From assembly GCF_051622035.1 (NCBI RefSeq), contig NC_135355.1, positions 37,367,986 through 37,431,985 of the forward strand: DNA of 64,000 nt. Direction: 5' to 3'. Shown here piece by piece: positions 1-64,000 of the stretch; positions within the stretch are counted from its first letter, which is position 1, and each line of letters opens with the position of its first letter. The DNA is from Arctopsyche grandis. Taxonomy: Eukaryota; Arthropoda; Insecta; Trichoptera; Hydropsychidae. The position numbers and the translations under genes were made by a program. Below the pieces are notes generated by a model. It did no database searches. It saw only the letters and a program-made list of their open reading frames with translations, and was not told the DNA's origin.

Positions 1-130
1 TAGATGAGTAAAAGGTAAAAAGTACCATAATAATATTTACGATGAAAAAGCAAATCTAAAGGCCTGAAAAGAACGTCACAAAACTGTTAATAAGAAAATG
101 AAAAATATTTATCAAATATAACATAATCAC

Positions 131-1507
<1,377 letters not shown>

Positions 1508-1679
1508 GTTTGCGCAATGTTGAAGACCTCGACTGTGAACGCTCGGTGTTTTGTTTGCAGGTGATGACTCGAGGCTTTCTTCGTAAAAAGAGACGGTGCG
1601 ATTATAATTTTGATAAACAAAAGTAGGTTTTCAGCTGAAAAAAGTATGTGGCCATGTTGTAATCCGCGAAAAGACCTGA

Positions 1680-1845
1680 CAGATTGAACGATTGGTCTGC
1701 GGAGGAGGGCGGGCGGGTGAGAGGTGGGGGGATGGGGGCGCGAGGGGCGGAGGCTCGAATGGGGCCCGAAAGTGCGGGCGGCGGAGGCCTAGTTCTTTGC
1801 GGCCGGTTCGGCGCCCGCTGACAGCCGCGGCCTTCACAACACTTT
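1680..1845. promoter_or_regulatory. GC-rich, CpG-dense block upstream of the FERM gene
   Basis: About 165 bases of very GC-rich DNA stand out from AT-rich surroundings, 170-340 bases upstream of the FERM start codon. This fits a promoter or 5'UTR of that minus-strand gene. No TATA box was seen. The rest of 1508-3490 holds only short repeats and no convincing gene. Confidence 0.35.
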
Positions 1846-2463
1846 TTAAACACCCCTAGCACCATTCTTTCCTACCATTAATAATATTGACCATTTCGGT
1901 TATTTTTTACCATATCGTACTAATATAGAATAACATAGATGAGGTATTGCAAACAAATTTGCCCAGATAAAGCGGACCAAACAACTGGGAGGTGTGGGGG
2001 AATGAATGAAAAAAAAGGAAAGAAGTATGGAGGATGAACGAATGAGACGACTGGCATGTTAATGCACGTGTTTATTATATGACAGCTGAAGACAGAGTGA
2101 GTAGTAGCTCTCCGAACCCAGCCGAGTTGGTTCCCACTCGCAGGAAGGCAACCAAACTCGACCATGTCGTATAAGCGAGCCGCCACAGATGCTTCGAAAA
2201 TGAAAAAGCTTAGAAGCTAGCTAGCCACTAAAAGATTGCACTCTTTTTCTTTGGTTGCACTCTTTTAAATGGAGACAAATTTCGAGCGTCAAGCCCCATC
2301 TATGCTATTCTATATCTATGCTCATTTGCACTAGAAAGAGCTATTTATGTAGAAATGTTTGACTGATCCTCCTGTTTTTTTGTCATAATAATCGAAGCTT
2401 ATTATATATTGTCAATTATTTTTTTACAATTATTGACGATATTTGACGTTAGTCGAGTCGCAA

Positions 2464-2594
2464 TGGCGCCGTCCACACACACGATATCAACTAACGATAT
2501 TTCCATATCCAATTCCCATATTGCAATCTGTGCTTGCTATTTAGGAACTGGATATGGAAAATATTGCAAATATCGTGTGAGTGCACGGCGCCAA
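2464..2594. mobile_element. Short palindromic MITE with GGCGCC ends
   Basis: The left arm (GGCGCCGTCCACACACACGA) and the right arm, read backwards (GGCGCCGTGCACTCACACGA), match over about 50 bases, including a shared TTCCATATCCA stretch. This is the structure of a short inverted-repeat transposon. The superfamily is not clear. Confidence 0.55.
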
Positions 2595-2655
2595 TGAATA
2601 TATTACCTTGATGAAACGTGTAGGTGATGTGAATTCTACTTCCACATATACGTAT

Positions 2656-3115
2656 TTTGTAGTAAACGGATTATTGCGCAAATTATGATTGCGCGCACAA
2701 CAATCTTGCCACAAAAATCACGAATACGGAATATCAGACACTCGAGTTCTCTTTAGGATAATATTGTGTACGGATAGCTTTCGATTGATAGACTTTAGGT
2801 GCCAGATGTAACGTGATCGAGATTTTAGTAACGTGTGCGAGATCAATTTTTACGGAAAGGTACTGGAACGCCGTTCCACCGCGTAAAAGCCCTGATAATA
2901 TGTATAATATAGGTAATTGGATTATTATAGTCACATTACGATCGCCCAAAAGACAATTTTTGCCATGAAAATCGCGAATACGGAATATTTCGCACTCGAG
3001 TTCTCATTAGTATGATAGTTATCGTTAGTATCATGGACTTTTTAACTGCCAGATGTTCCGTTATAGAGATTTTAGTATTTTTTGGACGAACGCTTTGTGA
3101 CCAATAATCACCGAA
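2656..3115. mobile_element. Two tandem or nested copies of the ACTAAAATCTCGAT foldback family
   Basis: The stretch starts GTAAACGGATTATTGCGC and ends ACCAATAATCACCGAACC. Inside are two units with the family motifs: GCCAGATGTTCCGTTATAGA, GAGATTTTAGTA and CTCGAGTTCTC. Related copies lie at 7810-8016, 14335-14460, 49796-50175 and 60487-60690. Between the units is a GGAACGCCGTTCC-containing junction (about 2866-2885), also found at 10780-10800. Confidence 0.6.
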
Positions 3116-3595
3116 CCATAATATATGTTAACTAAGAATTTCTTTCCAAGAATAATTTCAATTATTAACTGAAGATCTATACATTGAATGCCGACGCTTA
3201 CAACTGTGACGTTGAAGCTATCTTTAATTTCAACAATTTATAAATCAGTAGTTTATGTTGAGAAAGTTGATATTTAAACGCCCAACTGAAGATCGATTAC
3301 AATTGTGCATTGTTTTATAAAATCAAAATTAAAAAAAACAAATTTTAAATTTCTTCTTCTTAATGCCTTGTCCGCATCCGGACGTTGGCGACCACCTCGT
3401 CGATTATTTGCAGATGTGTCATTAGTGGTTAATGTTAATGTTTTGATATTATCAACGCTCAATTGTGAATGAGCGCGTACTGAAAGTGAAAGTTCGAAGA
3501 AAGTGAGGGGGTTAGATAAGATGTGGCAGACATGCGTGAGCGCTTTCAGTGAACGCCACCAGCTCGATATTCTAAATCTGTCAGTCGTCTTGACG

Positions 3596-3866
3596 ATGAG
3601 GATAAGACGCCCTCGCGACATATCAACTCTCGACTTGGTTGTGGTGACAGTGTTGGGAGTCGTCGGCGGGGTCTACATCTGGAGGCCGATCTTCGACAAA
3701 CGGAGCGCCGAGCAGCCAAAGGAAGCCGAAGCCCTACCGAAATCCACAGACTCTGCGGCCACAGGTTCGTCGCTTGCATAACCTCATAACCTCACCGCAG
3801 TGCGATCAATCAAACTTGTGCTAAAACTTCAATGCATTTCACTTTTCAGCAAATACAACAGCATGA
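3596..3866 (+). CDS. PIGBOS1: PIGBOS1-like single-span membrane microprotein (upstream ORF of a bicistronic gene)
   Basis: The protein has one hydrophobic helix near its N-terminus, VVVTVLGVVGGVYIWRPIF, close to the TVLGIAGGVYIFQPVF core of vertebrate PIGBOS1, a 54-residue outer-mitochondrial-membrane protein that contacts the ER. A lysine/glutamate-rich tail follows. I chose ATG 3596 by family length; ATG 3521 is in frame upstream and would add 25 residues. Unspliced, the frame ends at TAA 3779-3781. A CAG|GTTCGT donor after 3764 and a pyrimidine-rich CAG acceptor before 3850 define an 85-base intron. With it removed the protein is 61 residues and stops at TGA 3864-3866, one base inside the next ORF's ATG. 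Homology is clear in the helix and weak elsewhere. Confidence 0.7.
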
Positions 3867-4072
3867 CAGATAAGTTCGGCCAATTGAAAACTTCCTCCCC
3901 GGGAAGGGGATCTCTCAAGGCCGTGGCAGGCGTCCTTCTAGGAGTCATTTTGTATCGGACTTATATTCTACCGCTTTGGAATAAACAAGACCTCCAGCAG
4001 CAGGAAGCTTATGCTGATTTTTTATACCAACAGGAAACCAAACCTAAAGATTCAGATACATTTTTCGAATGA
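3863..4072 (+). CDS. Small single-span membrane protein, 69 aa (downstream ORF)
   Basis: The frame runs from ATG 3863 to TGA 4070-4072. Residues 17-36 form a hydrophobic helix (SLKAVAGVLLGVILYRTYIL). A polar C-terminal tail follows (PLWNKQDLQQQEAYADFLYQ and onward). The helix-then-P-aromatic pattern resembles the PIGBOS1-like protein just upstream, so it may be a tandem paralogue; a resemblance to the COX-assembly protein SMIM20 is also possible. No name can be given with confidence. The reading frame sits on the second exon of the upstream gene, its ATG overlaps that gene's stop as ATGA, and a poly(A) signal follows 49 bases after its stop. Codon use looks coding. Confidence 0.65.
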   Translation: MTDKFGQLKTSSPGRGSLKAVAGVLLGVILYRTYILPLWNKQDLQQQEAYADFLYQQETKPKDSDTFFE

Positions 4073-4120
4073 TTCAAGTTATTGTCAAAGACTTTATAAT
4101 TAGATGTTATTTATTTTCTA

Positions 4121-4126
4121 AATAAA
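4121..4126 (+). terminator. Poly(A) signal AATAAA of the bicistronic small-protein gene
   Basis: AATAAA lies 49 bases after the second stop codon and is followed by a T-rich stretch. EF1A converges from the other side; a minus-strand AATAAA at 4574-4579 is its likely poly(A) signal. The 450 bases between hold no gene. Confidence 0.6.
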
Positions 4127-4788
4127 TTTGTTATAAATATTAATTTGTTTATTTATTTTTTGCACAGTGCATGCGTCAGTGAGCTGGTCACAAAGCTTAC
4201 CTTCAAATTTACCTGAAGGTCATGTAAAATATTTCATAATCATAATGCGATTTTTCTTGCATTTGTGCAATCACACAAGCATTTTCCATACCAAACAAAA
4301 AAATCATCAGTCAAGCTTTCGATTGTTCTCATTGTTTACAATTGTAATTTCGTTTAAGCGTATCTTTTCACCCATGTGGTCCCCCAAACCATGATTCATA
4401 CTTGCCTTAGCTGAGTCACAATTCAAAGGAAATCCTTTCATTGTGGTTTTTTCCATATGGATCTGCAGTTGTTTAATTAAATTGATGTGTATTTCTGAAA
4501 GTGATAGATTAAAAGGAATCAAGGAGAGGTAATAAATCAAAGAATTAAGAGTTTGATGACCAATGGCTACTCGTTTATTACTATTAAATTACACTTCCCT
4601 TGTGATTATAAAAATATCATCTCGGTATGTATACAAAATTACATAAAATAAACTTAGATCATTATCATAGAATGAAGTAGAAAAATATAGTAAGGAATGA
4701 GTAGAGCCTTTTTCCTGCGGAACACTTTCCGATGAGAAAAGCGTTTTATAAGCAAATTGAAAAGTTGTGCGGCGGTCAAAGGATCTAG

Positions 4789-6180
4789 CTACTTTTTCGC
4801 CTTGGTTGCCTTTTCGGCGGCTTTGGTCACCTTGCCGGCTGAGGGATCCTTGAAGTTGACCGACTTGATGACTCCGACGGCGACCGTCTGCCTCATGTCA
4901 CGCACGGCGAAACGTCCCAGAGGAGGGAACTCCTGGAAAGACTCGACGCACATGGGCTTGGACGGCACCAAGTTGACGATGGCGGCATCTCCAGACTTGA
5001 TCGACTTGGGATTGTCTTCTGTGGATTTACCAGTACGACGGTCGACCTTCTGTTGGATCTCGGCGAACTTGCACGCAATGTGAGCGGTGTGGCAATCGAG
5101 CACGGGCGTGTATCCGTTGGCGATCTGTCCGGGGTGGTTGAGGACGATGACTTGGGCGGTGAAGTCGGCGGCTCCCTTTGGCGGGTTGACTTTGGTGTCT
5201 CCGGCGACGAATCCTCTCCTCAACTCCTTGACGGACACGTTCTTGACGTTGAAACCGACGTTGTCTCCGGGGACGGCCTCTTGCAAGGCTTCGTGGTGCA
5301 TCTCGACGGACTTTACTTCAGTGGTGAGATTAGCCGGGGCGAAGACGACGACGGTGCCGGGCTTGAGGATTCCAGTCTCGACACGACCGACCGGTACCGT
5401 TCCGATACCGCCGATTTTGTACACGTCTTGGAGGGGGAGACGGAGGGCTTTGTCTGTGGGACGAGACGGGGGCACGATGGCGTCGAGGGCTTCGATCAAG
5501 CACTTGCCTTCAGCCTTTCCTTCCTTGCGCTCGACGTTCCATCCCTTGAACCAAGGCATCTTGGCGGAGGGCTCGAGCATGTTGTCTCCGTGCCATCCGG
5601 AGATGGGAACGAAGGCTACGGCAGCGGGATTGTACCCGATCTTCTTGATGTAAGAGGACACTTCCTTCTTGATCTCCTCGAAACGAGACTCGCTGTAGTG
5701 AGGCTCGGTGGAGTCCATCTTGTTGACTCCCACAATGAGCTGCTTAACTCCGAGGGTGAAGGCGAGGAGTGCGTGCTCGCGAGTCTGGCCGTTCTTGGAG
5801 ATACCGGCTTCGAACTCTCCGGTTCCGGCGGCGACGATCAGCACTGCGCAATCGGCCTGCGAGGTGCCAGTGATCATGTTTTTGATGAAATCTCTGTGTC
5901 CGGGGGCGTCGATGATGGTCACGTAGTACCTGGTGGTTTCGAACTTCCACAGGGCGATGTCGATGGTGATACCGCGCTCACGCTCGGCCTTCAGCTTGTC
6001 GAGGACCCACGCGTACTTGAACGAGCCTTTGCCCATCTCCTGCGCCTCCTTCTCGAACTTTTCGATGGTTCTCTTGTCGATGCCGCCGCATTTGTAGATC
6101 AAGTGACCGGTGGTGGTGGACTTGCCGGAATCTACGTGTCCGATGACGACGATGTTGATATGGAACTTTTCCTTACCCAT
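4789..6180 (-). CDS. eEF1A: Translation elongation factor 1-alpha
   Basis: An uninterrupted 463-codon frame matches eEF1A along its whole length (usual length 462-463). It delivers aminoacyl-tRNA to the ribosome with GTP. Visible motifs are the P-loop GHVDSGKST (residues 14-22), DAPGHRDF (switch II, from residue 91), NKMD (153-156) and SGWHGDN; the tail is lysine-rich ([10 protein letters not shown]). ATG 6180 is taken because it begins the invariant MGKEK. Upstream in the same frame the sequence is a splice acceptor (TTTCAG before 6191), so the longer open frame is intronic. The coding part has no introns, which occurs in several insect orders. GC content is far above its surroundings, as expected for a very highly expressed gene. 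Confidence 0.98.
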
Positions 6181-6191
6181 GGCTGCGAGAC

Positions 6192-7040
6192 CTGAAACAG
6201 ACGACACGTCAAATCGATCCTTCACCTTCACACGGGTTATCGACCCGTCCCCGCGTACTCTCCATACGCGTAATTGGACAATGCGAAAATGGCGGCCGAA
6301 AATTTCGCCGATAAGAACAAATCAACGTCGCGTCGATATATAAATATACATATGGGTGTAATGTAATAAAAGGATGCAATATGGCGGCGCACGTGTCGAC
6401 CGTGGCCATCTTATGCGCTACTTCCGGTGATTCGCCGGCACCACGTGTCGGGGCGCCGCCACGTGCCGATGATGCACGAAGCCGAGCTCGTGCGAGACGC
6501 GATTCGGAGCCTTACGTAGAGGGCCGGAAGGGTTAAAATGGCAGGTGCGGACAAAGGAAGCGGCGGGCGACTCCCTTGCGGCGGTGGCTTTCGCCGGCCG
6601 CCACGTGCTCGGCTCGACTCCGGTTTGCGAATGCGAATTCCTAGCTGCTGAAAGGGGCGCGGCAGGTGCAACGCGACACGAAAGGGTGAACAAAAGATGG
6701 GGTGTGGCGGGGTGGGGTGGGGTGGTTACCTGTGCGGCGACAAGAGGAGAAGCGGCGCGGACGTGCGAAGTCTGGTGCGACCCCCAGAGGAATGGCCGAG
6801 TCTCGGCGAACGACGTGTCGTCACGACGGCGCCGACACCGGAAGCTGCCGCTGCGCGCCCTGGCGGACGACTCGCCACACACCGCCACCGCACTTGTTTC
6901 TTTACCTTTCCGATGGCGATTTCGCTTTTTGATTCGGCTCGATTGTGCACTGTTTCACTCCTCACGACGATCCTCAATTTTACAACGATTGATCCAATCG
7001 CCCGGTGTGTTTCAAGCGAGTGAAAGTTCCATATATAATT
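6192..7040 (-). promoter_or_regulatory. EF1A promoter, 5'UTR exon and 5'UTR intron
   Basis: Reading leftwards: TATATAT at 7037-7031, then a plausible non-coding first exon of roughly 275 bases ending with a CAG|GTAACC donor at 6730/6729. A 538-base intron runs to the acceptor at 6192, and an 11-base leader (6191-6181) precedes the ATG. CpG density is high from 6380 to 6900. A TATA box plus a 5'UTR intron is typical of eEF1A genes. The transcription start near 7000 is inferred. Long open frames on both strands here are by-products of high GC. Confidence 0.5.
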
Positions 7041-7239
7041 AAACGTTTCGGAATATTTTACAGTACACGGTTTGAATCAAATCAAATATCAACCGGGAAA
7101 TGAAAAAGTAAACGAAATTCGATATGTTTTAATTTAAAACTATAGATTTACATTCCTCTTTGTACAATTACATAAACGTATTTTAGGGCGAAAACACACT
7201 GAGCGGTACGTGGTACGTGTTTTTTTACTTACTAGTTAC

Positions 7240-7390
7240 TTTTAAGGCGAGACCCCAATATGCGACTGCGACGCGACACGGAAAATTGTATGAGATAGAA
7301 CGCACTACGCGTCACGCGACACCGCGCGACAAAGATAATTTTTGTATCAACTTTTCCGTGTCGTGTTGCATAGTGCGGTGTGGTCTTTAA
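7240..7390. mobile_element. Palindromic MITE (GACACGGAAAATTG arms)
   Basis: The left arm GCGACGCGACACGGAAAATT is mirrored on the right by AACTTTTCCGTGTCGTGTTG. The centre contains several CGCG dinucleotides. An inverted-repeat element is likely; borders are approximate. Confidence 0.5.
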
Positions 7391-7467
7391 ACATGCGAAA
7401 AAATGCAGCATCTCTGTATAAATGGCATTAATATAAATATTAATATATATTGACCTATTTATATTAA

Positions 7468-7789
7468 CCTTTCCACCGCGTACGACTACTATATATGTCC
7501 TAGCGAACATGCCCTCAACGCGTGAGACACGCATAGATGTCTTGGAAGTTCCAACCTATTTAAGAGCCGTCTATTGTGTTTAAATTTTATAACTTGGTTG
7601 AAAATATTACTAAATGTATACTTTACCAAATTCAATAGATGGCAGTAGTCGAAAAAAATTCAATATAGGCTAAAATAATTTATAAAATATTACAACCTAT
7701 ATTTATAATCGAAAACGCGATAACAAAATCCGCAAAAAAGCAGCCGCGTACAGGGCATGTTCGCTAAATTTGGTGACGCGGGCAAAGGG
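7468..7789. mobile_element. piggyBac-type MITE at a TTAA site
   Basis: TTAA (7464-7467) and TTAA (7790-7793) flank ends CCTTTCCACCGCG and GACGCGGGCAAAGGG, which are inverted repeats. TTAA duplication is the hallmark of piggyBac elements. Internal sequence (AGATGGCA, CAGCCGCG) is shared with the copy at 44015-44412. There is no coding potential. Confidence 0.75.
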
Positions 7790-7809
7790 TTAAAGTAATA
7801 TTGTTCACC

Positions 7810-8016
7810 TAGTTCGGTGATTATTCCGCAAAAAGCAATCTGGCGCACCTGACTAAAATCTCGATCACGGAAAATCTGGCACCCAAAAACTCCATCAATC
7901 GAAAGGAACTCACGTGAAATATTGTACTAACGAGAACTATAGTGCCAGATGTTCCGTGATTGAGATTTTAGTGACTTACGCGGGGATTGCTTTTTGTGGA
8001 ATAATCAGTTTACCCT
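7810..8016. mobile_element. Foldback element, ACTAAAATCTCGAT family
   Basis: The ends are TTCGGTGATTATTCCGCAAA and TTTGTGGAATAATCAGTTTA. The arms carry CTAAAATCTCGATCACGGAA and its inverse TTCCGTGATTGAGATTTTAG. Same family as 49796-49985. Confidence 0.65.
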
Positions 8017-8284
8017 AGCCTATATACATATAAGACCACTTTACAGCTCAATGAAGTCAACAAATAAAGCCTTCTACACGGGGTCACCCCCCCCCCCCCT
8101 CCCCCAATAAATACAGTCTGAGAGACCGTTTCCAGCAATATAGCACTAGTGTTCTAGCACCGCACATTATTGTTCTATTAAAAATTCCGCAATTTACTTT
8201 CTAGTACAAATATATGTACATACATAACAAATAAATAAAAATTTAGAAAGAAAAAAGAAGAATGCCCATATACATGGTACACAT

Positions 8285-8560
8285 TCCCAAAAATTACCCC
8301 CTGGGGTGTTTTCGGTGATATTTTATCCTTGTATTTATCCTTGCTTGACCATGATGGATAACGGTGGATCCCATATTTGATGAAATGTTGGAATAACTTG
8401 TCGGTTGCATATATACATACGACCTCCCAAATATATGTATATGTACATTCTGCACGTGCAAGTACACCCGAATTCGATTTGAGGAACACTCACAGCGGGA
8501 AGCCAAGGATATGTGACGTCCCATACCACCCAGTGTGTTTTCGGCCTTACTTACCGAATT
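8285..8560. mobile_element. Dispersed repeat with GTGTTTTCGG ends
   Basis: Shares blocks such as GGGTGTTTTCGGTGATATTT, TGGATAACGG and ATATTTGATGAAATG with 21285-21430 and, inverted, with 24990-25330. The right end CAGTGTGTTTTCGGCC recurs at 25310-25327. Three copies in one window define a non-coding family of unknown class. Confidence 0.5.
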
Positions 8561-9984
8561 AGTGACCAACCATTGCAAAAATCTTAATTAACGTTGGGCC
8601 AACTTCGTGATAAATACGTTTTACATAGAAAATGCGTGCGTGGGAGCAGTACAATTGCATGTTTAAGATTAGAATGCACACCACCTACACGTTTTTTTTT
8701 TTTTGCTACGAACCAGGCGTAAATCCTTGTATTGAGATTGAAATGTTTCTCAGAATAATAGCGATCCATTGTTCTGCGAAAATCGCGAAATTTGAAAATC
8801 TTTATTTTGTGACCGAAATCCATTATTCATTAAACTAACCACTATATGAAATGTGATAATCATTTTTGTATTCGATTAAAGTATTTTTAAGTGTTTTTCC
8901 AGTAACAAGCGAGGACATTATTCGTATTGAAATATTTAAATTACGCCAAAAATAAATCAAATATGAATCAGCTTGTTTTTTCAAACGATAGAGCGTGTTG
9001 AATTGTACCGAGTTGTTATTACGATGAAACAGCCAATTTTCGACATAAAGCTTTCTGCCACTGAGCCGTCGAAATATTATATAAGAAATCAATAACTTTA
9101 GAACCGAATGTGAGCAATAATTGTACAAATCTTATACTTGATCCTTACGTTTGGGCCAACTTCATGATCAATACTTTTTACATTACATTACAAGTTTGGG
9201 ATCAGAATGCGCATCACCTACGCGTTTTTTTGCCGCGAAAACACAGAGAAGCACGTGGCACGTGTTTTTTTTAAAGGCATGTGTTCATGTGTAAAGTATC
9301 GATCATACATTTTCAATTGGTACACAATCATGAAATTATATAATATGTAGTAAATATGTGGCGTAATAATGACATGTTTATGATTGTTATAGGTTTCTAT
9401 GAGTACTTGTTATATGGGTAGACATGTTGTCACCGCTATTTAAAATATTTATTGACTGACTATCAATTATGACCAAATATCAATTATGAAATCATCAAAT
9501 TTCATTAAGTAAGGTAATACTATTCACGAAAAGGTAACTAAAGGCTAGATCTACAAAATCGTGTAATTTAAAGCACATTTTTACTTCAAAATATAGAGGA
9601 GAAATGTTAGAATCGTAATAACCTCTATGAGTCTCAGTAATATTACAAAGTTTTTATTATTTTTAAGCTTTAAAATCAAAATTTCCCGTAACTTTACGCT
9701 GGCCAACAACTGTAATGTTTTCTCTAAATGCGAAAATTAAAGTTTATCCTTGTTACATCATACATGCAGGTATTGTGCAATCATCCTCTCTGTTTATAAT
9801 GTAAGAATCGTAACGAGCTACAATCATGTCTTTTGAAGAAATTAATCTCTTTTCTACCACATATTGAATTTTAGAAAGTGAACTTATAGGCATCTAGTTG
9901 TATTTTTTTCAAAATTGTTATAAGCAGGGCCTTTTTTTGAAAAAAAAATGTGCCGGAACTCAATTCTTGTCAAGTTTTTATTAG

Positions 9985-10435
9985 AAAAAAATATTTTCAA
10001 ATTCTATTATTTTATTTTATTTTTATTTTATTTATTACAATCAATGTACACTCGTCATTACAGATCGCTCCAATGCGACGAGTATACGATAACGGTCAGA
10101 ATACAACAATACATAGAATATAATAATTAATGAAGTACAGAAATAATAATCACAGAGACATCTATGGATTATTTTAGATTTTGTGCACAATTATTATTAC
10201 AATTTTTGTACACATAATAAACACGAAATTATAGAGATGTCTACAGATTTCAGATTACTGTGCATAATTTCTACAAATTATACACACAGATTTGTGACAA
10301 TAGGAAATGATCTATTACCAATTTTCAGGAACCTTTTCAACAATGATCAGATAAAATTGGCAAACTCTGATAGAGAAACGATCGATTTGGAGTCACAAAA
10401 CCCCCAAATCTAACCAGCAGTTTGACGAATCGAAC
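9985..10435 (-). mobile_element. tRNA-derived SINE, tail and body
   Basis: Contains the family's distal block (ACTCGTCATTACAGATCGCT, GCGACGAGTATAC), the CATCTATGG block, and the proximal block TTGGCAAACTCTGATAG to CCAGCAG. It lacks the tRNA-like head. The same order is seen at 60880-61350. Confidence 0.6.
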
Positions 10436-10502
10436 CATTGTTCTCAGTGGTGCTAAATATATACGCTACCATTAAGAATATTCGTTTGAAGCATAAAAAA
10501 AT

Positions 10503-10756
10503 GGTAAACGGACTACTAGTCATATGTGAACTAGTCACAGGACAACCGGTCGCTCTAGATCGGTCACACGTGATCACCCGTCACACTAAAACTGGTCACG
10601 AGAAAACTGGTCACACCCTAAAATCGGTCACAAGAAAACTGGTTGACCGGTTTTAGGGTGTGACCAGTTTTAGTGTGACGGGTGATCACGTGTGACCGAT
10701 CTAGAGCGACCGGTTGTCCTGTGACCGGTTCACATTTGACTAGTAATCACCGAACC
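10503..10756. mobile_element. GGTCAC-rich palindromic hAT-type element, copy A
   Basis: A nearly perfect 254-base palindrome starting GGTAAACGGACTACTAGTCA and ending TGACTAGTAATCACCGAACC. It is flanked by exact 8-base duplications AAAAAAAT (10495-10502 and 10757-10764). The arms repeat the hexamer GGTCAC in CGGTCAC and ACTGGTCAC contexts. There is no ORF. Eight-base TSDs point to the hAT superfamily or a relative. Confidence 0.8.
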
Positions 10757-11167
10757 AAAAAAATGCCGAGAAAAAAGGTCCCGGAACGCCGTTCCACCGC
10801 ATTACATGGGAAAAAAGCCCCGTATATATGTGGGTATGTATACGTCTTTTTATTTTCACCATAAAATTACGTGTATATAAAAACCAGAAAAAATATAATA
10901 TAAGTATTGATTTTTCTCGTTGTTTTCAGTTGTATAATATCAAGGGTTGATTTCATCATAAATGCGTATATGGTGCAATATCTACGTACTACATACTATT
11001 ATTACCTAGCTATCAGAGATAATGTCAAGTAAACAGATACGCAATAAATTATGCATTAGATTGAAAAGTATAAACATGTTTTTATTCTCAAATTCGTAAA
11101 CCGCACTGCAGAGCGTACTAGTCATACAGTTAACTGTCACTTGGAAACACGTGCTGTGTCAACTGTC

Positions 11168-12058
<891 letters not shown>

Positions 12059-13809
12059 ACTACAATGACACTAGTTTATTCCAGATATGCCATATATTTT
12101 TTAATAATATTCATATTTTGAATATATAAAGGGCACTGGAAACATGTTGAGGATGATTTGTCTAGTATCGAATGAATTAACTATGATAGTTAGTGCTATT
12201 TCATTTCCGTGAACTCACAAAATATTTCATTAAATTATTGCGTTGATATTCACTATGATTTCGGCGTTTAAAAGAAATTTAAACGTTCTAAATTATTTTC
12301 ATATTAGAAGAATGAGTTGATATAAAACTATTTATTATACATACATATATAGCATTATGTTAACTGAATATGTTCTAATATTTGGAAATAGAATTTCTAA
12401 AAACTCACAAAATTTCATATTTATTTCGATTTTAATTTTACCTAAGCAATAAATAGAACCGAACTTTGGTTTTTGCAACGTCAATTGAAAAACGATCCCA
12501 AAATATTGATGAAACATAGACTTATATAGTATTTCTTTGGATTTTACTTGAAGGCAATATGCAATATTGCTTAAATATCAGCTTTTATTATTGAAGTTGA
12601 CAAAAACCAGAGCTGTGGATTCAGAACATTTCAAACAGAGTCAGAGTCGTAAAAATCAACCGACTCTGATTCCTTTTTATTTTTTAATTAATAGTATTAC
12701 AGTATGCATCAACTAGAGTCTTTAAGTTTATTAAATAAATCAACTAATAAATGGAAATTTAATAATTTCTTTATAAATCATGAATTTAAATTACATTATA
12801 AATAAAATCGTTGAATTTCACATATATGTAGGTGTATTAATGTGTTCTGGGCAAAACCGATGTTTCCTCTGTCTCATGCTTTTTTTTAATCTCATTGATT
12901 TGTTTGTTTATGAAATTCATAATGTATTAATTTTTATTTATACCTATTTCATTACCAATAATTCAATAGATTGGGCTACATGTCAATTTTTAGTGATTTA
13001 GATCCAGTGATTCTGACTCCAACTTGAAAAATCGTTCAATTTGGAGTCTGAGTCGGATTCGAATTATAAAATAAAGCCAAAGTCGGAGTCGTTAAATTTT
13101 GATCTGACTTTGAAATTTGGGTTTTCATCAGCGCAAATCTGTTCAGTTTATTTCTTTTACATCACATTTATTTATATTTATGAATATTCCTTAACAACGT
13201 TTTGAGAATGGATATTTAATTATCATAGATAAGGGATAGAAAAATAATACATTTTTCATTTAGTAGTTAACAAGATTACCATTGCAAGCACAAGTACAAT
13301 TTAGCAATGACGTTGTGCCAGAAGTACTTTGCAAACCCTGACAAACTTTTGATCTATTCCTATTTTTTTAGTCTATTTCTAGACGAGATTTCTTCCATTC
13401 GCATATAATTTTTACGAAATGTCAATAGTTGAAGTATTGTAATTGTATTGAAATGATTAGTAATCAGAATCGGTCGCTGATCACGTTTCATGGCGTTCCA
13501 TCACGATCATGGCTTTTAAAAAAACTTGTGCGTGTGTGTGGGTATAATAATAATTTTACTTTACTTATGTTTTTTTTATTACAGACGATAATGGAAGAGA
13601 AATATAATGTGATTCCTATCATTCATTTAAATTAGAATTTTATTTAGTTTTAACATATTCGAAATCAGTGATCCAAAATTAGTATAAAAAGTTAACTTAG
13701 CACAATCACAAATTTGTTTCAGCACCGTGTAATTTTTAGTTAGTGTTGAAAATTATGCCCAATACTTTCATTCATGTTCTTTCTAATTATTTCCACACCA
13801 AAATTTTTT

Positions 13810-13837
13810 GATCACCGACACTGTTTTGTCGGTGATC
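13810..13837. other. Perfect 11-bp hairpin
   Basis: GATCACCGACA and TGTCGGTGATC flank a 6-base loop (CTGTTT). It could be a remnant of the CACCGA-ended transposon termini seen elsewhere in the window. Confidence 0.5.
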
Positions 13838-14334
13838 GATTGACCAGTGTGTGATACCCTCGACCTCGACATAAAAAAGATTGCAGAACAAAACAGATTC
13901 AATGGAAACGTAAGGTGATCATTCGTATGGGTAAGTCGTGAGATAAAACCAGTGCACTTTTTTATCTTATAGAACCTTATAGCTAATGAGTGGATTGAAA
14001 TATTTAAATCCTTCAGCGGAAATGAAGTTTCCTACAAAAATATTGGCAAATTAGTCGAATATTGTTTCTTTTCATCAGGAACAATTTTTCTTGCAGAGTG
14101 ACTTATTTCTTTGATGAACAATATGTGGTCTAGTGATAAAGCTCAATTGAATGTTGAAAAGTATAATTTTAACTCGTGAATCACTTTAGTTAATATAACA
14201 AGCATGTATAAAATATAATTTTTAAAAAGTAAACCATTTACGTACATTCGCATATTTGTAATAATTCCATATATCAACAAAATAATTAAATAAAACACAA
14301 AGTTAAATACATATATAATTACTATTTCGCACAC

Positions 14335-14460
14335 GTCACTAAAATCTCGATGACCGATATCTGGCACTCGAAAATTCCACCTACCGAGAGACACTCACGC
14401 AACTATCACACTAACGAGAATTTGAGTGCCAGATAGGCCATAATCGTGATTTTGTGGCTA
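14335..14460. mobile_element. Foldback element, ACTAAAATCTCGAT family (partial)
   Basis: Contains CACTAAAATCTCGATGACCG, CTGGCACTCG and CACACTAACGAGAATTTGAG, then the inverse GAGTGCCAGATAGGCC. Same internal motifs as 49796-49985. The ends are eroded. Confidence 0.55.
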
Positions 14461-14535
14461 AGATTGTCGTATGTGAGAACTCGCACGCCAGACAAACGAA
14501 CTCTTTCCATACACTGAGACACATTATACAGGTTT

Positions 14536-14583
14536 TTCATTTCAAATTGACGCCTTTTCAATGTCAATTTGAAATGAAAAACT
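14536..14583. repeat. Hairpin with TTTCATTTCAAATTGAC arms, copy 1
   Basis: TTTCATTTCAAATTGAC is followed 11 bases later by its inverse GTCAATTTGAAATGAAA. A second copy with the same arms lies at 32631-32680. Confidence 0.65.
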
Positions 14584-14789
14584 GGTCCCTCTATGTCAAG
14601 GGTACCGAACCTTTTCAAGGTTGAGAACTACTGTTCATCTATGCAAATTTTCATGGTGATCGACTTGTAATAAGAATCTTATAAGAATTTTTTTAGTTGC
14701 CTTTTTTAGTTTTTAGAAGTTGCAGATATTCATTTTAATAGGAAATATAATATATCGTTCAATAACATGAGTCATTCCTTGTTTTCAAG

Positions 14790-15177
14790 CGGTCTCCGTG
14801 ACGAGACAGAATGTTAAATGACAGAAAACGCAAATATCGGAAGGCAAGATCGAAAATCGAAAGATCAAAAAAAAAAAATGGTGCATGGTAAACGGTACAT
14901 ACTCACTTAATTTGGGCGAGCAGGATACAACAGGAACAGGCTTTTCCTCCCGTATTAATGTGCGCGCGCAGAATACGGGAGGAAAAGCATGTTCCTCTTG
15001 TTCCTGTTGTATCCTGCTCATGCAAATTAAGTGAGTATGTACCGTTAACCATGCACCATTTTTTTTTTGATCTTTTGACTTAAGATCTTTCGATTTTCGA
15101 TCTTTGCTTTCCGATATTTGCGTTTTCTGTCATTTAACATTCTGTCATTTAACATTCTGTCTCGTCACGTAGACCCG
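14790..15177. mobile_element. Long palindromic element (CGGTCTCCGTGACGAG ends), copy 1
   Basis: The 388-base unit is palindromic along nearly its whole length: CGGTCTCCGTGACGAGACAG at the left and CTGTCTCGTCACGTAGACCC at the right, with mirrored GAGCAGGATACAACAGGAAC blocks near the centre. It is flanked by TTTTCAAG duplications (14782-14789 and 15178-15185). Eight-base TSDs suggest a hAT-type element. There is no ORF. Confidence 0.8.
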
Positions 15178-15336
15178 TTTTCAAGATACATAGGTCGTAT
15201 TATTATGCTTTTTTTCAGTTAAAAATATTCTTATTTCAGGCAATAATTCTTGAATCCTACTCAACAAGAACATTAGATTATAGGGGGGTTGAAGGTTTTG
15301 AACCATTTTCCGGCCTATGGAAATTCAGTTGAATTT

Positions 15337-15771
15337 TGGAGGATCTTTATTACTCGATTAATACAGGTTTATTTGTATGTACAGCGAAGTAGGTAAAGGA
15401 TTCACTGGAACGAGCTAGGTCGAGTTCCTGAAGCTCACTGGCATCTGGGGACGATGCACTGGTTTATAAAGGTGTTGCTTGAGCAACGCGTAGCTGGGCT
15501 GGTGAGATCACGTTCTGGAAGATTCCGACGGGGTCGAGGTCTTCCTTTGTGTTCTATGTTTGATGCGTAGGTGCGTAGCTCCTTGGGATTTCCCGTGTAC
15601 TCGTGATTGCGTATCTGGAGCGAGTCGAATCGCCTTTATGGGTAAGCTGGACGAAGTATTTCGGCCACGGCTATCTTTCGTATACGAGAAGAGGACGCGA
15701 TGATGTCATTTGTACAGATTAAGTTCGATGAGGGAAATAGGTGATATCACAAGTCGTGCTATATCTCTACA
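15337..15771 (-). mobile_element. Probable solo LTR of an LTR retrotransposon
   Basis: About 435 bases bounded by TG...CA (TGGAGG to CTCTACA on the plus strand). A TATA-like box (TTTATAAACC) and an AATAAA-type signal are in LTR order on the minus strand. No convincing TSD was found, so the borders are tentative. No internal region is present; it is a fossil. Confidence 0.45.
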
Positions 15772-16233
15772 ATATCAACCACCTTATTTCATCTTGAATC
15801 GGCAAACATTTGTGATTTGTCTCAACTTATTAAAAAAAAAAGAGTTGAATTTTCTTATTTGAAACGCCTTTCATCTAATATAATTACACTGTTCGCCACG
15901 AAGAATTGTTCAGAGACGAGATATGACGTTTCTTATAGATCTATGCCCAGTAAACACGAATCTGGTAATAACAAATGTTGATTGGCTCGAGATTCGGAGA
16001 TATATGTGTTTTTTAAATCGCGCGATTTTTCTATATCTTGGTGTTCGGTCGATGTTTCAAAATTTGTCAATTTCCTGTTCAAAATGAATATTCGAATCTA
16101 TAGTCGGGTATTTTATCTTTCATTTGTAGTACTTTTCAGCTTTCAAATCTTTAGTAGTAGTTAAGTAGTCGTCCAATTGAAATATGTTTATTGGGATAGT
16201 ATTCTGGCCACATTATTTTTTGTTTTCGTTTAA

Positions 16234-17192
16234 CCCTTTGACTGCTACAACAACGATAAATCGTTGTTTTGAAATCGGCGAAGATTGCTACGACGATTGT
16301 TGTTGTCGTCATTAATTGTCGTATTTCAATACTTTCTTTGAGCCACCAGCGCATCAGTGGCACGAAACATTTTTTTAATATACGTATTTATATTTATTTT
16401 TCAATCAAGCTTTATAAATATTTATCAATTTTTTAAATAAAAGCTCTTCAATTTCGGGTTCATCATCAAAGTAAATTTCGGGTTCGTTGTCAATGTCATA
16501 TAAGGAGTTATTACTTGGGAATTGATTATTGTCGATAAATTCATTTTCAGAATCAGTAGAGCTGCTGATTTGTCGAGTTCCTCGGCGAGGAGCTATTATT
16601 TCGCTTTCATCACTTTCATTGTCCGATATCATTTTGCAGAGTTAAAATAAATGGCAAAAAACAATAGAAATCCGCTTTCAATTATATAGGTCACGAGACG
16701 TCACGAATTCATGCAATCAATCAAATGCAACTGAAATGCATACAAAATGTTTATGATACATGTTGAAAGATTATTTGATTATTAGAAACTTCGCATCCTT
16801 GTGTGTCTCGCTCACACGTACACAATTAAAACCAAGAAAGAAAGAGAAAAAGACCGCTACCTGTTTCGAATATATCGCATGTTGTAAGGATACATCGATG
16901 TCTAAAAATAGATTATTGAAAAAAATAAAGCGTCGGAAAACAATCGTCAAAACTTATTTAATGTATATATGTAGGTATCTCTTTCGCACGCACGCATGTA
17001 AAAGCAAGACAGAAAGAGAGAACACGAGTCCACAACTGCTTCTTAAAAATGTATATAAAGTATTATAAGAATTACGAGCGTTCGGCGAAGTAAGTATGTA
17101 AAAAAAATATTATATTTTATTTTTTTTCAAAATAATTACAAATGTTAGCATTTTTCGCTTGGACATTGAAAAAGCTCGTAGCAGCCAAAGGG
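16234..17192 (-). mobile_element. piggyBac deletion derivative with a remnant transposase N-terminus
   Basis: TTAA at 16230-16233 and 17193-17196 flank ends CCCTTTGACTGC and GCAGCCAAAGGG, exact inverted repeats of 12 bases. Minus-strand frame 16632-16405 encodes 75 residues beginning MISDNESDESEI, an acidic, serine-rich leader like the N-terminus of piggyBac transposases. The DDD catalytic part is missing, so the copy is non-autonomous. It ends about 335 bases before the Mondo start codon. Confidence 0.8.
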
Positions 17193-17321
17193 TTAAAAGG
17201 GTTAATTGCAAGTGTGCTGAATTTTAAATCGGTAAAATTTCCAATAAAATTCTCCTCTCACTACTCCCCCTAGCTGGTTTCTGCGTTTGGGAGCGGATGA
17301 AGTAAACAAGAAAGTTAGCAG

Positions 17322-17527
17322 GTGGTGGCAAGAACAGTGTGTTTTGCTTGGGAACATGGCCGCGTGTTGGACGAGCTAGGGCCGTCTCCTGTCTCCCGTC
17401 AGTGGCAGTGGCAGTGGCAGTGGCAGTTGTCACCCGCCACCCGCTACCCGCTATCCGTTTCCGTCAGTGGTTGCGATGTGCGGATCACGAGCGGGGGCTT
17501 GCGGCTGTGGTTGAGCCCCGCCGCGAC
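17322..17527 (+). promoter_or_regulatory. Mondo 5' leader/promoter region with repeats and a uORF
   Basis: GC-rich DNA ahead of the Mondo ATG. It contains a GTGGCA-type hexamer repeat at 17399-17430 and an ATG at 17356 opening an 8-codon uORF that ends at TAG 17377-17379. No TATA box was seen; the transcription start is not defined. Confidence 0.4.
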
Positions 17528-18670
17528 ATGTCAGTGGCGACGCGCGGGGGCGCAGGCGGGGGCGCGGGGGGCGCAGTCGCAGCGGGGGCCGGGGCGGGGG
17601 CGGGGGCGGGCGCGGGCGCGGGCGCTGGCGAGTGCATCCATTCGGGCCACTTCATGGTGTCGCAGTTCGAGGCGGAGGCGCAGGAGGACGAGGAGCCTCC
17701 GCCGCGCCCCCCCACCAACCAGCCCATCCTCGCCATCGACACTTCGCTCAACAACCTCTTCCAGTGCATGTCTCTCGCATACAGGTCTCACTCTCTTTCT
17801 CTCTCTCTCTCTCTCTCTCTGTCACACCTAACCTATAAGCCATCACAAAATCAACATTGTTTTTGTGCAAACATCTTCTACTCCACCTTCATTTCATTCA
17901 TCTACACAAGTATAGAGTTGTCAGATTTCATTCAAGTCAAACCGGGACACTCCCCCTCCTCCAAAAAAAAAAAAAAACAGATCAAATAATTTGATTACTT
18001 AAATAGGAACAAAAACATCTAAATTTAAAAAGAGTCCACATGAACACATTAAATATAAGTGTTCATTCTGAGTGTGAGAAAATTATCGATTCAAGTTGAA
18101 TGAATTACTCCCTTCTACATATAATCCTCCAGAAAGTATAAGACAGAGACAAATAGTTCATTGTTGAATATTTCTGTTTATATGTAGTTTGTTAAGTATT
18201 TTTAAAATTACATTAGTTAAAAACTTCTGTAGGAATTTAAAAAGTAGTAAACCGGGCGCATTTGGGCGTCCCGAGAGGTTTGTTCTTAAAACTGGTGACA
18301 ATCCCGATTAATCGAGACAACCCTACACAAGTATCATGTGTGTGTGAAAAGTGTTTTGAGGAAAAACACAATCGCCGTATATCAATCGGATACAAATCAT
18401 GTTTACGTACATGATTTTTTTTGTATCGAATCACATACGGTGTATATATTTCAATTTATTTTCAACGATGATAAGATGAGGCTATAACTAAACTCTCATC
18501 GTAGAAATTTATTCTTACCAAAAACGCCAAAAACTTTCTCCAACAAAGTGAAGGTCTATCTAATGTTCTATCGAAGATTCGCACACGTTTCAAAGATTAA
18601 ATTCAATTAGATAGTATTCACGTGCTTAGTGTATTGTATTGATGCGTACATCTGGAATTTTAATCAGTGC

Positions 18671-18747
<77 letters not shown>

Positions 18748-21700
18748 TATACATTTCAAGAACGTTCTGATAGTGTACATATAAACAAACAATATCCTAG
18801 CCTTCGACCGAGTACGAGCGATCAAAAATGATACCCAATTTGACTATTTCTAACTTCACCGACTTGTCCCTTTTGCTATATCTACAATACCTTATCTATA
18901 TCTTATTAAGCGGCACAATAAATATATTTTAGTATACTTTTCTACACTCGATACATTTTATTGTACTAGATACGTCTTATGTATGTGTGTATATATTCAT
19001 TCATTTTTATTACTCATCGATCCATCGGATGTTGTGTGTGTTTTTATTGAAACACCGTTAGTTTCGCTATCTGCGACCTGTTGTTTAATTTCAGCTAGCT
19101 CCAGTATGTATGTGACACATACAGATAACAATCTGTGCAAAATTTATTCATCGCGTACGTATTATACATATTCCGCATGTGCCATCTATTTATTTCATTA
19201 TCAACTAGTGTAACGAGTCGCCGTGATTTATCTCTCGTCGTTCCGATGGAGAGTCCATGTGCGCCGAGATGCATCTCTAGATGTCTTTCGAAATAAAAAT
19301 GTACACACGGGACTTATTTTAATACAATTTATGTTTGTCGCAATGTCCATATGTAAACAATGGCTATCAAATGTGTTATGTATTATATTATTGCATATTC
19401 GTTCAAAAAGGAATTCAGTAAGATAATATTTATGTAACGCTAGTCGGTTTGTTTTGATTTTACTTAATATATATATATATGAAAAATCGTTCTGCTTGTT
19501 GAATGAGGCCGTTATTTTTATATTTTTAATATTCTGTGATTTACCTCGTGTTATTTTTTTTTCATACATAACAATAATTCAAGTTGCTGTTATCATTTTT
19601 CTACACTAATTTGTTTATATACGTATCTACAAATATATGTATGTAGGTAAAACAAATTGAAAGTGTGTGTGTGTGTGTGTGTGTGTATTTGTTAAGGGTT
19701 TTATCTATAATATTTTATTTTAAGCTCTACGTATGTATTATTGGATTTTTCACAATTATGGAAAAGTATTAAGCGACTTTTTTGTTCTGAATATTTATAA
19801 TGATTTCATTACTTGATAGTATGTAGACTTATCATTTGGTTCTTTGGTTGGATATACATGGTATTCGCCAAGAAAAAATTCGCTAGTAATTCTGTATTTT
19901 TTTATCAGTATAATAATACATATAACAATTCAACTTTAACTACAGATCGTACTCTTTTTATGTAAGTAAACAAATTTTAAAATATATATATAAGAATAAT
20001 TTGCTTTTTTAATTTCAAATTTACTTACATATTATTTGAGGCGTTTATTTAAAAAAATCTATATCTATACTTTAAATTTTTTTATATTTTAGAATGAATT
20101 TTCTATATATGTGTAAATTATTGTAATGGATAGTCTTTTTTATAATAACACTGAGCTACAAAAAAAATCGTGTACTAAGTTTGCCCCATTGAATTCGAAT
20201 ATGATAATGATTTTTGTTGGTTTGATCTGGTTTATAAGCATTTAAAAGAATGCGCAGTTTTTATAGTTTGCTGGCTTTTGCGATCTTTAACTCAAAATCT
20301 TTGACTTAAATTATTGCTGTGCTCAAAATGAGTATTGGAATCAATATTCAGATGTTTTTTCTATTGATTGTGATTTATTATTGCTTAAAAATAATCATAA
20401 TTAATTATCTGGCGAATTTTAAAGTCAAAACAGTATATTTTTTCCCGTTCTATTATGCATTTATCGGGCCAGTTTTATATTTCTCTACGATTACAAGGAT
20501 TAGTTTTCTATCTAATTTTTTTTTTATCTAAACGTACTCATTTAAGAGGTAAATGATTTTAAGGCTCAAAAATAAGCTTGCTCTGGGCGTCATTTACCCT
20601 TGCTGTGTCACTAATTGGAATACTGCTAATTTTTATTGAATACTTAATTTTTTTGCTTTTAAGTTTTATGATGGGGACTGACTTTTGTTTAAACAATTAA
20701 AACTAAATTATTTTTGACAAATTTTTCGCGAGCATTACTCAAGTCAGTTGCCAACATTATGCCTACAGTAGTTCTTGTATGTTTCAAAATTATATCTTGA
20801 GATTGGTTGTAAAGATTTTGATGAAATTTGGTAAATGTACTGTTTTTGATTGCAAAAAATCGATTTAGCTAGGTCTCAACTTGCAACTTAAGGGGTTAAA
20901 TAATCAAATTAATTTTAATAGCTGAATGAATTTTAAGTTTTCATTTGTCTTCTGGATATTATTATTTTATTATAGGTTAACAACGAGTAAAACAAAATAG
21001 TGAAAGGCATCTTAGGTATCTTTCCATATTGAAATATTTTAAATTATAAATAAATTAATTATATCGATTTTGAAAAGAAAAGGAAACGACACATTCCACC
21101 AAATTCTCATAGTTCAATTCTGCGTTCTAAATTTATTTTAACACCACCCTAAAGGCACAGACAGACACACAGAGTGGTGTTTGTGCCTTCAGGGTGAAAA
21201 AAACACGAGCCGCGTCGTGTTTTAGTTTTTCATATGTAAAAATAACCGCTAGCACGCCTGATCTATGCTACGGCAATCCATGGCAAAATTCACCTCTGGC
21301 GTGTTTTCGGTAATATTTTATACTTGTTTTGAAATAGGTTTGACAGTGATCGATAACGGTAATTCCTATATTTGAAGAAATATAGGATAAACTTGTTGAA
21401 ATAATAATATTGTACGAATTAAAAATGACACGAGGATACGCTTATCACAGCCGGAGCCTACCTATGCATTCCGTGCCGTACGATTCATTGTGTTTAATAT
21501 TTGAAACTGTGAGACGTTTAATATTTATACAACTTCAGGTTCGTTCACTCTAGCACAGCTCAAGGCGACAACTGCACGTAAACAGCAGTACTAAAAATAT
21601 TATATAGTACTGTTGCGTAGGGGTGGGTGGAGGATCCAAGTAAAAGGCCAAAGTCGTTTCACAGCATTTATTGGTGATTCAGGAGATACACGCACTGGCA

Positions 21701-24700
21701 GTGCTCCGTTCAGAATGCCTTGCTATGGTCTAAGTACCTCCTTATAAAAGACAGGTCGCTCAGGGCATCTTCCTCGACACGTTTGTTTACCTATTGTTAT
21801 GGTCTCGTACCAGATATGCTGTCCCACGCTTTCGCGTTGTCAGTTCTAAGAATTCTAGTGGGAAGTGGCTGGGTGCCGCTATCGACCGCTAAGTCCATCT
21901 ATTGTTTAGCCGACTTGCACTTAGTCTGGAGATAATCCTCGAAACCAATTATAACGGTCGCACAGTCTCTGGGATGCTACTCGGCCTAATCCGATTGCAC
22001 TTAACTGGCGACATACGTACGTTACAGTACTTTATATATACATATGTACATACATATATTGACACATTCATATGTTCCGTAATTTGTATGTGGCATAGAT
22101 GTAATAACAGTAGCCGACAAGATCTATTCATATTATACAGGAGTATCAATACGTCATAATGTCGTCAGAATAGCTATAGTCGAACTGATCTAGCATGAGA
22201 CTTATGTACATGCTATCGCATTCACCCCCCCCCCCCCCACTTGACCCGCAATGGCCAATTACATTTCGTTTCAGTTTCGCATTGCGTTTTAGTCAAGAAA
22301 TACAATATTGTTCGCGCGTATGGCGGTCGGTAGAATTTTACTTTTGTTTTTTGTTAGTTTTGAGTTTGTGTTTCGTATTTTGCAATTTTAATATAAAATG
22401 CGTAAGTAGTTAATACTATTAATTTATATATGGAATACGTATATATTTTATATTAATGGAAATTTATATTATATTTTTTAGGCGATAAAAGTAATTGTCA
22501 ACTTCATATTATGGACAGCAAAAATTACAGTAATATGATTAAAGTCCTTGCATTGAATTATATTGTAATAATATTATATAGTTAAATAAGAAATAATAGA
22601 GAAATTATTTTACGTCCTTACAGTGTTACAACACATTGCACGAATGCGACAGCACACTCGGTTCTCGCAAGTCTCACGCTAATCGAATCTACTAATAAAA
22701 GTGCGCATGCGCATATGAATATTTTCAATATTGATACGACGCAAGCAATATTGTGCCGTATCGTCGCGCTCTGTAATGTATATGTCAGCCGATTTTGCCT
22801 TGCACACGTTCAAAACTAGTATGAACTTGCCAAAATCGGCCGGTGCTGTATAGTATGATTAGAAGTAGTCTTTTCCGTGCTGTGCTAAGCTGTTGCATAC
22901 TGGACTATACACACGAACCTTTATATGTATGGATATTATATGTATATGGCTTCATAGAAATTCCACTCTGAAACAGATTAACCGTATTCCACTGTAGATC
23001 TACACATGCGTCAATGAGTTTTAGCTTCTTTGTGACATATCAAATTGGATTATGTAACACGAAAGTTGGCTGACCTCACAGTCTCTTACACTGTCATCGA
23101 ATTATAAACAAGGGACTTTGGACCAGACTCCACGTGTGTGTGTGTGTGTGTGTGTGTGGCTAATTTCTTCAAACTGGCGTTGTTTGAATGCTATCAATTA
23201 TAAATGTGTATACATATTCGCTAAGTCGATTCAATTTCCATTTCTCCTATCTATGTGTATTATGTATGGTTTCGACCTAGCAAGCGTGAAGGTCTCGGAT
23301 AGCAGATACGTATTGTAATGTAATGTTTACATTTGGCATTGCTCAATGAGCGTGATGCAACATTGAAATGAATTCTATAATCCAAACCTGTTTTCTGAGC
23401 AAGAAAGTCGATCGGTGTGCTTCCCAATTCGAAATCGATGCTTTTAAGCAATTTCTTTTTCGTTGACACAGTTCTGAGAGGTAAATTTAGCATATCTCGC
23501 TCGCCGTATGGAGTTTCAACGTGTAGGAGTTTTCCCGCCTTTTTTTTAATCATATTTTTGTTTTGATAATGGTGTCATAAAATAATGATGTAATTAATAA
23601 TTAGTTTCTACGCACATGTGCGTATTATATAATAGCTGGATTTTATTTCATCATCACCATCCAATGCTGGATGAAGGCCTCTCCAACGCGCTTCCACTCG
23701 TCTCTGTTTTGCGCAACTCTCATCCAGTTCACATCTTGTTCCGTTTACCCTTTTGCATTCTCTTGGGTACCATTCTAGTATTTCTTTTGTCCACCTTTAG
23801 TCCGTTCTTCTAGCCGGTTCCCGGAAAGATGCGCTAAATTGCACTGAATAATAGCGCAGCTCATAATTTTCAAAGGCGCTCAAAAATAACTTACGCAATA
23901 GAATTCCACAAATAAAAGGTAGAAGCCAAAGGTAAACCCTCGGATAACATCCAAATAACCCTTGACGCTTTTTTTATGGAATTGTATTGCGTTAGTTCTC
24001 CTTGAGCATCTTTGAAAGTTTGGATGCCTCGAGAGTGCAACTATCTCGAGTGCATTTTTCCGGTCGCCCTTCTAGCCACATGGCCCGCCCTTTGCCATTT
24101 CAATCTCTTCACTCTATCCACTACTGTCGTCATACTTCTCACCCACGTATTCCGTTTCCTATCTTTCCTCGTTATGCCAAGCATACAGCTTTCCTTACTT
24201 CTTTGTGTGCATTGGACTTTATATAGCATCTTGGCGTTCAATGTCCAAGTTTCGCATCCATCACGTTGAGTGCGTGCATTACACGTTCACCCGATCGAAA
24301 TGATGAATGTGTGTGTGTCTTTGTGGATGTGTGTACGCTCCCGTGCAGCGCATCTGACGCCGATGTCACCCGTCAGGTACTCAATATCAGGACCTCATGT
24401 CACACTCCCCCCACTTCCCCGCGTTTTCTCGACACGATTGGTCGTCACGCCACATCCCTATGCATAGCGTATACTCCTGGTATTATTTTTTTCGAAATCT
24501 CCATACTTGTCGATTAAGTAATTATTTTTTTTATTTTCAACATGTATTAATAGGAAATAAAATATTATCCTTATTCAACATGTTCAATTAAAATGAAGTA
24601 AGAAGAGGCTAGTAAAAAAAATCATGCGCCCTGATTTTGCCCTTAACTTGACCAAAACTTGTCTGAACGTGCCGAAACGTGCGTTGCTGTATAGTATGAA

Positions 24701-27700
24701 TATAAACCGTCGTTTACGTGAGCTGCTGAGATGTGGCCGTGAACTGCTGGATGGTATGAATAGACTTCAAATCACAACCATTCTTATACAATTTTAAATG
24801 TGCGTATAATTTTAGTATAAATGTTGATAAGTTTCTGTTCTAAATTGGAACTAATGCCGGAATCTGTGGTTATAAGTTAACTTATTATAAGAAAACACTC
24901 GAAAGTGCGTATACGTGGACTCCAGCTGTGAGAGGCGAATCTTCATGTCGTTATTAATACGTACGATCTTATTATTTCGAGAAATATCTTATACATTTAT
25001 TCAAATATGGACTCCAGCGGTGAAAGGTTTTTCTTCATGTCATTATTAATTCGTATGATCTCATTATTTCGGGAAGTTTCTCTCACATTTCTTCAAATAA
25101 TGGGAATCATCGTTATCGATCACTGTCAAACCAAATGTCAATAAAAGGATCAAATATCATTGAAAATACTCCAGGGGGTGAGGTTTGCGAAGGGACGCGA
25201 CGGTACAGATTTGACCTAGCAGCTTTGTTTTTTTAAAAGCCTTATACCGGGTTGATTTTTGCATGCGCAAAACTATCTAAAGAAAAACACGTGTCGTATG
25301 CGGCACGTCTCAGTGTGTTTTCGCCTTTATAAGTAGCATTTTATAAGTGGTTTTGTAAATAAGCAAAACGCACGATATTGGAATACTGCCAAACCAGAAA
25401 GACCTTTATGGATTTGCTCTTAAATTGTTTCTCACTACAATTAGAGGAAGGTCGAGAAATGTGGTTTTATCTAAACGCTGCCAAAGTCCTAATATTTTGA
25501 ACTAAATAATTCAAAAAAATTATAACATCTGAAGAAATGTGGTGGAAATTTTCAAGCACATGTTTATATATTTTTATAAAATACAAATGTTTGCATATAT
25601 ACTAATGTATTATAATATGTACATTTTACTGTTTTTGGGTCAAGGTTTTAAAAATAAATGTGGACTAAGATACATACATACATGCATTGCATACACTGGG
25701 ACAGTAGCTTTTCAATATACTTAGATAATAATGTGGATCTTTATCTTTTGACACTATAGTGATCAATCGTTGTCGCTATCAATCAATCGTTGCGGTATAT
25801 ACTTATGTATTATATGCTGATTTTGATTTTTTTTTTTATATTTTCCAACAGACAAAAGCTCACATCCCCGAAATGGAACCGATTCAAGGGAGTCAAGCTG
25901 AGATGGAAAGACAAAATCCGGTTGAACAACGTCATATGGAGATGTTGGCACATGCAATGTGAGATACATATTTTTTAATCAGTATAATATTTACTGTTAT
26001 TATTCTTGAATGCATCGTCAATTCATTTCATTATATGTACGCATGCCGTATATGTATGTAGGTCGGATAATTATTTTTCTCCATGTTCCCGTTACGTTGC
26101 ATTTAAATGGCTTCATTTGCACAGATCGGGATTTTTATCAGTCGATTCCTTTGAATGTTATAAAAGACACGTTGATATTTTCAACATTTCAGTTCGCATT
26201 CATTTTGGAAATTGAGTTTTGTTGCATATATATTTTTATTTTATTACATACACACGGGGGCAGAGAAATGTTATAATAATACATAGAGGCGCCTTTAGGA
26301 ATAAATAAATTGTTTCAATATTACGCGGCACGTCTCCATAACTACGCTAAAATGTACGAAATACAACCAGGGTCATCACATATTCACTACAGAAATTAAA
26401 GTTTTATTTTGATATAGATTTATTTACAATTTGAGTATATATATGGTGGTGTTGGGCGTTGGTGGCCAATCCGTTTATTTTCTCAGTTGGCAGATTATTT
26501 ATATCCACTTTTTTTTATTTGTCTGTCATTATTATAATTGAGTATTCGGCGCCATCAATAAAAATGTTTTTACATTTCTCTTGTGCCACCCCTGAAAGAT
26601 TATGTAGAATGCGGGCGATCGCCATGACACTTTTAAAAACTGTCAAACTACGATGTTAATTGCATAATATGTTACTTAAATGATCAATTTACTTATAAAA
26701 ATATATTCCATGTTGTTTATTGTGTGTTTTTGAATGCATTGTGCAATTTTTAACGATGCACTTGTCCATTGTCCTTGCCCAGAGAAGTTTTTATCGGACA
26801 TACATCTACCACCAAGCATCAAATATGACTGATGCTAAAATTATTTTGGATTGTCTGTGGACAAGCGTCACTTGACAGCAATATAACATTTAAAGCCACT
26901 TCTATTATTATAACATTTCTCTGCACGGGGGCGACAAAATTTTTGACCAATAAGGAATGACTTCAAATTCATAATAGTACATTGAACAACGTGGATAGTC
27001 CCGTTCATATCTAGGGGGGGCGGCTGCCCACCCCGGATCCCCCAAAATGACGCCCCCGCCTACACACATCATATTTGCCATGACAGGAATTACCACAAGG
27101 CGACACATATGGTTAGATTATTATTGTACAGGTGTGTTACTCAGAGTTGGCGCGCTCTCGTACTCACGCAGAAGCGTGCGAAATGGACAGAGCGTCTTTT
27201 TATTATTGAATGCAGTGTGACATGCTATACACATATTCACCGATACAACACCAACTTTCGGTAACAGACCTGTACATAATTACTAAAAAAATTTCATAAC
27301 ATAACAGTACATAGAATACAATAGAGACATCTATGGACAATCAACAAATTTGAGAGAAATACATTATGTAGGTAGCATATATTTGAGATTCAACAAATTC
27401 AAGATGCTAATAACTTGAATTTACGTGAATCTGAGGGAGAGGATACCGATTTATTGAATCTATATCAACAATTAAGCTTGAAAAATTGGAAAATTCTTAT
27501 AGGAAACGGTTGATCTATTTCGAAACGGTCGTATTTTTTGATAACCACAAGATCTCGCAGCGTGTTTGGCCGTTATACACATATACACAAGTATTCTTTA
27601 TTTAGCTCTTCCAGGGCTGCGCCTAGGGGTTTAGCCGCCTGTGTACAAACTTAAATCAGCTGTTCTTTAATTTTATCAGCATTCGTATAAATCATATCAA

Positions 27701-30700
27701 TATAAAAAATGAAGTACGTGCTAGTGGTGCATTTATCTTATGTTCTATTATAGTTAGACTTTCGCTTTTTTTTAATATAAGGATTTTTATTTTCCCATTA
27801 ATATATTACGGGTAGCCCCCTATAATATTAAACTTGTACATATATGAATTTATAGCTTATAAATATGAAATCATATTCAAATAGTGGTGATATAGTGGGT
27901 AGGATGGTTTTGCCAATTTGATGAGGAAACGTTTCAACAATGAAATCAATGATAGGAAACGATCGATTTGAAGTCTGATCAGCAGCACTACAGAAATACT
28001 TCCGAATTAATCTTTTCACTCGAGGTTAAACCAGAGCTCGAACCCGGGCATCTCTCGGTGGTTAGCTTCAACCCAACAACCAAGCTATGCTTTTGACTAT
28101 TCGGATCTTGTCCAATTCTTCTCGAAGAATCAGAAGTGAAATGTCAGTTATATATTCAGAATTGTTTCATACCTTATGGCTCACCCTGTGGATTCAATTT
28201 AGTACATAACATATTTGTAAATTGGGAGCGTTATCGTCTTGACGTTTATCTTCGATTTGAAATTTGCAAAACACGTGTCAGGGATTCGCTCCGAATTATC
28301 TATTTATTTTTAAATTTATATTCTTGGTTATCATTTGAAATAAACGATCACCGATCATGTTATATTGTTACAGAATTAGATTTTTTTTTATTAAAAAATA
28401 ATCAATAGTACATGTTTATTAAATATATTTTCGCGACAGTGTGTTAATTGAAAACACATAAAATTGCACAAATCGCGAGATCCGCATATAAGCGGTTCTG
28501 TTTGCACACATGTACCGTATTTTATATCGTTTTAAATTTTCTATGGTGCTTCTTCGCGTATGAATGTTGAAATTATTGAAGAGTCAACATTGACAGATGA
28601 CGATTCAAGGCTGATAGGGCGATATTTTATAACAATTAATGAATTATTCTCGTTTCATATCAAGATAGTGTGTGTGTGCACATGTATGTGTCTAAAGTCT
28701 TATCTCATCCGATAACCGGAGTTCAAATTTTGGTGGTGCCAGAATGTGGGGCTTTTTTATGTGCAGGATCATGCGATGAGTGCGTGGATGAATCGTACGA
28801 TTACCGCATATCGTCGGCGATATGTCAGAATGATATAATATGAGCTTTTGTGTGTGTGTGGGAAACTAAATTAGATTGATTATCATTGAAAGTACGCAAA
28901 TAAACAGAAAAATAGTCACTACTCAGATAGTGCAAACACGTGAAATGGCTAAAAAAGCACTTCTTATTTTAGAATTTCGTATATCATTTCTATCAATGGC
29001 CATATAAATACATAGTTATATTTTTTGCATCGACGTATGTATGTATGTACATATATTCAACAACTATTTACTATTTGAATATTCAACTGGAGATATGTAG
29101 TTAATCTTTTTAAGTATTGTTGCGTAGGGGTGGGTGGAGGATCCAAGTAAAAGGCCAAAGTCGTTTCACAGCATTTATTGATGATTGAGGAGATACACGC
29201 ACTGCCAGTGCTCCGTCTTGATATCGCCTAAGTACCTCCTTATAACGGACAGGTCGCTCAGGGCATCTTCGACGTCCGATTACTTCCCCATTGTTTAGTC
29301 ACGTACTCGGATGTGCAGTACCGCGCTTTGGCGTTGTCACTTCTAAGAACTCCACGGGAATGTGACCGAGTGCCGCTATCGCCGCTAAGTGCATTTAGGG
29401 GTTTCTCATTGTTTAGCCGACTTGCACTTAAGTCTGGAGATAATCCTCGAAACCAATTATAACGGCGGCTCCTTTTAGCATACGCTACAGTTTTAATGTT
29501 GTCTAGGGTGAATTGAAAAACCGATAATGTCGAGTTGGTGAAAGGTTTTATCGTCATCTTAATCATTATTATCACAAGCCTCTTCTATACCTCACTTGGC
29601 TCTTTCGTCTGACAATATTTTGGGTTTGGTATCCTACATTCTTCCGATCGTTTTAAAACTTTGTCATTTTGCGAGTTTTGGTCAAAAATATATTGTTGCG
29701 TAGGGGTGGGTGGAGGATCCAAAGAAAAGGTCAAAGTCGCTTCACAGCATTTATTGGGTGATTAAGGAGATCCACGCACTGCCAGTGCTCCGTCCAGAGT
29801 GCCTTCATATGGCCCAAGTACCTGCTTATAAAGGGCAGGTCGCTTACTGCATCTTTGACGTCTATTTACTTCCCCATTGCTTAGGCACGTACACGGATAT
29901 GCAGTCCCACGGTCCAAGGCATGCAGTCCCACGCTTTCGCGCTGTCAGTTCTGAGAACTCTAATGGGAAGCCGTGCCGACCACTTATGTGTGTCCATTCG
30001 GGAGTCTCCGTTGTTAGCCGAATGCACTTAAGCCTGGAGATAATCCTCGAAACCAATTATGTCAAACGGTCGCAGGGTCTCAGGAACGCGCCGTTTCACG
30101 CTCGTCCGGATGGTGAAGAATAATCATAAAAGACAAGTTTAAAAAATGCTACAATTTTGACCATCTTGACGTCTAGTAGCATTTATTTCCCTTTTCGCCA
30201 CCCTCTCTCTCACTTTGTCAGATTTTAATTGTTTAAACGCCTATAAATTTTTCTTTTTGACACTATATCTTATAAAATTTGCATTATAGGCTCTTATTAT
30301 ATCTCTCGATTCAAGCCAAGTCAGCAGTATGGCTCGATGGTTCCGTTTATGTTAAGCACCGAGAGATTACTGGGATCGATCCCGTGCTAATCTTTAATGC
30401 TGCTGGTCAGACTTGGGTATTTGTGACTCCAAGTCGATCGTTTCCTAATGTTGTGAGTTTGCCAACTTATCTGATTTCATTGTTGAAACGGTTCCTCCAT
30501 CCAATTGGCAAAAACCATCCTACCTGTACAAGTCTAAATCCATAGGTCTCTATGGATTAATTAATTAATAGTTAATTTCGTGTTTTTCACGTCAGCGTTA
30601 GCGATTTATGTAATAAAAAATGCTGCAATGTTTGTAATCGGCTAGGTAGGCGCATTGGGGTTTACCTGTTAGGCTTTCCTGGTATATGATGTAAAATAAA

Positions 30701-33700
30701 ACAATAATAAATTAGAAAAATTCCAAAAAGGAAAAATGCCAGCGTGTTTCACATAGTTAAAGTGGGTACGATTTTATTCATACTATCCAGCATTTTACGG
30801 CAACAGCCCAGCACAGCAGTGCACGGAAAAGACTACTTCTACTCATACTATATACCAGCGCACTTTCAGACAAGCTTTGGCCGAGTGTAGTTCAAAATCG
30901 GCTTACATTACATACATTACGGAGCGCGATGATACGGAGCAATGTTGTTTTATTCGTGAGTCGTTGATATTTGAGTCAACTTCCTGCGTTCCTCGTAAAT
31001 TGTAATATTTTTAAATCAGTATTGTTACTTTGAGTAGAAAAATTAAGTTGACTATAGAATGTTTTATAAGTTCAAAGAAAACCAAATTATTTATTTTTTC
31101 AATTTATAATCAAAAAAATAAAAATGGGAGCCGGTCCTGAACAGACCTGATAATTGTATCCTGTTAAGTTATCTATAGTTAAATATGTATTTGAATAAAT
31201 TTGGAAATCGATTTTTTTTATCACCATCTTGGTAAATCGAGTGCATGTAGTGAATTGAATAGTTGCTCAATTGAGCCACTTTCGCTAGTATGAATGTTTA
31301 AGAATGGAACTTTTTTTTTTCTACTCACTCGACCCAATTTTCAAAACAAATTATTAAACGATTTGGTCTTTTGTCAATGGCGGATTTAAAAAAAAGGTTC
31401 TTAAATGTTCATACTAGCAAAAGTGGCTCAAATTATTACTGGGTACTGTATTCGATAAAGTCAGTTGAAATATAACACAATTACGTACATGCATATTTTA
31501 AATTCTAAAAAATGTCACACATCAATCATATATCTCGTTCAGTCGGACACTTTATCAGACACATGACCCAATCGTGCACGTCTATCCCCTCCAAAAAGCC
31601 CCGCATCCGACAACTATAAAATCATAAAGATCCGTGATAAAGCCCATCATAATATCTTTATTGTCAGTCAATATACACACGTCTCTTTAAATTTTCCGCA
31701 TACCCTAATCTCTCCCGATATATAAAGTATAAAATAAGTGCGACTTTGTACTCTCGTCCACACTCCGTCAGGGTTTCGGACTCATCACACACACACATAG
31801 TGTTCCACGATCGACTATTTCCGAATTAATATCGACCGTTGAGTTCTTCAAACATCTTCCGATTCATCGCGTATAATGTGAACGAGTGCGCCGCACGTTG
31901 TGTTTGTGTATTATAAATAAGCCGCGGATCGGAAATATAAATAAATAAGAACTGATTCGTACATCATATCTATTGCTGTTCGTTATCCGCGTATCGAAGT
32001 ATAGTCCTAGATCGGGCGGGTGGTAATTTTGTGTCCGATTCATGCCGGGGACATTCGGGATTTCGTTAACGGAGTTCTCGGGCGATTCGCCGAACGTGCC
32101 GGAAATATGCAGATTCATTCAGGGGCGCCCCGCACTTCTTGGGGTCGCAAGACTAAGGTTAAGCTCTGAGGGTTCGTCGACGGGATGACGAAAGGTGCAG
32201 TTGAGGTGGTCGGATGCGGGGGCTGTGCCGTGCTGATGGAGGTGATGTTGTGACGGTGGTGTTTGGACCCAAACTTTTGCTTTTGTTGCAGTTATTATGA
32301 AACAAAACACCCTGGTGTGCCAGTTTGCCTCACCCCTGGACGTCGACACGCATACCAAACCAGAGGTAATTATAAAATTATTTTGTGTTTTTTTTTAATA
32401 TAATCTTTTATATGTATATTATGACATACTTATAATCGAGCAAATAAATGTGCATATGTATGTAGTGTTCAAAAATGGTATAAATATAGCAATTTAAAAT
32501 CATTCTACGGTTATCTCTAGTGTGTTCTCGATTTTTTTATTTTAATTTGTGTCAGATTTTTTTTCATAGAGTATACATACATACAGTGGTGATGAAATAT
32601 ATAGGTTTTTAATACCAAATTGACCCTTTTTCATTTCAAATTGATCGTTTTTCTTTTCAATGTCAATTTGAAATGAAAAATGAATGTATAAAAAAATCAA
32701 TATTGTTGCGTAGGGGTGGGTGGAGGATCCAAGTAAAAGGCCAACAGTCGTTTCACAGCATTTATTGATGATTAAGGAGATACACGCACTGGCAGTGCTC
32801 AGTCCAGAATGACATGATATCGCCTACGTTCCGCCTTATAAAGGGTAGATCTCTCAGGACGCGTACTCTGTTTACCTGTTGTATAGTCACGTATTCGGAT
32901 ATGTATTTCCACGACATTGGGTCTCCCCGTACCGATTCTGAGAAATAACTAATAACGGTCATTGTTTAGCCTAAATGCACTTAGAGTCCAGATATAATCC
33001 TTGGAAGTAAGTGCATGCACTTAATCCGATAACAGATATCCGTTGGTCTAAGTGCAATTCGCTCAATCCGCGGCGTACGTAACAATATTATAATTGATAC
33101 ATTTTAAAATCACATACATATGTACATCTCGAATTGTAACGCTTAGATAAATAAATAAATTTAAGATAGGAAACCAATCCTTATAAACGTGGTGAAATGA
33201 AAAATTGTCCAAATAACGTATAACGTATGGCAAAAAATGTGTAAAAAATCGGTCTCCGTGACGAGACAGAATGTTAAATGACAGAAAATGCAAATATCGG
33301 AAGGCAAAGATCGAAAATCGAAAGATCAAAAAAAAATGGTGCATGGTAAAAGGTACATACTCACTTAATTTGCGCGAGCAGGATACAACAGGAACAAGAG
33401 GAACAGGCTTTTTCTCCCGTATTAATGTGTGCGCGCAGAATACGGGAGGAAAAGCCTGTTCCTCTTGTTCCTGTTGTATCCTGCTCGCGCAAATTAAGTG
33501 AGTATGTACCGTTTACCATGCACCATTTTTTTTTGATCTTTCGACTTAAGATCTTTCGATTTTCGATCTTTGCCTTCCGATATTTGCGTTTTCTGTCATT
33601 TAACATTCTGTCTCGTCACGTAGACCCGTAAAAAATATATGTATGTATATGTTTTTTACTTTAAAAATTCGCTAGATAATTAATTATGAGTATTTTTAAG

Positions 33701-36700
33701 CAATAAATTACAATCAATAGAAAAAACATCCGATTATCGATTTCAGTACTCACTTTGAGCATAGCAATACTAGGTTAGATTTTCAGTTCAAGAAAGCAAA
33801 AGTCAAAAAACTGAAAATTATGCATTTTTTTAAACACTCATAAACGAAAGCGAACAATCAAGAATCATTATCATATTCAAATTTAGTGGGTTAAACTAGT
33901 AATAAAAATTGATTAGTCCCGCGCTGTGGCATTTTTTTTTTTGTTGTAATTGTAAGTATTTTTATAAGAAAATGAAATGAATTTCGGTAAATAAGATTAG
34001 ATTAGGCTATTTTAATTCATTTAAAGTAAATATTAACAAGTGGTAGTAGATAGTGATATTATCTATAAATAATTCTGACACGTGTATGTAAAATTGGACG
34101 TAGTTCTGCAAAAAGGATGCAACCTACATGTATGGGTAATATATATTCGACTATTTATGTAAGTACATTCCTAGCATGCTAACGAGAGGTTCCGGGGTTC
34201 AAGCCCAGGGTTAACCTCAAATTAAGAGAATTTCTGCAGTGCAGCCGGTCAGTTTTGGATATTTGTGACTCCCAAGTCGATCGTTTCCTATCAGAGTTTC
34301 CCAATTTATCAGATTTCATTGTTGAAACCAGAGATTTTTAATAATAATATAAGTGGCTTTAGACGTCATAGTGTTGTAAGATTGCGGTATGGCTATCGCC
34401 ATACTTAATTAATGTCCACCACAGTCGTGTTTGGTGTACATTGTGCAACTTTTAACGATACACTTCCTCATCTTGCGAGTAATATGAACAAATGTTTATC
34501 TGACATACGTCGAACACCAAACATGACTGTGGCAGAAACTAATTAAGTATGGCGATAGTCATACCGCAATACTACAACCAAAGCCATTTCTATTATCATT
34601 ACATTTCTTTGGTTGAAACGGTTCCTCATAAAATTGGCAAAACCATCCTACCTACTATTTCAATATGATTACTATTTACCCATGCCGGCAGGATCCTTTT
34701 TGCAGAACTAAGTCAAAACAATGATAAAATATACTGTTCTTATACCTAAAATACTATATATAGATGTAAGGTTAGAATTTTTGATTTTGTATCGATCACT
34801 TGTTCAAACTCGCAATGTGGTTTAATGACACAAACAAAGTACCCAAATAATGTAGAAGACTAAAAACATAATTGAAGCTGTTTGTTAGTGCATAGTCTAT
34901 AAAAAGTCTTTCAGCAACCATTTGACATACTGCATCTCCACATAATCCCTTTACGACAAGTAAACGTGAGATGTCTATGAAGATTTATCAACATTGTTAT
35001 CTACTCAAGTTTAATCTATGTACTGGTATGTACTGTACCGGCATATATGTCCATATAAAATTCTTCACAATATTGTAATGTATTTAGATACCTACATACA
35101 CATCATATGTAGTTTGCATGAATATACCACTGCAGTGCTAAGTGATATCAATTGTACAGTTATTCCAGAGCATTTATTCAAATGTGAATGCAATTGATAT
35201 ACATATGCACATTCATAATGTACATATATGAAGTGAATATAGTAAAGTACTATAGATACATCTTTCCCTAAATTTGATTATGCCATAAGTAGAGACACGT
35301 ATTTTGGGCATTTTGCTATTAATGCTTAATTGATGCTAAATTCGTAAAATATGCGTATAGATGCTAAAATAACAAACAAAAGTGAAATTTGCATAAAATT
35401 TATAAAATTAAAAGACAATTTAAAAGGGTCTTCCTATCCCTTTGACAATTTATTATGTGAAGAAATTGAGGGGATAAAACAGAGCTTGCAGTTTACCATA
35501 GACGGTGTTTTGTCTACTACTGTAAACAAAAGAAGACAGTTGGAGCTGTGTATCCAAAAGGCTGCTCAAAAAAGCGTCTTAAAACTAGATTCGCACTCAA
35601 CAGACGTCTTAAAACTAGAATCGCACAAAACAGTTCAAATTGTATATATGTATGTATATAAATTTTATTAAAATTCATCGAAATTTTTTATTATTTAAAA
35701 TTTAGCTCTTCATAAAAATAGATGCTAAAATTGAACATTTTTAATGCCCTAAAACGCTAAAATACAAAATGAAAATGCTAAAATTGACAAGAATAGATGC
35801 CCAAAATACGGGTCTCTAGCCATAAGTAAGTAAAATCCGTTACTCGAAAACAGTTATGGCATTTTGCTTAGTGTCCAAAAAACCCAAAGAATATAAACGA
35901 CAAATAATGCTTTTATACTTTTGCTAAAAATGTACATATTATTTGTGGGGGCCCCGGGCCTCCTTCGAAAGCCGAGCCCGGGCAATTTACATACACTTCC
36001 CCCCCCCCCCCCTCGTCGGCCCTGTGCATAAGTACTATATATAAATTTAATAAATAAAATGTATGAAAATAGATTTATTGTTGCAATCTATACTCGAATA
36101 ATTTTATGGCGGCAATCAGACATACAAACAATAGTCGACACCTGATCCGATCTTTATTACCGCTGAATTGTACGAAATTTGTATTGTCGCAATAGAAACT
36201 GCCCGTCTGTGATAGTAGTAGTTTTAATGCTTCGATATATGGGGTGTAAACTATGTATATTGTATACTTTCGATACACTATATCTTGATTCCAATATGTC
36301 TGTGATGCTCTTGTGCGCAAAAAACATTTATTTTTGCAATGTTTATCTGCGGGCACGTGGTCGTCTCGTGGGTCTTTATCATGTTTTGTACAGGTTGAAC
36401 GTTCGGCCGAATTGGCTAGACTTTCTTAAGATATGTCAGCTATCTCGTCTATATGCCGCGTGTGTATTTATGCGTTATGCTTTATTGCAGTACTTTGTAA
36501 CCTTTTTTCTTTCCATATATCCCACCACCGGGATGTAAATTTAGTTGTACGTGATAAATAGCGTTGATAAGATTTTAAAACTTTTGAATTGATGTTGTTG
36601 TTGAGATTAGGAAAGCTTCGGTTTGGGTTTAATAGTAGATAGACATCATTTTTTTTTTAGTGTATACATATGTATGTACATATGTAGATCACATGTGCCA

Positions 36701-39700
36701 TGACAGGAATTGGAAAACATCAGCACATATAATACAATAGAGACACAGAGAAATGTTATAATAATAGAAGTGGCTTTGGGCGTCATATTGTTGTCAAGTG
36801 AGGAATGTCCACAGACCTTTTCAAATAATTTTGGCGTCAGTCGTATTTAATGCTTGATGCTCGACGTACATATGTCCGATAAAATATTCTGTTTGTTTAT
36901 ATTACTCGCAAGATGGGCAAGTGCATCGTTAAAAATTGCGCAATGCATTAAAAAACACACAGTAAACAACATGGGATGCAGTTTTATAAATAAATTGATT
37001 GTATTCCGTTATGAAGATGTACCGCGTAATATTGACACAATTTATTTATTCGTAAGGGCCCTTCTATTGTTATAACTAGAGGTAGGATAGTCACAGTGCT
37101 ATCCATTGTTCGGTAAACATTTAACAATGCATTTACAACCTTTGAACAATACACGGCCCCCTCAGGCTCCGGTGACTAGTTATAACATCTCTCTGAGTAG
37201 GTAGGATAGTTTTGGCGATTTGATGAAACGTTTCAACCTTGAAATCAGATAAATGGGAAAACTCTGATAGGAAACGATTGACTTAGAGTCACAAATATCC
37301 AGGTCTAATCTGCAGCACTGAAGAAATACTCTGAATAAATTCTCTTCATTTGAAGTCAACCCATGGCTTGAACCCGGTCACCTCTCGGCCGCTAGTATTA
37401 ACGCAACCACATGTTTGGAATTCAATTGTCGAATATATGTATGTATATTACCCATATGGGTTGGATCCATTTTGCAGAACTACGTTCAATTTTACATACA
37501 TATGTATGTCAGAATTATTTATACATAATATCACTATCTACTACCACTTGTTAATATTGATTTTAAATGAATTTAAATAACCTAATCTTATCTTATTTTC
37601 CGAAATTTGCTTCATTTTCCTATTAAAATACTTACAATTACAACAAAAAAAGTTGCACAATGTACCCCAAACACAACTGTGGTGGAAACTAATAAAGTAT
37701 GGCGATAGCCATACCGCAATCTTACAACACTGACGTCTAAAGCCAATTCTATTATTATTAAATTGCTCTGGTGTCAACAATGAAATCAGATAAATTGGCA
37801 AAATGTGATAGGAAACGGTCGACTTGGAGTCACAAATATTCAAATCTTACCAACAGCACTGCAGAAAAACTCTGAATAAATTATCTATGTACAATCGAGG
37901 TCAACCCATGGCTTAAACCCGGAAACTAGCATTAACGCATTAACGCCAGCTATTAGTTATGAAACCAAATACATATTCGAAACTGACTGAAATCGTAGCT
38001 TTAGTCCATGACAAAACTTTCAATTAGATATTATCGAACATACATCTAATATATAATTTCGAAAGAGACTTTGTATGTGTGTATGTATGTTTGTTTGGTT
38101 CGTAGAGTCCGTGACGTTCAATTTAATAAAAAAACAAATGAATATTATAACATTTTACTAACAAATAAATTTACTATTAGATTGACCATGTTTAAGCGGT
38201 TTATATTACAAATACCGAGCAAAGCCGGGTAAAACACTATTATAATCATATATATAAAGACGGTAATCTGTGTGGGTGTGTGTGTGTGTGTGTCCTAACT
38301 CTCGCCGAACATAATGAATGAATCGATAAATTCATTTTTCGACGAGACGACTTTGTCGCGACTCGAACCGATCACCCCAATAGCCTGAATATAGGTCTAA
38401 ATTGAGCTAATAGTCACGGACATCACGCCAAATCCAATTCTTCATTTCGCCTTTTTTTTTTAAACATTAATTGAAATATTCCTTCTCGCCATATAAAAAT
38501 ACGTAATTTTAATAATTTCATTTAGCGAGGTTTTGAACCATTTTTTTATATATTTATTTTCAATTAAATTAAAATTATTTATATTTTGACGATATTCGAG
38601 GAAAAAATTGATTTCATTCACCGCGGGCGCCGGGAATCGAACCTCGGACCCTCCGATCCAAACGCAATGTCCTCATGAGCTCACGTCGCACGCCATATCC
38701 TCGCCCAGAATACGTGTTGTAAATACACATCATATGTATATGCACGTAATTTGTTATGTGTAATAATAATATTCAACGTTACAAGGTCAATGACCGTTTG
38801 TATAATCGGAAAATATTACATTTCGTTAACGTTAACTTTAAGAATTGAAAATTATTACAAATAAAGAATTGAAAACTATCTATGAGAGTCTACGAAAATA
38901 ACGGTTCCGGATTTTTTTTTAGTTTTATACGGGTATATAATAATTTTATACCCATGCGATGATATTTCATCGGGCTATTCACTAGTATAGGTATAATACT
39001 ATTTACTTTAATTTGTCACAGACTACACTACTCGAAGGAAAATATTGGAAGAGGCGAGCTGAGGCAGTTATTGCAGAGTATAAAAAATGGCGAATGTACT
39101 ACAGGAACATGGCTCTTGGCTGGAGCGCCAAAGACGTGTCCGATGTTGTGAGTTCTTATACCCAATTTTAAATTTTTATTGTTTCATTGTATATACATAT
39201 TGTTTCATTTCATAATCTGATTTTTGAAATTTTCAGATAGCCGATGTGGATATTTTTGATTGGCAATCTCAGGGTGACAGCACTCATATGTTGGTGGACG
39301 AGGATTACATATCCTTCATGAGTGATACTCTCTTTTCGACTATTACTAATAATCAGCCGTTTGCATTTCCGGATACGCGTGAAATAGGTTTGTATCGTTG
39401 ATTTTGTGAATACATAGACAAATACAGTTGGATTAAAGTACATAATATGAAACAATTTACATAAAAAAAGTTAAATTAGATTGTTACTTGTATCGAAATT
39501 AAACCTTATAATACAATTTCAGAATTTTTATATTTCAGCTAGAGGTGCCAGCTTAGCGGATTTCATTCAGCCCAGTCTTGGACCTTTACAGCCAAATCTG
39601 GAAGACTTTATGGATACATTAGAACCTCTTCAAGGTTTGTTATAGTCGGACTTGCTTAGTATAAAACTGGTTGTATCGAGATCTCGGCTGTTAACAAAGA

Positions 39701-42700
39701 ACTAACCAAAATTCAATTGGTTTTCCTATATTGTTTTAATGCGCTCGGTTTTTGGATATACCATACAAATTTCCTGAAATAAATATGCAAACGTTCTAAT
39801 TGAAAAGTCCTATTCTAGAAATATCAGTTATTTCAAAACCGCATTACCAGCAAAAGAACAGGTTTCAACAAGATTTCTATCTCCGAAGATAGATTAAATC
39901 GATTTGTCAATAGAATATGTATGTTGTGCATTGGATGAATTCTGAATTCCCTTAAAGTAAAATCTTAAAATATCGTGCTATTGTGTAAAAAGATTGTTCA
40001 TTTTAAATAAATATTATTTTTAGTATTACTTGCATTCATATTAAACGAGCTTATTAACACTATTTAAATTGGAAGTAGATTTAAATCAGTACTGATAGTT
40101 AACTCACTTTGGGCCGTAAATAAAACGCCATTCGAAGGCTGTCAACACAGCATCTACATACATATGTTTTTAAAGGGTGACCGTAAAATAGTCGAAAATT
40201 TTCGTTTACCATGCTTACATATGAAAAATGGTTAGTATATATATCAGTGGCGTGTGGTAAAAGTCTCTCTCCCCCCGTCGTACATCCTCACTTAATTTGT
40301 GCGAGCAGGATACAACAGGAACAAGAGGAACAGACTTTTTCTCCCGTATCCTGCGCGCGCACATTAAACGAGGCTGTATGACAAAAAGAGAGATAATTTC
40401 ACCGCATGCCACTGATATATATACATAGTACCGTTTACCATGCACCCTTTTTTTTTTGATCTTTCGACTTAAGATCTTTCGATTTTCGATCTTTGCCTTC
40501 CGATATTTGTTTTTTCGACCTTTTCATTCTCGGTGCCGTGAGGTAGACCTGTTTTTAAATTCTCAAAACTTCGTACAAAAGAAAGTTTCAAACTTACATT
40601 CATAGATATCATAACATATCTTTATCCAAAATATCGATAAATAAATTTTAAAACATATATGTATGTGTATTTATATGGTTTAAAACTTTACTTTTTTCCC
40701 ATGAATTTATCGGTAATATTCCAAAATAATAATATTCAGAAAAGATTTCAGATCATCAGATATCGAAATTCATTGGTCTTTTCTCGCATAGCCTACATAT
40801 GTATTTCTCAAATTAAATCTATCATTCAAGTGAATAACACAGATTGATAGACATATTTTACTATGTGAAAATATATTGAAATGTATATAAATTTTATACA
40901 AAATTGAATACAGCAATCATTACAATTTGGGAAACACTGATTTGATTATTCATACGCTTAAAGACAACTGTCAAGAAGCAGTATTCCAATTTTCAATTCA
41001 ATTGATAGAAAGGTTTAGAAGCTATGTATGTATGTATGTGAGTTTTCGGAAAATTCGTCTCATTATAACCAAGTTCAATTTCTGGAAACGTAATCCGTTT
41101 ATTTTATTATTTATTCGTTTCTTTTTGTCAATTTTTTTAGATTTATTCACCGTGAAACTTCCTCCGGTCCCGGAAGAGAGTGTGCCAACGGATGATTCAG
41201 TATACAGAAACCCATTTTCACAAACAATAATGGATTCCAGTCTCCAACATTCGCTAAACAACACGTCGTATCCCATCACGTCGATGCCTATGCAGCATTT
41301 AAACCTCTCCCAACAGTCGCAACACCATTCGAATAACCACACGAACATACTTCAATCGCCTAACAACCAATTAGTATCACAAGATCCTATTATACCGGGA
41401 CTGCAATCGATTCCGCACAGTTTGGAAAGTCAACAATCGGCGCATAATGCAATCATTATTTCGAGACAAAATCAAAATCACGACTACATCCAATCGAATT
41501 CAAACTCTCGGATCGATTTATCACCTACCGTTATTACGCCGAGTCACTCTCAATCCATGATGGTCCAGTCGTACAACATCATGAATCCCAGTTTGCAAAA
41601 CGTCACCAACCAAATGATGACGCACCAATCTATAATACCGAACAATCAAGACATGTCCAAGCCATCTCATCAATACGGTGCACCACAAAAAATATACCAT
41701 CAGATACCGGTTGCTGGTTTCCATGAACGGAATTATAATCATATGCAAGGTGACGAATTTTATATGTAAAAGAAATATATATTGTAATTATTTTTTGATT
41801 TTTATTAACATGTGTCGCCTTTCAGGACCTCATCAAAGCCGTCTAGATACGTCTTTTAATTCCGGCATGTCGAGACGTGTCTCAGGCAGCGGTGGCTGCA
41901 TACGGGAACGCGTCTCCCGTCAAAGACCCAGCCCGTTGACTCCTCCCAGTTCCACATCGTTCAATCAATACAATCCTCAATCGGCGCTACACAACTCATC
42001 GCAGAATTTAGCTGAAAAATGTTACAGCGATCACATTCACGAACAAAATTTAATAACGTCTTCTAACAATAACATACCGCAAAACGTGAGTCTCACTGCG
42101 GGAATCTTCTTGAGCAACATCGGAGGACAAACCGACCAGAGTTTATCCGGGAGTGGTTCGTCTGCGGGTAATCAAGCTCTTGCGAGATTCAAAATGCCTT
42201 CTCCGCCTCCGCAGATCAACAACTCGGCTATAATTGCCCTTCCTCAAGTATGCATAGTGAATATTTCATCGTATTTGTAATTTTGAAATGATTAGTGATG
42301 TTTTGTATGTACGATTTCAGATTTCGACGAGTAAAAACAATAGCCAACAGCATGTCGCTAAAGTGGAGAATTTCCGTTCGAACAGTCTTCCGATCGGAGC
42401 TACGCTGGCAACAGTCTTGGGTACGACTCGGATATCACGACCTCGTCGACCTCGCAGCGGATCTTGTTCTCCTGCTCCTCCTCGCCGCGCTCCGTTAAAC
42501 ACTGCAGCCAGTGAACCGTCGCTGAATCCTGCCAGCGTACTTCTTGCTCATCTTCTCAATTCAAAATGTAAAATGTTACTTGTTTTATATATGGCGCTTT
42601 AGGCCATTCGTATTCAAATACAATTCAACTAATAAATTATATCTCTACAAGCGCAAATACACTTTCAACAATGTGCGCCAGTTGTAATGTAACAGTTGAG

Positions 42701-45250
42701 TTTTCACAGTTCTGATGTTTTTACGAATGCTTTAGGATTCAATAATGCGTTAATATTTTCTGGATATTATGAATAAAGACAACGAGTACCGCATTACGAT
42801 AACTCTAAGAATGTGTTCGAAACAAAAATGTGACTTTTCAACTCAATTTACTAGTCGATTGATGTTTTCACGAAAATCTAACTTATAGTCGAACTGTATT
42901 TTCAGTTGTAATATATTTTGTCCAGTTGGAATGTAATTCGCCATATGAATCAACTAACGTGGGTTAGACGGAATATCTTCAGACTAGTCAGAATATATTA
43001 CAACTGAAAATATCGGTATTGGTATCAGGTTAGATAGTATATAATCCAACTAGTCAAAATATATTACAATTGGAAGATACATTTCAACCGTAACATATAC
43101 ATGTATTATGCAGTCAATTCATGGTACAAGATTCGACAATGCATATGCCAAAAATCGAATCATCAACTCTCTTACTTTGTTATTTTCAGCACAAGAGATG
43201 TATACATCAGGCAGCATGCAGTCTTTGACGTCTGAAAGTTCCACTTTGGTAAATCAGCAAATTCAGCCAGTCGCCATAGTTCCGGCTCCTACCAGCGCAC
43301 TTTTAACACCGAAAATCGCTCCGTCTTCGCCTCAAGTATGTATTATACCTGTGTATCCACGAAAAATGTTAAATTTATTTTATACTTTGACAAATATCCA
43401 AATCTGACCAGCAGCACTACAGATAATATCGTTATCGGAATAAATTCTTTTCTATCAAGGTCAACCGACGGGATCGAACCCGGCAACCTCTCGGTGGTTA
43501 GCATTAACGCAACCGCTAACCTGTGCATTTGTTTATATTTACTATCGGTCTTTTCAGCTTATCGGTCTCGGTTCACACTCGCCCACGAGTGCAACTTCTC
43601 CGCCATCGCCTTCGTCTCCGATGGAAGGTGGAAGAGATCACAGACGTGCCGGACACATTCACGCCGAACAAAAACGTCGCTATAACATAAAGAATGGTTT
43701 TGATTTGTTGCAGTCACTCATACCTCAACTAGCTCAAAATCCCAGTGCAAAGGTTTTTCATTTTATTTTTTACATACATAAATTATTATTAAATATGTAT
43801 ACATAGATTGTATAGGTATAATAAATTTTTTTTTTTTTTTGAAGGTCAGCAAAGCTGCAATGCTGCAGAAGGGTGTGGAGCATATTAAACAGTTGCAAAC
43901 TGAACAAAATCAAATCAAGGAGGAAATAGAGGGGTTTAGAAAAAAAATCGAATTTCTTGATAATTCTATAAGGTACGTGTAGTTGTGATACTACACAGCT
44001 TGTTTTTGATTTAACCCTTTGCCTGCGGCAATAAATATAGCGGAAAAGCCCTGTGTTTCGCGAATTTGGCAATCGAGTTTTCGACCTTAAATGCAGATTT
44101 TAATATTTACTCAAGTAACCAGATATGTTAATTAATACATAAAGTATTATTTTATTATATTATGTTCCATATTTAGATATATTATGTTCCACGATAAACT
44201 AATTTTGACTGGTATATATTCATTTTAAGCAAATTGAATAGATGGCATTCAACTCTCAGTAATATATTCAACCAATTTTGAACCTTAAAACAGTTGAAAT
44301 AGGCGCATATAAGCCTCAAAATTCCGTGCAAAGTTCAGAAATTCTATGGAAGACAGCCGCGCTACAGACTTGTCGCCCAAAGCTTCCATAGAAGACGGCT
44401 GCGGGCAAACGGTTAATCAGTTCCGAAAAACACATGGAGTAAACTTTAAATGCCTAATATCTATGTAGTTTTCTTTATTTGTATATTATATTATTAAACC
44501 CGCTTTATGGGTCAACGAAGCAGGCTTAATCATATAATATACTAATGATTTAACCGGGCTTCGCTCGGTATTTGTAATATAAACCACTTAGTAAACATCC
44601 ATAGAAATATAAAATCCATGATAAATATATTTTTTTTATTTTATAATATTAAATTCAGGATCTTATTTAACGGTTATACTTTTTTTTTTCTAGTAATTGC
44701 CAATCATTATTACCAGCAACCGGAGCGCCTGTTTCTCGACAACGTTCTGGAAAATTAAAAGAAATGTTTGATGATTATGTTTGCCAGAGGACTAATGAAA
44801 ATTGGAAATTTTGGATCGTATCCTTTTATACATTGATTTTTTGTTTATTTTTGTTCGTTTTTGTTATCAAGTGTTTTTTTTTTTATTTTCTTTAACATTT
44901 CCCGTACAGTTTAGTCTATTAATTGAACCATTATTGGGTTCGTTTAATAATTGCGTATCGCAAGCCAGTACCGAAGAGCTGAAACGCTCTACGTTGTTGT
45001 GGGCAGAGCAACATTGTTCACTAGTGGAATTAAGACCTGGTAATATACATACATATATGCATAATTATATTGATATTATTGCGTACAACATGTATAGATG
45101 TAACTCTTAACTTGTCTTTTTATTTATTTTTCAGCCGTTTTAACTTCGTTGCGTAACTTGTGCACCACGACCGATATTCTATCCAATCCTGGAAAATTAC
45201 CCGACGAGGCCCTAGCTGCTGTGAACAAGAAAAAGCCTAAAGAACGTTAA
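17528..45250 (+). CDS. Mondo: Mondo/MLXIP glucose-sensing bHLH-zip transcription factor (15 coding exons)
   Basis: Exons: 17528-17784, 25852-25958, 32292-32365, 39022-39147, 39237-39387, 39539-39634, 41141-41749, 41826-42247, 42321-42567, 43190-43335, 43558-43752, 43845-43972, 44694-44817, 44910-45039 and 45135-45250. All joints are GT/AG and phases agree, giving 975 residues. The N-terminal glucose-response module is intact: IHSGHFMVS, SLNNLFQCMSLAYR, LTSPKWNRFKGVKLRWKDKI, LLEGKYWKRRAEAVIAEYKK. The middle (exons 7-10) is Gln/Asn/Ser/Pro-rich. The bHLH lies in exons 11-12 (HAEQKRRYNIKNGFDLLQSL, then KAAMLQKGVEHIKQL) with a zipper in exon 12, and exons 13-15 form the C-terminal dimerisation/cytoplasmic-retention domain. 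Mondo pairs with Mlx at carbohydrate response elements. A Gly/Ala run (about residues 8-33) is unusual. Introns 1-3 total over 20 kb. Confidence 0.95.
21611..22026 (-). mobile_element. Solo LTR, TGTTGCG family, copy 1
   Basis: Bounded on the plus strand by TGTTGCGTAGGGGTGG and CGTACGTTACA, with 4-base duplications GTAC (21607-21610 and 22027-22030). A TATA-like box and AATAAA run in LTR order on the minus strand. Four-base TSDs and TG...CA ends fit a Gypsy- or BEL-type retrotransposon. No internal region is present; it is a fossil. Confidence 0.75.
22640..22930. repeat. Dispersed repeat shared with 24620-24770 and 30740-30990
   Basis: Blocks such as CAAAATCGGC, GTGCTGTATAGTATG, AGAAGTAGTCTTTTCCGTGC and CGTCGCGCTC recur, inverted, at 30740-30990 and in part at 24620-24770. 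There is no ORF and the class is unknown. Confidence 0.5.
23648..24265 (-). mobile_element. LINE 3' end (reverse-transcriptase C-terminus) with a nested hAT element
   Basis: The minus-strand translation has the ending common to many insect LINE reverse transcriptases: TWTLNAKMLYKVQCTQR, CMLGITRKDRKRNTWVRSMT, VKRLKWQRAGHVARR. It is followed, after the nested element, by the terminal coding part and a short (ATG)n-type tail at about 23655. The copy is 5' truncated. The same 3' end recurs at 58250-58465. Confidence 0.75.
23815..24068. mobile_element. hAT-type MITE inserted in the LINE
   Basis: Flanked by exact 8-base duplications CTTCTAGC (23807-23814 and 24069-24076). Removing it makes the surrounding LINE reading continuous. 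The ends are CGGTTCCCGGAAA and TTTTTCCGGTCGCC, an imperfect inverted repeat. There is no ORF. Confidence 0.75.
24990..25330. mobile_element. Dispersed repeat with GTGTTTTCGCC end, inverted copy
   Basis: Read in reverse, it matches 8285-8560 and 21285-21430 (ACCCCCTGGAGTATTTTC, TGACAGTGATCGATAACG). It ends CAGTGTGTTTTCGCCTTTA near 25330. Two GGACTCCAGC...TCATTATTAAT units are in tandem. Confidence 0.5.
26261..26923. mobile_element. hAT-type element, CAGAGAAATG family
   Basis: 663 bases with inverted ends CAGAGAAATGTTATAATAAT and ATTATTATAACATTTCTCTG, flanked by exact 8-base duplications CACGGGGG (26253-26260 and 26924-26931). CAGAG ends with 8-base TSDs identify hAT. Relatives: 34329-34611, 36746-37195, 37663-37771 and a fragment at 55925-56055. 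Confidence 0.85.
27885..28095 (-). mobile_element. tRNA-derived SINE
   Basis: Contains GATGAGGAAACGTTTCAACA, GATAGGAAACGATCGATTTG, the CAGCAGCACTACAG block and the tRNA-like head in reverse (CTCGAACCCGGGCATCTCTC, then CCAAGCTATGC). Confidence 0.7.
29118..29489 (-). mobile_element. Solo LTR, TGTTGCG family, copy 2
   Basis: Starts TGTTGCGTAGGGGTGGGTGG and ends near ATACGCTACA. The flanking 4-mers GTAT/GTTT nearly match. Same family and orientation as 21611-22026. No internal region. Confidence 0.65.
29694..30118 (-). mobile_element. Solo LTR, TGTTGCG family, copy 3
   Basis: Starts TGTTGCGTAGGGGTGGGTGG; the right border is approximate. It lies only 204 bases after copy 2 in the same orientation, but what lies between is not a retrotransposon interior. 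No internal region. Confidence 0.6.
30295..30545 (+). mobile_element. tRNA-derived SINE
   Basis: tRNA-like head (GTATGGCTCGATGGTTCCG, then GGGATCGATCCCGTG), then TGCTGGTCAGACTTGG, TTTGTGACTCCAAGTCGATC and the GAAACGGTTCCTCCATCCAA block in canonical order. Confidence 0.7.
31270..31432. mobile_element. Palindromic MITE (GAGCCACTTTCGCTAGTATG arms)
   Basis: The left arm TTGAGCCACTTTCGCTAGTA and the right arm ACTAGCAAAAGTGGCTCAA are inverted copies over about 40 bases, with poly-T and poly-A internal edges. There is no ORF. Confidence 0.6.
31719..32291 (+). promoter_or_regulatory. Candidate internal Mondo promoter upstream of exon 3
   Basis: TATATAAAG (31719-31727) and TATAAAA (31728-31734) are followed by about 500 bases of CpG-rich, repeat-free DNA, unlike the rest of this intron. 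An AAG|GTTAAG sequence at 32157/32158 could act as a donor into exon 3 (32292). Exon 3 carries an in-frame ATG at its sixth base (32297) that would start MKQNTLVCQF, omitting the first part of the glucose-inhibitory domain. This recalls the vertebrate ChREBP-beta promoter, but it is inference. Confidence 0.35.
32631..32680. repeat. Hairpin with TTTCATTTCAAATTGA arms, copy 2
   Basis: TTTCATTTCAAATTGA and its inverse TCAATTTGAAATGAAA flank a short loop. The arms are identical in both window copies; the other is at 14536-14583. It lies 24 bases from a solo LTR. Confidence 0.65.
32704..33084 (-). mobile_element. Solo LTR, TGTTGCG family, copy 4
   Basis: TGTTGCGTAGGGG to CGGCGTACGTAACA, flanked by exact 4-base duplications ATAT (32700-32703 and 33085-33088). 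Same family as 21611-22026. No internal region. Confidence 0.75.
33250..33628. mobile_element. Long palindromic element (CGGTCTCCGTGACGAG ends), copy 2
   Basis: 379 bases nearly identical to 14790-15177, flanked by exact 8-base duplications TAAAAAAT (33242-33249 and 33629-33636). The arms can pair almost end to end. High identity between copies implies recent activity. Confidence 0.8.
33925..34720. repeat. Left half of an inverted duplication (AT-rich unit plus SINE)
   Basis: 33930-34160 (GTAATTGTAAGTATTTTTAT ... TGCAAAAAGGATGC) is followed by a plus-strand SINE (34165-34328 and 34612-34675). The same pair appears inverted at 37197-37655. A hAT element (34329-34611) splits the SINE in this half only. 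Confidence 0.65.
34329..34611. mobile_element. hAT-type MITE nested in a SINE
   Basis: 283 bases beginning CAGAGATTTTTAATAATAAT and ending ATTACATTTCTTTG, flanked by exact 8-base duplications GTTGAAAC (34321-34328 and 34612-34619) that are part of the SINE body. CAGAGAAATG family; the interior holds a long inverted repeat around GTATGGCGATAG. Confidence 0.85.
35290..35818 (+). mobile_element. hAT-type element, TAGAGACACGTATTTTGGGC family, copy 1
   Basis: 529 bases with inverted ends TAGAGACACGTATTTTGGGC and GCCCAAAATACGGGTCTCTA and exact 8-base duplications GCCATAAG (35282-35289 and 35819-35826). It keeps a short frame starting MRIDAKITNKSEICIK and containing LLCEEIEGIKQSLQFTIDGV, also preserved in the copy at 45635-46105. 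This is likely a fragment of the parental transposase gene. Confidence 0.85.
36746..37195. mobile_element. hAT-type element, CAGAGAAATG family, with nested insert
   Basis: Starts CAGAGAAATGTTATAATAAT and ends TATAACATCTCTCTG; the interior matches 26261-26923 in reverse. A second element (37077-37178) sits inside its right end. The outer TSD is not recognisable. Confidence 0.7.
37077..37178. mobile_element. Small hAT-type element, TAGAGGTAGG family
   Basis: 102 bases starting TAGAGGTAGGATAG, flanked by exact 8-base duplications GTTATAAC (37069-37076 and 37179-37186). It is related to 51330-51482 (shared TTTAACAATGCATT and GAACAAT motifs). Confidence 0.75.
37197..37655. repeat. Right half of the inverted duplication (SINE plus AT-rich unit)
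   Basis: A minus-strand SINE (37197-37425, with CTTGAACCCGGTCACCTCTC) is followed by 37430-37655, the reverse complement of 33930-34160. It borders a partial hAT element (37663-37771, ending TTGCTCTG) and another minus-strand SINE (37775-37960). Confidence 0.65.
37775..37960 (-). mobile_element. tRNA-derived SINE
   Basis: Contains AACAATGAAATCAGATAAAT, GATAGGAAACGGTCGACTTG, CAACAGCACTGCAG and GGTCAACCCATGGCTTAAAC in the reversed family order. Confidence 0.65.
38040..38236 (+). mobile_element. Short Helitron-like element
   Basis: Ends in TACCGAGCAAAGCCGGGTAAAACACTA: a CCGAG/GCCGGG-type stem, then CACTA followed by T, the 3' structure of Helitrons. The 5' side (CTAATATATAATTTCGAAAG) resembles known Helitron starts. 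The inverted relative at 44500-44610 shares the stem and AAACCACTTAG. Confidence 0.5.
38246..38985 (+). mobile_element. Non-autonomous Helitron with hairpin and CTAG end
   Basis: Begins TCATATATATAAAGACGG, preceded by A. It ends with the perfect 6-bp hairpin CGATGA-TATT-TCATCG, then GGGCTATTCACTAG followed by T. These TC start, hairpin and CTRR signatures with A/T insertion define Helitrons. About 740 bases without a helicase frame. A tRNA-like block lies inside at 38622-38695. Two more copies of the 3' end lie at 55483-55513 and 56229-56258. Confidence 0.65.
38622..38695 (-). other. tRNA-like block inside the Helitron
   Basis: On the minus strand, an A-box-like GTGAGCTCATGAGG and an exact B-box GGTTCGATTCC are about 40 bases apart. 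The acceptor-stem pairing is poor, so this is more likely the head of a captured SINE or a pseudo-tRNA than a working tRNA gene. Confidence 0.4.
40245..40414. mobile_element. hAT-type MITE, CAGTGGCGTG family
   Basis: Inverted ends CAGTGGCGTGTGGTAAAAG and ATTTCACCGCATGCCACTG, with ATATATAT on both sides (8 bases, low complexity). Its interior carries the GAGCAGGATACAACAGGAAC arm of the long palindromic family, and a right arm of that family follows at 40430-40557. Confidence 0.65.
40430..40557. mobile_element. Long palindromic element, partial copy 3 (right arm)
   Basis: GTACCGTTTACCATGCACC, then GATCTTTCGACTTAAGATCT and ending GAGGTAGACCTG match the right arm of 14790-15177 with more differences. 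The left arm is missing. Confidence 0.6.
42895..43010. repeat. Inverted repeat in Mondo intron 9
   Basis: TATTTTCAGTTGTAATATAT is mirrored by ATATATTACAACTGAAAATA about 70 bases later. The intron (42568-43189) also repeats AGTTGTAATGTAA-type motifs. Small palindromic element or local duplication. Confidence 0.5.
43390..43530 (-). mobile_element. tRNA-derived SINE filling Mondo intron 10
   Basis: CAAATCTGACCAGCAGCACT, then GGTCAACCGACGGGATCGAA and ACCTCTCGGTGGTTAGCATT in reversed family order. It makes up about 140 of the 222 bases of intron 10 and lies just upstream of the bHLH-encoding exon. Confidence 0.75.
44015..44412. mobile_element. piggyBac-type MITE in Mondo intron 12
   Basis: TTAA (44011-44014 and 44413-44416) flank ends CCCTTTGCCTGCGGC and GCTGCGGGCAAACGG. 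The interior resembles 7468-7789. A partial relative lies at 63880-64000. There is no ORF. Confidence 0.75.
44500..44610 (-). mobile_element. Helitron-like 3' end, inverted
   Basis: On the minus strand it reads TACCGAGCGAAGCCCGGTTAAATCATTAGT, the stem-plus-terminus form of 38040-38236. It lies in Mondo intron 12. Confidence 0.45.
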
Positions 45251-45312
45251 TATAATATAATGGAAGGAGTTAGGTGTAGTGATTTTATATATGCATAATA
45301 TGTGCATAATTA

Positions 45313-45318
45313 AATAAA
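45313..45318 (+). terminator. Proximal Mondo poly(A) signal
   Basis: AATAAA lies 63 bases after the Mondo stop. A second AATAAA cluster at 47424-47435 is a possible distal site; using it would place the hAT copy 45635-46105 in the 3'UTR. The 45320-47780 spacer has no gene. Confidence 0.45.
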
Positions 45319-45634
45319 TAATATATATATATAATATAAATCGGCTAATTATAAAAGTTAAGTGACCTGATACTATGTGAAATTGTGAGTGTGGATGAAT
45401 TTTTACTTGTTTTTAGAATGATCGTGCCACGAGCACACTAAACTTTACGCCGCTGTGCCTGAAAATTTTTATCTCTTAAAATTGAAGTACTTTTGTGTCT
45501 TGATTTTGTCGAGGTATAGTTTATAATTAGTTTACTGTTTTTAGGGTAATACAATTTTCCGGTTGTCCCTGCCGATGTTTGCACATTAGGATTTTAATTT
45601 TCTGCTCGCGTTTCTTTGCGACGTACGTCATTCA

Positions 45635-46105
45635 AAGAGACACGTATTTTGGGCATCTGTTTTTGTCAATTTTTTCAATCAAAAAAAACATTGAATATAA
45701 AAATATAATACCAATTAAAATTTATTAAAACTCAACATAGAACATATTTCTACAGATTATTTTTTGAGATTTGTGCGACGATCGGTAACAATTATATTGT
45801 ATTTACTAAAATACCTTTCAGCATCCACACTTTAATCTACTATTTACAGTAGTAGACAAAAGCAGTCGCTTGGTTTCGACAGGAAAAACACCGTCTATGG
45901 TAAACTGCAAGCTCTGTTTTATCCCCTCAATTTCTTCACATAATAAATGGGCAAAGGGATAGGAAGACCCTTTTAAATTGTCTATTAATTTTATGCAAAT
46001 TTCACTTTTGTTTGTTATTTTAACATCTATTCGCATATTTTACAAATTTAGCATCTATTCCGAATTTTAGCATTAATAGCAAAATGCCCAAAATACGTGT
46101 CTCTA
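45635..46105 (-). mobile_element. hAT-type element, TAGAGACACGTATTTTGGGC family, copy 2
   Basis: 471 bases, inverted relative to copy 1, ends AAGAGACACGTATTTTGGGC and GCCCAAAATACGTGTCTCTA, with TSDs GTCATTCA/GTCATTCT (7 of 8). The minus-strand frame MRIDVKITNKSEICIK ... LLCEEIEGIKQSLQFTIDGV is kept. Confidence 0.8.
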
Positions 46106-47452
46106 GTCATTCTATATATATATAATCTTGCATCTTGAAGTCGGAAGTGATATTAGAATACACATTTATAAGATAATCGAAGCTGGATATATGTATTGGC
46201 ATATTTCCAGTCGAAGCTCACAATATATTATCTTACACTTACTACTACCAAAATTAAATTTTACATATTTTTTTATTAAAAATGAAAATACTTGTATCAG
46301 AATATATATTTTTCTACTTAAGAATTTTATAAGCTATGGGTAGGTGTAATTTAAATTTAAACTAATGCCTTTATTTTATATATAAAATAAATTTGTGCTG
46401 TAATTATCTTATTTGAGATTGAATATACCAAAAAAATACATTATAAATTCTTTCATATTATGTTAGGTTGTACTTATTTTCTTCTGTGTGTAATCATTGA
46501 TGTGTAGTGTATATGTATGTAAACATTTAAAAAATAGTTCTAATCTATTATTGTATATTTGTTAGATATATGTTGCATTTTTATTTTATGTTAATATCAA
46601 AATTGTGAACTCAGATTTTCTCGTATCTGTAAATATTGTATACGCTATTGAAATGTTTAATGACGATTTTAGCGCTTCATCGACGTCAATGTGCAGATGT
46701 TTGCTCAATTGATGCGCAATTAGATGTAAAAAAGATCTCACAAACTTAATGTTGATTTTAATACCGTTGATTGTTTTCATTCAAATTTTTTAATTGTTTT
46801 TTCGTAAACTATTGCAACTATTTTAGTTTAGATGTACCACAACTTTATACTTTATTTATGTTATTGTAAAAAAATATTCTTAAATGGAAATCCATATTTA
46901 TGAAATGATTTAAGGTGCCATACTGACTTGCAAAAAAATATATTACTGTTTTTAGTACAAAATAAGAATAAGTTTCTAAAACTATGATCATTTTCATCGG
47001 AAAGTTTCGTATAAGGACAATCAATAGCACAAATGCCATTTTTATATTTCGTGTACCTTAAATACTATCTACGATTTCAAAAATTTATTAATTCTCCATA
47101 AAAAACATGTCATAGTCTTGTGTACCTGTTAAAAGTAACTATTAGTAAAGTTGACGGAATTGAAAATTGTTTAAATTTGTTACCGTGAAAATATATTTTC
47201 TTGTATCCGTTTCATTTTTTTTAAATTATTTTATGAATAGCTGTTTGTTTCTTGATAGCTTTCCGTTTTTTTTTTTTTGATGCATCGAATTTGACGAAAA
47301 TATCAACATTGTACGTATTTTGTTAGTTTTAATTTTCAACATCTATGTACTATCATGTGATTGAATTTGATTTATTTATTATTTAATTATTGAAATTGGA
47401 TATGGATTTTATAAAAATGTTTAAATAAATAAATAAAAAAATCTTAAAATGG

Positions 47453-47458
47453 TTTATT
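47453..47458 (-). terminator. RPAIN poly(A) signal (minus strand)
   Basis: AATAAA on the minus strand lies 330 bases past the RPAIN stop and within 30 bases of the distal plus-strand AATAAA of Mondo, so the two 3' ends may abut or overlap. Confidence 0.4.
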
Positions 47459-47787
47459 CACAAACATCAAACTGAAAAACATACATTAAATTTCTTTCAC
47501 TATTAAAAATTTAACAAGTCATAGGAAATACAGTAAAAAAATTAAGCGACTGTATAAAAAAGCGCTTATGATACAAAATTTAAATATTTTAGAAAAGAAT
47601 AAATTAAAAATTACAACACAATAAAACAAAAAATCATACATCAAATACAAAATTATGAATTTTTTAAATCAATTTTCATACAATAAAAAATTCAAAAAAA
47701 TTATACATATTATCCAATATATGTATAGGTAAGAAATATCGAATTAATTTCAGAAAAATATTCAACAAAGGTACTGAAAAGTCGAAA

Positions 47788-48630
47788 TTACAAAAGCATA
47801 GAAAAATTCGAACACACATAACACAATAAATACAGATGGTTTTCACCGTCTTCGTTTATAATTTCAAATTGAGGATTGTGATCACAATTGCAGTCGTGAA
47901 TCCCTATACATTTTGTGATGTTATCTTTAATTTGCGGTAGCTGCAAATTTGTTGGTATTTTCACTCCGCATGTGCATACTGCAAAAGAAGCAAACTGACT
48001 ACATTCTATGACAAGAGTGTTTTTTTGGCACAGGGGACAAATAACGTGATCCAATTCGTTCAACAAATCTGCAAGCCTATCTTCATTATCTAGGATTTTA
48101 TCGTACTCGTTCATTAACCTGAGGATGAAAGTATATCCAATCAAAATAAATTCAAAACGTTAAAGTGAAGCAAGTATAAAAAATTACCATTTCAACTCAT
48201 CATCTAATAGTTCATTTTTGATTTCGTCTAATTCTTGTAAATTTCTATCTAATTCAGTACTATTCTGAGCCAAGTCGCCCGAGGACGAACTGCGCATAGA
48301 TTTCAAATCCTCTTTGATAATGTTAGTAAGGGTGTTTTGTATTTCTTCGTTTTCTGGAATACTTCTATTCACATCTAAGAATTTCCATCTGTTTTCTCGC
48401 CATCTTTGTTGACATTTCTGAAAGCAAAACATGCGTAGTTCAATCGACAAACACACCGATACATTGATAACCCATTGGCCGTCGTAATCAAAGTTCAATA
48501 TGTATGTAGCTAGTTCTACATGTGTGGATTTCCACATTCATACCTTACGAAGCACATCTTTAAACTTGGGCGATTCACTTTTGAGACGGACGAAAGATTC
48601 TCTACTTTTAGATTTGACACAATTCGACAT
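47788..48630 (-). CDS. RPAIN: RPA-interacting protein (RIP-alpha)
   Basis: Three exons, 48630-48544, 48417-48188 and 48118-47788, join in phase into 215 codons (human RPAIN has 219). The N-terminus has a basic region (KSKSRESFVRLKSESPKFKD) and the KCQQRWRENRWKF motif; the middle is an acidic helical stretch (LQELDEIKNELLDDELKW). The C-terminal zinc finger is CPLCQKN ... CTCG ... CIGIHDCNCDH ... LLCYVC. The protein carries replication protein A into the nucleus. It is convergent with Mondo and divergent from S6K. Confidence 0.92.
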
Positions 48631-49249
48631 GATGTAGGTATAGTTCTGGAAAGTAATGATTGCAATTCAAAAGTCACATTGAATAATTACATATAGATCT
48701 ATGGAATGTTAATATAAGTATATATATACTGATGAAAATGTCAGGTGAATGTCACTCGGAAGGAAAACGAAGAAATGTGATTTTCGATGGCGCGCTGTCA
48801 CCCTTTTCAAGTATGGCCAACATAGCTATATTACCGACCATGAGTTTTACATTTTGAAGGTTAATAAATCGTTCATTTTTATTACAGTTATAAAGAGTTT
48901 AATCGCAGTTGTTATTTTATTTTATGTCACACGAGAATATATACTGCAAAAACATGATAAGGCTGTTACGTGAAAAAAATTGTTGTTATGGATTTCTACA
49001 TATGTTTATTAACCATTTTATTTGCTGATTTTTCTTTCTTATTTAACTCGTCGTTTTATTATCGTTTTAATGAGCAGATTGGATGACCTGTACTCACTGT
49101 CCAATCAGTGATCAAATTGAATTGCTTATGAGCGAGCGGCGCTCGACAGCCAATGAAGTCAAATTCACTAATATATCTCATTTCGTTAAGTATGCGTTGA
49201 TTATAAACTAAAATTACTATTCAATGCATTTTTCATTCAATTTTTGAAA

Positions 49250-49545
49250 GCTTGTATGGCTTGATGGTTGCGTTTATGTTATGCACCGAGAGATTACTGG
49301 GTTCGATCCCCTGCTAATCTTTAATACTGCTGGTTAGACTTGGATATTTGTGACTCCAAGTCGATCGTTTCTTATCAGAGTTTGCAAATTTATCTGATTT
49401 TCAGTGTTGAAACGGTTTCTCAAATTAGAAAAAATCATGCTACCCGCTGTCACAAATATCTGAATTTGATTTATGTACAATATCTAAAAAAATATGTACA
49501 AGTCTAAATTCATACATGTATCAATGAATTAATTATTAATTTCAT
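49250..49545 (+). mobile_element. tRNA-derived SINE
   Basis: GTATGGCTTGATGGTTGCG and GGGTTCGATCCCCTGC give the A/B-box head, followed by TGCTGGTTAGACTTGG, TGTGACTCCAAGTCGATCG and GAAACGGTTTCTCAAATTAG. Confidence 0.7.
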
Positions 49546-49795
49546 GTTCTTTAGTCTTTCGAAATACAGTGATTTATCGGTGGCCGTCACTGCATTGAAA
49601 GTTACTTTCGATCTTTCGACTTTTGTTCAAGTCACTTTCGATGCAGTGACCCAGACCCGTAAAAAAAATCTACGCAACACTATCGTATTGGAGGTAACGT
49701 GAACGAAATACAGGTGGGATGATTTTAGCTCAACAAGGAAATATTACAGAAAAGAAATACTTTTCCCAGATCCAATCAAGTTTTTATTGTAAACG

Positions 49796-50175
49796 GTAAA
49801 CGGATTATTCCGCAAAAAGCAATGTCGTGCAAGTCACTAAAATCTCGATGTCGTAACATCTGGCACTCGGGTTCTCGTTAGTACAATATTTCGATTTGGA
49901 TTGATGGTTTTTGGGTGCTAGATGTTCTGTGATCGCGATTTTAGCGACTTGCGCGAGATCGCTTTTTGCGGAATACTATCACGGAACCCCCGAAAACAGC
50001 TCACTTGGCGAACACTATAGTAGTTCGGTGATTATTGGTCACAAAGATCTTGCCCAAAAGTCACTAAAACCTCTTAAAACTATCATACTAACGATAGCTC
50101 TAGTGCCAAATATTCCGTATTCGCGATTTTCATGGCAAAAATTGTCTTTTGGGCGATCGCAATGTGACTAAATCC
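49796..50175. mobile_element. Two adjacent foldback elements, ACTAAAATCTCGAT family
   Basis: 49796-49985 starts GGTAAACGGATTATTCCGCA and ends TTGCGGAATACTATCACGG, with mirrored CACTAAAATCTCGATGTCGT and GATCGCGATTTTAGCGACTT. 50026-50175 is a half-related unit (TTCGGTGATTATTGGTCACA to GGGCGATCGCAATGTGACTA), like 60487-60690 and 2890-3115. Confidence 0.6.
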
Positions 50176-50427
50176 ATTTTCCCACTATAGTGTTTCTTGG
50201 AGGTGAAGAGGGGTTTCCAGAATCGGAGAGAAAGACGCATCAGCGTTGTAGAAGTGGTTTATTAGGTCGGCACCCGTCGGCTCTCCAGCTCGGAATACTT
50301 TCCAGTTCGAGAGCGCCCAATATTTATACCCATCGGGCACAATACAGATACATACATAATCGAGAACCTATTGGTCGATGAGTCGCGCGATCTTATTGGT
50401 CTTAACATACTTCTCTATACGTCGAGG

Positions 50428-50702
50428 CATAGGCGGATCCAGACAATGGTCAAGGAGGGGGTCATTTGGGGATTTGCTGCTATAACAGCACGAACGGTCA
50501 CTTTCATTTTTAGACCCTTACATGTAGGTAGAAAACTCGTGCAACAATGTACGTTTAAAATAAATGGAACTTAATATTTATAAAAATATAAATCCGTTAC
50601 AAATAATATATATTTAAATATGAAAAATTTACAATATATATGAAATTAGATTCATTCCTAGGGGGGGGGGGGGCTATGGCACCCCCCTTGGATCCACCTA
50701 TG
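50428..50702. mobile_element. hAT-type MITE, CATAGGCGGATCCA ends
   Basis: 275 bases with inverted ends CATAGGCGGATCCA and TTGGATCCACCTATG, flanked by exact 8-base duplications CGTCGAGG (50420-50427 and 50703-50710). Contains a G run at 50661-50673. There is no ORF. A similar GGATCCCCC motif near 27030 may be a relic. Confidence 0.85.
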
Positions 50703-50756
50703 CGTCGAGGTCATTTTGGCACGAACGAGAGATCAGGTGATTAGTGCTCGTAAACC

Positions 50757-51014
50757 GGTAAACGGACTACTAGTCACATGGGAACCAGTCACAGAACAAT
50801 TGGTCGCTTTAGATCGGTCACATTAAAACTGGTCACGAGAAAACTGGTCACACCCGAAAATTGGTCACGAAAAGACTGGTCAGGTCCAAAAATTCGACCA
50901 ATTTTTAATTTTTGGGTGTGACCAGTTTTAGTGTGACGGGTGATCACGTGTGACCGATCTAGAGTGACCGGTTGTCCTGTGACTGGTTCACATTTGACTA
51001 GTAATCACCGAACC
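50757..51014. mobile_element. GGTCAC-rich palindromic hAT-type element, copy B
   Basis: 258 bases, ends GGTAAACGGACTACTAGTCA and TGACTAGTAATCACCGAACC, flanks CGTAAACC/CGTAAACT (7 of 8). Closely related to 10503-10756. Confidence 0.8.
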
Positions 51015-51053
51015 CGTAAACTATCGGTCCATGAGCGTCACCCACCTAATCTC

Positions 51054-51258
51054 GGTAAACGGATTACTAGTCATATGTGAACCAGTCACAGGACAACCGG
51101 TCGCTCTAGATTGGTCACACGTGATCACCTGTCGCACTAAAACTGGTCACGAGAAAACTGGTTGACCGATTTTAGGGTGTGACCAGTTTTAGTGTGACCG
51201 ATCTAGAGCGACCGGTTGTCCTGTGACCGGTTCATATTTGACTAGTAATCACCGAACC
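51054..51258. mobile_element. GGTCAC-rich palindromic hAT-type element, copy C
   Basis: 205 bases, ends GGTAAACGGATTACTAGTCA and TGACTAGTAATCACCGAACC, flanks CTAATCTC/CTAATTTC (7 of 8). The centre is shorter than in copies A and B. Confidence 0.8.
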
Positions 51259-51329
51259 CTAATTTCTACGTTACAATAGTATGTGATTGCAGGTAGTCCA
51301 ATGCTGCCAACTGAATACCATGTAATAAT

Positions 51330-51482
51330 TAGAGGTAGGACCGGAAGCGCGCCGTCTATTGTTCCATTATTGTAAATGCTTTGTAAAAAAGGTTCGGCAA
51401 ACCTTTAACAATGCATTGACAACATGTGAACAATGGACAGCGCGCTCTGGGTCCGCTCTTTAGTAATAATAGAAGAAAAGAA
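51330..51482. mobile_element. Small hAT-type element, TAGAGGTAGG family
   Basis: 153 bases with ends TAGAGGTAGGACCGGAAGCG and GGGTCCGCTCTTTA and exact 8-base duplications GTAATAAT (51322-51329 and 51483-51490). Relative of 37077-37178. Confidence 0.85.
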
Positions 51483-51653
51483 AAAAACCACTTAAACCCC
51501 ATTAAACTTAACATAATAAACAATAGTATTCATCGGGACTTGCTAATGAGCGTACGTGCTCTCTCGTTTATAATCAATCATTCCAGTGTTTCTTAACTAT
51601 TAATTACAAATTCTATTTTATTTATCGAATATTGGCTTTATCACAATATCACA

Positions 51654-53155
51654 ATGTTTAAGTGTGCGCGTTGTAATTCTGAAGGCTTAGAAGGTGTTCT
51701 ATGTGGTGGATGTAAGCTGAAATTTGATTTCCCTTGTTCTGGTTCTACCAAAGCGGGCTACAATAGACTCGGAGGGGATCGTCGGCTCCAGTGGAAGTGT
51801 GCTTCATGCAAGTTGGGCCTTATTCCAACCCCTCCTGGAAGCGTCCCAGCGTCGAGCTCCCCAACCCCAGTATCGATGGATCTTCTGTTGGCTGAAATAC
51901 AAGGCATCAAGATGGACTTAGCCCCTCTCAGATCAATGTCGGATGACATCAAATCCCTGAAATCTGATGTTTCTGATTTGAAGAACTCTTTGGAGATGGC
52001 CCATTCCTTAATAAATGATTTTACACAGAAGATACATAAACTAGAGTCTAGGTTAGATACTCTAGAAAAGACAAACCTTGAGACAGCAACTATCCATAAC
52101 AAGATTGATCACCTTGAACAGAAATTAAATGAGAAGGAACTGTAGGAATCTCGTCATCGTCATCGTCATCGAAACATTCGAGAATATTCCACAACAACAA
52201 ACCACATTCCGCGCAGAACTCGCACACGTAAACAACCCGTGCACTTCTTGGAATCAATCGCCAAATCCTTCGAGAATGTTCCACCCCTCACACTCGAGCG
52301 GAACAAAACCAGTCGAAGCACACCTGCAGCCATTATATTAAACTCAAGCGGAACGCCCCTACCAGGCGAGCGGAACCAAAACGGTCGAAACACGCCGCCG
52401 CCATTAAACTACATCGAGCGGAACGGCGCCAATCGTTCCAGAAAAGTCCACCCCATCGACAAAAGCGCATTCCTCGCTTACGCATCAACAACCACCACCA
52501 TGGGTCAGGTGATTCCAGAAACACTATAAAAGGAGGTACAACCCAAACAACGCCAGTCGACCCACAGCAGCAAGCGTCGACACACAGCAGCAGACCAGTC
52601 AACATCCAGCTCCTGACCTGCCACCACTACACCACGCGGACTTGGAAGATCAACCAGCCGAACGAGCCAGCAACACACTGCCGTATCCAGAGACCTTCCG
52701 AACATAGCCGAACAACGAGCCAGCAACACACTGCCGCATCCAGAGACCTTCTGAACATAGCCGAACGACGAGCCAACAACACACTGCCGCATCCAGAGAC
52801 CTTCTGAACATGAACGAATGCCGAGCCAGCGACACTCTACCATATCCAGAGACCGCTGAACGCCATACTTTTGCCCAAATATAATACCTTTGTACAACCA
52901 TAGGCAAACAATAAAACTTTATAAAACAAGCACAACAGTGTTTCGTTAGACTGGGATACGGTCAACATACATGTACCCCGCCTACAGAACAATGGTCAAG
53001 AAGAAATAATATTGAAATCAAAGGGGTGCCACTCTTTAAAAGCGAAAATCTGATTGACACCATTGTTAATCTGAGCAAGAAAATTAATTATCCCATAACC
53101 CTAATAGAGCACACTGAGGCCCAACGGTATCCGAAAATGCGAAACAATAAAATGA
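51654..53155 (+). mobile_element. LINE ORF1 (CR1/Jockey-like), 5' end retained, interrupted by a solo LTR
   Basis: The frame 51654-52145 begins MFKCARCNSEGLEGVLCGG and forms a PHD-like Cys/His finger (C-x2-C ... CSGS ... C-x2-C), then a proline/serine linker and a coiled coil of about 90 residues, as in CR1-clade ORF1 proteins. After the LTR at 52141-52986 the homology resumes (WSRRNNIEIKGVPLFKSENL, then NYPITLIEHTEAQRYPK), the RRM-like ORF1 core. It stops near 53155, at the GC-rich S6K leader. ORF2 is absent. About 130 bases of AT-rich 5' leader precede the ATG. Keeping the 5' end and losing the 3' end is unusual for a LINE. Confidence 0.7.
52141..52986 (+). mobile_element. Solo LTR inserted in the LINE ORF1
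   Basis: 846 bases bounded by TGTAGG and CCTACA, with exact 4-base duplications GAAC (52137-52140 and 52987-52990). A TATA box (TATAAAAGG near 52525) and AATAAA (near 52910) are in LTR order. A block of about 50 bases (CGAGCCAGCAACACACTGCC) is tandemly repeated three to four times at 52660-52860. No internal region; it is a fossil. Confidence 0.8.
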
Positions 53156-53159
53156 AGGA

Positions 53160-53551
53160 ATGACGCGCGTGAGTGTGGGAGCATGGCTGCGAGCGGTCGC
53201 GCTTAGGTCTCGACGTAGCAGTGGCGTGTGGTATTGTTGGGTAGTTTTGGTGCATCCGCGCTGGTGTGTTGGTGCGTGTGTGTGTGGTGTGGCGTCGCAT
53301 GTGCTTGCAGCGGTCACTGTGAGCGGGCACTCGCCACTCGCAATCGCACACTCGCACACTCGCAGACCGCGTTCCAGCCCCCCAGCCCTCAGCCCATCAG
53401 CCCATCGGCCCATCGGCCCATCAGCCTCGACGTGTCAGTCCCCCGCGAGACAGACCAGCGCTGCCCGGGCTGCACCCGCGCCCCTCTCGCCAGGTCGCCG
53501 TTCGCCAATCGCCAATCGCCAATCGCCAATCGCCATTCGCAGTGTTCGAGC
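53160..53551 (+). promoter_or_regulatory. S6K 5' leader/promoter region with CCAAT array
   Basis: GC-rich DNA between the LINE remnant and the S6K ATG. It has tandem CCCATCGG units (53395-53420) and four or five CGCCAAT units (53505-53537), giving repeated CCAAT boxes 15-45 bases before the ATG. A CAGTGGCGTGTGG motif at 53219 matches the hAT end at 40245. The transcription start is unknown. Confidence 0.4.
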
Positions 53552-63722
<10,171 letters not shown>

Positions 63723-63879
63723 TGAGTAACGTGAATGTTGTATGGACAAGAGCAAGGTAGTTGGCCGTTCAATATGAAGTGGTGGTGAACGATATTACCG
63801 TTTTGCCAATCAAATTCAAATATGAAAATTCCAATAAGAGATAAATTGTAAATAGGTATTTGATTTTTTTTTTTTTAAC

Positions 63880-64000
63880 TCTGTACGCCAGTGACTCGCT
63901 CGAATTTGTTAATCGAATTTTCGAACATAAATGTATATTGTTAGATTTATTCAAGTGACCAAATATGTCAGTTGACACTTTTGTAAATAGTGAGTCGTGT
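63880..64000. mobile_element. Partial piggyBac-type MITE at the right edge
   Basis: CGAATTTGTTAATCGAATTTTCGAAC, AAGTGACCAAATATGTCAGTT and neighbouring bases match 44065-44135 of the intron 12 element. No border is seen before the window ends. It lies in the presumed S6K 3' region. Confidence 0.45.

Follow-up and report, generated by a model that had tools for sequence, protein, structure and literature searches.

A PIGBOS1 gene in Arctopsyche grandis with a putative second membrane-protein frame at an ATGA stop/start overlap

Dicistronic genes are established in Drosophila, where FlyBase release 6.04 holds 159 dicistronic pairs, overlapping ones already among them; at loci that are exclusively polycistronic the stop-to-start distance ranges from -34 to 319 nt, and the genes encoded together are similar in about 18% of polycistronic loci (PMC4528330). 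According to the FlyBase authors, most of the fly pairs lack what scanning would require (PMC4528330). Reporters for Drosophila sloth1/2 support leaky scanning, with translation of the first frame lowering the output of the second (PMC9681215), and leaky scanning is likewise given, second-hand, for the fly genes stoned and Snapin (PMC11892635; PMC3372440). The human PIGBOS1 protein resides in the mitochondrial outer membrane, where it binds CLCC1, and its published account describes it without paralogues or homologues (PMC6814811).

Here, we analysed a window of 64,000 nucleotides from the genome of Arctopsyche grandis (Trichoptera: Hydropsychidae; contig NC_135355.1, positions 37,367,986 to 37,431,985 of the forward strand), in which a first-pass annotation had reported a gene with two membrane microproteins joined by an ATGA stop/start overlap. 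As a feature of the sequence this two-frame observation is confirmed, while the interpretation given with it is, as a whole, partly supported. The remark that such an arrangement is rare in animals was overstated in view of the fly pairs and their distances, which place an overlapping stop within a known kind; the stop-to-start distance found here lies within the known dicistronic range if the predicted intron is used. The PIGBOS1 message seems to include a second frame, for another small membrane protein, which makes it a new example of a known arrangement and not a new principle. Within the literature searched, this second frame seems new, given that no title or abstract opening among the matches listed for PIGBOS1 or PIGBOS presents it as a bicistronic gene. 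Because the human protein is described without relatives, a partner frame on the PIGBOS1 mRNA of another animal would name a candidate partner protein.

Layout of the locus and its first frame

All features of the gene lie on the plus strand. Translated base by base, the spliced first frame runs from the ATG at 3596 to a TGA at 3864-3866 and encodes 61 aa; its exon 1 coding part (3596-3764) contains the single membrane span, and a predicted GT...AG intron of 85 bases (3765-3849) separates it from the exon 2 end (3850-3866). The second frame, checked in the same way, extends from the ATG at 3863-3865 to a TGA at 4070-4072 and encodes 69 aa. After removal of the intron the ATGA overlap at 3863-3866 is exactly as first described, the last two bases of the second ATG being the T and G of the first stop. 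In the spliced order, frame 2 can be read upstream of its start without meeting a stop, through exon 1 to 3553, and this extension is free of AUG (spliced, 3553-3862). A motif scan placed a poly(A) signal, AATAAA, at 4121-4126, 48 bases 3' of the frame 2 stop.

The PIGBOS1-like identity proposed for the first frame is well borne out. Frame 1 matched the Pfam PIGBOS1 family (PF23670) with 45.2 bits (E 1e-11; cut-off 27), and no other match emerged from the 475.7 Mb genome in a profile search that treated exons separately and scored the top candidates alone. Its hydropathy maximum of 2.27 falls at residues 12-28 of 61, compared with a span at residues 7-29 of 54 in human PIGBOS1 (PMC6814811), and frame 1 shows the single membrane span on the N-terminal side and the short tail of this protein. 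The products of both frames may be mitochondrial.

An initiator-like TCAGTC at 3581-3586, found by motif scan with the Inr consensus, is a candidate start site. It is the sole TCAGTY in 3200-4300, where one other TCAKTY occurs at 3945; the plus strand of the window holds 37 TCAGTY, and 0.06 are expected per 100 nt. Transcription from the A at 3583 would give a leader of 13 nt, and very short leaders promote bypass of an AUG. If transcription began upstream of 3521, the frame 1 AUG would be preceded by a frame of 6 codons at 3532 and by an in-frame AUG that would yield a protein of 86 aa.

The next gene, in convergent orientation, encodes EF-1 alpha in an uninterrupted frame on the minus strand (4789-6180). 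Upstream of the PIGBOS1 gene lies a hairpin-like inverted repeat at 2461-2596 (27-nt arms, 89%); a stretch near the sloth locus of this genome (L003, about 2908-3036) looked similar by eye at the peptide level, and given this likeness the two may derive from a single short mobile repeat. Two diverged direct repeats also occur upstream, at 2706-2830 and 2960-3077 (58 nt at 83% and 37 nt at 84%, about 250 apart). Farther away, a plus-strand frame at 51597-52145 matched coiled coils and, weakly and below cut-off, a PHD finger (16 bits), and may be the first frame of a non-LTR element, while a very long TA dinucleotide tract at 53987-54514 is open in several frames. No RNA families or tRNAs were reported in the window (ARAGORN, bacterial code).

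Coding potential of the second frame

The second frame (3863-4072) is predicted to encode a single-span membrane protein, with a hydropathy maximum of 1.87; single-sequence structure prediction placed a helix at residues 16-59 (mean pLDDT 71.6, pTM 0.32). The one predicted membrane helix supports its earlier designation as a membrane protein; the window has 70 ATG frames that encode 60-100 aa and, counting frame 2, 23% of them equal or exceed it in hydrophobicity. Composition favours coding, with a G+C content of 43% in frame 2 compared with 30% in 4073-4400, 27% in 4075-4224 and 32% in 3000-3500.

We consider it unlikely that frame 2 is untranslated, the locus being an ordinary PIGBOS1 gene with an open stretch in its 3' UTR. 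The G+C difference from the downstream sequence, the predicted membrane helix and a start context that beats that of frame 1 all argue for a coding role, as does the finding in human cells that 22 of 24 tested overlapping second frames yielded protein (PMC3923131). On the other hand, frame 2 had no Pfam family above cut-off, no solved structure resembled it beyond chance (best E 0.31), and a search of the genome down to E 1 found no second copy. Its codon-position signal was not significant (P 0.18) and was matched by 23% of 480 windows taken as non-coding. An open length at least that of frame 2 arose in 3.5% of cases when its own body was shuffled (20000 shuffles) and in 2.6% when 3866-4400 was shuffled (5000 shuffles). 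A second AATAAA lies within the frame, at 3980, and there is a precedent in the second frame of fly lemming, whose translation was not detectable from the dicistronic mRNA in the published account (PMC3372440). Wider searches yielded no confirmed relative of either frame, or of a two-sequence alignment, in a viral collection, nor of either frame in a prokaryote contig collection; this says little because these collections consist of viral and prokaryote sequence.

Frames 1 and 2 resemble each other, with an alignment score of 44 against a segment-shuffle mean of 23.4, equalled in 0.40% of 5000 shuffles, and this resemblance would fit paralogy, as in sloth1/2. Frame 2 had no match to PF23670, and its score against human PIGBOS1 was equalled in 14% of 2000 shuffles, which is not significant. 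Several other identities were considered and rejected. SMIM20 seemed plausible on visual inspection, and frame 2 scored 41 against the human protein (equalled in 0.5% of 2000 shuffles); orthology was rejected given that frame 2 had no PF15061 match and that a separate SMIM20 match, above cut-off, exists in this genome at C7:18076436-18076543 (35.8 bits). Assignment to COX6C, or to others among 11 human microproteins, was unconvincing given the number of comparisons.

Ribosome access and splicing

Our leading reading, held tentatively and as a serious possibility still short of probable, is that of a two-exon gene with one mRNA in which frame 2 is reached by leaky scanning. One short mRNA would carry the PIGBOS1 homologue, followed by its 69-aa membrane partner. 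Ribosomes would scan from the cap, some initiating at the PIGBOS1 AUG and the remainder bypassing it to initiate at the better-placed frame 2 AUG, which removal of the intron would make accessible by deleting a decoy AUG. The spliced mRNA has no AUG over the 179 nt that separate the two starts. We dropped this depletion as a sign of selection after a synonymous control over 5000 trials, in which recoded frame 1 was free of AUGs in 66% of cases with uniform codons and in 94% with pooled usage; the lack of intervening AUGs is thus mostly due to the amino acids of frame 1. Judged by the fly consensus, (C/A)AA(A/C), which is a rough guide, the start context of frame 1 (GACG) scores 1/4 and that of frame 2 (CAGC) 3/4, although frame 1 does have an A at -3. 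CAAAATG is given as the optimal fly start context (PMC9681215). The EF-1 alpha start here scores 2/4, and because this protein is normally abundant the context score is a weak guide. Leaky scanning fits the layout better than coupling through terminating ribosomes, and would make the two outputs compete, with frame 1 inhibiting frame 2.

The first-pass annotation had instead proposed that terminating ribosomes restart on the second frame, tying the two outputs together. In such termination-reinitiation, a ribosome ending frame 1 at the ATGA would slip back one base and restart on frame 2, which strikes us as improbable here. Frame 1 is short, and a short first frame helps ribosomes to retain initiation factors. 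The AUGA form is among the junctions listed for coupled systems, cellular cases with overlapping stop and start codons include GAD and SLAMF1, and the silkworm retrotransposon SART1 provides coupling in an insect element (PMC5972666); of 24 human transcripts tested for overlapping frames, 5 seemed to rely on coupling (PMC3923131). Against this, frame 1 contains a single UGGGA (the TURBS core), 124 nt upstream of the AUG, compared with a TURBS region roughly 45 nt upstream in influenza B (PMC5972666), and the combination of UGGGA within about 45 nt upstream plus structure was not found at the ATGA junction. Three folded stretches up- and downstream had no unusual RNA structure relative to shuffles (z -0.25, 0.73 and 0.54). 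The end of frame 1 is not aspartate-rich, unlike that of CASQ2, for which the second product was itself 82-fold lower (PMC3923131).

The junction alone is weak evidence, since every TGA stop that follows an A forms ATGA and the overlap can arise by chance in this way. Among the 213 unspliced ATG frames of at least 40 aa in the window, there was one ATGA-joined pair. This pair of short frames, at 13360-13622 on the minus strand, is probably a chance product and illustrates how easily such a junction arises. The junction at the PIGBOS1 locus gains weight from the poly(A) signal of the gene, which sits so close behind the frame 2 stop. Nevertheless, the overlap was the sole coupling element present among those checked, and the proposed restart that would tie the outputs together is therefore unsupported.

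The 85-base intron is a plausible prediction, in agreement with the first-pass annotation. Scored with a generic matrix and ranked relative to the GTs and AGs of the window, the donor CAG/GTTCGT (3765) exceeds 97.4% of GTs and the acceptor TTTCACTTTTCAG (3849) exceeds 99.2% of AGs. Donor 3765 was the only one with a positive score among 11 donors tested in 3640-3850, and together the two sites form the best-scoring pair in the region. That no intron is used seems quite unlikely given these ranks (top 2.6% and top 0.8% by the generic matrix). In that case frame 1 would stop at the TAA at 3779-3781, and frame 2 would start 81 nt later, past an AUG at 3832. The stop at 3781 under retention, as the earlier account had it, is borne out by translation, and unspliced frame 1 is likewise 61 aa, with the last five residues changed, and matches PF23670 with 45.0 bits. 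The match lies almost wholly within exon 1, so the PIGBOS1 match does not prove the intron. In favour of an unused intron, the donor carries T at +3 and C at +4, bases seldom seen at these positions. The coding sequence of human PIGBOS1 likewise occupies one exon (PMC6814811). A retrocopy of the spliced mRNA, considered as proof of the intron, was not found in the genome, where a 600-base DNA query covering the gene recovered just its own locus.

Splicing could act as a switch, as had been suggested, albeit in a manner other than the proposed loss of coupling: retention would add a competing AUG. The intron AUG at 3832 has a weak context and opens a 13-codon frame that ends at 3873, beyond the frame 2 AUG. 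If retained, it would compete with the frame 2 AUG under leaky scanning or reinitiation; as a decoy lost on splicing, it should let splicing favour frame 2.

Other acceptors allow further outcomes. An acceptor at 3861 would still leave the ATGA, and joining donor 3765 to an acceptor at 3869 gives an uninterrupted 123-aa fusion of both frames. A composite reading, in which PIGBOS1 and frame 2 would be tandem paralogues on one mRNA, with a choice among acceptors (3849/3861/3869) toggling between separate and fused products and with some AUGA reinitiation, is in our view very unlikely; if true, it would make the locus a second sloth-like pair. Still less probable is a simple fused two-span protein of 123 aa made through acceptor 3869, bypassing the frame 1 stop and the second AUG: the frame is open, but this acceptor scores -3.9 compared with 5.1 for 3849, two AGs come before it, and chance would put about one-third of alternative acceptors in frame. 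An IRES inside frame 1 giving access to frame 2 is the least likely reading: the 115 nt that precede the junction showed no more folding than their shuffles (z 0.54), although the FlyBase authors think that IRES use may be common in fly dicistronic genes (PMC4528330).

Comparison with known systems

The AUGA/UAAUG systems of caliciviruses, influenza B and SART1 have overlapping stop and start codons like those of this locus. They differ from the junction here, which lacks both a TURBS core in the appropriate place and unusual structure. FlyBase dicistronic genes rest on cDNA or RNA-Seq, whereas the pair described here is known from sequence alone. With human PIGBOS1 (54 aa), frame 1 shares the Pfam family, and the two are similar in size and in the position of the span. 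A single exon, opposite PIGB, holds the human coding sequence, and its account in PMC6814811 describes no second frame, whereas a predicted intron lies near the end of the frame in A. grandis and a second frame follows.

The genome of A. grandis has its own sloth pair, on the minus strand of contig C8, where sloth1 (SMIM4, PF15114; L003 1241-1441) adjoins sloth2 (C12orf73, PF14990; L003 1456-1689), with matches of 103.4 and 46.6 bits, respectively, and an 11-nt spacer. Sloth1 and sloth2 lying side by side indicates that such pairs occur in this animal. Their start contexts score 3/4 and then 4/4, the same ordering as in the PIGBOS1 locus. The sloth1 homologue has one internal in-frame AUG, whereas frame 1 has none; with this AUG and a first context of 3/4, the pair is an imperfect model for leaky scanning. 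It could nonetheless serve as a natural control from the same genome for reporter tests.

The two loci differ in their families, PF15114 and PF14990 for the sloths compared with PF23670 and none here, and neither frame 1 nor frame 2 matches either sloth family. Both sloth proteins have known orthologues, whereas none was found for frame 2, and the sloth spacer of 5 nt in the fly and 11 nt in this genome is replaced by an overlap at the PIGBOS1 locus. Drosophila sloth1/sloth2 and the PIGBOS1 locus are alike in having two single-span microproteins in adjacent frames with a very short junction, and in both the lower start-context score comes first and the higher one second.
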